Below are positions 1 through 64,000 of a stretch of 64,000 nucleotides of DNA, piece by piece. A program made the position numbers and the translations under genes. Below the pieces are notes generated by a model. That model did not search any database. It was given only the letters and a program-made list of their open reading frames with translations, and was not told where the DNA came from. Every line of letters starts with the position of its first letter. Within the stretch, counting starts at the first letter, position 1. The DNA comes from Pseudomonas putida (lineage in GTDB: Bacteria > Pseudomonadota > Gammaproteobacteria > Pseudomonadales > Pseudomonadaceae): the NCBI RefSeq assembly GCF_028682395.1, contig NZ_JANHLC010000011.1, forward strand, positions 1 to 64,000. The letters are read 5' to 3'.

Positions 1-108
1 CTGCGGGGCTCTTTTTTTGCCCTTTTTCCAGCCCCTGCACCGAATGCACTGTGCGCCCGGCGAGCCCTTGGCTAAACTGCCGACTCATTTCCCGACTAGC
101 TGGTTGCC

Positions 109-342
109 ATGCTTCGTTTACTGTTCTGGATTGCTCTGATCGCTGCTGCGGTATGGTTCTGGCGCAAGTTCAAGAGCCCTGCGGCCACGCCCCGCGAACC
201 AGGCCCGGACATCGCCGCGCCCATGGTGCGTTGCGCCCACTGCGGCGTTCACCTGCCCCGCGACCGCGCCCTGAACCTCCAGCAACAGTGGTATTGCAGC
301 CAGGCCCACCTCGAGCAAGGCCCGGGTACCGGTGGACGCTAA
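109..342 (+). CDS. PP0621-family small membrane protein
   Basis: This 77-residue protein has one N-terminal hydrophobic segment (about residues 2-17), then a soluble tail with two Cys pairs, CAHC near residue 41 and a single YCS further on, which suggests a small metal-binding knuckle. Proteins of this type sit directly upstream of pilS in Pseudomonas (PP_0621 next to PP_0620, from memory). Its end overlaps the GTG start of pilS by 11 nt, so the two are probably co-translated. The function is unknown, and a role in Pil signalling is only suggested by position. The 108 bases before it hold no gene; the first 20 look like the right arm and T-run of a terminator from a gene outside the window. 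Confidence 0.8.
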   Translation: MLRLLFWIALIAAAVWFWRKFKSPAATPREPGPDIAAPMVRCAHCGVHLPRDRALNLQQQWYCSQAHLEQGPGTGGR

Positions 343-1921
343 GACCCTCAGTCTCGCGAATTCACAAGCTCGGCGACTGCTGAGGCTCTACCATCTGTAC
401 CGTTTGTCCATCGGCATCACCCTGGTGCTGCTGATCTCCAGCAATATGGATGACAAGTTGCTGGAAATCGCCGATGGCGAAATTTTCCGCACCGGCAGCT
501 GGCTGTACCTGATTTTCAATATCCTGGTCGTCGTGCTCCTGGAAAACCCCAAGCGCGCCGGTCAGGTATTCAGCCTGGCCCTGACCGATACAATCCTGCT
601 CTGCGGGCTGTTCTACGCAGCCGGCGGCCCGGCGAGTGGCATCGGCAACCTGCTGATTGCCTCCGTAGCTATCAGCAATATCCTGGTGCGTGGACGCATT
701 GGCCTGCTGATCGCGGCTGTCGCCGCCATCGGCATTATCTACCTGACGTTTTACCTGAGCATCAGTCGCCCTTCGGCCGCCAGCTACTACTTGCAGGCCG
801 GCTCACTGGGGGCCCTGTGTTTCGCGGTGGCCCTGTTGATGCAGGCCCTGACCCGCCGGCTGAACGATAGCGAAAGCCTGGCCGAGCAGCGGGCCAGCGA
901 TGTCACCAAGCTCGAAGAGCTCAATGCCCTGATCCTGCAACGCATGCGCACCGGCATCCTGGTACTCGACGCCCAACGCCGGGTTCAACTGGCCAATCAG
1001 AGCGCTTTGACCCTGTTTGGGCAGGAGCAATTGGTCGGCCAATCCATTGATCAGTGTTGTGGGGCATTGGTCGATGGCCTGCAATTGTGGCAAAGCAACC
1101 CGACACTCCGACCCCAGAGCCTGAAGCTGCCGAGCAATGGCACCCTCTTGCTGCCCAGCTTTATTGCTTTGCGCCAGGGTGAACAGCAACAGACCCTGGT
1201 ATTTCTCGAAGACCTTTCGCAGATCGCCCAGCAGGCCCAGCAACTCAAGCTGGCCGCCCTGGGGCGGCTGACTGCGGGCATCGCCCACGAGATTCGCAAC
1301 CCGCTGGGAGCGATCAGCCACGCCGCACAATTGCTGCAGGAGTCCGAAGAGCTGCCCGGCGCCGACCGCCGCCTCGCTCAGATCATTCAGGATCAGTCCA
1401 AGCGCATGAACCAGGTGATCGAGAACGTCCTGCAATTGTCTCGACGCCAGCAGGCCGAACCGCAGGTGCTTGACCTCAAAGCCTGGCTGCAAACCTATGT
1501 ATACGAATTCCGCCAGCGAGCCACCGCCCAGCAGCAACTGCATCTGGAGATGGCCGAAGGTGCGTTCGAAACCCGTATGGATGCCCTGCAATTGACTCAG
1601 GTGCTCGACAATCTGGTCAGCAACGCCCTGCGCTACAGTGCCAAATCCCATGAAAATGCCGAGGTCTGGCTGACCTTGAGCACCGACCCCAACCTCGATT
1701 TGCCGACCCTGCAAATACTCGACAATGGCCCTGGCGTAGCGGCGCAACAGGTGCTGCATCTGTTCGAGCCGTTCTTTACGACCGACCCAAAAGGCACCGG
1801 GCTGGGCCTGTATCTGGCCCGCGAACTGTGCGAAAGCAACCAGGCCCGCCTAGACTACCTTCCACGCACAGACGGTGGCTGCATGCGCATCACCTTCGCC
1901 CACGCACGCAAACAGAGTTGA
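332..1921 (+). CDS. pilS: Sensor histidine kinase PilS
   Basis: PilS is the inner-membrane kinase that phosphorylates PilR to control sigma-54-dependent pilin (pilA) transcription. The 529 residues match the family length. An N-terminal block of about six membrane segments (residues 20-170) is followed by a PAS-like linker, then the dimerisation H-box with the phospho-acceptor His319 in GIAHEIRNPLG. The HATPase part shows the N box (DNLVSNALRY), the G1 box (DNGPGV) and the G2 box (GTGLGLYLARE). The start is GTG with only a weak ribosome-binding site, but any later ATG would cut into the first membrane segment. pilR begins 3 nt after the stop. Confidence 0.95.
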   Translation: MDAKTLSLANSQARRLLRLYHLYRLSIGITLVLLISSNMDDKLLEIADGEIFRTGSWLYLIFNILVVVLLENPKRAGQVFSLALTDTILLCGLFYAAGGPASGIGNLLIASVAISNILVRGRIGLLIAAVAAIGIIYLTFYLSISRPSAASYYLQAGSLGALCFAVALLMQALTRRLNDSESLAEQRASDVTKLEELNALILQRMRTGILVLDAQRRVQLANQSALTLFGQEQLVGQSIDQCCGALVDGLQLWQSNPTLRPQSLKLPSNGTLLLPSFIALRQGEQQQTLVFLEDLSQIAQQAQQLKLAALGRLTAGIAHEIRNPLGAISHAAQLLQESEELPGADRRLAQIIQDQSKRMNQVIENVLQLSRRQQAEPQVLDLKAWLQTYVYEFRQRATAQQQLHLEMAEGAFETRMDALQLTQVLDNLVSNALRYSAKSHENAEVWLTLSTDPNLDLPTLQILDNGPGVAAQQVLHLFEPFFTTDPKGTGLGLYLARELCESNQARLDYLPRTDGGCMRITFAHARKQS

Positions 1922-1923
1922 AC

Positions 1924-3264
1924 ATGAGCCCACGGCCAAAAATCCTGATCGTCGATGATGAACCGGATATCCGCGAACTCTTGGAAATCACCCTGAGCCG
2001 GATGAAGCTCGATACCCGCAGTGCGCGCAATGTCACCGAAGCCCGCGCCTGCCTGTCTCAGGACAACTTTGCGCTGTGCCTGACCGATATGCGCCTGCCC
2101 GACGGTACCGGGCTGGAGCTGGTACAGCATATCCAGCAACGCCACGCTCAGGTTCCCGTGGCCATGATCACCGCCTACGGCAGCCTGGATACAGCCATCA
2201 ATGCGCTGAAATCCGGCGCTTTCGACTTTCTCACCAAGCCGGTCGACCTCAGCCGCCTACGTGAACTGGTCATCAGCGCCCTGCGCCTACCCAGCGCCAA
2301 CAGTCCGGCCGCGTCCATCGACAGCCGCCTGCTCGGCGATTCGGCCCCCATGCAGACCTTGCGCAAACAGATCGACAAGCTGGCCCGCAGCCAGGCACCG
2401 GTCTATATCAGCGGCGAGTCCGGCAGTGGCAAGGAATTGGTGGCACGGCTTATCCACGAGCAAGGCCCTCGCGCCGACCAACCCTTTGTGCCGGTCAACT
2501 GCGGGGCGATCCCGAGCGAGTTGATGGAAAGCGAGTTTTTCGGGCACCGCAAAGGCAGCTTCAGCGGCGCCGTCGAGGACAAGCCCGGCCTGTTCCAGGC
2601 GGCCAACGGCGGCACCCTGTTTCTCGATGAAGTCGCCGACCTGCCGCTCCCCATGCAGGTAAAACTGCTGCGGGCGATCCAGGAAAAAGCCGTGCGCAGC
2701 CTCGGCAGCCAGCAGGAAGCGGTGGTCGACGTACGGATTCTCTGTGCGACGCACAAGGACTTGAACGCCGAAGTCAGTGCCGGGCGCTTTCGCCAGGACC
2801 TCTATTACCGCCTGAATGTCATCGAGCTGCGGGTTCCCGCCCTACGCGAACGGCGCGACGATATAGAAATGCTGGCCAATGCAATGCTCAAGCGACTGGC
2901 CCAGGGCAGCGGCCTGCCGGCGGCCAGGTTGCAACCCCACGCCCTGGAAATCCTCAAGAGCTATCGCTTTCCCGGCAACGTGCGCGAGCTGGAAAACATG
3001 CTCGAACGCGCCTACACCCTTTGCGACAACGAACAGATCGAAGCCCAGGACCTGCGACTGACCGAAGGCACCTGCCAGGCCGAAGCCGGCGAGCCGAGCC
3101 TGGCGCAGATCGACAATCTGGAGGACTACCTGGAAAGCGTCGAGCGCAAGCTGATCCTCCAGGCCCTGGAGGAAACCCGCTGGAATCGCACAGCGGCGGC
3201 CCAGCGGTTGAACCTGTCCTTTCGTTCGATGCGCTATCGCCTGAAGAAACTTGGGCTGGATTAA
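1924..3264 (+). CDS. pilR: Sigma-54-dependent response regulator PilR
   Basis: PilR is an NtrC-family activator of 446 residues. The receiver domain (1-120) has the phospho-acceptor Asp55 in LTDMRLPDG and the conserved TAYG and FLTKPVD segments. The AAA+ domain has Walker A GESGSGKE and the sigma-54 contact loop as GSFSGA, a variant of the usual GAFTGA. A Fis-type helix-turn-helix ends the protein (NRTAAAQRLNLSFRSMRYRL). The frame is open further upstream inside pilS, but homology begins at this ATG, 3 nt after the pilS stop. It should activate pilA, which is not in this window, and possibly flagellar genes. Confidence 0.96.
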   Translation: MSPRPKILIVDDEPDIRELLEITLSRMKLDTRSARNVTEARACLSQDNFALCLTDMRLPDGTGLELVQHIQQRHAQVPVAMITAYGSLDTAINALKSGAFDFLTKPVDLSRLRELVISALRLPSANSPAASIDSRLLGDSAPMQTLRKQIDKLARSQAPVYISGESGSGKELVARLIHEQGPRADQPFVPVNCGAIPSELMESEFFGHRKGSFSGAVEDKPGLFQAANGGTLFLDEVADLPLPMQVKLLRAIQEKAVRSLGSQQEAVVDVRILCATHKDLNAEVSAGRFRQDLYYRLNVIELRVPALRERRDDIEMLANAMLKRLAQGSGLPAARLQPHALEILKSYRFPGNVRELENMLERAYTLCDNEQIEAQDLRLTEGTCQAEAGEPSLAQIDNLEDYLESVERKLILQALEETRWNRTAAAQRLNLSFRSMRYRLKKLGLD

Positions 3265-3347
3265 CGCGCCCCGAATATAGGCGCGCACTGCCTGGTGATA
3301 GGCACAGGCCGACCATTGCGAGCCGGCGGCCTTGAGCGGTTTGCCCG

Positions 3348-3375
3348 GCAGAAACGGCTTGCGAGCCGTTTCTGC
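3348..3375. terminator. Hairpin between convergent pilR and thiO
   Basis: A perfect 12-bp inverted repeat (gcagaaacggct / agccgtttctgc) with a tgcg loop lies between the two convergent genes. There is no T-run on either side, so it is either a weak bidirectional terminator or an mRNA 3'-end stabiliser. Confidence 0.5.
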
Positions 3376-3393
3376 TCGGATACCGCGCCAGGC

Positions 3394-4503
3394 TCAGACA
3401 GCTTGGAGCCGGCCAGCCAAGGCATAGGGTTGCGGATCAATGATCGGCGCGCGCCCCAACAGTAAGTCGGCAAACAGCTGACAGGAGGCCGGCGCCAATA
3501 CCAGGCCATTGCGAAAGTGCCCGCAGTTCAGCCACAGCCCCGGCATATCGGGCACTGCGCCGATATAGGGAATACCTTCGGGGGAGCCTGGCCGCAATCC
3601 CGCCCAATGCCCAACCACTTCGGCGTCGGCCAGGTCCGGCAGTAGCTCGACAGCCGAGGCCTTGAGGCTGGCAAGCGCCTGGTCTGTCGGTGTCTTGTCA
3701 AACCCCTCGTATTCCAGGGTGCTTCCCACCAAAACATAGCCATCACGGCGAGGAATTGCATAGCGGCCCTTGGCAAGCACCATGGCCGGCAGAAAGTCCG
3801 CCGCACACTTGTACAGAATCATCTGGCCCTTGACCGGCTCCACCGGCAGCGCCAGACCGAGTTTGCCCAGTAACTCGCCGCTCCAGGCGCCCGCCGACAG
3901 CACCACATGATCACCACGAATATCACCCAGGGCCGTACGTACGCCTACGACCTTCTGGCCATCGCGTAAAAAGCCTTCGACTGGGCACTGCTCGTGGAGG
4001 GTCACGTTCGCCAGGGCCTGCAATGCGCTTTTCAACGATTTCACCAGGCGCGGGTTACGCACATTGGCCACATTGGCCATGTAGATGGCCCGTTCATAGC
4101 CGCTTCCCAGCACAGGCACTGCATCACGCACGGCCGAAACATCGACCCGGCTCAACGGCCGATCTTCGCGCTCGGCCCAGGCCAGCGCCTGCTCCTCGTC
4201 ATCCAGGTCCAGCCAGTAGAGTCCAGTGGTATGAACCTGGGGGTCGACCCCGGTGCTCTTCAACAACTGCTCGGCCAGTTGCGGGTAGTAGTCCTGCGAC
4301 CAATGGGCCAGGGCCGTCACCGCTGCACTGTAGCGCCACGGATACAACGGGGACACGATACCGCCCCCGGCCCAGGATGACTCCTGCCCCACATCGCTGC
4401 GTTCGATCAACGTTACCTGGCCAACGTGTTTGGCCAGGTTGAGTGCCGTCAGCAGGCCAATCACGCCGCCGCCGACAATTACCACCTGTTGTTGCCTCGC
4501 CAT
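3394..4503 (-). CDS. thiO: Glycine oxidase ThiO
   Basis: This is a flavin-dependent amine oxidase of the DAO family, 369 residues. It oxidises glycine to the iminoglycine used for the thiazole ring of thiamine in the ThiO branch. The N-terminal dinucleotide-binding motif is VVIVGGGVIGLL, followed by the ERSDVGQESSWAGGG flavin segment. The C-terminal GLRPGSPEG and NCGHFRNGLVLAP segments are typical of glycine oxidases. The start was placed at MARQQ because the FAD motif begins only four residues later; the upstream frame is open but unconserved. It follows pilE with a gap of about 45 nt and could be at the end of that transcript. No other thi gene is nearby. Confidence 0.85.
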   Translation of the reverse strand: MARQQQVVIVGGGVIGLLTALNLAKHVGQVTLIERSDVGQESSWAGGGIVSPLYPWRYSAAVTALAHWSQDYYPQLAEQLLKSTGVDPQVHTTGLYWLDLDDEEQALAWAEREDRPLSRVDVSAVRDAVPVLGSGYERAIYMANVANVRNPRLVKSLKSALQALANVTLHEQCPVEGFLRDGQKVVGVRTALGDIRGDHVVLSAGAWSGELLGKLGLALPVEPVKGQMILYKCAADFLPAMVLAKGRYAIPRRDGYVLVGSTLEYEGFDKTPTDQALASLKASAVELLPDLADAEVVGHWAGLRPGSPEGIPYIGAVPDMPGLWLNCGHFRNGLVLAPASCQLFADLLLGRAPIIDPQPYALAGRLQAV

Positions 4504-4549
4504 CTTTGAATCCAACAATGAAATGAAAAAGGAGCCCTGGCTCACGCCC

Positions 4550-4942
4550 TCACCGCCCCCAACAATCCTTGCTGGTCAGACCGCCGGTGGTGCTGTCGTT
4601 GCTGCGAGCGCCGGTATTGGTGATCTTAAAGACCCCGCACTTGTCGCTGCTCATCATGCCCTTGCCGGTTGCGGACAAGGTGAAATCCTGAGCATTGAGC
4701 GTCGCACCTACGGTGTAGTAATCGTTGCCTGTGCTGACAGTGGCGCCAGTGTAAACCCCCTGGGCCGAATAGAAGCGTTCAAGCACTTGCGCCTGCTCGG
4801 AAAGCAATGTGGCAATTTCGGCACGATGGGTACGGCGTACGTATTCGACATAGCTAGGGTAAGCAATGCCCGCCAGAATACCGACAATCGCGACCACGAT
4901 CATGAGTTCGATCAAGGTGAATCCCTGCGAAGACTTGCCCAT
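4550..4942 (-). CDS. pilE: Minor type IV pilin PilE
   Basis: This is a 130-residue prepilin. The leader MGKSSQG is followed by the prepilin-peptidase site [19 protein letters not shown], with Glu at mature position 5. [10 protein letters not shown] is the usual PilE continuation. Two Cys near the C terminus (CGVFK and DCWGR) would form the D-region disulfide loop. It is the last pilin gene of the fimU-pilE operon and starts 8 nt after the pilY1 stop. With FimU, PilV, PilW and PilX it primes pilus assembly in the inner membrane and is carried into the pilus. PilD, which would process it, is not in this window. Confidence 0.92.
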
Positions 4943-4950
4943 GGGCACTC

Positions 4951-7900
4951 CTATTGAATTTGCCGCCACATGATGCGGCGGGCACCGGTGGTGGCACTTT
5001 TGATGAGAACGCTCCTGGTACCGCCATCGGACGTGACCACGACCCCCACCTGGGTACTGCCGTCCGCGCTACCGACCAGCACACCCAGGTTGGGGACGCC
5101 ATTGCCGAAGTTGATCCCGCTGGAGCGCTGGTCAGCCGAAGTGAATAGGTTGTCGCCATTGGTATCGAGTACCGCATAGCTGAGCATCTTGCCTTTCTCA
5201 CCATCGAGCACTACCAGGCGCCCGGTACCCGAGCTCTCGCAGGGGTCGGACGTGTCTACCGCGGCGGTGGTGAACAGAATGCGACCGCCCGACATCTGCG
5301 CCGGATAGATCACCCGTTCGCCCTTGAGCACGCCGCCATAGACCAGTGGCAGGAACCAACCCTTCTTGGTGGTCCAGTCGACCTCGTTCTCACTCGTCGT
5401 GAGGTATTCGCCCCCGGTGGCGGTAAAGGCGCCGGTAATGGCCTGGGCCTGAAGGGTGCTCTCGGTATAGTTGCCTGTCCCGCCCAGCGGGTCCCAGATG
5501 GCATAGAACGCCTGACGGGCGGTCGAAACCTTGTCGGCCGTTTCGCTGAACTTGCCCGTGCCGAAATAGACCAGTTTGCCCTTGTTCGGATGATCAGCCA
5601 GCAGCGGCTGGACCGTGATCGGCTGGTTGATGCCACCTGGAGCGGTAAACAGCGGCTTGCCACCGAAAGCGACCGTCCAATTGCTGGGCGAGGCAGCGCT
5701 CAGGTCGAACTTCCACATCCGCCCTTTCAAGTCACCGGCATAGGCGGCCTGGACGACGTTCTGCGAGTTGACCTGCAGCTTGACCGACGACAGCCCGTTA
5801 TCCGTTTCAGTGGCATCGATCACGATTTTCTTGAGCACAGCCCCGGTCTTGATATCCAGCACATACAGCGCCGCCACCCCGGAGGCGCTGCCATAACCAT
5901 TGCCGACGATGGCCACCCAACTATTATTGGCCTGACGCGCCACCACCGGTTTTGAATAGGCGTACCCCAGGTCGTTGAACACATTGTTGGTATCGGCGAT
6001 ATCGGGAGCACGCACCTCCCACAATGCCTTGATGGTGTTGCTCGGCGTCTCGTCGAACAACTGCAACGCGTAGTAGCCCTTGCCACCCGCACCGACGCCG
6101 CCCAGCGCCAGGGTTTTCCAGGTGCTGTCGAACTGGGCATCGAATACCGCGATCTGCCCGTCGACCGTGAATTTGTGCGATTGCCCATCCTTGTAGTCGG
6201 TATCCGAGACCAGATACAGGTAGGGCAGCACGGTTGACGGCATGTAGGCATAACGTCGCGAACCGCTGCTGGCATCGATGACATTGACGAAGCCGTCATT
6301 GGTGCCGACCACCAGATTGGTGTTCATCCCGGCCTTTTTACCCAGGTAGGTGGTGTAGCTGGTGTCGCCGATCAAATCCGCTGCCGTCTTGTCCAGCGGG
6401 GACGCCAGCACCAGCGATGAGTTGATGATATCCCCCAGCAATACACTGCGTTGTTTGAGGCCGGTCTTGTTGGTGCCCTTGGTCCAGTCGAGCAAATGGG
6501 TCGCGGTTATCCCCGTGGGCAGGTTCTTACCCAGCACCAACTGCTGGGCGGCGGAAAAATTGCCCAGGGCCAGGCTGACAGGGAGATTGGTATCGGTCCG
6601 GAAGGACTGATAAGTGGTGCTGCTGTTACCCGGGACGATGGTGGTGTCGGTATTCCAGATTGCTGTGCTCTGATTGACATTGCCGTAGCTGTCATACGGG
6701 AAAGCCTTGATGGTCCCGCGCCAGTCCTTGGGATCATAAAGCGTCAGAAAAAAGCGACTGCCGGTGGACAGCGTCGCCGCGCTCGAAGCCCCTGCGCCGC
6801 CAGAGCCAGCCTTGGAGTTGATATCCCCCAGGGCCGAACTCAGGGCCGAACTCAACCCATCACTGTCGTTGGCCTGATAGTACTGGCCATGACCATAGTT
6901 GGCGGCATCGATCAGCATCTGGTTGGCGGCAGTAAAGCCTACGGTGTAAGTACTGAGGTTTTGTGTCACGAAGCCCGTTGCGTTCCAGCTTTTTCCTGCG
7001 GCATCGGTGCCGGTCTTGCGCATGTCGATGTCATAGGCAAACTTGGCGATATCGTCCAGATACAGGGTGTCACCCTCGTTATCACCGCTCAGGTTGGCCC
7101 CATCATTATTGATCCCGTCCCAGTTGGGCAGCTTGCCCGACCCGTCGGGGTCGTTACTGGGAAAGCTGCGGTCATAGGTCGGCAGACCATCGGTGATCAC
7201 CACGCCATAGCTCTTCTGGCAACGGTACTGGATCGGGCTGGTATAGGTGCTGGGCGAGGAGTTGTAATAAGGCGTCAGGCCTCGGAAGTAGCGGGTCACT
7301 TCGTAGTAGGTTTCCGCCAGCGGCGTGTTGGCCACGGCACTCAGACCATTGATGGAACTCACCAGATTGTTGTAGTTGGTATTGGCTTGGGCCTGGGTCA
7401 CCGAATTGGGGACCACCGATAGATCACTGATCGCCCGAACGATATAGCCGCCAGGGCCCTGATCGCCCCGCGTGACGGGTGGGTTGAAGGTACTCAGGCC
7501 AATGCGCAGCGCCCGGTTGCCATCGACCAGCGACTTGGAGACCGTACGCGCCACATTTATTCGATAGTCATTGGGGATCGCCCTGCTCCCGCTGGTGTAG
7601 TCGACATTGGAGTTGTTGGCCAGGGTCACCAGGTACGACAGATAGTTGGCCGTATAGCGAGTTGCCTGGTTGCCCACCGGATCAGGCAGCTTCAGACAGA
7701 TGGCGCTCAGCAAAAAGCCCCGGTAGAAGCCATACCAGCCATTGGCACAACCACCGCGCCCCAGGCTCGACAGCAGCACGTTGGTGTCGGTCATATCCAG
7801 ATTCTGCCCGCCCAGGCAAACAAAGTCCGAGCTGCAGGTACTCACCTGGGGCCGGCTGAGATTAGGGTCAAAACCCGACGCCCAGATGATGTTGTTCATG

Positions 7901-8067
7901 CTTCCCGAGTCATCCACCACCAACATCAGGTTCGGGGCCACCGCCGCGGCACTGAGCAAGGGCGAGTCCGAGGGGGTGAAGGCATAGACCGGCGCCGCCA
8001 GATAAAACCCGAGCAAGGCGCCCGCCAGCCCTTGCACGGCTCGACGCATCCCTTCAGTACTTCGCAT
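4951..8067 (-). CDS. pilY1: Type IV pilus tip adhesin/assembly protein PilY1
   Basis: PilY1 is 1038 residues long. A signal peptide ([10 protein letters not shown] to VYA, cleavage near residue 29) precedes a von Willebrand A-like domain with MIDAS residues DDSGS at 52-56. The C-terminal half is the seven-bladed propeller of PilY1/PilC proteins. A calcium-loop motif of the D-x-N-x-D type is visible at residues 968-979 ([12 protein letters not shown]), which in P. aeruginosa controls pilus extension and retraction. The ATG at 8067 was chosen over the one at 8049 because a GGAG lies about 7 nt before it; it overlaps the end of pilX by 14 nt. PilY1 also serves in surface sensing and c-di-GMP signalling. 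pilY2 is absent. Confidence 0.93.
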
Positions 8068-8515
8068 AGATACTCTCCACCACCGAGCGCGATGTACCGA
8101 CAATGCCAGCGGCAGTGACCCGGTACAGGGTTGCGGACGTGCCCGCCGGGGTGACATTGACCGCGTCAGTGGTCGTCCCCAGGTTCTGCACGGTGTAAAA
8201 ACCATTATTGGCCGCGACCCAGACAACGCCCGTGGCATCGGCGCCTGCCGCAGCCACCTGCCCCGAAAGGGCCGGCGGCGCACAGGGCGACGCGCAGACC
8301 GCCAGCGTATAGCCGGTCGCTTGCACGGCGGTTTCACCCGCCCGTAAAGCGGCCTCGGCGACTTGGAAGGATTGATTGCGCAGACGCACGCTGGTCGACA
8401 TCTTTTCCTGCAGCGTTGCGTTGTTCATCGATGAAATACCGAGCAACGTCAGCAGGAGCAGAAAAACCAGGCTGACCAGCAAGGTCATGCCGCGTTCGGC
8501 GGGAGCTATGGACAT
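8054..8515 (-). CDS. pilX: Minor pilin assembly protein PilX
   Basis: This is a 153-residue prepilin-like protein. The processing site is ERG|MTLLVSLVFLLLLTLL, with Met at +1, and the usual Glu5 is missing (MTLLV), as is normal for PilX. The N-terminal PilX motif continues through MNNATLQEKM and QAAEAALRAGE-like text (FQVAEAALRAGE). Three Cys residues lie in the mid-part. Its end overlaps the start of pilY1, which supports translational coupling; PilX and PilY1 also act together in the pilus-tip priming complex. Confidence 0.88.
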   Translation of the reverse strand: MSIAPAERGMTLLVSLVFLLLLTLLGISSMNNATLQEKMSTSVRLRNQSFQVAEAALRAGETAVQATGYTLAVCASPCAPPALSGQVAAAGADATGVVWVAANNGFYTVQNLGTTTDAVNVTPAGTSATLYRVTAAGIVGTSRSVVESIYAKY

Positions 8516-8524
8516 GGCACCTCC

Positions 8525-9211
8525 CTATTGAAGCCGGTTGCGCAGGGCCGCAACCACGCTGTAAGTCTGGTCGCGGACCTGGCCGGCGGGGTCGCGCAAC
8601 GTCATGCTCAGCCTGACACTGCGAATCAGCGCAGGATTGCTCGGCGCACTCGCGTAGCTGGTGGCCTGGGTATCGGTCGCACTGGTTGCCATCCCGAAAC
8701 TGACGTTGAACACGCTGACGTTATCCACCAACACCGCGCGATTGTCGGATGGCCCCAGCAACACCTGGCCATTTTGATAGGTGTAGATCACCCGCCGTAT
8801 CGGAAAGCTGACCTGCCCGGCACCGGGTGTCTGCGCGCCCGGGTAAAGACGCGAAGAACCGACGCAGTCGGACACGACCGTCCAGGTCGGCACACCGCCA
8901 TTGCCACCGACATCCGCCGTCAGCAACGTCAGGGTGGCAGCGTTCGCATCCCAGCTAATCGGGACATCAAGGCTGTTCCCAGCGTTGGTAATGGTCCGCA
9001 GGCAACCGAACATGCCCACCATACGAACTTCCTGAATCATCTTGCTGAGGACAAAACGGGCATCCTCCTGCAAGCGAGCGGAAGCATTCTGGCTGCTATA
9101 GGTGCTACGAGCCGCCAAGAAGATCTGGATCACCCCGGCGACCACCAGCAGCCCCAGGAGCAGTGCGATCATCAACTCGATCAGGCCAAAGCCTCTGCCG
9201 GATTTTTTCAT
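8525..9211 (-). CDS. pilW: Minor pilin PilW
   Basis: This is a 228-residue prepilin-like protein. The leader MKKSGRG precedes F|GLIELMIALLLGLLVVAG-type text (the cleavage site is GRG|FGLIE, with Glu5 present). SSQNASARLQEDARFVLSKM is the conserved PilW segment after the hydrophobic helix. It overlaps the end of pilV by 4 nt and is followed 9 nt later by pilX. It is a core subunit of the minor-pilin priming complex. Confidence 0.9.
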   Translation of the reverse strand: MKKSGRGFGLIELMIALLLGLLVVAGVIQIFLAARSTYSSQNASARLQEDARFVLSKMIQEVRMVGMFGCLRTITNAGNSLDVPISWDANAATLTLLTADVGGNGGVPTWTVVSDCVGSSRLYPGAQTPGAGQVSFPIRRVIYTYQNGQVLLGPSDNRAVLVDNVSVFNVSFGMATSATDTQATSYASAPSNPALIRSVRLSMTLRDPAGQVRDQTYSVVAALRNRLQ

Positions 9212-9678
9212 GGCGTCGCCACCACGGGGTCCACTGCAACCCGGCTGACCAGCGTAAAGCTACGGGCTGTATTGGCCTGGGCCTCAGCCCGGGAATCGTC
9301 CCAGGTCACTACAATGGTCACGGTCCGGTTGTTCACCGCAATACTGCCAGCGGCCAGAGGGCCGGCGAAATTGCGGACATTGGTGGCGAAGTCGAACAGA
9401 TCCTGGATCCGGACATCACTGCCATCGGCGCTGGCGGGCGCAGCGCTCAATGCACCCAACGCATAGCTGGCGACCGCGTCCGAGTTGACCCGTATGCGGT
9501 CCATCATGTCGTAGGCGATAAAGCTGGCCTGGCTACTCATTCGCGCGCTGTCGGTGTATTTCAGCGCATTGAGCTGGGTCGCTGCCGCGCCGAGCAGGCC
9601 TACACTCAGTACCAGGATGGCGACCAGCACTTCGATCAGGCTGATCCCCCTTTGCGCGGACTTGCTGGAACGCGCCAT
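9208..9678 (-). CDS. pilV: Minor pilin PilV
   Basis: This is a 156-residue prepilin. The leader MARSSKSAQRG is followed by the cleaved helix ISLIEVLVAILVLSVG, with Glu5, and by the PilV signature AATQLNALKYTDSARMSSQA. The start was placed at 9678, where its ATG shares one base with the fimU stop (TGATG); the longer frame would need a 26-residue leader. It ends overlapping pilW by 4 nt. Confidence 0.9.
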   Translation of the reverse strand: MARSSKSAQRGISLIEVLVAILVLSVGLLGAAATQLNALKYTDSARMSSQASFIAYDMMDRIRVNSDAVASYALGALSAAPASADGSDVRIQDLFDFATNVRNFAGPLAAGSIAVNNRTVTIVVTWDDSRAEAQANTARSFTLVSRVAVDPVVATP

Positions 9679-10148
9679 CAGCAGCTCCCTCCCAGTACGA
9701 TTCGCCCATTCAGGCAAACCGTAACCATGCGGTTTTCGGCCCCCAGAACATAGGTCACGACCACCGCAGTGCCCGGTGCAGCGAGCCCACCCAGGTTATT
9801 GAAATCAATGGCGCTGGTAACCGGATTCAGCCCCACCGCGGCACCACTGCTCATGCCGGCAACATCTCGCAGCACAGTGGCCCCATTGCCTGTGCCGTCA
9901 TAAACCGCCAGGTCCGTTGTCCAGACATTGCTCGCATCCTTCGGCCGTATGCGCGTGGTTACCCCTCGGTCAATCGCCTCCAGGCGCGCGAAGTTGAGCC
10001 CGCGCATCAAGTCGCTGACCTCGGTATCGGCCTTGGATTTCTGAATGGAACTGGTGAACGACGGTATGGCCAAGGAAGCCAGAATTCCGAATAACGCAAT
10101 AACCACCATCAATTCGATCAGCGTGAACCCTTTGACCGGGTATCGCAT
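9678..10148 (-). CDS. fimU: Minor pilin FimU (GspH/FimT family)
   Basis: This is a 156-residue prepilin. The leader MRYPVKG is followed by FTLIELMVVIALFGILASLAIP, with Glu5, and the GspH domain continues through SDLMRGLNFARLEAIDRG. Two C-terminal Cys lie in VCLNGR and GGSC. The ATG at 10148 was chosen because GGAG lies 6 nt before it, while the ATG at 10163 has none. It is the first gene of the minor-pilin operon. In P. aeruginosa this operon is activated by AlgR, but I could not find a convincing AlgR box here. Confidence 0.9.
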   Translation of the reverse strand: MRYPVKGFTLIELMVVIALFGILASLAIPSFTSSIQKSKADTEVSDLMRGLNFARLEAIDRGVTTRIRPKDASNVWTTDLAVYDGTGNGATVLRDVAGMSSGAAVGLNPVTSAIDFNNLGGLAAPGTAVVVTYVLGAENRMVTVCLNGRIVLGGSC

Positions 10149-10282
10149 GCCATGCTCCCTCATGTGCCATCGACTATACCTACCCATCACGTTAGAACAC
10201 TTAATGCCCGCTCGCCGGGTAGTTTCGCCGAAAATGACGCATGGATCGCGTCGGAACAGGCAGTTTCCAAGGAGGGAAAAGC
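10149..10282. promoter_or_regulatory. Divergent promoter region fimU / fimT-like gene
   Basis: These 134 bases separate the divergent minor-pilin operon and the fimT-like gene, so they must hold at least one promoter for each. A TATAGT resembling a -10 element lies on the minus strand at about 10171-10176. I see no sigma-54 (GG-N10-GC) element that I would defend. Confidence 0.4.
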
Positions 10283-11059
10283 ATGTACCAGAAGGGTTTG
10301 AGCCTGATTGAATTGTTACTGGCAATGGCCTTGATCGCCTTGCTGCTGAAGCTCAGCTCGGCGGCCTGGCAGCCGCTGATTGAGGCCCAGCGTCGGCAGG
10401 TCCACGCCGAGCAACTGATCGCCGGCCTGCGCAGCGCGCGCACCGAGGCCATCATGCAAAATCGCGATGTGCTCATCCATGGGCTGAATGGCGAATGGAG
10501 TCAGGGCTGGCGAATCATCCTCGACCTAAGTGGCCAGGGCCTTGAAGACCCGGATAACCCGGTACTGATCGAACGACGAATCGACAGCCAGGTGCCGATT
10601 GTCGGCAACCGCCCCGTGCGACACTCGGTCCGCTTCAATGGCATCGGCGCCCCACTGCTGGAAAGCGGGGCCTTTCAGGCAGGCACATTGCACATCTGCG
10701 ATGCCAGGCAGAGCATCAGCCATCTACAGATCGTACTGTCCAGAACCGGGCGCGCCAGCCTGCGCCGCGACATAGGCGAGCAGGCGCTGTGCCCAGGGAA
10801 GGCTTCAGAGCAGCGAGCGGACGCGCAACTCCTTGGGCATCGAGAAGGTGACATTTTCTTCACGCCCAAGCAGTTCGTCGGCGCCGGTCGCGCCCCAGGC
10901 CTGCAATTGCAGGATCACGCCCTGCACCAGCACTTCCGGCGCCGAAGCCCCGGCGGTGATGCCAATCCGCTCAACGCCTTCGAACCAACTGCGCTGCAGG
11001 TCTTCGGCGCCGTCGATCAGATAGGCTGGGGTAGCCATGCGCTCGGCCAGCTCACGTAG
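10283..11059 (+). CDS. fimT: FimT-like GspH-family prepilin with C-terminal run-on
   Basis: The first ~170 residues are a GspH/FimT pseudopilin: leader MYQKG, processed helix [21 protein letters not shown] with Glu5, then [28 protein letters not shown]. Two Cys (HICDA and EQALC) are placed as in the GspH fold. The start has an excellent AAGGAGGG 6-7 nt upstream. The domain is complete at about 10798, yet the frame stays open another 261 nt on the strand opposite the 3' end of ispH and stops only at 11059, giving 258 residues. The extension looks like antisense ispH translation, not a conserved domain. It is either a lost stop codon or a sequencing or assembly error. Confidence 0.75.
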
Positions 11060-11752
11060 GCGGTTGGAGTTGGAGCTGTTGGGGCTGCCGACCACCAGCA
11101 CCACGTCGCACTCGTCAGCCAACTGCTTGACCGCGTCCTGACGATTCTGTGTGGCATAGCAGATATCGTCCTTGCGCGGCCCGCCAATGGCTGGAAAACG
11201 TGTACGCAAGGCATCGATAACGCGGCTGGTATCGTCCATCGACAAGGTGGTCTGGGTCACGAAGGCAAGTTTGTCGGGATGGCGCACCTGCAACTCGGCG
11301 ACATCCTTTTCGTCCTCGACCAGATAAATCGCCCCACCGTTGCTGTCATCGTATTGGCCCATGGTGCCTTCCACTTCGGGATGCCCAGCGTGGCCAATCA
11401 GGATGCACTCACGGCCGTCACGGCTGTAGCGCGCCACCTCGATGTGCACCTTGGTCACCAACGGACAGGTTGCATCGAACACTTTCAGGCCACGGCCCGC
11501 TGCTTCCGTACGTACAGCCTGGGAAACACCGTGGGCACTGAAGATCACGATGACGTCATCGGGAACCTGATCCAGTTCTTCGACAAAGATCGCACCGCGC
11601 GAGCGCAAGTCTTCGACCACAAACTTGTTGTGTACCACTTCGTGGCGTACATAGATCGGCGGGCCGAAGACTTCGAGGGCACGATTGACGATTTCGATCG
11701 CACGGTCCACTCCGGCGCAGAAGCCACGGGGGTTGGCGAGTTTAATTTGCAT
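10805..11752 (-). CDS. ispH: 4-hydroxy-3-methylbut-2-enyl diphosphate reductase IspH
   Basis: IspH is the last enzyme of the MEP isoprenoid pathway, reducing HMBPP to IPP and DMAPP with a [4Fe-4S] cluster. It has 315 residues and the three cluster Cys: Cys12 in [10 protein letters not shown], one in [11 protein letters not shown] and one in ICYATQNRQ. The catalytic Glu lies in VEGTMGQ, and the [11 protein letters not shown] substrate loop is present. The ATG at 11752 begins the conserved [10 protein letters not shown]. It is the last gene of the ribF-ileS-lspA-fkpB-ispH cluster, separated from fkpB by a REP-like palindrome. Confidence 0.97.
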
Positions 11753-11801
11753 GGGGTGCCTCGTGTCTTGCGCGCAGGGACGTGGAACGTTGGCGCCGAT
11801 G

Positions 11802-11830
11802 CCCGCTCCTGCCTGAAGTGTAGGAGCGGG
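11802..11830. repeat. REP-like palindrome
   Basis: A perfect 9-bp inverted repeat (cccgctcct / aggagcggg) has an 11-nt spacer carrying the 'tgtaggagcggg' core common in P. fluorescens-group REP sequences. It lies in the 94-nt gap between fkpB and ispH on the minus strand and may uncouple ispH expression from the upstream genes. Confidence 0.65.
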
Positions 11831-11846
11831 TCGGCTTGCGATGGGC

Positions 11847-12299
11847 TTAAAGTGCCTTGACCGCGATGATTTCCACATCGAAGGTCAACGTCTTGCCCGC
11901 CAGCGGGTGATTGAAGTCGATGGTGACCTGGCTGTCATCGAACGCCTTGACCACGCCTGGCAGCTCGGTATTTGCCGCATCGTTGAAGATCACCAGCAGC
12001 CCTTCGGACAGTTCCATATCCTGGAACTGCGAACGCGGGATGATCTGCACATTTTGCGGATTGGGCTGGCCAAAAGCGTTTTCCGGCAGGACCGTCAGAT
12101 TGCGCTTGTCGCCGGCCTTGAAGCCGAACAACGCCGCCTCGAAGCCCGGTAGCAGATTGCCATCGCCCACCTTGAAAGTGGCCGGAGCCTTGTCGAAGGT
12201 GCTATCAACGGTGTCGCCGTTTTCCAGGCGCAAGGCGAAATGCAGGGTGACTTCCGTGTTCTGGCCGATGCGTTGCTCAGCCAATAACTGTTCAGTCAT
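11847..12299 (-). CDS. fkpB: FKBP-type peptidyl-prolyl isomerase FkpB (SlpA)
   Basis: This is a 150-residue cytoplasmic SlpA-type isomerase and chaperone. The FKBP half begins at [19 protein letters not shown] and closes with [13 protein letters not shown]. The inserted-flap (IF) domain lies between, from about residue 70 to 130. No signal peptide is present, which fits SlpA and excludes FkpA. It overlaps the end of lspA by 8 nt, and the lspA-fkpB-ispH order is the usual enterobacterial and pseudomonad one. Confidence 0.93.
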
Positions 12300-12810
12300 G
12301 AACGGACTCTCCGGACGTTTTACTTTTGAACATATCCAGTGCCAGCATCACCGCGCCCACGCAGATGGCGCTGTCGGCCACGTTGAAGGCCGGGAAATAC
12401 CAGCGGTTCTGCCAATGCACCAGAATAAAGTCGATCACATGGCCCAGGGCGATGCGGTCGTAAAGATTGCCCAGGGCGCCACCGAGTACCAGCGCCAGGG
12501 CGATGGCCAACCAGGTTTCGTTGCGGCCCAGGCGCTTGAGCCAGACCACCAGCACGGCACTGACCACCACCGCGATCAGGGCGAACAGCCAGCGCTGCCA
12601 GCCTCCCCCTTCAGCCAGGAAGCTGAAGGCCGCGCCGGTGTTGTAGGCCAGCGTCCAACTGAAGTAATCGGGGATCACCACGATTTGCTGGTACATCGTC
12701 AGCGAGCTCTCGAAATAGAACTTGCTGGCCTGGTCGATGACCAGGACCAGCACGCTCAGCCAGAGCCAGCTCAAACGGCCAAAACGGCCAGCCGCACTGG
12801 CGTTAGGCAT
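12292..12810 (-). CDS. lspA: Prolipoprotein signal peptidase LspA
   Basis: LspA is the aspartyl signal peptidase II that removes the signal peptide of diacylglyceryl-prolipoproteins in the inner membrane. It has 172 residues, four membrane segments, and both catalytic Asp regions (GNLYDR ... HVIDF and FNVADSAI). The DQASKF start of the mature family domain is present. The start at MPNASAAG gives the usual length. It overlaps ileS by 8 nt and fkpB by 8 nt, so it is tightly coupled. It is needed for the several lipoproteins encoded in this window. Confidence 0.96.
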
Positions 12811-15634
12811 AGTGACGCACCTCACCTTCACCGCTGATATTGTCGACGCAACGGCCACAGATTTCCGGATGCTGCGGATTCACGCCGACGTCTTCACGGC
12901 AGTGCCAGCAACGGGCGCACTTGGCATGGGACGATTTGACGACCTTGAGCTTGAGGCCCGCCACCTCGGTGACCACCGCATCCACAGGTGCCAGCGAGAA
13001 GGCTGCCACGCTTGCGGTAGAGGTGATCAGCACGAAACGCAATTCATTGCTCAGCTTGGACAGGTCCTCAGCCAGGGCATCTTCGGCGAACAGGGTGACT
13101 TGCGCCTGCAGGTTGCCACCAATGGCCTTGGCCGCGCGCAGGTTTTCCATTTCCTTGTTCACCGCCACCTTGACCGCCATGATCCGCTCCCAGTAGGCGC
13201 GATCCATCTCGGTGCCTTGCGGCATCTCGCTCAGGCCTTCATACCAGGTATTGAGCATGACCGACTCGTTACGCTCGCCCGGCAGGTACTGCCACAATTC
13301 GTCGGCTGTGAACGCCAGGATCGGCGCGATCCAGCGCACCAGGGCTTCGGAGATATGGAACAGCGCGGTCTGGCACGAGCGACGCGCCTTGCTGTTGGCG
13401 CCCGTGGTGTACTGACGGTCCTTGATGATGTCGAGGTAGAAGCCGCCCAGCTCCTGCACGCAGAAGTTGTGCACCTTGGAGTACACGTTCCAGAAACGGT
13501 ATTCGCCATAGTGCAGCTCCAGCTCACGCTGCAGCAGCAAGGCACGGTCAACGGCCCAACGGTCCAGCGCCAGCATTTCTTCAGCCGGCAGGATATCGGT
13601 GGCCGGATTGAAGCCTGTCAGGTTCGAGAGCAGGAAGCGTGCGGTGTTACGGATACGCCGGTAGGCGTCCGCACTGCGTTGCAGGATCTGGTCAGAAACC
13701 GCGATCTCGCCCGAATAGTCTGTCGAAGCGACCCACAGACGCATGATATCGGCGCCCAGGGTGTCGTTAACCTTCTGCGGTGCAATCACATTGCCCAGGG
13801 ACTTGGACATTTTGCGCCCGGCTTCATCAACGGTGAAACCGTGGGTCAGCAGTTCGCGGTACGGCGCGTGATTGTCGATGGCGCAACCGGTCAGCAACGA
13901 AGAATGGAACCAGCCACGGTGCTGGTCCGAACCTTCCAGGTACAGGTCGGCACGCGGGCCGGTCTCGTGCCCCATCGGGTGGGAGCCGCGCAGGACATGC
14001 CAATGCGTAGTCCCCGAGTCGAACCAGACGTCCAGCGTATCGGTGATTTTGTCGTAGAGCGGCGCTTCGTCGCCCAGCAGCTCGGCGGCGTCCAGCTTGA
14101 ACCAGGCCTCGATGCCTTCCACTTCAACCCGCTTGGCCACTTCCTCCATCATTTCGACGGTGCGCGGGTGCAACTCGCCGCTTTCCTTGTTCAGGAAGAA
14201 CGGGATCGGCACGCCCCAGTTACGCTGACGCGAGATGCACCAGTCCGGACGATTGGCGATCATCGCGTGCAAACGGGCCTGCCCCCAGGCTGGAACGAAC
14301 TGGGTGTCTTCGATGGCCTTGATCGCACGGGTGCGCAGGGTATCGCCGGCCGTCGGCTCCTTGTCCATACCGATAAACCACTGCGCAGTGGCGCGGTAGA
14401 TCAGCGGGGTCTTGTGGCGCCAGCAGTGCATGTAGCTGTGGCTGATGGTTTCGGTGAACATCAGCGAGCCGACTTCGGTCAGCTTGTCGATGATGTTCTG
14501 GTTGGCCTTCCAGATGAACTGGCCACCGAAGAACTCCAGCGACGGCACGTACACGCCGTTGCTCTGCACCGGATTGATAATGTCATCGTTGACCATGCCA
14601 TAGGCTTTGCAGGTCACGAAGTCGTCGACGCCATAAGCCGGGGCGGAGTGAACCACACCCGTGCCGGCGCCCAGCTCAACGTACTCGGCCAGATAAACCG
14701 GCGACAGACGCTCGTAGAACGGATGGCGGAAGTTGATCAGCTCAAGCGCCGCACCGGCCGCGGTGGCAATCACCGAACCCTGCAGGTTGTAGCGCGCCAG
14801 GCTCGACTCGACCAGTTCCTCAGCCAGCACCAACAGCTTGTCGCCTACATCAACCAGCGCGTAGGTGAATTCGGGGTGCACGTTGAGCGCCTGGTTGGCC
14901 GGGATGGTCCACGGGGTGGTGGTCCAGATCACGATCGAGGCCGGCTTGCTCAATGCGCTCAGGCCAAAGGCCGCGGCCAGCTTGGCCTCGTCGGCAATCG
15001 GGAAAGCTACGTCGATGGCCGCCGATTTCTTGTCCTGATACTCCACTTCCGCTTCAGCCAGGGCCGAGCCGCAGTCGAAACACCAGTTCACAGGCTTGAG
15101 GCCTTTAAACACGAAACCGCCTTTGACGATTTCAGCCAAAGCACGAATTTCACCGGCTTCGTTTTTAAAGTCCATGGTCTTGTACGGGTTGGCAAAGTCG
15201 CCCAGTACACCCAGACGGATGAACTCGGACTTCTGGCCTTCGATCTGCTCGGTCGCGTAGGCGCGGCACAGCTCACGGGTCTTGTCTGCGCCCAGGTTCT
15301 TGCCGTGGGTCACTTCAACCTTGTGCTCGATCGGCAACCCATGACAGTCCCAGCCCGGCACGTAAGGCGCATCGAAGCCGGCGAGGGTCTTGGAGCGCAC
15401 GATCATGTCCTTGAGGATCTTGTTCAGCGCATGACCGATATGAATCGTGCCGTTGGCATAGGGCGGACCATCGTGAAGAACGAACTTCGGACGATCCTTG
15501 CCAATCTCGCGCAACTTCCCGTACAGGCCAATGCTGTCCCAGCGCTGCAGAATCTGCGGTTCGCGCTGTGGCAGGCCGGCCTTCATTGGGAAGGCGGTGT
15601 CCGGGAGGTTAAGCGTGGCTTTGTAGTCGGTCAT
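12803..15634 (-). CDS. ileS: Isoleucyl-tRNA synthetase
   Basis: This is a class I synthetase of 943 residues. The HIGH motif is in [13 protein letters not shown] and the KMSKS motif in [11 protein letters not shown]. The CP1 editing domain contains [15 protein letters not shown]-terminal zinc finger is visible as CARCWHC and CGRCVDN. This layout is the IleS1 form sensitive to mupirocin. It is co-transcribed with ribF (4-nt overlap) and lspA (8-nt overlap). The long open frame on the opposite strand is a codon-bias shadow. Confidence 0.98.
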
Positions 15635-16581
15635 TTCAGGCTCTTTTTAAGCGGTGAACCCTGCCAATGGGCACGGGCGGCGGCGACGTCCGCATTGATC
15701 GCCGTCTTGAGCGCCTCCAGGGAGGCGAATCGCTGCTCTTCGCGCAGCTTTTGGTGGAAAACCACCGTCAAACGCCGGTCATACAAATCACCGGTAAAAT
15801 CCAGCAGGTGCACTTCCAGGTGGGCACGGCCATCGCCGGCGACTGTGGGCCGCACACCGATATTGGCAACGCCCGCCCATGCCTGGCCATCGATCTCGAC
15901 ACTGACCAGGTAAACCCCGGTCAATGGCACGCGGCGGCGCTTGAGCTGGATATTGGCCGTTGGCGTACCCAGTTGTCGCGCCAGCTTCTGCCCATGCAGT
16001 ACCCGCCCGGTGATCCGGAACGGACGCCCGAGCAAACGCTCGGCCAGGGAAAAGTCGCCGGCAGCCAGAGCGTTGCGGATCTGTGTGCTACTGACACGCA
16101 AGCTATCAAGTTCCACGGTTTGCGCAGCCTCGACGGTAAACCCCTGGCTGACACCCGCTTGTTGCAGGAAGTCGAAGTCGCCCAGGCGGTCACAGCCAAA
16201 CCGAAAATCGTCACCGACCTCCAGATGTTGAACACCCAAGCCGTCGACCAGGATCGTGTCGACGAACTCGCTGGCACTGAGTTTTCTCAGCCGCTGGTTG
16301 AAAGCCAGGCACAACACCCGGTCGACGCCCTCGCCCGCCAGCAGCTCGAGCTTGTCGCGCAGACGCGCAATACGTGCCGGGGCGGTCTCGGGGCTGAAGA
16401 ACTCGCGAGGCTGGGGCTCGAAAATCACCACACAGCTGGGCACACCCAACTCCAGCGCTCGCTCGCGCAGCCGCGCCAGGATTGCCTGGTGGCCACGGTG
16501 AACACCGTCAAAGTTGCCAATAGTGGCGACACAGCCCCGATGCTGGGGGCGCAGATTGTGGAGGCCTCGAACCAGCTGCAT
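15631..16581 (-). CDS. ribF: Bifunctional riboflavin kinase / FMN adenylyltransferase RibF
   Basis: RibF has 316 residues. The N-terminal adenylyltransferase domain contains the nucleotidyl-transferase motif [11 protein letters not shown] and the SSTQIRNAL loop. The C-terminal riboflavin kinase contains [10 protein letters not shown] and [10 protein letters not shown]. It makes FMN and FAD, cofactors used here by ThiO and Fpr. The start at MQLVRGLHN matches the family. It overlaps ileS by 4 nt; the 117-nt gap to murJ probably holds a promoter. Confidence 0.96.
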
Positions 16582-16698
16582 AACGCGCTTCTTGCTCATA
16601 AAGTGGGCGATTATAACCACACCCGGGCCTGTACGACAGGCAACAGCGCAACGCAAAACGCGCGGCGCGATAAAACCGACGCCTGACCCGAGTTCAAC

Positions 16699-18237
16699 TC
16701 AAAGCAGCGACTTGCGGTGGAAATGCCGCAAACGAAAGCCCATTGCCAGCAGCATACCGAAATAAGCCACGACACCGGCCGCCACCAGAGCCCCCAATCG
16801 CAGGAAACGTTCGAGCATATGCCCCTGATCCCAGGCCGGCATCAGTTGCATCAACCCCAGCAATACCGCGGACATCACCGCTACCGCGAGCAACAACTTC
16901 AACAGGTACATCGCCCAGCCGGGCTGGGCCTGGAACAGCTTCTGTCGGCGCAGTTGCCAGAACAGCAGGCCGGCATTGATACAAGCCCCCGCACTGATAG
17001 CCAGGGCCAGGCCGGCATGCTGCAAGGGCCCGATAAAGGCCAGGTTGAACAGTTGCGTGACGATCAGCGTGAAAACCGCAATCTTGACTGGCGTGCGGAT
17101 GTTTTGCTGAGCATAGAAACCCGGTGCCAGCACCTTGATCAGAATGATCGCGAGCAGGCCCAGCGAATAAGCGATCAAGGCGCGCTGGGTCATGCTGGCA
17201 TCAAAGGCACTGAACTGGCCGTACTGGAACAACGAGACCGTCAACGGCTCAGAGAGAATGGCCAACGCCAGGGCGCAAGGCAGCGCCAGCAAAAAGCACA
17301 ACCGCAACCCCCAGTCGAGGATCCGCGAATACTCGTGGCGATCCTTGTTGGAGTAGGTCTTGGACAGGATCGGCAGCAGGATTGTCCCGAGCGCCACACC
17401 CAGCACCCCGGATGGCAACTCCATCAGCCGATCGGCGTAGTACATCCAGGAAACCGAGCCGGCCACCAGGAACGAGGCAAAGATGGTGTTGATGATCAAC
17501 GAAATCTGACTGACCGACACCCCGAGAATCGCTGGCAGCATCTGCTTCATCACCCGCCAGACACCACTGTCGCGCAGGTTCAGGCGGGGCAGTACCAACA
17601 TGCCGATTTTCTTCAGGTGCGGCAGTTGGTACAGCAGTTGCGCCAGACCGCCAGCCAGCACTGCCCAGCCCAGGGCCATTACGGGAGGATCGAAATAGGG
17701 CGTCAGAAACAGAGCAAAGATGATCATGCTCACATTGAGCAGGGTCGGCACAAAGGCCGGGACCGAGAAGCGGTTCCAGGTATTGAGGATCGCCCCTGCC
17801 AGGGAGGACAGCGAAATCAGCAATATATAAGGGAAGGTCACCCGCAGCAGATCGGCGGTCAGGGTGAACTTCTCGGGGGTATCGGTAAAGCCGGGGGCCG
17901 TCAGCCAGATCACCCACGGTGCCGCGAGCATGCCCAGGAGGGTGACCACCGCCAGCACCAGCGTCAGCAAGCCACTGACATAGGCAACAAAAGTCCGCGT
18001 CGCCTCCTCGCCCTGTTGGCTCTTGTATTCCGCAAGGATCGGCACGAAGGCCTGGGAGAACGCACCTTCGGCGAAGATCCGCCGCAGCAGGTTGGGCAAT
18101 TTAAAGGCAATGAAGAAGGCGTCGGTCGCCATGCCGGCACCAAAGGTGCGGGCGATGATGGTATCGCGAACAAACCCCAGAACCCGGGAAACCATGGTGA
18201 TAGAGCTGACGGCAGCCAATGACTTGAGCAGGTTCAT
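16699..18237 (-). CDS. murJ: Lipid II flippase MurJ (MviN)
   Basis: MurJ is an inner-membrane MOP-superfamily flippase for the peptidoglycan precursor lipid II. It has 512 residues with about 14 hydrophobic segments. The family start [25 protein letters not shown] and the [18 protein letters not shown] segment are present. The C-terminal end [12 protein letters not shown] is basic and cytoplasmic. It lies upstream of ribF in the same direction and is divergent from rpsT, as in other gammaproteobacteria. Confidence 0.97.
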
Positions 18238-18406
18238 GAAAAGAGTTTTGCCTGTAGATAAAGAGCAGGCGAACAAAGCGCCCACATATGCGATACTCCG
18301 CGCCGCAACAGCACAGAGCCAAACCTCGCGAGTTTACAGGTCGCACGCCGGAAAGAAATCTCCTGGCGTTCCACATCTACCACTCAGCGGAACGCATCAC
18401 CCGCCC

Positions 18407-18435
18407 TTGACAAGACTTCAACTCATCGGCATGAT
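18407..18435 (+). promoter_or_regulatory. Candidate sigma-70 promoter of rpsT
   Basis: A consensus -35 TTGACA at 18407-18412 is followed, after a 17-nt spacer, by CATGAT at 18430-18435, which matches four of six -10 positions. It would give a leader of about 45 nt before rpsT. The rest of the 251-nt murJ-rpsT gap shows nothing else I can name. Confidence 0.5.
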
Positions 18436-18488
18436 TCGCGGCCTATTTTGTTTGCTATTTCCCAAAAAGTCTTTCGAGGAGCTCGACG

Positions 18489-18767
18489 GTGGCCAACACA
18501 CCTTCCGCCAAAAAACGTGCAAAACAGGCTGAGAAGCGTCGCAGCCACAACGCCAGCCTGCGTTCCATGGTCCGTACCTACATCAAGAACGTAGTTAAGG
18601 CTATCGACGCAAAAGACGCTGAAAAAGCGCAAGCTGCTTATGTTCTGGCAGTGCCTGTTCTCGACCGTATGGCCGATAAAGGCATCATCCACAAGAACAA
18701 AGCTGCTCGCCATAAAGGTCGCTTGAATGGCCACATCAAGGCTCTGAACCTTGCTGCTGCAGCCTAA
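18489..18767 (+). CDS. rpsT: 30S ribosomal protein S20
   Basis: This 92-residue, strongly basic protein begins [20 protein letters not shown] and ends [12 protein letters not shown], both diagnostic for S20. The start codon is GTG with a GAGGAG seven nt upstream; non-ATG starts on rpsT are also known in enterobacteria, where S20 represses its own translation. It stands alone with its own candidate promoter and terminator. Confidence 0.97.
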
Positions 18768-18781
18768 GCGATAAGCTTGTT

Positions 18782-18810
18782 AAAAAGCCGACCCAAGGGT
18801 CGGCTTTTTA
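18782..18810 (+). terminator. rpsT rho-independent terminator
   Basis: The stem gccgaccc / gggtcggc is closed by a short aa-centred loop and followed by TTTTT on the plus strand. The A-run before the stem makes it usable from the minus side as well. Confidence 0.85.
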
Positions 18811-18880
18811 TTGCCTGCGATTCAACCCCTCCCCCGCAAGCCGTGCAAAACCTGCAGGGGCCAGGAACGAACTCAGGCCA

Positions 18881-19345
18881 TCACTGATTCTGCGGCCAGG
18901 GCAGAATCGGGATCGCGGTCACCGCATTCTGCGGACTACCCTCGATCAGGCGATCGCTATACACCAGATAAACCAGGGTATTGCGCTTCTTGTCGAGAAA
19001 ACGCACGACCTGCATGGTCTTAAACACCAGCGAAGTGCGCTCCTTGAACACCTCATCGCCATCCTTCAATTCCCCACTGAAGCGAATCGGCCCGACCTGA
19101 CGGCAAGCAATGGACGCCTCGGCACGATCTTCAGCCAAGCCCAGACCACCCTTCACCCCACCCGTCTTGGCACGCGACAGATAGCAGGTCACACCCTCGA
19201 CCTTGGGATCATCGAATGCCTCGACAACAATTCGATCATTCGGCCCGACGAACTTGAACACCGTGGACACTCGACCGATTTCCTCAGCCGCCGCCACCAG
19301 CGGCATCAGCAACAACAAGCCGATCATTCCCTTTGCCAAACCCAT
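18881..19345 (-). CDS. CreA-family periplasmic protein
   Basis: The signal peptide ([20 protein letters not shown]) is followed by the CreA domain: [37 protein letters not shown] and IACRQVGPI. Two Cys residues are conserved. The molecular function of CreA (PF05981) is not known. The start at 19345 has GAGG nine nt upstream; the ATG at 19351 is too close to it. It follows proB by about 18 nt, so the two are probably co-transcribed. Confidence 0.85.
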
Positions 19346-19363
19346 TTCCATATTCCTCAACAA

Positions 19364-20482
19364 TCAAACCAGAATCAGGTTATCGCGATGAACCAACTCG
19401 GGCTCCGCCATATAACCCAGCAACCCGACAATCGCATCCGACGACTGCCCGATGATTTTCTGCGCCTCAAGGGCGCTGTAGTTAGCCAGCCCACGCGCAA
19501 TCTCGCGACCGTCCGGAGCGACGCACACCACCATCTCACCCCGACGGAAACTGCCCTGGACGACCTTCACCCCCACCGGCAGCAGGCTTTTATTACCCTG
19601 GGACAACGCCGTCACCGCCCCCGCATCCAGCACCAGGGTGCCACGCGTTTGCAAATGCCCAGCCAGCCACTGCTTGCGAGCGGCCAGCATGCCGCGCTCC
19701 GGTGACAACAGCGTCCCCAGGCGCTCGCCAGCCTTGAGCCGATCCAGCACACGCTCCAGACGCCCACCCACGATAATAGTGTGCGCCCCGGAACGCGCCG
19801 CCAGGCGCGCCGCACGCAACTTGGTCTGCATGCCGCCACGCCCCAGCGCACCGCCAGTGCCACCCGCCACCGCATCCAGGGCAGGATCATCGGCACGGGC
19901 CTCATAGATCAGTTGAGCATCGGGGTTATTGCGCGGATCAGCATCGAACATACCGTCACGGTCGGTCAGGATCACCAGCAGATCAGCCTCGACCAGATTG
20001 GCCACCAGTGCCGCCAGCGTATCGTTGTCACCAAAGCGAATTTCGTCGGTGACCACGGTGTCATTCTCGTTGATGACCGGAATCACCTTGAGATCAACCA
20101 GCGCGCGCAAGGTGCTGCGCGCATTCAGGTAACGCTTGCGATCAGACAGATCATCATGGGTCAGCAAGATCTGCGCGGTATGCCGGCCATGCTCGGCAAA
20201 GCTCGACTCCCAGGCCTGCACCAACCCCATCTGGCCAATGGCCGCGGCCGCCTGCAACTCATGCATGGCACTCGGTCGTGCCGTCCAGCCCAGGCGACTC
20301 ATGCCTGCCGCTACCGCCCCGGAGGACACCAGCACCAGCTCGACACCCGCCTCATGCAGGGCCACCATCTGCTCGACCCAGACACCCATTGCCGCCCGGT
20401 CCAGACCCTTGCCGTCCGCCGTCAGCAGTGCGCTGCCGATCTTCACGACCCAACGCTGCGCACCCGTCACCTTGCTTCGCAT
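19364..20482 (-). CDS. proB: Glutamate 5-kinase ProB
   Basis: ProB catalyses the first step of proline synthesis from glutamate. The amino-acid-kinase domain (about residues 8-255) begins [12 protein letters not shown] and contains [20 protein letters not shown] and [18 protein letters not shown]-terminal PUA domain (about 275-365) contains [21 protein letters not shown]. The 372 residues match the Pseudomonas enzyme with PUA. It lies downstream of obgE behind a terminator-like hairpin. Confidence 0.96.
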
Positions 20483-20557
20483 CATCATCCAACCTATATC
20501 TGCGAGCAGCGCGACCGAGCGCCACCCGTGCGATTATTCTTGATTACCAGATACTAA

Positions 20558-20581
20558 AACGCCGCTTCGATGAGCGGCGTT
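20558..20581 (-). terminator. obgE rho-independent terminator
   Basis: The stem aacgccgct / agcggcgtt with a 6-nt loop is followed on the minus strand by TTTT. It sits 17 nt after the obgE stop in the 116-nt gap before proB. Confidence 0.75.
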
Positions 20582-20598
20582 GTAGTTTACCCAATGAA

Positions 20599-21837
<1,239 letters not shown>

Positions 21838-21972
21838 TCACCGGGACGAGCCGAAAGAAACCAAGACATAAGACTCTTGCAAAGATGAGCGCAGCGACCT
21901 CAATCAACGACCGAAAATTCCAGCGCCAGCAGCCCATACAAACAGCTTTGCAAGAGACTCACCCCACAAACG

Positions 21973-21999
21973 AAAAAGCCCCGTCGCAAGACAGGGCTT
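21973..21999 (-). terminator. rpmA rho-independent terminator
   Basis: A stem pairing aagccc(c)gtc with gac(a)gggctt, one internal mismatch and a gcaa loop, is followed by TTTTT on the minus strand, 17 nt after the rpmA stop. Confidence 0.75.
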
Positions 22000-22016
22000 C
22001 TCCAGCACTCTCGCGA

Positions 22017-22274
22017 TTAAGCCGCGATAACGCTCACGTAACGACGACCGAAGGCGCCTTTTACTTCAAACTTGATCACGCCTTCGACTTTAGCGAAGAG
22101 AGTGTGATCTTTACCCATGCCAACGCCATAACCGGCGTGGAATTGGGTGCCGCGCTGACGCACGATGATGTTGCCCGCTTTGATAGCCTGGCCGCCATAC
22201 ATCTTCACGCCAAGGCGTTTGGCTTCTGAGTCGCGACCGTTACGGGTACTACCACCAGCTTTTTTGTGTGCCAT
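22017..22274 (-). CDS. rpmA: 50S ribosomal protein L27
   Basis: This 85-residue protein begins [23 protein letters not shown], the L27 signature, and contains the IIVRQRGT and KDHTLFA blocks. It is 34 nt downstream of rplU and co-transcribed with it. Confidence 0.98.
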
Positions 22275-22308
22275 GAGTCAATTCTCCTAGTGAGGAATTA
22301 GGCTGAAA

Positions 22309-22623
22309 TTACGCCTGAATACCGGTGATTTTGATCTCGGTGTACCACTGGCGGTGGCCCATACGCTTCATGTGGTGCTTACGGCGACGGAACTTGATGA
22401 TGCGGACTTTATCGTGACGACCTTGGGAGATCACTTCAGCCACAACGGTAGCACCAGCAACAACTGGAGCGCCGATATTCACGTCGTCGCCATTGGCAAC
22501 CAACAGAACGCGATCAAAGGTAACGGATTCGCCGGTAGCGACTTCCAGTTTTTCGATCTTCAGGTATTCACCCGGGGCGACCTTGTATTGCTTGCCACCA
22601 GTAACGATTACTGCATAAGACAT
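22309..22623 (-). CDS. rplU: 50S ribosomal protein L21
   Basis: This 104-residue protein begins [20 protein letters not shown] and contains the L21 signature [15 protein letters not shown] followed by YTEIKITGI. The start at 22623 is the conserved one; the longer open frame upstream is not. The 263-nt gap to ispB holds the divergent promoters of both. Confidence 0.98.
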
Positions 22624-22886
22624 GGTATTTCTCCGATAATCCTGCTCACCCAGCGCTTTATAGGTAAAGGTATTGGCTGGCATGGCTGCATGGGGCTGGA
22701 ACGGCCCAAGTGCAATTGCGTAAGGCAGGTGCTGCCCAGGAAGTTCAGGGTGCGCGATTGTACGCAAGGCCTACGGGCGATGCAAGTGCCGCCCGGTAGC
22801 CTCGCCCGGCCGGCGGCCACTTACCTTGACAGGCACATACCTGGCACCTAGCATGCCGCGCAATCCTTCTGGAGCACCTGTCGCTG

Positions 22887-23855
22887 ATGCAACCCCAAGC
22901 TTTCTACCGCGCGGTGGCGGACGATTTTAGCGCCGTCGACGACATCATCAAGAAACAACTGACGTCGCGCGTGCCGCTAGTCTCGAAAATCGGCGACTAC
23001 ATTACCTCGGCCGGTGGCAAACGCCTGCGCCCGCTTCTTGTCCTGCTGTGTGGCAAGGCCCTGGGCCGCGAAGGCGATGATCTGCGCCTGCTGGCCGCGA
23101 CCATCGAGTTCCTGCACACCGCCACGCTGCTGCATGACGACGTTGTCGACATGTCCGGTATGCGCCGCGGCCGCTCCACAGCCAATGCCATGTGGGGCAA
23201 TGCGCCCAGCGTTCTGGTTGGCGACTTCCTGTACTCGCGCTCCTTTGAAATGATGGTCGAACTGGGCTCCATGCCCGTGATGAAGATCCTTTCCCAGGCC
23301 ACGCGCATCATCGCCGAAGGCGAAGTCCTGCAATTGTCCAAGGTCCGCGACGCGAGCACCACCGAAGAGACCTATATGGAAGTCATCCGCGGCAAGACCG
23401 CGATGCTCTTCGAGGCCTCGACCCACAGCGCCGCGGCCCTGTGCGGCGCCACGCCGGAACAGGCCGAGGCCCTGCGCACCTTTGGCGATCACCTGGGGGT
23501 CGCCTTCCAGCTGGTTGACGACCTGCTTGACTACCGCGGCGACGCCGAGACCCTGGGCAAGAACGTCGGCGATGACCTGGCCGAAGGCAAGCCGACCCTG
23601 CCGCTGATCTACACCATGCGTGAAGGCACTGCCGAACAAGCGGCACTGGTTCGCCAGGCGATCCAGAAAGGCGGGATCGAAGACCTGGAAAGCATTCGCG
23701 CCGCCGTTGAAGCGTCCGGCTCCCTGGACTACACCGCTCAACTGGCCCGCGACTACGTTGCCCGCGCCATTGCCTGCCTGGAAGCCCTGCCGCCGAGCGA
23801 ATATCGCGATGCGCTGGTGGAACTGAGCGAGTTCGCAGTCGCCAGAACGCATTAA
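22887..23855 (+). CDS. ispB: Octaprenyl/nonaprenyl diphosphate synthase
   Basis: This long-chain all-trans polyprenyl synthase has 322 residues and makes the ubiquinone side chain (UQ-9 in Pseudomonas). The first Asp-rich motif is LLHDDVVD and the second is LVDDLLDY. The GGKRLRPLLVLL substrate motif is present. It is divergent from rplU, the usual arrangement, and is followed by a small hairpin at 23908-23928. Confidence 0.95.
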   Translation: MQPQAFYRAVADDFSAVDDIIKKQLTSRVPLVSKIGDYITSAGGKRLRPLLVLLCGKALGREGDDLRLLAATIEFLHTATLLHDDVVDMSGMRRGRSTANAMWGNAPSVLVGDFLYSRSFEMMVELGSMPVMKILSQATRIIAEGEVLQLSKVRDASTTEETYMEVIRGKTAMLFEASTHSAAALCGATPEQAEALRTFGDHLGVAFQLVDDLLDYRGDAETLGKNVGDDLAEGKPTLPLIYTMREGTAEQAALVRQAIQKGGIEDLESIRAAVEASGSLDYTAQLARDYVARAIACLEALPPSEYRDALVELSEFAVARTH

Positions 23856-23907
23856 GGCAGCAGCACGCTTCAGGTTGCACACCTCAAGCCCCAGTAGCTT
23901 GTCATTC

Positions 23908-23928
23908 AAGCCCGCGCCCAGCGGGCTT
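23908..23928 (+). terminator. Hairpin after ispB
   Basis: The stem aagcccgc / gcgggctt has a 5-nt loop but no T-run. It probably ends or stabilises the ispB transcript and lies just ahead of a TATAAT (23938-23943) that could be the -10 of the next gene. Confidence 0.45.
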
Positions 23929-23937
23929 AAAACCCTA

Positions 23938-23943
23938 TATAAT
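23938..23943 (+). promoter_or_regulatory. Candidate -10 element of the yjdM-like gene
   Basis: This is an exact TATAAT 37 nt before the GTG start. No good -35 lies 16-18 nt upstream because the ispB hairpin occupies that stretch, so the assignment is tentative. Confidence 0.4.
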
Positions 23944-23979
23944 GTGCGCTTTTAGCCTTCCCAAAACCGAGGAGCTTTA

Positions 23980-24321
23980 GTGAGCACGTTGCCACCCTGC
24001 CCGAAATGCAATTCCGAATACACCTACGAAGACGGCGCTCAGCTGATCTGCCCGGAGTGCGCCCACGAGTGGTCTGCCACTGGCGAAGCAGAAGCCGTCA
24101 GCGACGACACCGTGAAGAAAGACTCTGTCGGTAATGTGCTGCAGGACGGCGATACCATCACCGTGATCAAGGACCTGAAGGTCAAGGGCACGTCCCTGGT
24201 GGTCAAGGTCGGCACCAAGGTCAAGAACATCCGCCTGTGCGATGGCGACCACGATATCGATTGCAAGATCGACGGTATCGGCCCGATGAAACTCAAATCC
24301 GAGTTCGTCCGCAAAGTCTGA
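23980..24321 (+). CDS. yjdM: YjdM/PhnA-family zinc-ribbon protein
   Basis: This 113-residue protein has an N-terminal zinc ribbon (CPKC ... CPEC) followed by the PhnA domain, with [15 protein letters not shown] and GTKVKNIRL. The start is GTG with GAGGAG five nt upstream. The family was once called alkylphosphonate uptake protein PhnA, but that role is not supported. No phosphonate genes are near. Confidence 0.9.
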
Positions 24322-24458
24322 TTCCCCCGCCATCCCGCGCGCTCTGCGCGGGATGCACCCAGTCAACAGCGCAGTAGCAAAACGCCAGTCAGGTTGACCG
24401 CAAGCAAATCCCACACAGAAAAATGCCAAATCCGCCAATAGGCACTTGCTATTCTTTG

Positions 24459-24477
24459 AATAAGAATTATTCTCATT
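24459..24477. promoter_or_regulatory. Fur box upstream of the PA4570-like gene
   Basis: The 19 bases aataagaattattctcatt form a 9-1-9 palindrome with one mismatch and closely follow the Fur pattern AATGATAAT-N-ATTATCATT. The site lies 27 nt before the start codon of the next gene, in the position of a promoter or transcription start, so iron repression is likely. Confidence 0.75.
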
Positions 24478-24503
24478 GAAACCCCATCAAGGAGAGCAAA
24501 CCC

Positions 24504-24761
24504 ATGACGTATTTGATCGATGCCTGGCTGGACCGGCCACACCCGTACTTGCGCATCCTGCATCGCGAAACCGGGGAAGTCTGTGCGGTATTGGAAGAAG
24601 AAGCACTCAACGAGCTACAGGATCAAGGCGATCTGGATGTCAGCAGCCTGAGCTCCAGCGAACCCCTGGTCCTCAAGGAGTTGGTGCGTAACCTGTTTCT
24701 TTTCTGCTATGCCCGGGCATTGCGTCCGGTGGGGGAGCTGAATTCAAAACTTCAGGTATGA
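24504..24761 (+). CDS. PA4570-like small protein, iron-regulated
   Basis: This 85-residue acidic cytosolic protein has no signal peptide. It contains an N-terminal conserved block (MTYLIDAWLDRPHPYLRILH) and a helical C-terminal half (LVLKELVRNLFLFCYARAL). An AAGGAGAG ribosome-binding site precedes the ATG. It lies in the slot of P. aeruginosa PA4570, just past ispB, and I recall that gene as iron-responsive. No function is known to me. The Fur box makes expression under iron limitation the best guess. Confidence 0.8.
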   Translation: MTYLIDAWLDRPHPYLRILHRETGEVCAVLEEEALNELQDQGDLDVSSLSSSEPLVLKELVRNLFLFCYARALRPVGELNSKLQV

Positions 24762-24778
24762 GGGAGCCACAACACCCT

Positions 24779-24857
24779 GTAGAAGCGAGCGCGCCGACAC
24801 GCCGGTCAAGACGACCGACAGCGCTGCTCTTGCGAGCCTGGCGCGTCTCGCTCCTAC
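24779..24857. repeat. Long REP/BOX-like palindrome
   Basis: Imperfect outer arms of about 17 nt (gtagaagcgagcgcgcc and ggcgcgtctcgctcctac) enclose a spacer of about 44 nt holding a smaller palindrome. It resembles a paired REP element and lies between the convergent PA4570-like gene and fklB, where it could act as a bidirectional transcription stop. Confidence 0.65.
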
Positions 24858-24870
24858 AAGGCCTCAAGCA

Positions 24871-25488
24871 TTACAGAACGTCGAGCAGCTCGACGTCGAA
24901 TACCAGTACGCTGTGCGGCGGAATGCTACCAACACCCTGAGCACCGTAAGCCAGTTCGCTCGGCACATACAGACGCCATTTGCTACCGGCGTTCATCAGT
25001 TGCAGGGCTTCAGTCCAGCCAGCAATCACGCCGCCTACCGGGAATTCAGCCGGCTGGCCACGCTCGTACGAGCTGTCGAACACAGTGCCGTCGATCAGCG
25101 TGCCGTGGTAGTGAGTGCGCACACTGTCTTCACGCGATGGCTTGGCGCCTTCGCCAGCGGTCAGCACTTCGAACTGCAGGCCGGAAGCCAGAGTGGTGAT
25201 GCCTTCACGCTTGGCGTTGTCAGCCAGGAAAGCCAGGCCAGCGCCTGCCGCAGCTTCAGCCTTGGCAGCGGCTTCGGCTTGCATGATTTCACGGATAACC
25301 TTGAAGCTCGCGGACATTTCTTCCTGGCCGACGCGGCTTTCCTTGCCATTGAAGGCATCAGTCAGGCCTGCCAGGATCGCGTCCAGGTTGACGCCCGGTG
25401 GCGGGTTGTCACGCAGCTGGTCACCCAGCTGACGGCCAATGCCGTAGCTGACGCGGGTTTCGTCGGTGGACAGGTTTACTTCGGACAT
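24871..25488 (-). CDS. fklB: FKBP-type peptidyl-prolyl isomerase FklB
   Basis: This 205-residue protein has an N-terminal helical dimerisation domain (about 1-95), including RVSYGIGRQLGDQL and LDAILAGLTDAF. A C-terminal FKBP domain follows, with VRTHYHGTLIDGTVFDSSYERGQPAEF, GVIAGWTEALQLM and LAYGAQGVGSIPPHSVLVFDVELL. No signal peptide is visible, so it is FklB-like (FKBP22) and probably cytoplasmic or poorly exported. Confidence 0.92.
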   Translation of the reverse strand: MSEVNLSTDETRVSYGIGRQLGDQLRDNPPPGVNLDAILAGLTDAFNGKESRVGQEEMSASFKVIREIMQAEAAAKAEAAAGAGLAFLADNAKREGITTLASGLQFEVLTAGEGAKPSREDSVRTHYHGTLIDGTVFDSSYERGQPAEFPVGGVIAGWTEALQLMNAGSKWRLYVPSELAYGAQGVGSIPPHSVLVFDVELLDVL

Positions 25489-25649
25489 CGTGCTGCTCCG
25501 CTGTGGGGCGACAAACTATCGTGCGTAAACGACAGCCTTCTAGCCGCCCAGAACCAAAAAGGGCGAGCAGACTAGCATAGAAGCTTTGTCAGACAGAATC
25601 GCAAGCGCGCAGCCCGCCTGGCACGGCGGGCGCACCGGGGCGTTAGGCG

Positions 25650-26138
25650 TCAGTGCTTGGTCAGCTTGTCCAGGTAACCCATGGCAAAGGCCGAAACCAC
25701 GAACGTCATATGGATGATCACGTACCACATCAGGTATTGCGGCTCGATGTTCTTCGCATCCATGAAGACCCGCAGCAGATGGATCGAGGAGATCGCAACG
25801 ATGGAAGCGGCTACTTTCATTTTCAGCGACGAGGAGTCCATCTTGCCCAGCCAGCTGAGCTTTTCCTTGTCTTCATCAATATCGAGCTGAGAGACGAAGT
25901 TTTCGTAGCCGGAAATCATCACCATCACCAGCAACCCGCCGACCAGTGCCATGTCGATCAGCGACAGCAGTACCAGGATCAGATCCGACTCGGCCATGGC
26001 AAAGACGTTGGGGATAACGTGGAGCACTTCCTGGAAAAACTTCAGCGCCAGGGCCAGAAGCCCCAATGACAGGCCAAAGTAGATAGGCGCCAGCAACCAG
26101 CGCGAGGCGTACATCGCATTTTCGATAAAACGTTCCAT
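25650..26138 (-). CDS. YqhA-family (UPF0114) inner-membrane protein
   Basis: This 162-residue protein has about four membrane segments. It shows the UPF0114/TIGR00645 blocks [55 protein letters not shown] and [27 protein letters not shown]. The function is unknown. It has a 121-nt divergent spacer with the next lipoprotein gene. A 7-bp GC hairpin at 25612-25631 lies downstream of it without a T-run. Confidence 0.88.
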
Positions 26139-26259
26139 TGCATCTCACAGAAGGGCGGAAAATGGCGGCGAGTATACCAGTGGTAAACCCAAGGGAAAAA
26201 ACCCGATACCAGTGCTAGTGTCGCAGGAGGCCAATTGATTTCGGGACGGAAAAACCTCC

Positions 26260-28086
26260 ATGGACGTGCAACGCGCCTTCGGCTTTCTCTCACTCCTGCC
26301 CCTGCTTTTGCTGGGCGGCTGCTCACCGGACGAGCCACCGAAGCAGGCCAGCCTGCAGGAAAGAACCAGCCAGTTCGAAAAGACCCTGGAGTCCATCCAG
26401 GATCCCACGCTCAAGGACGCGGTAGCTGACCTCGGCGGCTCCCTGCTACTGCTGGAACGTGCGCACACCAAGCTCCAGGGCATGCCACTCCACACTCGCT
26501 ACGGCGAAGACGCCCTCGCCCTGCTCAGGCACTACCCCGATCCGCAGGCCATGGCACACGCCTATATCGATGGCCTGTTCGTGCTGCGCAAGCGTTCCAG
26601 CTCCGACTACCTGACCGATCTGCAACCGGTGTTTCCCTTTGCTCTGGACCAGCCTGACGAACTCGCGCTGCCGCAAAAGCTCGATTGGCTATCAGTAACA
26701 CTCAGTAATAAACAAACGGTGAGCTTCGCGCCGGAATGGTCAGAAACCGATCCCGGCATTCAACTCAGCCCGACCAGTTCAAATCTGACCAACCCAAACG
26801 ACCTGACCATCACCTACCCCTTTATCGAAGGAATCGAGGTCGAGAACCGCCAGCAGCCTCAACCCAAGATCCTGCACGGCAAGATCGAAGTGATTGTGCC
26901 TGCCAGGGTGGTGACCTTCACCCTCTCGCACAGCGATATCGGCCAGATCCGGAGCCAGGGCAATATCCAGGTCAGGCTGCTGGGCCTGGAGCAGAACCAG
27001 GCCCGCCTGGAGTTGATTGATACCCCCAAGCCGGCTCCCGAACTGGCCGATAGCCGCCTGACGCCCATGCTGGTGCAAGCACGCGACACGAGCGGGCAAT
27101 GGTTGTCGCGGGCCGGCTCAATTAATGAAAGCCCCGAGCAACTGGCGTTCTACAGGCAGCAATTAGGCGAAATGCTTGAACAGAAAAGCTGGAGCCTGGA
27201 CCTGGAAAAGCGTCTGAATGACGAGCAGCGCGCCTTCGACCAACCGCCGCACTACTACACCCAGGTCTATTTCAACGGGCAGATCGACCAGCTGGAAGTC
27301 AGCGTCCTGGATTTCTCGACGGTCAGCGTGGTGCGCAAAGACCTCGATCTACCCGTGCGCCAGTTCGACCCGACGACCACCGACAAGGACATCCAGCCAC
27401 TGGACCTGCCCGTAACCGTATACGACGAGCAAGCCGGCCAATACCTACGTGACGCGGACCTGGAGCCCGAGCAATTGCGCAAAAATGTACGGATCATCCA
27501 GTCCGTACAGGATGCCAGTGCCGCGCGGATCGAATTCGAACACCTCAGAACCTTCAACGATGAACTGATCGGCAGCAGCATCGAGCCCGGCGATGCGCCG
27601 CTGACCTTCTTCACCGCCAATGCCCAGGGCCAGCGCGGCGCCCCCATCGAACTGCCCTCCCAGGCTTTCGATATCGAGCCGCTGCACGGACGGATCACCT
27701 ACGACCTCAACCTCTTCCCGGACACACCCGCCTACGCTGTCGGCAGCATGCCCATGTTCCTAGCCGTGATCGAAAAAGCCGCCATCGCGGGCAACGCGCT
27801 GCCCAAGGGACTGGCGCTCAAAGGCAATGCGCTGATCGTCGACCAGCGCCTGTTTCCCGCCGATTCCTGGCGTTTTTACGCCAAGGATGGGAGCGGGCAC
27901 TACCTCAAGGAGATTCTTGCCGTCAGCCACCTGGCCAGCCAGGACGGCCCAGCGGTTTTCAACGTGCATTACTTCTACGGCCAGCCCGACAACCTGGAAA
28001 GCTATCAACGCACGGAACTACAAACCGTCGAGTACGGCTTCGAGATCAAGCTCGACAAACCCGAGTCCCATGCGGCTGCCCAGTGA
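26260..28086 (+). CDS. Large lipoprotein of unknown function
   Basis: I do not recognise this 608-residue protein. It begins with a lipoprotein signal (hydrophobic residues 7-18, lipobox LLGGC with Cys21, Ser at +2, so outer-membrane sorting is expected). Residues 25-110 look helical (ERTSQFEKTLESI, LGGSLLLLERAHTKL). The remainder is rich in beta-type alternation with no Cys and no enzyme motif that I can name. Part of it reads like repeated Ig-like or sandwich segments. The ribosome-binding site is poor (about ten nt away), and a GTG two codons later is an alternative start. It is followed by a convergent hypothetical gene 8 nt later, so it is monocistronic. Confidence 0.8.
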   Translation: MDVQRAFGFLSLLPLLLLGGCSPDEPPKQASLQERTSQFEKTLESIQDPTLKDAVADLGGSLLLLERAHTKLQGMPLHTRYGEDALALLRHYPDPQAMAHAYIDGLFVLRKRSSSDYLTDLQPVFPFALDQPDELALPQKLDWLSVTLSNKQTVSFAPEWSETDPGIQLSPTSSNLTNPNDLTITYPFIEGIEVENRQQPQPKILHGKIEVIVPARVVTFTLSHSDIGQIRSQGNIQVRLLGLEQNQARLELIDTPKPAPELADSRLTPMLVQARDTSGQWLSRAGSINESPEQLAFYRQQLGEMLEQKSWSLDLEKRLNDEQRAFDQPPHYYTQVYFNGQIDQLEVSVLDFSTVSVVRKDLDLPVRQFDPTTTDKDIQPLDLPVTVYDEQAGQYLRDADLEPEQLRKNVRIIQSVQDASAARIEFEHLRTFNDELIGSSIEPGDAPLTFFTANAQGQRGAPIELPSQAFDIEPLHGRITYDLNLFPDTPAYAVGSMPMFLAVIEKAAIAGNALPKGLALKGNALIVDQRLFPADSWRFYAKDGSGHYLKEILAVSHLASQDGPAVFNVHYFYGQPDNLESYQRTELQTVEYGFEIKLDKPESHAAAQ

Positions 28087-28094
28087 CCGTTCCT

Positions 28095-28415
28095 TCAGTG
28101 CCCGGCGTGCTGGCCACGGCCGCCGTTGATCTGGCGCAGCTGTGCCTGCAAATGCAAGCACCAGATCTGCGGGTCATCAGCCAGCTCATAGCCGTGCAAC
28201 GTCAGGCTCTGGACGATTGACTCGAGGATCGACTCGGCAGCGAAAGGCCCAGGAAACGGACCCTGGGACTTGATGGCGGAAGGTTGCTCGCCGGCCATTC
28301 CGGCGGCGAAGAGCAAGGTCCACATACCGGTATCGCCAGCTAACGGGCGGATACTGCACTCGATACGGGTGACCAGACCCAGGCATTGACGGGTAAGACA
28401 AAGGCTGCGCGGCAT
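28095..28415 (-). CDS. Conserved hypothetical protein, 106 aa
   Basis: No domain is recognised. It has no signal peptide or membrane segment, three Cys (two in the first eleven residues, CLTRQC), and a motif-like stretch GPFPGPFAAESILESIVQSL. GAGGG lies about eight nt before the ATG. The sequence is of ordinary Pseudomonas composition and resembles hypothetical proteins I recall from other Pseudomonas genomes. The 192 nt upstream hold its promoter and the end of the protease gene. Confidence 0.65.
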   Translation of the reverse strand: MPRSLCLTRQCLGLVTRIECSIRPLAGDTGMWTLLFAAGMAGEQPSAIKSQGPFPGPFAAESILESIVQSLTLHGYELADDPQIWCLHLQAQLRQINGGRGQHAGH

Positions 28416-28567
28416 GGCGGCGACCCTCGGTAGATCCTGTGTTCAGCCTCCGACGGGAGGTTGCATCGTTCCTGTGACTACAGTGGGGTGTCCTTGCCCT
28501 GAGAATAGAAGAAATCCACAGGAAGCAAGCCGCCCAGGCGCCCAATGGTCATCCGGCACCAAGCCAC

Positions 28568-28593
28568 GCAGGCGTGCCGGGCGGCACGCCTGC
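28568..28593 (-). terminator. Hairpin after the LonB-like protease gene
   Basis: A perfect 11-bp stem (gcaggcgtgcc / ggcacgcctgc) with a 4-nt loop lies 15 nt past the stop on the minus strand. It has no T-run, so it is a terminator by position only. Confidence 0.5.
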
Positions 28594-28607
28594 GCGAAAC
28601 AGCCGCC

Positions 28608-31046
28608 TCAGCTGGGCCTGGCCTGTGCCAGGGCCGCTTCAGCCAACTCCTTCTCTGCCTCCTTGAGGTCTTCGTCGCTGATCATTTCCGCAATGACTCG
28701 CAGACGCTCCACCACCCGCGCATTGACGCTGCCTTCAGGGAACTGGCCATCGGCATCCGGCTCACCCGCCGGCTCACCGACCAACAGGCTCAGCGCCTCG
28801 TCGGCCTGGCGCACCGCATACACATGGAACAGCCCGGCACGTACCGCCTGCAACACGCGCTCGTCGAGCATCAAGGTCGCGACGTTGGCCTGGGGAATGA
28901 TCGCCCCTTGCTCACCGGTCAGCCCCCGCGCTTCACAGAGCCGGAAGAAGCCTTCGATTTTTTCATTGACCCCACCCACTGCCTGGACTTCACCGAACTG
29001 GTTGATCGAACCGGTAATGGCGAAACACTGCTTGAGCGGGGTTTTCGACAATGCCGAGATCAGCGTACAGGCCTCGCCCAGGGACGCGCTGTCGCCATCG
29101 ACATAGCCATAGGACTGCTCCAGGGCGATGCTCGCCGAAATCGCCAGGGGAAACTCCTGGGCATAGCGACTGCCCAAGTAGCCGGTCAGGATCATCACCC
29201 CCTTGGAGTGGATCGGCTGGCCCAGATTGACCTCGCGCTCGATATCGACGATCCCGCTGCCGCCCGGGTAAACCGTCGCCGAAATACGTGCCGGCACACC
29301 GAAGGCCGAATCACCGACTTCAAGCACGGTCAGCCCATTGCATTTACCCACGGCGGCGCCATCGGTATCGATCAGGATGATCCCGGCCAGCATATCGTCG
29401 AGAATCCGTGCCGACACTCGCCCGGTCCGCGTGGCTTTAGCCTTGAGTGCCCGTTCGATATGGCCGGCGTCGGTCATTTCATCGCCAGCCAGATGACGGA
29501 TAAAGTCCGCCTCGCTGACCAGTTGGAACAAGTCGCCGATCCGCGCCGACAACCGCCCCTGGTGCTCCGCCAGCCGAGCGCTGTAGGTCGCCAGGCGCGC
29601 GACGGCATCCGCGGTCAGCGGCGCCATGCCCTCTTCCGAGGTACGGGTTTTGAGCAACTGGGCGAACTGCTCCAGGCTTTCATCGACCATCGGGATGTCT
29701 TCGTCGAAGTCCACCAGTACCCGGAACATCTCCTGGAAGTCCGGGTCCAGGTCCTGCAGCGTGTAGTACAGCTGACGCGCACCGATAATGATGACCTTGA
29801 CCTGCAACGGGATCATTTGCGGGCTCAGGGTCACCGTGGCCAGGCGACCCAGTTCGCCCAGGGGCGATTCCATTTTCAGCTTACGCGACTGCAGGGCGCG
29901 CTTGAGCGCATCCCAGACAAAAGGCTCGCCGAGCATTTTTTCGGCCTCAAGAATCAGGAAACCACCATTGGCCCGATGCAACGCACCCGGGCGCAACTGC
30001 CGGTAGGTGGTGTAGAGCGCGCCCTGGTCAGTGCTGTACTCGATCCGTCCAAACAGATTGTCGTAGGTCGGGTGCGGCTCGAAGACCACCGGCGCGCCAC
30101 CGCTGGCGGGATGGCCCACCACCAGGCTCGGGCCGTACTGCTCTTCGAGCAGCTTGCGCGCCACCGCGTCGGTCTTGCTGTCATCCACCAACTGCTCGAC
30201 CACGGTTTTGAGCAGGTAAACCTGCATGGCCTGTAGGTAACCGCACACCGCCGCGTTTTCCGCATACTTCTGCGACAACGGTGCCAGCAAGGGTTGCAGG
30301 GCCAGGGTGATGGTTTCCTCGTTCAACTGACGCAACTGGTTACTCGACTCGCGCTTCCATTGCGGCAGGCTGGCCAGTTCTTCGTTGAGACGCTCTTCGA
30401 GGTCGGCGATATCGACGTGAAAACGTTCGCGCTCGGCTTCCGGCAACTGGGCGAACTCCGCTTCGTCCAGAGCCTTGCCCTCGCTCATCGGGGTAAAGGC
30501 GATATTGGTGCTGTCGCGATACAGCGCGACGTCCTTCTCCAGCGCTAGGCGCTCGATCACATCCAGGGCCCGGTCATAGCGCTGGTTGAACGCGCGATCA
30601 ATGGCGCTTTTCTTCTGCTGGTACGACGGATGCTCGAACACCGCAGGAAAGGTCGACAACAGATTGTCGATCAGGCCGTTGATATCGCTGATAAAGGCCC
30701 CAGCCTCTGCGGCCGGCAACTCCAGCGCGCGGGGTTCGCGCGGGTCGTCGAAATTATTGACGTACACCCAGTCGGATGGGGTCTGCAGCCGCTTGGCTTC
30801 GGCCTTGAGGTAGCGTTTGACGAAGGAAAAACGGCCCGTACCGGGCTCGCCCATCACAAAGACGTTGTAACCGGGGCGCGGCATGGCCACACCGAACTGC
30901 AAGGCCTCGACTGCACGCTCCTGGCCGAGTACACCGCGAAAGGGTTCCAGATCATTGGTCGTCGAAAAGCTGAACTGCTCAGCGGAAAAGGGGCGGGTCA
31001 GCGCCTCGGGCGCCAGGCGCAAGCGGGCAGCAACGGAATCGGGCAT
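28608..31046 (-). CDS. asrA: ATP-dependent LonB-like protease (AsrA type)
   Basis: This 812-residue protein has an N-terminal AAA+ ATPase with Walker A GEPGTGR and a long helical insert (about residues 140-300). A C-terminal Lon-type serine peptidase follows, with catalytic Ser653 in GDSASLGEA and Lys696 in GGVNEKIEGF. The Ser-Lys distance of 43 equals that of E. coli Lon (679/722). The ATPase P-loop has Arg after GTG where most have Lys. Homologues include P. aeruginosa AsrA (PA0779), tied to the heat-shock response and aminoglycoside stress, and E. coli YcbZ. AAGGA lies six nt before the start. I found no convincing sigma-32 promoter in the 280-nt upstream gap. Confidence 0.85.
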   Translation of the reverse strand: MPDSVAARLRLAPEALTRPFSAEQFSFSTTNDLEPFRGVLGQERAVEALQFGVAMPRPGYNVFVMGEPGTGRFSFVKRYLKAEAKRLQTPSDWVYVNNFDDPREPRALELPAAEAGAFISDINGLIDNLLSTFPAVFEHPSYQQKKSAIDRAFNQRYDRALDVIERLALEKDVALYRDSTNIAFTPMSEGKALDEAEFAQLPEAERERFHVDIADLEERLNEELASLPQWKRESSNQLRQLNEETITLALQPLLAPLSQKYAENAAVCGYLQAMQVYLLKTVVEQLVDDSKTDAVARKLLEEQYGPSLVVGHPASGGAPVVFEPHPTYDNLFGRIEYSTDQGALYTTYRQLRPGALHRANGGFLILEAEKMLGEPFVWDALKRALQSRKLKMESPLGELGRLATVTLSPQMIPLQVKVIIIGARQLYYTLQDLDPDFQEMFRVLVDFDEDIPMVDESLEQFAQLLKTRTSEEGMAPLTADAVARLATYSARLAEHQGRLSARIGDLFQLVSEADFIRHLAGDEMTDAGHIERALKAKATRTGRVSARILDDMLAGIILIDTDGAAVGKCNGLTVLEVGDSAFGVPARISATVYPGGSGIVDIEREVNLGQPIHSKGVMILTGYLGSRYAQEFPLAISASIALEQSYGYVDGDSASLGEACTLISALSKTPLKQCFAITGSINQFGEVQAVGGVNEKIEGFFRLCEARGLTGEQGAIIPQANVATLMLDERVLQAVRAGLFHVYAVRQADEALSLLVGEPAGEPDADGQFPEGSVNARVVERLRVIAEMISDEDLKEAEKELAEAALAQARPS

Positions 31047-31326
31047 CGGGCATCCTTACATCAGGCGGGGCAGATGCCGGCATTCTGGCGCCGGCCGCAC
31101 CTGACTGGCAAGGCACCACACCGACGAATATGGCCAAACGCCTGAGCGCACCTGAATCATCGACGGAGAGCGCTCCGGTACAGCGCAATGTTTTGTAAAA
31201 AACCACGGAACCTCAAGAACCTGCCTAAACTCCAACGTGCGCGGCTGGACTAATAACTGGCCCACTGGCACGTCAACAAGCCAGAAACCCTGTCCATTGG
31301 TATGCACTTAAAAAGAGAACACAGCT

Positions 31327-31815
31327 ATGAAACGGATTCTTCTCGGTACTCTCTTCACCGTCGCCTCCCTCAACGCCATGGCCCAAGCGCCAGGCGGGCC
31401 GGATTGCGGTTGGGGCAACATGCTGTTCGAAGGCCAGCGAGGCACTCCGGCGCACTTCCTGGCATCCACCACTAACGGCACCTCGGGCAACGCCACCTTC
31501 GGTATGACCTCCGGCACCAACGGCTGCTCGACCAACTCCGCACTGACCTATGGCGGCAAGTCCTGGATTGCCATGAATGGCATGATGAACGAGCTGTCCG
31601 AAGACATGGCCAAAGGCCAGGGCGAAGCCCTGACCACCTACGCCGTGGTCCTGGGTGTGGCTCCGGAAGATCGCGCCCACTTCGCCGCCGTGACCCACGA
31701 GCATTTCCAGCAGATCTTCAGCAAGGCTGACGTGACTGCCGAAGATGTCCATACCAATACCCTGGCCATCCTCAAAGGCGACGCTCGCCTGGCCAAGTAC
31801 GCGACCCCGGCTTAA
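31327..31815 (+). CDS. DUF3015 family periplasmic protein
   Basis: This 162-residue protein has a Sec signal peptide (MKRILLGTLFTVASLNAMA). Its DUF3015 core contains GPDCGWGNMLFEGQRG, HFLASTTNGTSGNATFGMTSGTNGC and TYGGKSWIAMNGMMNELSEDMAKGQGE, with two Cys that may pair. The function is unknown. It is 74 nt upstream of the DUF4105 gene and likely shares its transcript. Confidence 0.88.
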   Translation: MKRILLGTLFTVASLNAMAQAPGGPDCGWGNMLFEGQRGTPAHFLASTTNGTSGNATFGMTSGTNGCSTNSALTYGGKSWIAMNGMMNELSEDMAKGQGEALTTYAVVLGVAPEDRAHFAAVTHEHFQQIFSKADVTAEDVHTNTLAILKGDARLAKYATPA

Positions 31816-31889
31816 GCTCGACCCGCCCGTTCCTCCCGGAGCGGGCACTCTCGTCCCCCCTTTTCTTCGTCTGACAACAGTTGCCGAAC

Positions 31890-33743
31890 ATGCTCAAACG
31901 CCTTGCCTATCTGGCGCTCTGTGCTTGCGCCCCGCTGTATGCCGCACCGCCGCAGGACAACCCACGTTTGCAGCAACTGGCCAACGATCCGTTCTGGCTT
32001 TCCCTGGGCCATTACGAAAGCGCCAAGCTCGGTGGGTGGCGCAGTCATGTCAGCGAACCCAAATTCTTCCTGGCCAGCAACGGCGCGGAGCACCCCGAGG
32101 CCGAGCTGCGGGCCACCGTTCAGGCCCTGTACGCGCCCGCCAGCCTTGGCGAACAGCATGCCCAGTGCGTGTACCCGGCACGTACCCGCTGGCTCAAGGC
32201 TCAGTTGAACCTGAACGATCTGCCCCGCGTCGAGTGCGCGCAGTTCACCCAGTGGTTCAAGGATATCGCCCCCCATAGCGCGGTGATGATCTTCCCGGCA
32301 GCCTATCTCAACAGCCCGTCGTCGATGTTCGGCCATACCCTGCTGCGTATCGACCAGGCCGATGTACAGAGCAACAACACGGCGCTGCTCAGCTATGCGA
32401 TCAACTTCGGGGCCTATATCGAAGGTTCCGACAACAGCCTCCTATACGCCTGGAAAGGCCTGATGGGCGGCTACCCGGGGCTGTTCGCCCTGGTGCCCTA
32501 CCAGGAGAAACTCTCCGAGTACCGCAGCCTGGAAAACCGCGATCTGTGGGAATACCGCCTGAACCTGACCCAGCAGGAAACCGAGCGCATGGTCGAACAT
32601 GTCTGGGAACTCAAACAGATCCAGTTCGACTACTTCTTCTTCGATGAAAACTGCTCCTACCGGCTACTCGAGCTGCTACAGGTGGCTCGCCCCGGCCTGC
32701 ACCTGACCGAGCAGTTTTCCCTGACGGCGATTCCTACCGACACCGTGAAGGCGGTCAAGGACGCCGGCCTGGTGGAAAAGATCGACTACCGCCCGTCCCG
32801 CGAGCGCGAGCTGCTGAGCCGGGCCGAGCCCTTAAGTGGCCCCGAGCAGGATTGGGTACTGCGCGTAAGCGCCGACCAGCAACACCTGCAGGACCCGGAA
32901 TTCAAGGCCCTGCCCCGTGATCGCCAGGCACTGATCGTCGATGCGGCCTATCGCCTCGAACGCTATCGGGCCAATGGCCAGGAACGCGACCCTGCGCGAG
33001 CCCAGCGCAGCTTCGAACTGCTGCGTGAAATCAACCGCAACCCGGCACCGGAGCTGGCCATTGCCGCGCCCGGCCTGCCGGAAGACGGCCACGAGTCACG
33101 CACCTGGCAGGCCGGTATCGGCACCCGCGGCGATGAAGCCTTCGCCGAGTATGGCCTGCGCATGGCCTACCACGACCTGAACGACAATGCCGAAAGCTTC
33201 CCCCTAGGCGCCCAGATCGAAATCCTGCAGATGAAACTGCGCCAGTACGAAGGCAATCACTGGCAATTGCAGCAGTTGGACCTGGCGACCATCCGCTCAC
33301 TGACCCCGCGCAATGCCCTGGTGCAACCCTGGTCATGGCAGGTCACCGGCGGCCTGGAGCGCGTACTGGGCAAACACGGCGATGAAACATTGGTCAGCCA
33401 CGTCAATGGCGGCGCGGGTGGCACCTGGCAACTGGACGACGAATTGCTGGGCTTTGCCCTTGGCACCGTCAGGGTCGAGCACAACCAGGACTTCGCCGCC
33501 TTTATTGCCCCTGCCGCAGGCTTCAATACCGGACTGCTCTGGCGTAACCCGCTGGGCAACCTGAGCCTAGAAGCCAAAGGCGACTATTTCACCAATGGCG
33601 AAGTACGCCGCAGCCTGAGTCTCAATCAGCAGTGGGAACTGTCACGCAACCTGGGGCTGCGACTCAGTGCACAGCGCGAGTTCAGCCAGCTCAGCGCACC
33701 ACAGAACGAGGTGATGCTGGAGCTCAAGTGGTACCACTATTGA
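31890..33743 (+). CDS. DUF4105 (Lnb N-terminal-like) envelope protein
   Basis: This 617-residue protein has a signal peptide ending at PLYA. The DUF4105 domain (about residues 130-300) has NSPSSMFGHTLLRID, LSYAINFGAY and GGYPGLFALVPYQEK, with ENCSYRLLEL as the Cys-containing motif. The last ~240 residues alternate hydrophobic and polar residues like a beta-barrel and end in the aromatic residue Tyr, which suits an outer-membrane protein. The start is the ATG at 31890. The family resembles the periplasmic domain of lacto-N-biosidase maturation proteins, but its role is unknown. Confidence 0.85.
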   Translation: MLKRLAYLALCACAPLYAAPPQDNPRLQQLANDPFWLSLGHYESAKLGGWRSHVSEPKFFLASNGAEHPEAELRATVQALYAPASLGEQHAQCVYPARTRWLKAQLNLNDLPRVECAQFTQWFKDIAPHSAVMIFPAAYLNSPSSMFGHTLLRIDQADVQSNNTALLSYAINFGAYIEGSDNSLLYAWKGLMGGYPGLFALVPYQEKLSEYRSLENRDLWEYRLNLTQQETERMVEHVWELKQIQFDYFFFDENCSYRLLELLQVARPGLHLTEQFSLTAIPTDTVKAVKDAGLVEKIDYRPSRERELLSRAEPLSGPEQDWVLRVSADQQHLQDPEFKALPRDRQALIVDAAYRLERYRANGQERDPARAQRSFELLREINRNPAPELAIAAPGLPEDGHESRTWQAGIGTRGDEAFAEYGLRMAYHDLNDNAESFPLGAQIEILQMKLRQYEGNHWQLQQLDLATIRSLTPRNALVQPWSWQVTGGLERVLGKHGDETLVSHVNGGAGGTWQLDDELLGFALGTVRVEHNQDFAAFIAPAAGFNTGLLWRNPLGNLSLEAKGDYFTNGEVRRSLSLNQQWELSRNLGLRLSAQREFSQLSAPQNEVMLELKWYHY

Positions 33744-33808
33744 ATCCACGGGAAAATCGCTCAATGATCGGGCTCCTAGCCGATCAGAAAGCAGGGAAGC
33801 ACGTTGAA

Positions 33809-34111
33809 ATGACTAATGTCTGCAACAGTATCGAAGAAGTTCGCCACAATATTGACCAGCTGGACCAGCAGATCGTCGCATTGCTCGCCGCCCGCGGCGG
33901 CTATGTGGCCCAGGCCGCGGGCTTCAAGAAAGACCGCGAGGCGGTCAAGGCGCCACAGCGCGTCGAGCAGGTCATCGCCAAGGTCCGCCATCTGGCCACC
34001 GAGCTCGGCGCCAGCCCGGACGTGACCGAACAGGTCTACCGCGCCATGATCGCTGCCTTTATCCAGCAGGAACTGGCCGAACACGCCCGCCTCGGTACGC
34101 CAACGAATTAA
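33809..34111 (+). CDS. Small AroQ-class chorismate mutase / PchB-like protein
   Basis: This 100-residue, all-helical AroQ protein follows the PchB pattern: EEVRHNIDQLDQQIVALLAARGGYV, then AAGFKKD and a C-terminal FIQQELAEH. The Arg, Arg, Lys and Gln expected in the active site are present. PchB is both an isochorismate-pyruvate lyase and a weak chorismate mutase. No pchA or other salicylate gene is adjacent, so simple chorismate mutase activity is as likely. The start was placed at MTNVC, where the domain begins; a GGGA is about 11 nt upstream. An in-frame ATG at 33764 would add 15 residues. Confidence 0.75.
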   Translation: MTNVCNSIEEVRHNIDQLDQQIVALLAARGGYVAQAAGFKKDREAVKAPQRVEQVIAKVRHLATELGASPDVTEQVYRAMIAAFIQQELAEHARLGTPTN

Positions 34112-34190
34112 TCACAGCGGTTTCACACGCCCCTCACTGCCGCATTTCTAGACTGTTTCTATTTGTCCGAATGCGGTATGGGAGGCCAGT

Positions 34191-34544
34191 ATGTGGCGCG
34201 CTTGGGTTATCGGAGCGGTGGTCCTGCTCGCGGGTTGTCAATCAACCCATGAACAACTGCTGGCCCAGGGTTATCCGGCAGCTTTTGCCGATGGGTTCGA
34301 CGATGGTTGCAGCAGCGGACGACAAGCCGCCGGCATCATCAGCGGCGAGTTTCGCAAGAATGTCCCACGCTATCTGCAAGACCCGAACTACGCCGAGGGC
34401 TGGAGCGATGGCTTTCGCCAGTGCCAGGCCCAGGTCGAAAGCCAGGATCGCCAGGAGTATCGCGACCGTCACTGGGACGAACGTGAGCGCGCCTGGCAGC
34501 AGGAAAAGGAGCGTGACAGCGCCCGCGTATTTCGCTCGCCCTGA
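34191..34544 (+). CDS. Small lipoprotein of unknown function
   Basis: The 117-residue product has a lipoprotein signal (VVLLAGC, Cys16). It shows two FADGFDDGC-type and GWSDGFRQC-type segments, which look like a duplicated 'DGF-x2-C' unit, and ends in a charged helical tail (QDRQEYRDRHWDERERAWQQEKE). GGGAGG lies seven nt before the ATG. Small Pseudomonas envelope lipoproteins of this type are common; no function is known to me. Confidence 0.75.
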   Translation: MWRAWVIGAVVLLAGCQSTHEQLLAQGYPAAFADGFDDGCSSGRQAAGIISGEFRKNVPRYLQDPNYAEGWSDGFRQCQAQVESQDRQEYRDRHWDERERAWQQEKERDSARVFRSP

Positions 34545-34609
34545 GTCGCTTCTGGATCACTGCGCCGCCCCCGAGCCTGGCACCATGAGCCCATCACGGG
34601 AGAACCGCC

Positions 34610-36573
<1,964 letters not shown>

Positions 36574-36656
36574 TCAGGGTTTTCAGCACCAAAGTAGGGA
36601 CCCAAAAAAATACTCGCGCACCATGGCGCGCCCCCGCATTGCTGTCGATTTCACGC

Positions 36657-36692
36657 AAAAAAAACGGAGCCCCAAGGCTCCGTCTGTTTTTC
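36657..36692 (-). terminator. ettA rho-independent terminator
   Basis: An 8-bp stem (acggagcc / ggctccgt) with a ccaa loop has eight T residues on the minus strand and a T-run on the plus strand, so it may serve both directions. Confidence 0.85.
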
Positions 36693-36701
36693 GACCGGCG
36701 C

Positions 36702-38369
36702 TTACTGAGCCAGTTTCTTGTGCCGTACACGATGGGGCTGGGCAGCCGCTTCGCCGAGGCGTTTTTTACGATCAGCTTCGTATTCGGTGTAGTTACCCTC
36801 GAAGAACACCGCTTGCGAGTCGTCTTCGTAGGCCAGGATATGGGTGGCCACACGGTCCAGGAACCACCGATCGTGAGAGATCACGATCGCGGCGCCCGGG
36901 AAGTCGAGCAAGGCTTCTTCCAGGGAACGCAGGGTTTCGACGTCGAGGTCGTTGGACGGTTCGTCGAGCAACAGGACGTTGGCGCCCTCTTTCAGGGTCA
37001 AGGCCAGGTGCAGACGGCCACGTTCACCACCGGACAGGTCCTTGACGAACTTCTGCTGGTCGCCGCCCTTGAAGTTGAATCGCCCGACATAGGTACGCGA
37101 AGGGATTTCGTAGTTGCCGATGCGGATCTGGTCCGAACCATCGGAAATCATCTCGAAGACCGTCTTGTTGCCATCCAGGTCATCGCGGCTCTGGTCGACA
37201 CAGGCCAGTTTCACGGTGTCACCGATCTCGATGCTGCCCGAATCCGGTGTTTCCTTGCCCATCAACATACGGAACAGAGTCGATTTACCGGCACCGTTAC
37301 CACCGATCACACCGACAATGGCGCCCTTGGGCATGCTGAACGACAGGTTGTCGATCAGGACGCGATCGCCATAGCCCTTGCTGACATTCTTGAATTCGAT
37401 GACCTTGTCGCCCAGGCGCGGACCGGCCGGGATGTAGATCTCGTTGGTTTCACTGCGCTTCTGGAATTCCTGCGACTGCATTTCCTCGAAGCGTTGCAGA
37501 CGGGCCTTGGATTTCGACTGGCGGGCCTTGGCGCCTTTGCGCACCCATTCCAGCTCTTCCTTCATGGCCTTTTCATGGGCCGACTGCTGCTTGGATTCCT
37601 GGGCCAGACGATCGGACTTGGCTTCCAGCCAACCCGAATAGTTGCCCTCGTAAGGAATACCAGCGCCGCGGTCGAGCTCCAGAATCCAGCCGGCAACGTT
37701 GTCCAGGAAGTAACGGTCGTGCGTAATCGCAACCACGGTGCCCGGGAAGTCGTGCAGGAAGTGCTCCAGCCAGGCGACAGAATCGGCGTCAAGGTGGTTG
37801 GTTGGTTCGTCGAGCAGCAGCATGTCAGGGGCCGACAGCAGCAGGCGGCACAGCGCTACACGACGCTTCTCACCACCGGAGAGGTGTTCGACCTTCGCGT
37901 CCCAGGCCGGCAGGCGCAGCGCGTCGGCGGCGACTTCCAGCTGGCGCTCCAGGTTGTGGCCGTCGCTGGCCTGCAGGATGGCTTCGAGCTTGGCCTGTTC
38001 GGCCGCCAGCTTGTCAAAGTCGGCATCCGGTTCGGCGTAGGCAGCGTAGACCTCGTCCAGGCGGGTCTGGGCGTTTTTGATCACGCTGACCGCTTCCTCG
38101 ACCACTTCACGGACCGTTTTCGACGGATCCAGCTGTGGTTCCTGCGGCAGGTAGCCGATATTCAGGTCCGGCATCGGGCGGGCTTCGCCGTCGAATTCGG
38201 TATCGACGCCAGCCATGATTTTCAACAGGGTGGATTTACCCGAACCGTTCAGGCCGAGTACGCCGATCTTGGCGCCCGGGAAAAACGACAGGGAGATGTT
38301 TTTCAGGATTTCCCGCTTCGGCGGAACAACTTTGCTCAGCCGATGCATGGTGAAGACGTATTGAGCCAT
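36702..38369 (-). CDS. ettA: Energy-dependent translational throttle protein EttA
   Basis: This is an ABC-F protein of 555 residues, the EttA length, with two ABC domains and no membrane segments. Walker A motifs are GLNGSGKST and GGNGAGKST, and the signatures are LSGGEKRRVALC and LSGGERGRLHLALT. The inter-domain linker carries the conserved EEMQSQEFQKRSETNEIYIP segment. It binds the ribosomal E site and blocks elongation when ATP is low. The start at MAQYVFTM is chosen on family length; the upstream open frame is spurious. Confidence 0.97.
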   Translation of the reverse strand: MAQYVFTMHRLSKVVPPKREILKNISLSFFPGAKIGVLGLNGSGKSTLLKIMAGVDTEFDGEARPMPDLNIGYLPQEPQLDPSKTVREVVEEAVSVIKNAQTRLDEVYAAYAEPDADFDKLAAEQAKLEAILQASDGHNLERQLEVAADALRLPAWDAKVEHLSGGEKRRVALCRLLLSAPDMLLLDEPTNHLDADSVAWLEHFLHDFPGTVVAITHDRYFLDNVAGWILELDRGAGIPYEGNYSGWLEAKSDRLAQESKQQSAHEKAMKEELEWVRKGAKARQSKSKARLQRFEEMQSQEFQKRSETNEIYIPAGPRLGDKVIEFKNVSKGYGDRVLIDNLSFSMPKGAIVGVIGGNGAGKSTLFRMLMGKETPDSGSIEIGDTVKLACVDQSRDDLDGNKTVFEMISDGSDQIRIGNYEIPSRTYVGRFNFKGGDQQKFVKDLSGGERGRLHLALTLKEGANVLLLDEPSNDLDVETLRSLEEALLDFPGAAIVISHDRWFLDRVATHILAYEDDSQAVFFEGNYTEYEADRKKRLGEAAAQPHRVRHKKLAQ

Positions 38370-38661
38370 GGTGAACCTAGCGTCAGTGACGGATGAATAA
38401 GGCGCGAGGCGCGCTCGGACTAAAACCATGCGCCGCCAGCAGGATTGATCGAAGACAATCACCGCACGCTGGCCAGGCATTATTGTAGGAGCACAAAACC
38501 GTCGCGTAACCGGCAAAGCTACCTGAATGCCGTGAACAGGGCAAACCGACCGGCCCGGGAGGGCTGGCACTTTGCCACAAGTCAGGGCATGCTAGCCGCC
38601 CTTCGGGCGTCCGGCTTATAGTGCATGTCGCGCCAATCCAGCCCAACCGCAGGATCATAGT

Positions 38662-41600
38662 TTGACCAACGTCAGTTCGCCGTCTTCCGTGCGCGCATCC
38701 AGCCATGCGTCCGGCTCACCTTTGCGCGGCACTCTGAAAGGTGCGTTGGCGACGCTGGTCCTATTGCTGCTCGGGCTGCTGTTCTGGCAGTTGATCGAGC
38801 AGTTCCAGCTGACCCAGAAAGTCCAGCGCCAGCAGATTATCGACTCCAGCGCCGACCTGAGCGAGCGCATCAGCCTGAACATGGCCCTGAACGCGCAGAT
38901 CGCCCTGAATCTGTTGCCCGCTGGCGAGCTTCGCGGCGCTGGCGGACAACCGCAACAGCTGCTTGAAAAACTGCAACGCGCCCTCCCCGCCCTGCACAGC
39001 GTTGCCCTGCTCGATGCCGCGGGCCAGATCCTCGACGACAGCGCCGCGCCCAGCCAGAAAGACGAAGCCCTCGGCGAGTTGCTCAGCCGCGCCCGTGAAA
39101 AGGCCTACTACTTTGCCAATAGCGTGGACGGCTCGCAGATCTACCTGTTGCTGCGCCACCCCGACGCCGCGACCAGCCATTTCTGGTTGTTGCGCCTGGC
39201 ACCCGACTTGCTGCGCCAGCTCGCCGGGCAAAGCGATCAGGGACGGCGCAGCGAATGGCTGCTCGAAAATCGCCTGAATCAGGGGGTCATCAGCCGCGGC
39301 GGTGAGCCGACACCGGCCTCGGCCGTAGCCCCCGACGATAGCGCCCACACCGTACTCAGCGTCCCGCTGGCCAACAGCGACTGGCAGTTGCGCGGCCTGT
39401 TCGACCGGAGCAAGGCCGTCGAGAGCCTGCTTCCGGCCCTGATCGGAAAATGCCTGCTGGGCTTGCTCGTCTCCCTGCTGCCAGTAGCCGCCTTGCTCGG
39501 CATGCGTCGGCGCCAGCGTCAGTTGCACGAAGGGCGTCGACGCTACCAGGATATTTTCGAAGGCACCGGCGTGGCCCTTTGCGTGCTTGACCTGTCCGGC
39601 CTGTTGAACGCTCTCGACAAGGCCGGCCTGCACGATGGCGACGACCTCAAGCAATGGCTGGCCGAACACCCGGAACAACGCAAGGTGCTGCTGCGCGAGT
39701 TGCGCATCACCGAAGTCAACCAGATGGCCCTGCAACTGCTCGGGGTGCAATCCTGCGAGCAAGCCTGGCAGCGCCTGATCGAAGGCTGCCCACTGAGCGA
39801 TACTGCCATCGGCTATCAATTGGTCGAAGCGGTCCTCAACCGGCAGAGCCAGCTCGAACTGGAAATCCGCCTGGAAGATGCCCACGGCCATGAACAACAT
39901 CTGTGGCTGGTCATCCGCCTGCCGGATGAGCAGCATGACTACCAGGCGGTCATCCTGAGCATCAGCGATGTCACCAGCCGCAAGCTGATCGAGTTGTCGT
40001 TGCTCGAACGCGAAGGCTTTTGGTCCGACGTGGTGCGTACCGTGCCCGACCACCTGTATGTACAGGATGTCATCAGCCAGCGGATGATCTTCAGCAACCA
40101 CCACCTGGGCCAGACCCTGGGCTACAACAAGACCGAACTGCACCAGATGGGCGAGTACTTCTGGGAAATTCTGCTCAACCCCGAAGATGCCGAGCACTAC
40201 CACCGCCTGCGCCACCAGCAGCGCCACGGCAGCTATGCGCACCTGTTGCAGTGCCAGTTGCGCTTTCGCCACCGCGACGGCCAATGGCGCTGCTTCGAGA
40301 TCCGCGAACAGGCCCTGGCGCGAGACAAGTACGACCAGGTCACGCGCATTATCGGCGTCGCCAAGGACATCACCGACCAGATCGCCGCCAGCGAGTCGCT
40401 GCGTGACAGTGAGCAGCGCTACCGCATGCTCGCCGAGAGCATCAGCGACGTGATCTTCTCCACCGACAGCCGCCTGAAGCTCAACTATGTCAGCCCCTCG
40501 GTCCATGCCGTGCTGGGCTATGACACCGCGTGGGTTTTCGAGAACGGCTGGCAATCGACTATTGCCAACCCCCAGCAACTGACCGGCGTCTACGGCTTTG
40601 TCGAGCGGGTCAGCAAGGCCCTCGACCGTCCCGAAGAGCTGGCCCTGCTGCGCAACCAGGTACAGACCCAACTGTTCCTGTTCGACTGCCTGCGGGCCGA
40701 TGGCCGCAAGATCCCGATCGAACTGCGGCTGGTCATGGTTTGGGATGAACACGACAGTTTCGAGGGCGTCTTGGGGGTCGGCCGCGATATCAGCCAGCAA
40801 CGTCGTGCCGAGAAAGACCTGCGCATGGCCGCGACGGTGTTCGAGCACTCGACCTCGGCGATCCTGATCACCGACCCGGCCGGCTATATCGTCCAGGCCA
40901 ACGAGGCCTTCAGCCGGGTCAGCGGCTATGCCGTCGCCCAGGTCCTCGACCAGTTGCCCGGCATGCTGACCGTCGACGAGCAGCAGGAAGCCCACCTGCG
41001 CTATGTGCTCAAGCAGTTGCAACAGCACAACACCTGGGAAGGCGAAGTCTGGCTCAAGCGCCGCAGCGGCGAGCATTACCCGGCCTGGGTCGGCATCACC
41101 GCCGTGCTCGACGACGAAGGCGACCTGGCCAGCTACGTGTGCTTCTTTACCGACATCAGCGAGCGCAAGGCCAGCGAACAGCGGATTCACCGCCTGGCCT
41201 ACTATGACGCCCTGACCCACCTGCCCAACCGCACCCTGTTCCAGGACCGCCTGCACACGGCGCTGCAACAGGCCGAACGGCAGAAATCCTGGGTCGTACT
41301 GATGTTCCTCGACCTGGATCGCTTCAAGCCGATCAATGACTCCCTCGGCCATGCCGCGGGTGATCGCATGCTCAAGGAGATGGCCACGCGCCTGCTCGGC
41401 TGCGTCTATGACGACGATACCGTGGCGCGCATGGGCGGCGACGAATTCACCCTGTTGCTGCAGCCCCGCGCGACCCGCGAGATGGCTCTGAACCGGGCGA
41501 TCAATGTCGCCGAACAAATTCTCGCCAGCCTGGTCCGGCCGTTTGTGCTCGAAGGCCGCGAGTTCTTCGTCACCGCCAGTATCGGCATCGCCCTCAGCCC

Positions 41601-42507
41601 TCAGGACGGCAACGAACTGAGCCAGTTGATGAAGAACGCTGACACGGCCATGTACCACGCCAAGGAACGCGGCAAGAACAACTTCCAGTTCTACCAGGCC
41701 GATATGAACGCCACGGCGCTGGAACGTCTGGAGCTGGAAAGCGACCTGCGTCACGCCCTGGAGCAGCAGGAGTTCGTACTGTATTACCAACCGCAGTTCA
41801 GCGGTGACGGCAAGCGCCTGACCGGGGCCGAAGCCCTGCTGCGCTGGCGCCATCCACGACGCGGGCTGGTGCCGCCAGGCGACTTTATCCCGGTGCTCGA
41901 AGAGCTCGGCCTGGTGGTGGATGTGGGCGACTGGGTGATTGCCGAAGCCTGCCGTCAGCTCAAGACCTGGCACCAGTCCAAGGTCCGGGTACCGAAAGTG
42001 TCCGTGAACATCTCGGCCCGGCAGTTCTCCGACGGCCAACTGGGGACGCGCATCGCCACGATCCTCAAGGAAACCGGCTTGCCACCGGCCTGCCTGGAGT
42101 TGGAACTGACTGAAAGCATCCTGATGCGCGAAGTCAGCGAAGCCATGCAGATTCTTGCGGGGCTGAAAAACCTGGGCCTGAGCATTGCGGTCGATGACTT
42201 TGGGACCGGCTATTCGTCGCTCAACTACCTCAAGCAATTCCCCATCGACGTGCTCAAGATCGACCGGTCCTTCGTCGACGGCCTGCCGTCGGGCGAACAG
42301 GATGCGCAGATTGCCCGAGCGATCATCGCCATGGCCCACAGCCTCAACCTGGCGGTCATTGCCGAGGGCGTCGAGACCCACGAACAGCTGGACTTCCTGC
42401 GCGAGCATGGCTGCGACGAAGTGCAGGGCTACCTGTTCGGTCGTCCGATGGCCGCCGGCCGGTTCGAAGCACAATTCAGCAACGACGCACTCTTCATGTT
42501 TGAGTGA
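38662..42507 (+). CDS. morA: Membrane PAS-GGDEF-EAL c-di-GMP enzyme, MorA-type
   Basis: This 1281-residue protein has one TM at about 26-48, a periplasmic segment to about 255, a second TM at about 257-280, and about four PAS domains (290-840). A GGDEF domain with intact GGDEF at residues 925-929 and an EAL domain with Glu1057 in GAEALLRW and DDFGTGYSSLNYL follow. Both signatures are intact, so it may both make and degrade c-di-GMP. The start is TTG, supported by AGGA seven nt upstream. MorA (PA4601) lies just upstream of glyA in P. aeruginosa and controls flagellar timing and biofilm; that synteny supports the name. Confidence 0.88.
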   Translation: MTNVSSPSSVRASSHASGSPLRGTLKGALATLVLLLLGLLFWQLIEQFQLTQKVQRQQIIDSSADLSERISLNMALNAQIALNLLPAGELRGAGGQPQQLLEKLQRALPALHSVALLDAAGQILDDSAAPSQKDEALGELLSRAREKAYYFANSVDGSQIYLLLRHPDAATSHFWLLRLAPDLLRQLAGQSDQGRRSEWLLENRLNQGVISRGGEPTPASAVAPDDSAHTVLSVPLANSDWQLRGLFDRSKAVESLLPALIGKCLLGLLVSLLPVAALLGMRRRQRQLHEGRRRYQDIFEGTGVALCVLDLSGLLNALDKAGLHDGDDLKQWLAEHPEQRKVLLRELRITEVNQMALQLLGVQSCEQAWQRLIEGCPLSDTAIGYQLVEAVLNRQSQLELEIRLEDAHGHEQHLWLVIRLPDEQHDYQAVILSISDVTSRKLIELSLLEREGFWSDVVRTVPDHLYVQDVISQRMIFSNHHLGQTLGYNKTELHQMGEYFWEILLNPEDAEHYHRLRHQQRHGSYAHLLQCQLRFRHRDGQWRCFEIREQALARDKYDQVTRIIGVAKDITDQIAASESLRDSEQRYRMLAESISDVIFSTDSRLKLNYVSPSVHAVLGYDTAWVFENGWQSTIANPQQLTGVYGFVERVSKALDRPEELALLRNQVQTQLFLFDCLRADGRKIPIELRLVMVWDEHDSFEGVLGVGRDISQQRRAEKDLRMAATVFEHSTSAILITDPAGYIVQANEAFSRVSGYAVAQVLDQLPGMLTVDEQQEAHLRYVLKQLQQHNTWEGEVWLKRRSGEHYPAWVGITAVLDDEGDLASYVCFFTDISERKASEQRIHRLAYYDALTHLPNRTLFQDRLHTALQQAERQKSWVVLMFLDLDRFKPINDSLGHAAGDRMLKEMATRLLGCVYDDDTVARMGGDEFTLLLQPRATREMALNRAINVAEQILASLVRPFVLEGREFFVTASIGIALSPQDGNELSQLMKNADTAMYHAKERGKNNFQFYQADMNATALERLELESDLRHALEQQEFVLYYQPQFSGDGKRLTGAEALLRWRHPRRGLVPPGDFIPVLEELGLVVDVGDWVIAEACRQLKTWHQSKVRVPKVSVNISARQFSDGQLGTRIATILKETGLPPACLELELTESILMREVSEAMQILAGLKNLGLSIAVDDFGTGYSSLNYLKQFPIDVLKIDRSFVDGLPSGEQDAQIARAIIAMAHSLNLAVIAEGVETHEQLDFLREHGCDEVQGYLFGRPMAAGRFEAQFSNDALFMFE

Positions 42508-42522
42508 GAACCACAGCGACCC

Positions 42523-42560
42523 GCGGCAAGCTAAAGGCACCGGCACTTTCAGCTTGCCGC
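42523..42560 (+). terminator. Inverted repeat after morA
   Basis: A perfect 10-bp repeat (gcggcaagct / agcttgccgc) is extended inward by aaag/cttt with one bulge. It lies 15 nt after the morA stop, with no T-run; it is a probable terminator or mRNA end. Confidence 0.55.
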
Positions 42561-42700
42561 TTGAAGCTGACTGCTGTGGTGCGCAGCAGTGCCGCAGCTG
42601 AATCCCTTTCGTCTGCCACATGATCCCCTTTCATATGCCAGATAAAACCCATTGGGTTAGAATGCCCTCCTTTTCTGCCCCCCGATCCTTGAGGACCGCC

Positions 42701-43954
42701 ATGTTCAGCCGTGATTTGACACTCGCCAAGTACGACGCCGATCTCTTTGCCGCCATGGAGCAAGAAGCTCAGCGCCAGGAAGAGCACATTGAGCTGATCG
42801 CTTCGGAAAACTACACCAGCCCAGCGGTGATGGAAGCCCAGGGCTCGGTCCTGACCAACAAATACGCGGAAGGCTACCCAGGCAAGCGCTACTACGGCGG
42901 CTGCGAGTACGTCGACGTGGTCGAGCAACTGGCCATCGACCGCGCCAAGGAACTGTTCGGCGCCGATTACGCCAACGTCCAGCCGCACGCCGGTTCCCAA
43001 GCCAACAGCGCCGTCTACCTGGCCCTGCTGCAAGCGGGCGACACCATCCTGGGCATGAGCCTGGCCCACGGCGGTCACCTGACCCACGGCGCCAGCGTCA
43101 GCTCCTCCGGCAAGCTGTACAACGCCGTTCAATACGGTATCGATGCCAACGGCCTGATCGACTACGCCGAAGTCGAACGCCTGGCGCTTGAACACAAGCC
43201 AAAAATGATCGTTGCCGGCTTCTCCGCCTACTCGCAAGTGCTGGACTTCCCGCGCTTCCGTGAAATCGCCGACAAGGTGGGCGCCTACCTGTTCGTCGAC
43301 ATGGCCCACGTCGCCGGCCTGGTGGCTGCGGGCGTGTACCCGAACCCGGTGCCATTTGCCGACGTGGTGACCACCACGACCCACAAGACCCTGCGCGGTC
43401 CACGTGGCGGCCTGATCCTGGCTCGCGCCAACGCCGACATCGAGAAGAAACTGAACTCCGCCGTATTCCCAGGTGCCCAGGGCGGCCCGCTGGAGCACGT
43501 GATCGCCGCCAAGGCCGTGTGCTTCAAGGAAGCCCTGCAGCCTGAGTTCAAGACCTACCAGCAACAAGTGATCAAGAACGCCCAGGCCATGGCCAGCGTG
43601 TTTATCGAGCGCGGTTTCGACGTGGTTTCCGGCGGTACCGAGAACCACCTGTTCCTGCTCTCGCTGATCAAGCAGGACATCACCGGTAAAGACGCCGACG
43701 CTGCCCTGGGTCGCGCCTTTATCACCGTGAACAAGAACTCCGTACCTAACGACCCACGCTCGCCGTTCGTCACCTCGGGCCTGCGTATCGGCACCCCGGC
43801 CGTGACCACTCGCGGCTTCAAGGAAGCCGAGTGCCGCGAACTGGCGGGCTGGATCTGCGACATCCTGGCCGACCTGAACAACGAAGCCGTGATCGACGGT
43901 GTTCGCGAGAAGGTCAAGGCCATTTGCGCCAAGCTGCCGGTTTACGGCGCTTGA
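42701..43954 (+). CDS. glyA: Serine hydroxymethyltransferase
   Basis: GlyA interconverts serine and glycine with tetrahydrofolate and has 417 residues. The PLP lysine lies in [14 protein letters not shown], and [15 protein letters not shown] and the substrate Asp in [11 protein letters not shown] are conserved. The ATG is at MFSRDLTL, with GAGG seven nt upstream; a TAGAAT 38 nt further up could be its -10. A strong terminator follows. Confidence 0.98.
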
Positions 43955-43970
43955 TTGCAGTTGCCTGAAT

Positions 43971-44001
43971 AAAAAAACCCGGCTATCCGCCGGGTTTTTT
44001 T
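43971..44001 (+). terminator. glyA rho-independent terminator
   Basis: The stem acccggc / gccgggt with a tatcc loop is flanked by seven A residues and seven T residues, so it can stop transcription from both sides. Confidence 0.9.
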
Positions 44002-44041
44002 ATGGCCATTACACCGACCCCATTGCAGAGGCGCCGGAGCA

Positions 44042-45019
44042 TCAGTCGGCGATCACCCGAGCGAAGCCGGCACGGATTTTCTCTTCCGGTAATTCGTCGG
44101 CAATAAATACGATCACGCTTTCACGCGGCTCGCCTTCACCCCATTCGCTGTCCCAATCGAAGCCATAAAGTTTCAATACCCCCTGGAACACCATCCGCCG
44201 CGGCTCGTTGACAATATTGAGCACGCCTTTGTAACGCAGCAGTTGCTTGCCGTGGTCCTCCAGCAATTCATTCATGAACTCACTGAGTCGGTCGAGATCC
44301 AGCGCCTTGTCGGTGCGCAGCACCAGGCTGGAAATCCGGTCGATGGACGCTGCCGGGTTCACCGGGCGCAAGCTCAGGCCACCGCCCAGGTCGGCATTGA
44401 GGTTGAACCCACGCACGTCGAGCAATTGCGCCAGGTCGATCCTGCCGTGCTCGACCACGCGGATCGGCGCACGCCGGTTGATTCGCGTCAGGCGCTCGCT
44501 CAAGGCCGCGAAGCTCGCGTCGTCCACCAGGTCGCGCTTGCTGACCAGCAGCCGATCGGCAAAGCCGATCTGGGCCTGGGCAATGGTCTGGGTCAGGTGG
44601 TGCTCCGCGTGGGCGGCATCCACCAGGGTAATGATGCCGTCGAGCAGATAGCGTTCGCGCAGTTCTTCATCAATAAAAAAGGTCTGGGCCACCGGCGCCG
44701 GGTCGGCCAGGCCGGTGCATTCGATCACCAGGCGGTCGAAGGCGATTTCGCCGCTGTCCAGGCGCTCCAGCAACAAGAACAGGGCCTTGGTCAGGTCGGT
44801 GTGAATCGTGCAGCAGACACAACCGTTGGCCAGGGTCATGACCTGCACCGGCTCCGCGCCGAGCAACTGGCTGTCGATACCGGCATCACTGAATTCGTTC
44901 TCGATCACGGCGATCTTCAGGCCGTGCTCGGCTTTGAGCAGGTGGCGCAGCAGCGTGGTCTTGCCCGCGCCGAGAAAACCACTCAACACGGTGACGGGGA
45001 TTGGCTTCACTTCAGTCAT
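44042..45019 (-). CDS. yjiA: COG0523 GTP-binding metallochaperone, YjiA-type
   Basis: This 325-residue protein is a CobW/COG0523 G3E GTPase. It has P-loop GFLGAGKTT, the metal-binding CxCC motif in NGCVCCT, and NKxD-type SKRDLVD. A C-terminal CobW_C domain ends FIADELPEEKI. The metal may be zinc, as in other members, but this is not shown here. It follows ybdD, which follows cstA, in the same direction, as in PA4604-PA4606. The start was set at MTEVKP. Confidence 0.88.
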   Translation of the reverse strand: MTEVKPIPVTVLSGFLGAGKTTLLRHLLKAEHGLKIAVIENEFSDAGIDSQLLGAEPVQVMTLANGCVCCTIHTDLTKALFLLLERLDSGEIAFDRLVIECTGLADPAPVAQTFFIDEELRERYLLDGIITLVDAAHAEHHLTQTIAQAQIGFADRLLVSKRDLVDDASFAALSERLTRINRRAPIRVVEHGRIDLAQLLDVRGFNLNADLGGGLSLRPVNPAASIDRISSLVLRTDKALDLDRLSEFMNELLEDHGKQLLRYKGVLNIVNEPRRMVFQGVLKLYGFDWDSEWGEGEPRESVIVFIADELPEEKIRAGFARVIAD

Positions 45020-45113
45020 GGGACTCCCAGGCAATAAAACGCATCACGCAGAAATAAAAACGCGCCACGACTCGCGTGACGCGTTGGCTCAACACGTGCC
45101 GCCGATCAGCCGA

Positions 45114-45311
45114 TCAGCAGCACTTCGGACCACCCTTGCCGCCGTAACGGGCTTCCTGGCGTTCACGAAAGAACGCCTCGTAGCTCATCATCGGCTTGTC
45201 CGGGTGCTTGGTCTGCATATGCTCGACGTAAGTGTCGTAGTCGGGCATGCCGACCATCAGGCGCGCGGCCTGACCGAGGTATTTACCGAGGCGACTCAGG
45301 TCATTGAACAT
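45114..45311 (-). CDS. YbdD/YjiX family small protein
   Basis: This 65-residue DUF466 protein has [18 protein letters not shown] and ends in the GGKGGPKCC metal-like Cys pair. It is 15 nt downstream of cstA, as in enterobacteria, so it probably helps the transporter, although no mechanism is known. Confidence 0.92.
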
Positions 45312-45326
45312 CGCTGCATTCCTCTT

Positions 45327-47393
45327 TTAAGCGTCCGGTACGGCCTGATACGGTGATTCTTTATCCGTGCGCTCCTTGTTGCCCCAGGCCGCGACACCGA
45401 CCTTGAGCGCATAGAACAGGATGCTGAAGACCACGAACAGGAACAGCGCAGTCAGCGTTGCGTTGGTATAGGCGTTCCAGATCACATGCTGCATCTGGTC
45501 GATGCTCTTGGCCGGGGCCAGGATCTGGCCATTGGCCAGAGCATCGCTGTATTTCTTCGCCAGCGACAGGAAGCCGATCGCCGGGTTGGCGTCGAACAGC
45601 TTGATGAACCCTGCGGTAGTGGTGCAGATCAGCAGCCAGACCGCTGGCAGCATGGTCACCCAGATGTAGCGCTGGCGTTTCATTTTGATCAGCACAACGG
45701 TCGCGAGCATCAAGGCGATACCGGCGAGCATCTGGTTGGAGATGCCGAAAAGTGGCCACAAGGTGTTGATGCCACCCAGCGGATCGATCACGCCCTGATA
45801 CAGCAGGTAACCCCACATGGCCACGCAGCCTGCGGTCGCAATCAGGTTGGCGCCCCAGGACTCGGTACGCTTCAACGCTGGCACAAAGGAACCCAGCAGG
45901 TCCTGCAGCATGAAACGTCCCGCGCGGGTCCCGGCGTCAACCGCCGTCAGGATAAACAACGCTTCGAACAGAATTGCAAAGTGGTACCAGAACGCCATGG
46001 TGTTTTCACCCGGCAGGACACTGTGCAGGATCTGCGCGATACCGACCGCCAGGGTCGGGGCACCGCCCGCACGGGCGAGGATCGTGGTTTCGCCAATGTC
46101 ATGGGCCACGGCCTGCAGCGCTTCCGGGGTAATTGCAAAGCCCCAGCTGCTGACGGTTTGCGCCACGGTGACCACGTCACCGCCGACAATCGCCGCGGGG
46201 CTGTTCATGGCGAAGTACACGCCCGGCTCGATCACCGAAGCGGCAACCATCGCCATAATAGCCACGAACGACTCCATCAGCATGCCGCCGTAGCCGATGT
46301 AACGGGCGTGCCCCTCGTTGGCCAGCAACTTGGGCGTAGTGCCCGAAGAGATCAGCGCATGGAAACCCGAGACCGCACCACACGCGATGGTGATGAACAG
46401 GAACGGGAACAGGCCGCCCTTCCACACCGGGCCAGTGCCGTCGATAAACTGGGTCAGTGCCGGCATTTTCAGGTCGGGCATGGTGACCAGGATGCCGATT
46501 GCCAGGGCGATGATGGTGCCGATTTTCAGGAAGGTCGACAGGTAGTCACGCGGCGCCAGAATCAGCCAGACCGGCAGTACTGCGGCGACAAAGCCGTAGC
46601 CGATCAGCATCCAGGTAATCTGGATCCCGGTGAAGGTGAAGGCCTTGGCCCACACAGGGTCAGCGGCAATCAGCCCGCCCAGCCAGATCGAACCCAGCAG
46701 CAATGCCACACCGATCAGGGAGATCTCGCCGATGCGGCCCGGGCGGATGTAGCGCATGTAAATGCCCATGAACATCGCGATCGGGATGGTCGCCATCACG
46801 GTGAAGATGCCCCACGGGCTTTCGGCCAGGGCCTTGACCACGATCAGCGCCAGCACCGCCAGGATGATGATCATGATCAGGAAGCAGCCAAACAGGGCGA
46901 TGGTGCCCGGGATGCGGCCCATTTCCTCGCGGACCATATCCCCCAGGGAGCGGCCGTTGCGACGCGTGGACAGGAACAGGACCATAAAGTCCTGCACCGC
47001 ACCGGCCAGTACAACGCCAGCAATCAGCCAGAGTGTGCCAGGCAGATACCCCATCTGCGCCGCCAGCACCGGACCGACCAATGGCCCCGCGCCAGCGATG
47101 GCCGCGAAGTGGTGACCGAACAGGATGTGTTTGTTGGTCGGCACATAGTCCAGACCATCATTGTTGAGGACCGCCGGGGTAGCCCGACGTGGGTCCAGTT
47201 GCATCACGTGGTTCGCGATGAACAGACTGTAGTAGCGATAAGCAACCAGATAGATCGCCACTGCGGCAACCACGATCCACAAGGCGTTGATCGCCTCTCC
47301 GCGGCGCAATGCCACTACGCCCAGGGCGCAAGCTCCTACGATCGCCAGCAGCAGCCAGGGTATGTGGCGTAGCAGGCTATTATTATTTTTCAT
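45327..47393 (-). CDS. cstA: CstA-family carbon starvation / pyruvate transporter
   Basis: This 688-residue membrane protein has about 16-18 hydrophobic segments. The CstA features DPRRATPAVLNNDGLDYVPT, GHHFAAIAGAGPLVGPVLAAQMGYLPG and GPVWKGGLFPFLFITIACGAVSGFHALI are present. The family includes the pyruvate transporters BtsT and CstA. The start at MKNNNS is preceded by a plausible AT-rich leader. It is divergent from mapZ, with a 208-nt spacer. Confidence 0.95.
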   Translation of the reverse strand: MKNNNSLLRHIPWLLLAIVGACALGVVALRRGEAINALWIVVAAVAIYLVAYRYYSLFIANHVMQLDPRRATPAVLNNDGLDYVPTNKHILFGHHFAAIAGAGPLVGPVLAAQMGYLPGTLWLIAGVVLAGAVQDFMVLFLSTRRNGRSLGDMVREEMGRIPGTIALFGCFLIMIIILAVLALIVVKALAESPWGIFTVMATIPIAMFMGIYMRYIRPGRIGEISLIGVALLLGSIWLGGLIAADPVWAKAFTFTGIQITWMLIGYGFVAAVLPVWLILAPRDYLSTFLKIGTIIALAIGILVTMPDLKMPALTQFIDGTGPVWKGGLFPFLFITIACGAVSGFHALISSGTTPKLLANEGHARYIGYGGMLMESFVAIMAMVAASVIEPGVYFAMNSPAAIVGGDVVTVAQTVSSWGFAITPEALQAVAHDIGETTILARAGGAPTLAVGIAQILHSVLPGENTMAFWYHFAILFEALFILTAVDAGTRAGRFMLQDLLGSFVPALKRTESWGANLIATAGCVAMWGYLLYQGVIDPLGGINTLWPLFGISNQMLAGIALMLATVVLIKMKRQRYIWVTMLPAVWLLICTTTAGFIKLFDANPAIGFLSLAKKYSDALANGQILAPAKSIDQMQHVIWNAYTNATLTALFLFVVFSILFYALKVGVAAWGNKERTDKESPYQAVPDA

Positions 47394-47601
47394 TTTTTTA
47401 TTCCAGCCAGGTGGACACGAAAGGACAGCCAGGTCGAGTTTAGCGCCTGTACGACTAAAGGCCACCCCCCGACCTTGGTCTAGAGCGGTCTTTTCGACAT
47501 CCCTGGGTAAATACAGGCTCCTGGCCAGTATCCAGGGGGAGGGGTTAGCGGTTTAGTGCGGCAGCGGTCTATAGTTCAGCCCATAAACAGAGGGCTTTAC
47601 C

Positions 47602-47970
47602 ATGAGTGATACCCCGTCCGAGCGTCGCCGCTTCAAACGCATCGCCTTCGATGCCCAGACCGAACTCAGCCAGGGCCCGTATCACTGGCCCGTCAAACTA
47701 ATCGATCTATCGCTCAAGGGGCTGCTGATCGAGCGCCCCGATCCCTGGCTGGGCGAAGCCGACCAGCCTTTCGAAGTGACGGTCAAGCTGGCGCCCCAGG
47801 TCAATGTGCTGATGACCGTGCAACTGGCCCACGACCACAATGGGCAACTGGGTTTCCAGTGCGTGCATATCAGCCTGGAATCCATCAGCCATTTGCGGCG
47901 CCTGGTCGAACTCAACCTGGGTGACCAGGCCGAACTCGAACGCGAGCTCGGCGCCCTGATCGAACTCTGA
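47602..47970 (+). CDS. mapZ: PilZ-domain c-di-GMP receptor MapZ
   Basis: This 122-residue, single PilZ-domain protein has the c-di-GMP motifs RxxxR (Arg9-Arg13 in RRRFKR) and DxSxxG (Asp35-Gly40, DLSLKG). The PA4608 orthologue binds the CheR methyltransferase and alters chemotactic bias. It lies between cstA and radA, as in P. aeruginosa. AGAGGG precedes the ATG by eight nt. It fits functionally with MorA, which lies about 5 kb upstream. Confidence 0.9.
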   Translation: MSDTPSERRRFKRIAFDAQTELSQGPYHWPVKLIDLSLKGLLIERPDPWLGEADQPFEVTVKLAPQVNVLMTVQLAHDHNGQLGFQCVHISLESISHLRRLVELNLGDQAELERELGALIEL

Positions 47971-47974
47971 GCGT

Positions 47975-49342
47975 TTATTCGAACAATGCATCCAGCGCCT
48001 GTTCCAGGCGCGTCACCGCAATGATCTTCAGCCCTGGCGGCGCTTCCTTGGGGGCATTGCCCTTGGGCACGATGGCGCGTTTGAAGCCGTGCTTGGCGGC
48101 TTCCTTGAGCCGCTCCTGACCGCTGGGCACCGGACGCACCTCACCGGACAGGCCGACTTCGCCAAACACCAGCAGGTCATGGGGCAAAGGCCGATTGCGC
48201 AGGCTCGACATCACCGCGGCCATCAGCGCCAGGTCGGAAGCCGTCTCGAGCACCTTGACCCCGCCCACCACGTTAAGAAACACATCCTGATCGTGGGTAG
48301 GAATGCCACCATGGCGATGCAGGACCGCCAGCAACATGGCCAGGCGGTTCTGATCCAGGCCCAGGGTCACCCGACGCGGGTTGGCCAGGTGGCTGTCGTC
48401 GACCAGGGCCTGGACCTCCACCAGCATGGGCCGCGTGCCTTCCCAGGTGGCCATCACCACACTGCCCGGCACTTCTTCCTGCGCACGGGTCAGAAAGATC
48501 GCCGACGGGTTGGAGACTTCCTTCAGGCCCTTGTCGGTCATACCGAATACGCCCAGTTCATTGACCGCGCCAAAGCGGTTCTTCACCGCCCGCAGCAAAC
48601 GCAGGCGGCCATCGGACTCGCCTTCGAAATACAGCACGGTATCGACCATATGCTCCAGCACTCGCGGACCGGCCAGGGCGCCTTCCTTGGTCACGTGGCC
48701 GACCAGGAAGATCGCCGTGCCACTTTGCTTGGCGTAGCGCACCAGCAACGCCGCGCTCTCGCGCACCTGGGAAACCCCGCCCGGGGCCGATTGCAGTTGC
48801 TCGGTGAAGATGGTCTGGATCGAATCGATCACCATCACCTTGGGCTTTTCCTGGCGGGCCGTGGCGATGATGGTTTCGATGCAGGTTTCGGTCATCACCC
48901 GCAGTTGGTCCTGGGGCAGGCCCAGGCGACGGGCACGCATGGCCACCTGTTGCTGGGATTCCTCGCCGGTGACGTACAGCGCCGGCATGCGCGTGGCGAT
49001 ATTGCACAGGGTTTGCAACAGGATGGTCGACTTGCCGATCCCCGGATCACCGCCGATCAGCACCACCGAACCGTCCACCAGGCCACCGCCCAGTACCCGG
49101 TCAAGCTCGCCGGAGGCCGTGGAAAAGCGCGGAATTTCCTCGACGCTGACTTCGGCCAGGGTCCGGGTCTGTGCCTGCTGTCCGGCCCAGCCGGTCCGGC
49201 CGCTGGGAGGTGCGGCACCGCCGCTTTCCACCAGGGTTTCGGTCAGGGTGTTCCAGGCACCGCATTCGCCGCACTGGCCGGCCCACTTGGGAAAGGTCGA
49301 GCCGCACTCGGTGCAGCCATACATGCGCTTGGCCTTGGCCAT
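47975..49342 (-). CDS. radA: DNA repair protein RadA
   Basis: RadA is a RecA-like helicase that extends recombination intermediates. It has 455 residues with an N-terminal zinc finger (CTECGSTFP ... CGECGAWN). P-loop GGDPGIGKST, the RadA-specific KNRFGAVNE and a C-terminal Lon-type domain (about 300-455) are present. It ends 4 nt from the convergent mapZ stop. Confidence 0.97.
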   Translation of the reverse strand: MAKAKRMYGCTECGSTFPKWAGQCGECGAWNTLTETLVESGGAAPPSGRTGWAGQQAQTRTLAEVSVEEIPRFSTASGELDRVLGGGLVDGSVVLIGGDPGIGKSTILLQTLCNIATRMPALYVTGEESQQQVAMRARRLGLPQDQLRVMTETCIETIIATARQEKPKVMVIDSIQTIFTEQLQSAPGGVSQVRESAALLVRYAKQSGTAIFLVGHVTKEGALAGPRVLEHMVDTVLYFEGESDGRLRLLRAVKNRFGAVNELGVFGMTDKGLKEVSNPSAIFLTRAQEEVPGSVVMATWEGTRPMLVEVQALVDDSHLANPRRVTLGLDQNRLAMLLAVLHRHGGIPTHDQDVFLNVVGGVKVLETASDLALMAAVMSSLRNRPLPHDLLVFGEVGLSGEVRPVPSGQERLKEAAKHGFKRAIVPKGNAPKEAPPGLKIIAVTRLEQALDALFE

Positions 49343-49542
49343 CGGGAACTCCCACGGAAAAACCGCGATGATAGCTCAGCCCGCCACGTCGAACTGGGGT
49401 CACGGCTTTTTTTGCCACCGTTAAAACTAATCGCCAACCCGCGGGTCGATTCCAGCAGACGCAGCGCAGACGCCTCCATGCAGGATCGGCGTGCCTCTAT
49501 TACACTGCGGACACCAACCTCATCTGTAACAAGGAATAACCT

Positions 49543-49956
49543 ATGGGCGTGCTTAGTGAATTCAAGGCCTTCGCGGTCAAAGGCAATGTGGTCGACATGG
49601 CCGTGGGTATCATTATTGGTGCGGCGTTCGGCAAGATCGTCTCTTCGTTTGTGGGCGACGTAATCATGCCGCCTATCGGCCTGCTGATTGGCGGGGTGGA
49701 CTTTGGTGATCTTGCGGTCACGCTCAAGGCCGCCACGACTGACGCGCCGGCGGTGGTGCTGGCGTACGGCAAGTTTATCCAGAGCATTATCGACTTCGTG
49801 ATCGTGGCGTTTGCGATCTTTATGGGCGTCAAGGCAATCAACCGCCTGAAGCGTGAAGAGGCCGTGGCCCCGTCCCTGCCACCGGTACCGACCAAGGAAG
49901 AAGAGCTGCTGAGCGAAATCCGCGACCTGCTCAAGGCCCAGAACAACAAGCCCTGA
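49543..49956 (+). CDS. mscL: Large-conductance mechanosensitive channel MscL
   Basis: MscL is a 137-residue pentameric channel that releases solutes on hypo-osmotic shock. The family motif [27 protein letters not shown] lies in TM1, with the MP pore constriction of small residues. TM2 is [18 protein letters not shown], and the charged C-terminal bundle ends the protein. AAGGAA lies eight nt before the ATG. The 200 nt upstream separate it from radA. Confidence 0.97.
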
Positions 49957-49960
49957 TGCA

Positions 49961-49986
49961 AACAGCGCCCGTCAACGGGCGCTGTT
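49961..49986. terminator. mscL terminator-like hairpin
   Basis: A perfect 11-bp stem (aacagcgcccg / cgggcgctgtt) with a tcaa loop lies 4 nt after the stop. The T-run is short, so it may act in both directions with the convergent fpr gene. Confidence 0.7.
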
Positions 49987-50035
49987 CCAAATGCTTTGGG
50001 TTATCCGACATCGACGCGAGCCGGTATCTACCGGT

Positions 50036-50812
50036 CTACCAGTAGGTCTCCACCGCCACCTGTCCCGGCCGACGACTCAGGCTCAGGTTCATCCCGCGCT
50101 GCTTGAGGATCTGACGCGTGTCATCGACCATCTGCGGATTGCCGCACAACATCACCCGTGAATGCTCCGGCGTCAGCGCCAGGCCCGCTGCGCGCTCCAA
50201 CTCGCCATTCTCGATCAATTGGGTGATTCGCCCATTCAAGGCGCCAGGATGCTGCTCGCGGGTCACCGTGGGGATAAATTGCAGCTTGTGCGCATACTCG
50301 GCCAGGTAGTCACGTTGCCCCAGGCCCGCAATCAGTTCCTGATACGCCAGCTCCCGGGCCTCGCGCACGCTGTAGACCAGAATGATCCGCTCGAATTTTT
50401 CCCAGACCTCGAAGTCCTGCAGGATCGACAGAAACGGCGCCAGGCCGGTGCCTGTGGATAACAGCCAGAGATCACGCCCGTCGACAAAGCGATCCAGGGT
50501 CAGGTAACCAAACGCCTGGCGCTCGACGAGCAAGGTATCGCCCACTTGCAGGCGACTCAGCTCGCTGGTGAACTCGCCGCCCGGCACAACGATAGAGAAG
50601 AATTCAAGAAACTCGTCAAACGGCGAAGAGACCATCGAATACGCCCGCCACACGGTGCTGCCATCGGCCTTGGTCACGCCCAGTCGTGCGAACTGTCCGG
50701 CACGGAAACGGAAACCGGCATCGCGGGTGGTGCGCAAGGTAAACAGGCTGGACGTCAGGGGGCGGACATCGAGCAGGGTCTGACGGGTAAATTTTTCGGC
50801 GCTGGCAGTCAT
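50036..50812 (-). CDS. fpr: Ferredoxin-NADP+ reductase Fpr
   Basis: This 258-residue FAD protein of the bacterial (subclass I) FNR type has FAD-binding RAYSMVSSP and NADPH-binding STGTGLAPFLSIL. The C-terminal end is VAVETYW. It supplies or removes electrons for ferredoxin and iron mobilisation from bacterioferritin. Its start at MTASAEKF fits the family; the frame open upstream is not real. It is divergent from rlmG. Confidence 0.95.
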   Translation of the reverse strand: MTASAEKFTRQTLLDVRPLTSSLFTLRTTRDAGFRFRAGQFARLGVTKADGSTVWRAYSMVSSPFDEFLEFFSIVVPGGEFTSELSRLQVGDTLLVERQAFGYLTLDRFVDGRDLWLLSTGTGLAPFLSILQDFEVWEKFERIILVYSVREARELAYQELIAGLGQRDYLAEYAHKLQFIPTVTREQHPGALNGRITQLIENGELERAAGLALTPEHSRVMLCGNPQMVDDTRQILKQRGMNLSLSRRPGQVAVETYW

Positions 50813-50972
50813 GGGGCGCTCCAGTGGAGGAATACGCCTAGTGTCCCGCAAAGCCGGGCCAAGAAATACCGCCACAATGTAGTGGTATTGCCCGCCACGC
50901 ACGCACGGGCAAGTAATCTGCGGCAAAAAGCCGTAAAATCCCCGCCCCGCCTGCACCCAGAGTTTCCGCACC

Positions 50973-52097
50973 ATGCCCCTGCTCGACAGCCCCTTTGCCC
51001 AGCTCGACCTGATCCGCCAGCCCGAACAGGCCAACGAGCCCCTGCAGGCTTTCGACGCCGCCGATGAGTATCTGCTCAGCCATCTGGCGCAACAGGATCT
51101 GCCGGCCGATTGCCGGGTGCTGGTGCTCAACGACAGCTTTGGTGCACTGGCCGCAAGCCTGGCCGGGCGGGTCCAGGTGACCAGCAGCAGCGACTCGTTC
51201 CTGGCGATCCAGGGGCTGGAGAAAAACCTGGTGCGCAATGGCCGGACCTTCGACGCGGTGCCCTGGGTGCCCGCCAGCAGCGTGCCGGCCGGGCCCTTTG
51301 ATCGGGTACTGATCCGCGCTCCAAAGACCCTGGCCCTGCTCGAAGAGCAACTGATTCGCCTGCAAGGTCAACTGGCGCCGGGCGCCCAAGTCATTGCCGG
51401 GGCGATGATCAAGCATCTGCCACGGGCCGCCGGGGATTTGCTCGATCGCTACATCGGTCCGGTCCAGGCATCGCTGGCGCTGAAAAAGGCCCGGCTGCTG
51501 ATCGCTACCCCCGAAGCCAAGCCGCCGGCGATTTCGCCTTATCCGACCCGCTACCGCCTCGATCAGCCACCTATCGAGTTGCTGAACCACGCCAATGTGT
51601 TCTGTCGCGAAGGTTTGGATATCGGCACGCGGGCGTTTCTACCGCACTTGCCGGGCAATCTGGGCAGCGCCCGGGTCGCGGACCTGGGATGCGGCAATGG
51701 GGTGTTGGCCATTGCCAGTGCCCTGCACAACCCCGAGGCCCACTACACCTTGGTGGACGAGTCTTTTATGGCCGTACAGTCCGCTCGCGAGAACTGGCAG
51801 GCAGCCCTGGGTGAGCGCGAGGTAGTGGTGCGCGCCGGTGATGGCCTGGCGGGCCAGGAGCCCCAATCCCTGGACGTGGTGCTGTGCAATCCACCCTTCC
51901 ACCAACAGCAGGTGGTCGGCGACTTCCTGGCCTGGCGCATGTTCCAGCAGGCTCGTGAAGCGTTGGTGATCGGCGGGGCGCTGTACATCGTCGGCAATCG
52001 TCACCTGGGTTACCACAGCAAGCTCGCCCGCCTGTTCCGGGGTGTCGAGCAAGTGGCGGCGACGCCCAAGTTCGTGATTCTCAAAGCCCGCAAATAG
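50973..52097 (+). CDS. rlmG: 23S rRNA m2G1835 methyltransferase RlmG
   Basis: This 374-residue protein has a degenerate N-terminal methyltransferase-like half and a catalytic C-terminal half with SAM motif DLGCGNGVLAI and catalytic NPPFH. That arrangement distinguishes RlmG/RsmC. The length fits RlmG (about 375), while RsmC is shorter (about 340). It ends just before the terminator shared with the cio operon. Confidence 0.9.
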   Translation: MPLLDSPFAQLDLIRQPEQANEPLQAFDAADEYLLSHLAQQDLPADCRVLVLNDSFGALAASLAGRVQVTSSSDSFLAIQGLEKNLVRNGRTFDAVPWVPASSVPAGPFDRVLIRAPKTLALLEEQLIRLQGQLAPGAQVIAGAMIKHLPRAAGDLLDRYIGPVQASLALKKARLLIATPEAKPPAISPYPTRYRLDQPPIELLNHANVFCREGLDIGTRAFLPHLPGNLGSARVADLGCGNGVLAIASALHNPEAHYTLVDESFMAVQSARENWQAALGEREVVVRAGDGLAGQEPQSLDVVLCNPPFHQQQVVGDFLAWRMFQQAREALVIGGALYIVGNRHLGYHSKLARLFRGVEQVAATPKFVILKARK

Positions 52098-52100
52098 CGC

Positions 52101-52125
52101 AAAAAAAACCCTCCGAAGAGGGTTT
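52101..52125 (-). terminator. Terminator of the cio operon
   Basis: The stem aaaccctc / gagggttt has a cgaa loop and an eight-T run on the minus strand, so it is built to stop the cioABX transcript. On the plus strand the T-run is missing, so for rlmG it would be weak. Confidence 0.85.
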
Positions 52126-52171
52126 GAAACCGTGCCGCAAGGCAACGGGATGGGAAGTCGTGGGCGCCAGT

Positions 52172-52339
52172 TCAGTGGGTACTGAGCCCGGCGGCATTCA
52201 TAAACACACGCATCAGACTGGCCACGATAAACAGCGCCAGCACACTGCCCGTCCAGATCAGCGCCAGCCAACCCAGGCGCTGCCAGAGCGGTTTCTTTTC
52301 GGCCTGCTCCAGGTCGTGCAGGTGGTTTTTACCAGACAT
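52172..52339 (-). CDS. DUF2474 family small membrane protein of the cio operon
   Basis: This 55-residue protein has one hydrophobic helix (LGWLALIWTGSVLALFIVASL) and belongs to the DUF2474 group that follows cioB. It resembles the CydX/CioX-type accessory subunits of bd oxidases by size and position. AGGAGA lies nine nt before the ATG. Confidence 0.85.
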   Translation of the reverse strand: MSGKNHLHDLEQAEKKPLWQRLGWLALIWTGSVLALFIVASLMRVFMNAAGLSTH

Positions 52340-52403
52340 CCGGGCTCTCCTGTTTAACAAGCTCACGTGTGCGCTCGCTTCTACGGACATGGTGCGCAGC
52401 GGG

Positions 52404-53411
52404 TTAGTGGTAGCCGTCGTCGTGGGTCACCTTGCCACGGAACACGTAGTAGCTCCAGAAGGTGTACCCCAGGATAAACGGGATGATGAACAAGGTACCG
52501 ACCAGCATAAAGCCCTGGCTCTGTGGCGGTGCGGCAGCGTCCCAGATCGAGATGGACGGCGGCACGATATTCGGCCAGAGGCTGATACCCAGGCCGCTAT
52601 ACCCCAGGAAAATCAGCACCAGCGTCAGCAAAAACGGCGTGTAATGGGCGTTGCGCGCCACCGCGCGAAGCAGCCCGTAGAGGGTCACCAGCACCAGGAT
52701 CGGCACCGGCAGGAACCAGAACAGGTTCGGCAGGGTAAACCAGCGGGCGGCAATCTCGGCATGGGCCAGCGGGGTCCAGATACTGACCACGCCGATCACA
52801 CCCAATACCACCAAAGCCAGGGGCCGGGCCAGATCATGCATCTGCTGTTGCAGCCGGCCTTCGGTCTTCATGATCAACCAGGTACAGCCCAGCAACGCAT
52901 AAGCCACCACCAGCGCCAGGCCACAGAACAACGTAAAGGGTGTCAGCCAGTCCAGGGAGCCGCCGGCGAACTGGCGCTCGACCACCGGAATACCGTCGAT
53001 AAACGCCCCCAGCGCCACCCCCTGGAAGAAGGTGGCGGTCAACGAACCGCCAATAAAGGCCTTGTCCCAGATATGCCGCTTGTCATCCTTGGCCTTGAAG
53101 CGGAACTCGAAGGCCACGCCCCGGAAGATCAGCCCGATCAGCATCAGGATCAGCGGCAGGTAAAGGGCCGAGAGCACCACCGAATAGGCCAGCGGGAAGG
53201 CCCCGAACAGCGCCGCGCCGCCCAGCACCAGCCAGGTCTCGTTGCCGTCCCAGACCGGGGCCACGGTGTTCATCATCACATCGCGGTCGCGCTCCCCCTT
53301 GACGAAGGGAAAGAGAATGCCGATGCCCAGGTCGAAGCCGTCCATGACCACGTACATCATGATGCCGAAGATGATGATCACGGCCCAGATCAGCGGAAGA
53401 TCGATACCCAT
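52404..53411 (-). CDS. cioB: Cyanide-insensitive cytochrome bd-type quinol oxidase subunit II
   Basis: This 335-residue CydB-family protein has about eight membrane segments. It shows DLPLIWAVIIIFGIMMYVVMDGFDLGIG and WDGNETWLVLGGAALFGAFP, the CydB signature. It starts 3 nt after the cioA stop. Confidence 0.93.
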   Translation of the reverse strand: MGIDLPLIWAVIIIFGIMMYVVMDGFDLGIGILFPFVKGERDRDVMMNTVAPVWDGNETWLVLGGAALFGAFPLAYSVVLSALYLPLILMLIGLIFRGVAFEFRFKAKDDKRHIWDKAFIGGSLTATFFQGVALGAFIDGIPVVERQFAGGSLDWLTPFTLFCGLALVVAYALLGCTWLIMKTEGRLQQQMHDLARPLALVVLGVIGVVSIWTPLAHAEIAARWFTLPNLFWFLPVPILVLVTLYGLLRAVARNAHYTPFLLTLVLIFLGYSGLGISLWPNIVPPSISIWDAAAPPQSQGFMLVGTLFIIPFILGYTFWSYYVFRGKVTHDDGYH

Positions 53412-53414
53412 GTC

Positions 53415-54854
53415 TCATTTCCCCTTGTTCAGGTGATCGCCGTGATCGGCATCGCTGCTGTCGTCAGCCGCCGACAATGGCCGTGCCGGTGTCCGTTGCT
53501 GGCCCGGACCGCCATGGCTCGGTTCGGCCCCTTCGTTGGTGACCGGCCCCTTGCGCACCAGGCGCATCATGTAGCCCAGGCCCACACCGAACAGCGAGAA
53601 ATACACCACGACAAACAGCGCGAGGGTAATGCTCATCTGCATAACGCTATGGCCCGATGAAGCATCCGCCGTACGCATCAGCCCATAGACCACCCACGGC
53701 TGGCGCCCGACCTCGGTGGTAAACCAGCCGGCGAGAATCGCGATCAGTCCCGAAGGGCCCATCCACAACGTCAGGTACAGGAACGGGCGGGACTGGTAGA
53801 GCCGGTCGCGTTTGCGCAGCCACAGGCTCCAGAGCCCCGTGAAGATCATCAGCATGCCCAGGCCGACCATGATCCGGAACGACCAGAAGACAATGGTCGA
53901 ATTCGGCCGGTCCTCGGGCGGGAACTCCTTGAGCGCCGGCACCTGTTTATCCAGGGAGTGGGTCAGGATCAGGCTGCCCAGGTAGGGGATTTCCACGGCA
54001 AAGCGGGTCTTCTCGGCCTGCATGTCCGGCCACCCGAACAGAATCAGCGGCGTCGGTTCATTGCCGTGGTTTTCCCAGTGGCCTTCGATGGCGGCGATTT
54101 TCGCCGGCTGGTGCTTGAGGGTGTTGAGCCCGTGGAAGTCGCCGATCACCGCCTGGATCGGCGCCACGATCAGCGCCATCCACATGGCCATCGACAACAT
54201 CCGGCGGATCGCCGGGTTATCGCGCCCGCGCAGCAGGTGCCAGGCCGCCGATGCACCCACAAAGAAGGCCGTCGCGACAAAGGCCGCAGTGGCCATGTGT
54301 GCCAGGCGATAGGGGAAGGAGGGGTTGAAGATGACCGCCAGCCAGTCCACCGGAATCACCCGACCATCGATGATTTCAAAGCCTTGGGGCGTCTGCATCC
54401 AGCTGTTGGAGGCCAGGATCCAGAAGGTCGAGATCAACGTGCCGACGGCCACCATCACCGTCGAGAAGAAGTGCAGTCCACGGCCGACCTTGTTCCAGCC
54501 AAACAGCATCACGCCCAGGAAACCGGCTTCGAGGAAGAAGGCGGTGAGCACTTCGTAGGTCAGCAGCGGCCCGGTGACCGCGCCGGCGAAGTCAGAGAAA
54601 CGGCTCCAGTTGGTGCCGAACTGGTACGCCATGACCAGCCCCGAGACCACGCCCATGCCGAAGTTGACGGCAAAGACCTTCGACCAGAAGTGGTAGAGAT
54701 CGCGATAGGTGTCGTCGCGGGTCTTGAGCCACAGCCCTTCGAGCACCGCCAGGTAACTGGCCAGGCCGATGGTGATGGCCGGGAACAGAATATGGAACGA
54801 GATGGTGAACGCGAACTGGATTCGGGCGAGATCAAGCGCCTCCAAACCGAACAT
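53415..54854 (-). CDS. cioA: Cyanide-insensitive cytochrome bd-type quinol oxidase subunit I
   Basis: This 479-residue CydA-family protein has axial His21 in SFHILFPA, a His in PYRLAHMATAAF, and GWFTTEVGRQPW. The Q loop is of the short type that marks CioA. The tail is rich in Pro, Ser and His. AGAGGAAG lies five nt before the ATG. The oxidase keeps respiration going in cyanide, which several Pseudomonas make. Confidence 0.93.
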   Translation of the reverse strand: MFGLEALDLARIQFAFTISFHILFPAITIGLASYLAVLEGLWLKTRDDTYRDLYHFWSKVFAVNFGMGVVSGLVMAYQFGTNWSRFSDFAGAVTGPLLTYEVLTAFFLEAGFLGVMLFGWNKVGRGLHFFSTVMVAVGTLISTFWILASNSWMQTPQGFEIIDGRVIPVDWLAVIFNPSFPYRLAHMATAAFVATAFFVGASAAWHLLRGRDNPAIRRMLSMAMWMALIVAPIQAVIGDFHGLNTLKHQPAKIAAIEGHWENHGNEPTPLILFGWPDMQAEKTRFAVEIPYLGSLILTHSLDKQVPALKEFPPEDRPNSTIVFWSFRIMVGLGMLMIFTGLWSLWLRKRDRLYQSRPFLYLTLWMGPSGLIAILAGWFTTEVGRQPWVVYGLMRTADASSGHSVMQMSITLALFVVVYFSLFGVGLGYMMRLVRKGPVTNEGAEPSHGGPGQQRTPARPLSAADDSSDADHGDHLNKGK

Positions 54855-55245
54855 AAGTCTTCCTCTGTCAGGTAGTACCGGCTACCGGCGCCAGGCCAGC
54901 ATCCACAGTGCCCACGGATATGGAGTACGGCGAATTCGGATTCGTTCTTTTTAAATGCTCACACTACGCGGTATTGATCTGGATCAATCAACGATCAAAG
55001 AGTAGTCCCATTCTCGCCGCTCGATTGTGTGGTCTTTTGTCGCGTGACAGGTTGTCTCACGCGTTCCCCCTCATTGCCCCTGGGCAGAAGCGCACTTGCT
55101 CGCCAGCACGTCAATGACCCGAGGGCGAAAAAATTACCAACACATTGCCTCCTGAAAAGCTCGGATAAGTTAATTAGGCAGCCAAGCAACATCTTGTTAC
55201 TCATGAATGATAATCTCGGTTTTTACCGCCGAAACTGCCCCGCCA
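54855..55245. other. 391-nt divergent intergenic region, cioA / MFS exporter
   Basis: It holds the Anr box (54974-54987) and probably the promoters of both genes. A partial Fur-like stretch (aatgataatc, about 55206-55215) lies 30 nt before the MFS start and matches only about 11 of 19 consensus positions. No coding frame here looks real; the 69-codon open frame at 54908-55117 lacks a ribosome-binding site and codon bias. Confidence 0.6.
54974..54987. promoter_or_regulatory. Anr/FNR box upstream of cioA
   Basis: TTGATctggATCAA is a perfect match to the Anr/Dnr consensus TTGAT-N4-ATCAA, 120 nt before cioA. In P. aeruginosa, ANR represses cioAB at low oxygen, which suits this site. Confidence 0.8.
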
Positions 55246-56475
55246 ATGTCGACCCAAGCCCCGTTGCTGTTGCGCCATCACCGCCCTTTCCTGGCGTTCT
55301 GGCTGGCCCGCATCTTTACTGCCAGCGCCTTTCAGATGCTCACCGTGGCCATTGGCTGGAACCTCTATCAGTTGACCGGCAACGTGCTGGATCTGGGCCT
55401 GGTCGGCCTGGTGGAGTTCGCCCCGCGCGTGCTGTTCATGCTGCACACCGGGCATGTCGCCGATCGTTATGATCGACGCAAAGTGGCCGCACTCTGCCAG
55501 TCGCTACAGGCGCTGATCGCCCTGGCCCTGGTGATCGGCAGCAGCACCAACAACGTCAGCCGCGAGCTGATCTTTATCCTCGCGTTCCTGCTCGGCGCCT
55601 CACGTTCGTTCGAGATGCCGACCACCCAGGCGCTGCTGCCGAGCATCGTACCGGCCGCGCTATTCCCCCGAGCCGTGGCTGCGGCACAGTCGGCCCAGCA
55701 GTCAGCGACCATCGTCGCCCCGGCCCTGGGCGGGCTGCTCTATGCCTTTGGCAGTGTCTGGGTCTACGGGCCGGCGGTCGTGCTGTATGGGGTCGCCAGC
55801 CTGTTGATGCTCAACCTACCCGCTCGCCAGACGCCGCTGAACAAGGGTAAGGCGACACTGGACTCGCTCCTGGCCGGGATTCGTTTTATTCGCAGCCGGC
55901 CGGACATTCTCGGGGCGATTTCCCTGGACCTGTTTGCGGTGCTGCTGGGGGGCGCCACCGCGCTCTTGCCGGTGTTTGCCAGGGATATCCTGCTGACCGG
56001 CCCCTGGGGCCTGGGCCTGCTGCGTTCGGCACCGGCCGTCGGCGCCCTGCTGATGTCGCTGTGGTTGGCGCGTTTTGCCGTGGAACGCAAGGTCGGGCGG
56101 GTCATGTTCACGGCCGTCGGGGTGTTTGGCGTGGCAACCATCGCCTTCGGCCTGTCGACCTCGTTCTGGTTTTCCCTGGCCGTGTTGGTGGTACTCGGCG
56201 CGGCAGACATGATCAGCATGGTGATCCGCGCCTCGTTTGTACAACTGGAAACCCCGGACGAAATGCGCGGCCGGGTCAGTGCCGTAAACGGATTGTTTAT
56301 CGGCGCCTCGAACCAGTTGGGCGAATTCGAATCCGGGGTCACCGCCCACTGGCTTGGCACGGTGCCGGCCGTGGTGCTGGGCGGGATCGGCACGCTGGTG
56401 GTGACGGGCGTGTGGATCAAGCTGTTCCCAAGCCTGGCCAATCGCGACCGCATGCACGAACCGCCGCCGCCCTGA
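55246..56475 (+). CDS. MFS exporter of the EntS/MFS_3 type
   Basis: This 409-residue protein (from MSTQAPLL) has 12 hydrophobic segments. Its motif A is GHVADRYDRRKV, and the DEMRGRVSAVNGLFIGASNQLGEFESG stretch near TM11 is typical of the DHA3/EntS-like MFS_3 family. EntS exports enterobactin; the substrate here is not predictable. The frame is also open from an ATG at 55207; the later ATG was chosen because the membrane domain starts there. No siderophore genes are adjacent. Confidence 0.85.
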   Translation: MSTQAPLLLRHHRPFLAFWLARIFTASAFQMLTVAIGWNLYQLTGNVLDLGLVGLVEFAPRVLFMLHTGHVADRYDRRKVAALCQSLQALIALALVIGSSTNNVSRELIFILAFLLGASRSFEMPTTQALLPSIVPAALFPRAVAAAQSAQQSATIVAPALGGLLYAFGSVWVYGPAVVLYGVASLLMLNLPARQTPLNKGKATLDSLLAGIRFIRSRPDILGAISLDLFAVLLGGATALLPVFARDILLTGPWGLGLLRSAPAVGALLMSLWLARFAVERKVGRVMFTAVGVFGVATIAFGLSTSFWFSLAVLVVLGAADMISMVIRASFVQLETPDEMRGRVSAVNGLFIGASNQLGEFESGVTAHWLGTVPAVVLGGIGTLVVTGVWIKLFPSLANRDRMHEPPPP

Positions 56476-56493
56476 AGCCGCTCGGCGGCTGGA

Positions 56494-56943
56494 TTACTTG
56501 ATATAGATTTGAGTCTGCAGGGTATTGCCCGGGGCATTGATCGAGGTGTTGCGAAAGACAAAGGTGCCTTCGTCCTTGCCGGCCAGGTCGAAGGTGTAGA
56601 CATGGCCAACGGTAATCCCGCTGCCCTCGCACACCAATAGCGCGGTGCCGTTCTGGCACACCGGTGCCCGCGTCCCTTCGACCGCAAAACCGTCCAGCGC
56701 GGCAAAGGGTTCGCGACCCAGGCCGATTTCCAGCACATAGACCTTCACCGAGCCGCCACCATGGTTGCACAGGGTCTGGGCCCGGCCATCGGCAACGTCC
56801 TCCATCCCGCAGGCTGGGGAAATCACTTTAAGAATTTCGACCTTGGTCAGCGGCGGCGCGGAACGGGCCAGTGCCGCGGTGGCGTAAAGGCCGGTAGCGG
56901 CCAGGCCAAGGCTCAGGATCAATGCTTTTGCACGGTTGTTCAT
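56494..56943 (-). CDS. Secreted hypothetical protein
   Basis: This 149-residue protein has a clear Sec signal peptide (MNNRAKALILSLGLAATGLY then ATAALA). The mature part has four Cys (ACGMED, LCNHGG, VCQNG, VCEGSG), which could make two disulfides. No domain is recognised. GGGGGG lies about five nt before the ATG at 56943, which decides against the ATG three bases earlier. It is divergent from the permease and ends near the MFS gene. Confidence 0.75.
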   Translation of the reverse strand: MNNRAKALILSLGLAATGLYATAALARSAPPLTKVEILKVISPACGMEDVADGRAQTLCNHGGGSVKVYVLEIGLGREPFAALDGFAVEGTRAPVCQNGTALLVCEGSGITVGHVYTFDLAGKDEGTFVFRNTSINAPGNTLQTQIYIK

Positions 56944-57156
56944 CATTACCCCCCAAAACAGCCGGCAGTATGCCTTAGGCACCCAATAGACAAAACACTG
57001 CCGGGCCTGACCCATAGCAGCAGCCAGCAGCAGGCGCTGCTGGTATGATGCGCGGCTTTTTCCGACACACAGAAATATTGCAGGCCATTTCCAGGCCTGT
57101 GCTTTGCTGTTGAAGTCGATACATTCACGGCGCCAGGCGCGCCACGGGGAGCAGGC

Positions 57157-58452
57157 ATGCTGGAAAGGCTGTTTCAACTCAAGGCACACAACACCAATAT
57201 CCGCACCGAGATCCTCGCGGGTATCACCACCTTCCTGGCCATGGCCTACATCCTGTTCGTCAACCCGAGCATCCTCGGCGAAACCGGCATGGACAAAGGT
57301 GCGGTATTTGTCGCCACCTGCCTGGCGGCGGCCATTGGCTCAGCCGTGATGGGCCTGATCGCCAACTACCCGATTGCCCTGGCACCGGGCATGGGCCTCA
57401 ATGCCTTCTTTACCTACACCGTGGTCCTGCATATGGGCCACACCTGGCAGGTTGCCCTCGGCGCGGTTTTTATCTCCGCCGTACTGTTCTTCATGCTGTC
57501 GATCTTCAAGATCCGCGAGTGGATCATCAACAGCATCCCCCTCCCCCTGCGCTCGGCCATTGCCGCGGGCATCGGCCTGTTCCTGGCGCTGATTGCCCTG
57601 CATAACGCCGGTATCGTGGTCAGCAACCCGGCGACCATGGTCGGCCTGGGCGACCTGAAGCAGCCGGCCCCGATCCTCGCGACCCTCGGCTTTGCCCTGA
57701 TCGTCGCCCTCGAAGCCCTGAAAGTGCGCGGCGCGGTGCTGATCGGCATCCTGTCGGTGACCATCGTTTCGATCGCGCTGGGCTTCACGCCGTTTGGCGG
57801 TGTGGTCTCGATGCCACCTTCCCTGGCCCCGACCTTCCTGCAACTGGATATCAAGGGCGCTCTGGATATCGGCCTGGTCAGCGTGATCTTCGCCTTCCTG
57901 TTCGTCGACCTGTTCGACAACTCCGGCACCCTGATCGGCGTCGCCAAGCGAGCCGGGTTGATGGGCAAGGACGGTCATATGCCGAAAATGGGCCGGGCGC
58001 TGATCGCCGACAGCACCGCGGCCATGGCCGGTTCGCTGCTGGGCACCTCGACCACCACCAGCTACATCGAATCAGCCGCTGGCGTCAGCGCTGGCGGGCG
58101 GACCGGTCTGACCGCCATCGTGGTCGCCGTGCTGTTTCTGCTGGCGCTGTTTTTCGCCCCGCTGGCCAGCAGCGTCCCGGCCTTCGCCACCGCACCGGCC
58201 CTGTTGTTCGTGGCGGTGCTGATGACCTCCGGACTGGCCGAAATCGACTGGGACGACATTACCGTGGCCGCCCCCGTGGTGATTACCGCCCTGGCGATGC
58301 CGTTTACCTACTCCATCGCCAATGGCATCGCGTTCGGCTTTATCGCCTGGACCGCCATCAAGCTGCTGTCCGGCCGTGGCCGTGAGCTGAACCCGGCGCT
58401 GGTGATTCTGTCGATTCTGTTTGTGATCAAGCTGGGTTGGTTCAACGCATGA
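57157..58452 (+). CDS. NCS2/AzgA-type purine permease
   Basis: This 431-residue permease has about 13 hydrophobic segments. It has [28 protein letters not shown] at the start and the AzgA substrate motif [14 protein letters not shown]. Members move hypoxanthine, guanine or adenine; I cannot tell which. It precedes trmA, overlapping it by 4 nt (ATGA), as in PA4719-PA4720. A small caggcc/ggcctg hairpin sits in its leader near 57077-57095. Confidence 0.9.
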
Positions 58453-59528
58453 CTTTCGATTCCGCCGCCTACACCGCACAACTCGACGACAAGGTCGCGC
58501 GCCTGCGCGATCTGCTCGCGCCCTTCGACGCGCCAGAGCCGCAGGTCTTCGACTCGCCCCTGGAGCACTTCCGGCTGCGCGCCGAATTCCGCCTGTGGCG
58601 TGAAGAGGGCCAACGCCACTACGCGATGTTTTCCCAGGACGACAAGCGCACGCCGATCCTGATCGAAGATTTCCCCATCGCCAGCCAGCGCATCAACCAG
58701 TTGATGCCGCAGCTCAAGGCTGCCTGGCAGGCCAGCGCCGCCCTGAGCTTCAAGCTGTTCCAGGTCGAGTTCCTGACCACTCTGGCCGGCGACGCGATGA
58801 TCACCCTGTGCTATCACCGCCCTCTCGACGCGCATTGGCAGGCGGCTGCCGAGCAACTGGCCAGCGACTTGCAGGTCAGCGTGATCGGGCGCTCCAAGGG
58901 CAAGCGCCATGTGATCGGCCAGGATTATGTGGTGGAGAAACTCGAGGTTGGCGGGCGCACCTTCAGCTATCGCCAGCCCGAAGGCGCCTTTACCCAGCCC
59001 AACGGCACCGTGAACCAGAAAATGCTTAACTGGGCCTATGAGGCCCTGGGTGAGCGTCCGCACGATCTGCTCGAGCTGTATTGCGGCAACGGCAACTTCA
59101 CGCTGCCGCTGGCGACCCGGGTACGCAAGGTTCTGGCCACCGAGATCAGCAAGACCTCGGTCAATGCCGCGCTAAGCAATCTGGCGGAAAACGCCATCGA
59201 CAACGTGACGCTGGTGCGCCTGTCCGCCGAAGAATTGACCGAGGCCCTGAACGAGGTTCGCCCGTTCCGTCGCCTACACGGCGTCGACCTCAAGAGCTAT
59301 GAGTTTGGCAGCGTCTTTGTCGACCCGCCGCGCGCCGGTATGGATCCGGACACCTGCGAGCTGACCCGGCGCTTCGACAACATCCTGTACATCTCCTGCA
59401 ACCCCGAGACACTGGCGGCGAATATCGCGCAACTGCACGATACCCACCGCATCGAACGCTGCGCCCTGTTTGACCAGTTCCCGTGGACCCACCATATGGA
59501 ATCCGGGGTGTTGCTGACCCGCCGCTAA
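58449..59528 (+). CDS. trmA: tRNA (uracil-54-C5)-methyltransferase TrmA
   Basis: TrmA makes ribothymidine in the T-loop of tRNA. It has 359 residues, with SAM motif [15 protein letters not shown], catalytic Cys in [12 protein letters not shown] and [14 protein letters not shown] at the end. The start was placed at MTFDSAAYT, whose ATG overlaps the permease stop. Confidence 0.96.
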
Positions 59529-59535
59529 CCCCCGC

Positions 59536-59566
59536 CTTTGCAGGCGCCTGCCCGCGCCTGCAAGGT
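59536..59566. terminator. Terminator-like hairpin between trmA and the haem receptor gene
   Basis: A 10-bp stem (ttgcaggcgc / gcgcctgcaa) with a 6-nt loop lies in the 56-nt gap between the convergent genes. It has no T-run, so a bidirectional stop is only a positional guess. Confidence 0.5.
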
Positions 59567-59584
59567 TGGGACGATAGCCCGGCG

Positions 59585-62263
59585 TCAAAACCGATATTCC
59601 ACCGTGCCCTGCAAAGTCCGGCCACGGCCGAGGGTAAAGGACAGCACATCCCCCAGCGGCACCAGATAGGCGCGGTTCCCGACGTTTTCCATGGCCAGGC
59701 GCAGGGTCAGGTCATCGGTAGCCCGATAGCTGCCGTACAGGTCATAGACGGTGTACGGTTTCCAGTCGGCGGGGTACACGCTGCTGATCCCCTTGTTGGT
59801 CTCGTGTTGCTGCGCAAAGCCGGCGCTGTAGCGCGCACGGCCGCCAATATCCAGCCGACGGTCGAAGAAGCGCGCCCCCAGCGTCAAGGTGCCACGGTCC
59901 ATGGGCATATGCTCGGCCGAGCCCAGGATTGCACTGCAGTGGGTGTACCCGTTGGCCGCCTCGTTGGGGGCCATGCCGATCACAATGCCGGTTCGCCCGG
60001 GGGCGTCTTTGACCGGATCGGTCACACCGCCCAGCCAGGCCGTCTTGGAACAGAAGTTGTTGGCGCCGATCATATGGGTGTAGGCCAACTGGCCATAAGC
60101 GCCACCCGCATCGTAGTCGAGCTGGTACTCGACACCCCGGAACCGGGTCTGCTCCAGGTTGTTGACGTAGGCACTGTTGCCGATGCTGGCCATGCCATAG
60201 CCCGGCGGCCGCACGCCCATGGTCATGAAGATGAAGTCATCGACGCGGGTGTCAAAGTACGCCACCTTGGCGCCCAGGCGGTCATCGGCAAACAGCAGGT
60301 TCTCCTTGAGGATATTGACCCCCGCCTCCCAGGCCGTGGAGGTCTCCGGCTTGAGGAACGGATTGGGGAACATGCTCTCTGCCCCGCCGCCGTGGGGACG
60401 CCCGGCAATCATGGTTTCCGTCACGGCGGGCGGGCGCCAGCCCTTGCCGTAGGTGACGAACAATTGCAGCCAGTCCAGTCCCGGCTTGACCGACAGGCCA
60501 AAGGTGGGCGAGAAATGGCCTTCTTCGCGCTCGATGTCGAAGTTCAGTGGCACCGAAGTCTGCGTGGGCGTCTTGCCGATAATGAAGGTGCGGATGTTGA
60601 ACCCCGTCTCGCCGGTCAGTCGATAACGGTCATAGCGCAGCCCCGCATTGAGGTTCAGCCAGTCGTCGTAGTCGTAGTCCAGGCGCGTAAACAGACTGGC
60701 CATGGCCCGATCCCCCTCGGGGGTCATGCTTTCCGAGGCCGAAGCCGTCACCGCCGAGCCCGCCGCCACCGCCTGGTTGGAGTCGGGGCGCACCTTGTCG
60801 TAGAAGAACTCCAGCCCGTAGTTGGCCTTGATCGTCGACGCCTCGCCCAGGGCAAAGGTCGAGGTATTCTGCGCCTGGGCGCCATAGGTGTCGGTCTGGT
60901 AGGTAATGTCGTAACCGGGGTTGCTGCGTCGACGCAGGGTGGTCTGGTCGTTGCGATTGTCGACAAAGTAGAGCTTGGCCTTGAAGTCGATCAGCGGGTT
61001 GTCCGGGCGGTAGCTGTAGTCGAGGGCGATGTTCTGCGCGCGGACCTTGCTGCTGCCCAGCTTGTCCCAGAGCACCGCGTTTTCGGTGCTCATCATATTG
61101 GCGTCGTCGTAGGACACTTCGGTGGTCAGGTAGCTCAGTTGTAGGCGCTGATCCTCGGGCAGGTTGAGCCCCAGCTTGACCAGGCGCGAGCGCATCAGCG
61201 ACCCGGAGTAAGACACCGGTGACTCCTTGACCCGATCCGCAATCGCGGGGTCCATCCAGCTCCCGGTGCGCAGCTCGCCGATACTGCCGCGGGTGCCCGG
61301 TTGGTAGTCGCCCATGTGCCGTTCGCTGACGGCCACCAGCATGTCCCAGACCTCGGTCCCGATGGCGAAAGCAGAGCTGCCGATAAAATGCGTGCCGTTG
61401 CTGCGACCGCCCAGGCCGGTGGTCAGGCGAATCCGCCCGCCCATTTCCTCACCGGGCTTGATCAGGTCATGGGCCTCGACGGTGCGAAAATTGGCAATCC
61501 CGCCTATCACCCCGGCACCGCCCATGGTGGAGGTCGCACCCTTTTCAATCTCGACGCCCGACAACAGCTCGGGGTCGATGTACAGGGTGCCGTTGCGTTG
61601 CTGATGGCCGCTTTGCTGATAGTTCTGGCGCATGCCGTCGACCGACATGTTCACCCGGCCATAGTCCTGCACCCCACGAATATTCACCGACAACCCTGGG
61701 TCCTGCTGGTTGACCGCCGAGTACACCCCGGCCGCTTCTTCCAGCATGTCGGCGGCGTGGCGCGGTGGATTGCGGTTGAGCTGCTCGCGGGTAATCACCG
61801 CCACGGAGCGCGGCGCCTGGTAGACCCAATCACTGCCGCGGCCTTCGGTGCTGCCGGCCGACACCGAAGTGGTATCCAGGGCCAGGGCCGATCCATGCTC
61901 CGCTGCGACCCGGCTCAAGGTCACCTGATGCTCACCCGTGAAACGGTATTCGACCGGGTTGCTGCCCAGCAAACGCGCCAGCCCTTCCTGGGCGCTGAAG
62001 CGGCCCTTGAGCGGCATACCACGCAGGTCCTGGAGCATCTGACCGTCGAACAACACCTGTAACCCGGCCTGCTCGGCGAACAGCAGCACCGCGCTGTCCA
62101 GCGGCTGGGCCGGAATATCGAAGGCCGGGCGCGCCGATTGCTCACGGATGACCGGCGCAGCGTGTGCGGGCGCCAGGGTCAGCCAACCGCTGATTAAGCC
62201 CAAATGAACGGCCAATGCCAACCGGCTGGTGGCTCGATTCCCCTTGCGACTGCGTGCCCACAT
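59585..62263 (-). CDS. hasR: TonB-dependent haem/hemophore receptor, HasR-like
   Basis: This 892-residue outer-membrane receptor has a signal peptide to about residue 37 (TLAPAHA). An STN signalling domain (about 46-120, FDIPAQPLDSAVLLFAEQAGLQVLF), a plug, and a 22-strand barrel ending in YRF follow. The FRAP-like motif (GKGWRPPAVTET) and NPFLKPE box frame a loop with His in GRPHGGG, the HasR haem-ligand position. The start is MWARSRKG. HasI and HasS homologues lie upstream; no hemophore gene follows, because trmA is convergent immediately downstream. Confidence 0.85.
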   Translation of the reverse strand: MWARSRKGNRATSRLALAVHLGLISGWLTLAPAHAAPVIREQSARPAFDIPAQPLDSAVLLFAEQAGLQVLFDGQMLQDLRGMPLKGRFSAQEGLARLLGSNPVEYRFTGEHQVTLSRVAAEHGSALALDTTSVSAGSTEGRGSDWVYQAPRSVAVITREQLNRNPPRHAADMLEEAAGVYSAVNQQDPGLSVNIRGVQDYGRVNMSVDGMRQNYQQSGHQQRNGTLYIDPELLSGVEIEKGATSTMGGAGVIGGIANFRTVEAHDLIKPGEEMGGRIRLTTGLGGRSNGTHFIGSSAFAIGTEVWDMLVAVSERHMGDYQPGTRGSIGELRTGSWMDPAIADRVKESPVSYSGSLMRSRLVKLGLNLPEDQRLQLSYLTTEVSYDDANMMSTENAVLWDKLGSSKVRAQNIALDYSYRPDNPLIDFKAKLYFVDNRNDQTTLRRRSNPGYDITYQTDTYGAQAQNTSTFALGEASTIKANYGLEFFYDKVRPDSNQAVAAGSAVTASASESMTPEGDRAMASLFTRLDYDYDDWLNLNAGLRYDRYRLTGETGFNIRTFIIGKTPTQTSVPLNFDIEREEGHFSPTFGLSVKPGLDWLQLFVTYGKGWRPPAVTETMIAGRPHGGGAESMFPNPFLKPETSTAWEAGVNILKENLLFADDRLGAKVAYFDTRVDDFIFMTMGVRPPGYGMASIGNSAYVNNLEQTRFRGVEYQLDYDAGGAYGQLAYTHMIGANNFCSKTAWLGGVTDPVKDAPGRTGIVIGMAPNEAANGYTHCSAILGSAEHMPMDRGTLTLGARFFDRRLDIGGRARYSAGFAQQHETNKGISSVYPADWKPYTVYDLYGSYRATDDLTLRLAMENVGNRAYLVPLGDVLSFTLGRGRTLQGTVEYRF

Positions 62264-62392
62264 GATCCTGATCCCTGTACTGACGACAATGCTTATGCGA
62301 ATGAATCTCACTAGCAAGACGCCTTGCCCGGGGGAACTCAGTAAGGTTTTTTGAAATTAATGGCCAAATAGCTCGGCGCCTGGCGCCAGCAC
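62264..62392 (-). promoter_or_regulatory. hasS-hasR intergenic region
   Basis: These 129 nt should hold the sigma-factor-dependent promoter of the receptor gene, as in other ECF/anti-sigma/receptor sets. I see no consensus -35/-10 that I would defend, and no clear Fur box. Confidence 0.4.
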
Positions 62393-63469
62393 CTAATAAA
62401 TCAGGCTCAGGCCTGCCAGATCGAAGTGCTTGAGCTGCAACTCCTGGCTCAGGGTCGCGGCCACGCTGTCGAGCATGTCGAGGCGGAAGACCCCGCTGAT
62501 CTGACGCTCGCCCAGGGTGCTGTCGCCCAGCACAATCCGCCCCTTGCGATAGCGGTTCAGTTGCTCGACCACCTGGGCCAGGGGCTGGCGCTCGAACACC
62601 AGCACGCCACGGCGCCAACCGGTGGCCCGTTGCAGATTAAGGTCGTTGAGCGCCTGCACCCCGCCGGTCTTGCTGTAGCGAGCGCCCTGCCCTTCGTCGA
62701 GCTGCTGTTCGCTTTTGCCGCGCAGGGGGGCGGCCTGCAAACTGACCGCCACACTGTGCTGCAACACGCCGACCCAGGCCTGCTCGGCGCTTTCGCGGCC
62801 GACCACGAAGCGCGTGCCCAGGGCGCGGGTCTGCCCGCCTGCACTCTCGACCACAAACGGCCGGTTTTCGCCCTCGCCCATGGGGGCCACATCGAAACAA
62901 GCCGACCCGTTCAGCAGCCGGATCCGCCGTTCACTGTTCGTAAAAGCCAGACTGATGGCACTGCCGCTGTCGAGTTCCACCGTGCTGCCGTCAGCCAATT
63001 GCACCTGGCGCACTTCGCCCTTGCCGGCCAGGTAATCGGCTTGCAGGCGCAACAGCAGTTCGGGGCCATTGAGCCCGCCGGCACCGATCACCAACACCAG
63101 CAACGCAGCGCTGGCCGCCCGTTGCCACAGGCGTCGTGCACGCCTTGGTCGTACCGCCCTCGCCCCTGGCGAGCGAGCACGGCGGGCCGCACTCGCAACT
63201 TGCCCGTCAGCGTCGACGCCCAGTTCGCCCAACGCCGCCCACGTGCTGCGGGCAAACGCCAGCGCCGCCTCATGCCGCGGGTCAGCAGCACGCCAGCGCA
63301 ACAACTCAAGCACCTCGGCCGACGCCAGCGGCCCCGCGTGCAGACGCACCGCCCACTCGGCAGCGGCCTCTCTGATGATCTGCTCCGGGGAAATCTGGCT
63401 ATCCACGTGGCGCTCTCGAATACGAGTGAGATAGAAATCGTGAGGTCTGGACAGGCTCATCACCGTCAT
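62393..63469 (-). CDS. hasS: FecR-family anti-sigma factor, HasS-like
   Basis: This 358-residue protein has a cytoplasmic DUF4880 domain (about 24-75, AAEWAVRLHAGPLASAEVLELLRW) and one TM (about 117-135). A periplasmic FecR domain follows (GEVRQVQLADGSTVELDSGS), ending in a DUF4974/STN-like C terminus. It relays the receptor signal to the sigma factor. The start codon directly follows the sigma gene stop (TGA then ATG), so the two are coupled; a second Met four codons in is possible. Confidence 0.9.
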   Translation of the reverse strand: MTVMSLSRPHDFYLTRIRERHVDSQISPEQIIREAAAEWAVRLHAGPLASAEVLELLRWRAADPRHEAALAFARSTWAALGELGVDADGQVASAARRARSPGARAVRPRRARRLWQRAASAALLVLVIGAGGLNGPELLLRLQADYLAGKGEVRQVQLADGSTVELDSGSAISLAFTNSERRIRLLNGSACFDVAPMGEGENRPFVVESAGGQTRALGTRFVVGRESAEQAWVGVLQHSVAVSLQAAPLRGKSEQQLDEGQGARYSKTGGVQALNDLNLQRATGWRRGVLVFERQPLAQVVEQLNRYRKGRIVLGDSTLGERQISGVFRLDMLDSVAATLSQELQLKHFDLAGLSLIY

Positions 63470-63991
63470 TCATGGGTCTGGGTCCTGTGGCGCGCTATCT
63501 TGCAAGCGCTGCATCACATACGCCAGCGCCTTGGACAAATGCTTCTGCACCGAACTGTCGGAAATGTCCAACTGGCGGGCGACCTCGGCATGGGTCAGGC
63601 CTTCGAGGCGGTTCAGGCGGAAAATCTCCCGCGTGCGCTCGGGCAACTCCGCCACAGCCTGCAACAAACTGATGCGCTGCTGCTCGGCCATGGCCCGCGC
63701 TTCCAGGCCTGCCGACTCATCTTCGATCTCGTCCAGGGCGTCATGGCTGACCGTGTCGGTCTTGCGGCGCGTCTCCTGGCGAATATGGTCGACCAGCAGA
63801 TTGCGGGCGGTGCGGTAGAGGTAGCCTGCCGTATTGTCGATGCGCTCCTTGCGGGTCTGTTCGGCCAGGCGCAGAAAACTCTCCTGAACCAGGTCGGCCG
63901 CCAACTGCGGGTCGCGCACCTTGCGCGCCAAATAGCCGCGTAGCGCGCTGGCGTGCTTGAGAAACAGCCCTTTGAGATCCGCGTCCGACAA
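63470..63991 (-). CDS. hasI: ECF sigma factor, HasI/FecI-like
   Basis: This 173-residue ECF sigma factor has region 2 (LAADLVQESFLRLAEQ, YLYRTARNLLVDHIRQ) and region 4 helix-turn-helix (GLTHAEVARQLDISDSSVQKHLSKAL), typical of iron-starvation sigma factors. The start is a TTG with GGAG five nt upstream, or it lies just outside the window; any extension would be small. Promoter and Fur box, if present, are beyond the right edge. Confidence 0.88.
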   Translation of the reverse strand: MSDADLKGLFLKHASALRGYLARKVRDPQLAADLVQESFLRLAEQTRKERIDNTAGYLYRTARNLLVDHIRQETRRKTDTVSHDALDEIEDESAGLEARAMAEQQRISLLQAVAELPERTREIFRLNRLEGLTHAEVARQLDISDSSVQKHLSKALAYVMQRLQDSAPQDPDP

Positions 63992-64000
63992 ACCGACTCC

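Follow-up and report, generated by a model that had tools for sequence, protein, structure and literature searches.

The closest described systems are the outer-membrane lipoproteins exported by the Lol pathway. For Pseudomonas aeruginosa, a published account (PMC6469965) presents the sorting rules of lipoproteins as loosely defined, reports a serine at +4 and acidic residues after the cysteine as tendencies of inner-membrane lipoproteins, and mentions that Ser+4 was once suggested as a retention signal. The 608-residue protein considered here, encoded in a 64,000-nucleotide stretch of Pseudomonas putida DNA (hereafter the window), resembles the Lol-exported outer-membrane lipoproteins in having a signal peptide, a lipobox and no Asp+2, but differs by an ambiguous sorting signal and by matching no known lipoprotein family. 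It shares beta-rich repeated modules with the Ig-like and fibronectin-III-like ectodomains, which made up many of the 50 structural matches listed for a low-confidence model, whereas its first module contains a predicted helical hairpin and the protein has no sequence match to such a family. The DUF4426 protein PA0388 (PDB 3uc2) ranked fifth in the structural re-alignment of a poor model, with Z 5.5 over 82 residues, but it is a single small domain with 8% identity and no sequence match. BamH (NF053686), a beta-barrel-assembly lipoprotein, gave a weak HMM match in 2 of 14 relatives (best E 0.0028), whereas the window protein had no match at E<=1, and assignment is not possible.

The gene occupies positions 26260..28086 of the plus strand as an intact open reading frame from ATG to stop, exactly the 1.8-kb frame that a sequence-only reading had described. 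Its GC3 (0.767) resembles that of the neighbour genes, and a search of the window's genome returned one match for the protein. The signal peptide (26260..26322, +) carries the lipobox LLGGC, as that reading had claimed, and Cys21, within LLGGC-SPDE, is the sole cysteine, in agreement with a long remainder described as free of Cys. The mature protein, of about 65.9 kDa and pI 4.8 (computed, lipid excluded), begins with C-S-P-D. The residues C-S-P follow the signal peptide in 53/53 orthologues read (51 counted by script and two more, L043 and L051, in which the match started within the box; L013 and L014 are not included, since the script took the wrong strand for them); some of these orthologues are not independent, as a few genomes are present in both collections, and L006 and L057 are apparently one record (a 418333-base contig with identical sequence ends).

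The searches for known families agreed with the earlier statement that no domain could be recognised. The window protein had no match in Pfam at E<=10, one sub-threshold match in NCBIfam (BPSL0761, NF041728; 16.1 bits against a cut-off of 35, over 29 residues), a non-significant best E of 0.43 in PHROGs, no HMM match in PADLOC, and a best E of 0.33 among the sequences of solved structures (PDB). Two further searches of solved-structure sequences had a best E of 0.2 and 0.062. The relatives gave nothing above chance in Pfam, NCBIfam or PHROGs, and the best E of the family consensus in Pfam was 0.097. No enzyme family was matched above threshold by the window protein, the relatives or the consensus. 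A clear match to a described family, the finding that the sequence-only reading had named as its own refutation, did not turn up in the libraries searched, and a literature search on gene names and uncharacterised lipoproteins found no publication on the gene. This is a small protein family absent from the libraries searched.

The predicted secondary structure is consistent with the helical N-terminus and beta-rich remainder proposed earlier: in the AlphaFold2 model of the full length (20 orthologue rows, mean pLDDT 49.9), helices extend to about residue 104, mainly strands follow, and helices appear again at 292-326. The N-terminal part, about residues 32-104 (26353..26571, +), comprises the predicted helices H32-45, H49-72, H83-89 and H95-104 of this low-confidence model and may form a stalk. 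A model of residues 378-605 (28 rows) reached a mean pLDDT of 48.7. The structure prediction that had been recommended yielded a secondary structure, and both models were too poor for a fold claim. Among the 50 Foldseek matches listed against the PDB, the highest probability for the poor model was 0.30, and structural comparison placed Ig-like, FnIII-like and other sandwiches at about 214-356 and 409-602 with Z <=6.6, a range that the tool calls common. The fold may be beta-sandwich-like, which is unproven.

Profile comparison revealed an internal repeat. Module 1, residues 197-368 (26848..27363, +), carries A-x-D-x-x-G-x-x-L at 274-282 and YF-x-G at 337-340, and the predicted helical hairpin (292-326) interrupts it. 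The same motifs stand at 541-549 and 571-574 in module 2, residues 472-603 (27673..28068, +), which was delimited by the profile match and a 13-member alignment. With the hairpin removed, module 1 matched module 2 in HHalign with a score of 33.1, a probability of 69% and E 4.6e-5. Scores in 100 column shuffles averaged 11.8 and reached 21.7 at most; the choice of this cut was informed by the sequence. Of nine comparisons made with the first cuts, seven were near zero, one was a trivial overlap and one had a probability of 12%, and after trimming but before hairpin removal the probability was 33% and the score 24.7 (highest of 60 shuffles, 16.3). Judging from these profiles, one beta-rich module, present in two copies that have diverged, makes up about half of the mature lipoprotein.

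In the 13 members aligned, 19 columns were invariant (P126, W143, G207, P214, L240, D276, L282, F338, G340, L362, Y481, P490, L514, P515, A541, L549, P576, Y592 and L598). Asp276 is the only charged residue among them, Asp48 is the only one among ten nearly invariant columns, and the remaining conserved columns are small, aliphatic or aromatic. These columns look structural rather than catalytic. A conserved catalytic site is thus unlikely given that single charged invariant, which, together with the lack of an enzyme match, speaks for a role in binding or as a scaffold.

The protein diverges quickly. Its mean identity between the window and the relatives was 60%, compared with 90-97% for LonB, IspB and YqhA and 84-86% for the PA4575-like and Lnb-type proteins. 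In the 15 of 33 rows where the required genes were present, its median distance exceeded those of LonB, IspB and YqhA by a factor of 4.1-7.0; relative to the PA4575-like and Lnb-type neighbours, the factor was about 2.5-3 (window against the others). The median dN/dS was nevertheless 0.104 (260 of 820 pairs, those with dS 0.1-0.8; the pairs are not independent, a few genomes occurring in both collections), and no 40-residue block showed a sign of positive selection, the highest median being 0.21 (residues 1-40). The lipoprotein is therefore fast-diverging yet under purifying selection. Among the main Pseudomonas orthologues the most constrained stretch was residues 161-200 (26740..26859, +; ETDPGIQLSP..NLTNP.DLT.TYP), with a median dN/dS of 0.018, where the remaining 40-residue blocks had 0.06-0.21. 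This stretch is not kept in the divergent relatives L071 and L072 or in the copies with another anchor described below.

The same genes surround the lipoprotein gene in its close Pseudomonas relatives, a conservation that the sequence-only reading had proposed to check. Upstream and divergent lies a TIGR00645 protein recognised by NCBIfam, which we take to be YqhA (25650..26138, -), found in 28/28 loci and in 31/33 rows of the neighbour-distance table; in L071 and L072 it does not adjoin the lipoprotein gene. Downstream and convergent lies a PA4575-like protein of 106 aa matched by Pfam (PF24876; 28095..28415, -), found in 28/28 loci and 33/33 rows and with no plasmid match. A LonB-like protease lies beyond it, and the order YqhA, lipoprotein, PA4575-like protein, LonB is kept in all 28 loci with flanks (L002-L029). 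Both neighbours are on the minus strand and the lipoprotein gene is therefore a single-gene unit, as had been stated. Because of its median dN/dS of 0.10 and of these constant neighbours in 28/28 close relatives, it is a real, conserved gene. The gene on the far side of YqhA, presumably FklB, is separated from it by a gap of just 161 bp (25489-25649), and L072 and L075 have a 101-aa open reading frame (MNLQE...) in the interval from FklB to the lipoprotein site. Further downstream, 31881-33743 (+) encodes a 620-aa protein made of an Lnb_N periplasmic domain, DUF7843 and DUF7840, which matched the NCBIfam lipoprotein N-acyltransferase Lnb weakly (24.1 bits against a cut-off of 550).

Alignment of the window with 16 chosen relatives detected a common upstream element ending in the core TGCTAGTGTC (26213..26222, +), with one change in the core in L048. 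The longer form of the relatives, TTTTCTGCTAGTGTC, had one exact copy in each of the 5 relatives searched, always before the lipoprotein gene, and no exact copy in the window's genome; the window retains the core alone. In the window the core occurs exactly once, and with 1 mismatch it gave 2 matches against 2.5 expected, which is not significant by count. No regulon was evident in six genomes, where 2 single-mismatch sites lay elsewhere, in two genomes, and where a reversed control pattern gave 4 matches. The conserved element is probably a promoter. A terminator scan returned 4 matches against 3.6 expected and a promoter scan 0, which is uninformative.

The single-sequence search matched 30 of 95 genomes, including the window's own and one (G012, 36% over 66 aa) taken as chance, as its frame was unlike a gene and was missed by the profile. 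With the profile, a match was found in 147/298 genomes of the genus (the match in G872 is a fragment) and in 47/298 genomes at family level, of which 4 belong to a second genus, g41. At the level of the order, a profile of the other-anchored copies matched 8/293 genomes, namely 5 of the genus and 3 of family f222, and class-wide searches matched the window's own genome alone (1/369 and 1/274). Scoring covered no more than 4 first-look candidates per genome in the genus profile search and in one further search, so that second copies could escape. The 27 loci from the named collection were all labelled Pseudomonas. A check of 20 of the 151 genus genomes without profile match found YqhA in 20/20 and the PA4575-like gene in 19/20 (not found in G026), with a gap of 85-325 bp between the two in the 19 genomes with both, which corresponds to the empty site. 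On a YqhA tree of 53 rows (33 carriers and 20 non-carriers; L071 and L072 were dropped as they have no YqhA), the presence of the lipoprotein needs 4 changes, and all carriers fall inside one supported 39-row set that includes 6 non-carriers. This tree, a single-gene one with many weak forks, fits a history of one gain and about three losses. A mobile or defence origin was considered and rejected, with no match in plasmids, phages or PADLOC and a normal GC3; viral contigs gave 13 pattern stretches, none confirmed. A large envelope protein without a family in the libraries searched is carried by about half of the sampled species of the genus.

Some homologues have another anchor. Inspection by eye identified copies without lipobox and with a hydrophobic N-terminus in g41 (L068-L070, L074), in L075 and L076, and in f222 (L133, L135), and one L132 copy without lipobox that looks secreted. 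Each of the three f222 genomes has one lipobox copy and one copy with a hydrophobic or secretory N-terminus. L075 and L076, whose identity to the window protein is 31-33%, are the second copies in G762 and G764; in these 2 of the 298 genus genomes the lipobox copy and the non-lipobox paralogue flank YqhA (L075 7589-9418, L076 7757-9550). From its sequence, the hydrophobic segment of the g41, L075 and L076 copies looks like an uncleaved anchor. A 13-row tree grouped lipobox and other copies within each lineage with support of 100/99 each, and a single clade of lipobox copies was rejected, as it costs 31 log units (p-AU 0.00019); the tree has long branches and includes a row whose composition is odd, and support for the Pseudomonadaceae lipobox group is 49/41. 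An independent origin of the split between lipobox and other anchor in each lineage is favoured by this tree, though not proven.

Taken together, we give about an even chance to the reading that these proteins, tethered to the envelope and acting in binding or as scaffolds rather than as enzymes, form a Pseudomonadales family not described before, whose window member is probably an outer-membrane lipoprotein in which a helical stalk carries two beta modules that bind a partner. The lipobox, the conservation, the two beta-rich modules and the other anchoring come from the sequence, and from them we infer the rest. After export and acylation, the Lol system would sort the protein to the outer membrane, where the short helical stalk would hold the two beta modules in the periplasm (the surface being less likely) and the modules would bind a putative partner or ligand; the clade-specific residues 161-200 would be the likeliest contact site. 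The same ectodomain carried on a lipid or on an N-terminal hydrophobic anchor would make the partner reachable from either membrane, which suggests the periplasm. The flanking genes, described earlier as unrelated, indeed show no functional link to the lipoprotein, and the g41 and f222 copies have different gene neighbours, which counts against the binding or scaffold reading. The other-anchored paralogues, the two internal repeats, the empty site in the checked non-carriers and the constraint on residues 161-200 go beyond what the sequence-only reading had noticed.

Of the earlier term "outer-membrane-type lipoprotein", the lipoprotein part stands by the lipobox and the outer-membrane part is a prediction from the C-S-P-D of the window protein, which has no Asp+2, Lys+3 or Ser+4. 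Retention in the inner membrane, where the lipoprotein would act beside YqhA or another inner-membrane protein, appears unlikely. It would agree with Ser+4 in 24/51 relatives and with the acidic residues after the cysteine, tendencies reported in PMC6469965 for P. aeruginosa inner-membrane lipoproteins, as well as with the divergent YqhA gene in 28/28 loci and with its place between the two copies in L075 and L076. Because of the Ser+4 count and the acidic residues, we lowered the binding or scaffold reading from slightly better than even to even, and raised inner-membrane retention by a similarly small step within the unlikely range. However, Asp+2, Lys+3 and Ser+4 are all missing from the window protein, L071 and L072 keep the lipoprotein gene without an adjoining YqhA, and YqhA is kept without the lipoprotein gene in all 20 non-carriers checked. 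A location at the cell surface, as an adhesin, a receptor or a shield against phages, predators or competitors, would explain the distance relative to LonB, IspB and YqhA and the patchy presence (half of the genus genomes, with a short empty site in 19/20 non-carriers checked) by contact with the outside. We hold it to be improbable, since no 40-residue block shows a sign of positive selection, the distance relative to the PA4575-like and Lnb-type neighbours is just two and a half to threefold, the homologues anchored by a hydrophobic segment would be exposed to the periplasm, and plasmids, viral contigs and phages gave no match. Finally, an enzymatic activity on an envelope polymer or lipid, its catalytic site differing among family members, would be in line with the large size and with strictly conserved polar clusters in the main Pseudomonas orthologues, e.g., PEWSETDPGIQLSP. 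As these clusters are not kept in L071, L072 or the paralogues, and Asp276 is the one charged family-wide invariant in a protein with no enzyme family above threshold, we regard an enzymatic role as very unlikely.

The binding or scaffold reading leaves room for a bolder and distinctly doubtful idea, that of a two-membrane ectodomain family, in which a beta-module ectodomain would sit on a lipid anchor in the outer membrane and, in some lineages, its paralogue on an N-terminal hydrophobic anchor in the inner membrane. Pseudomonadaceae and a second family would each have acquired this pairing independently. Where a genome has both, they could span the periplasm by joining into a self-assembling bridge or a sensor, and a lone lipoprotein would use another partner. 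If true, this would offer a simple system for studying how one ectodomain serves both membranes; if not, the family boundary, the module duplication and the candidate contact site are still of value for annotation. At L133 9779-17298 (f222), a family copy lies near a tandem pair of carboxylesterase-type lipoproteins and a protein that combines PAP2 and passenger-associated repeat domains.
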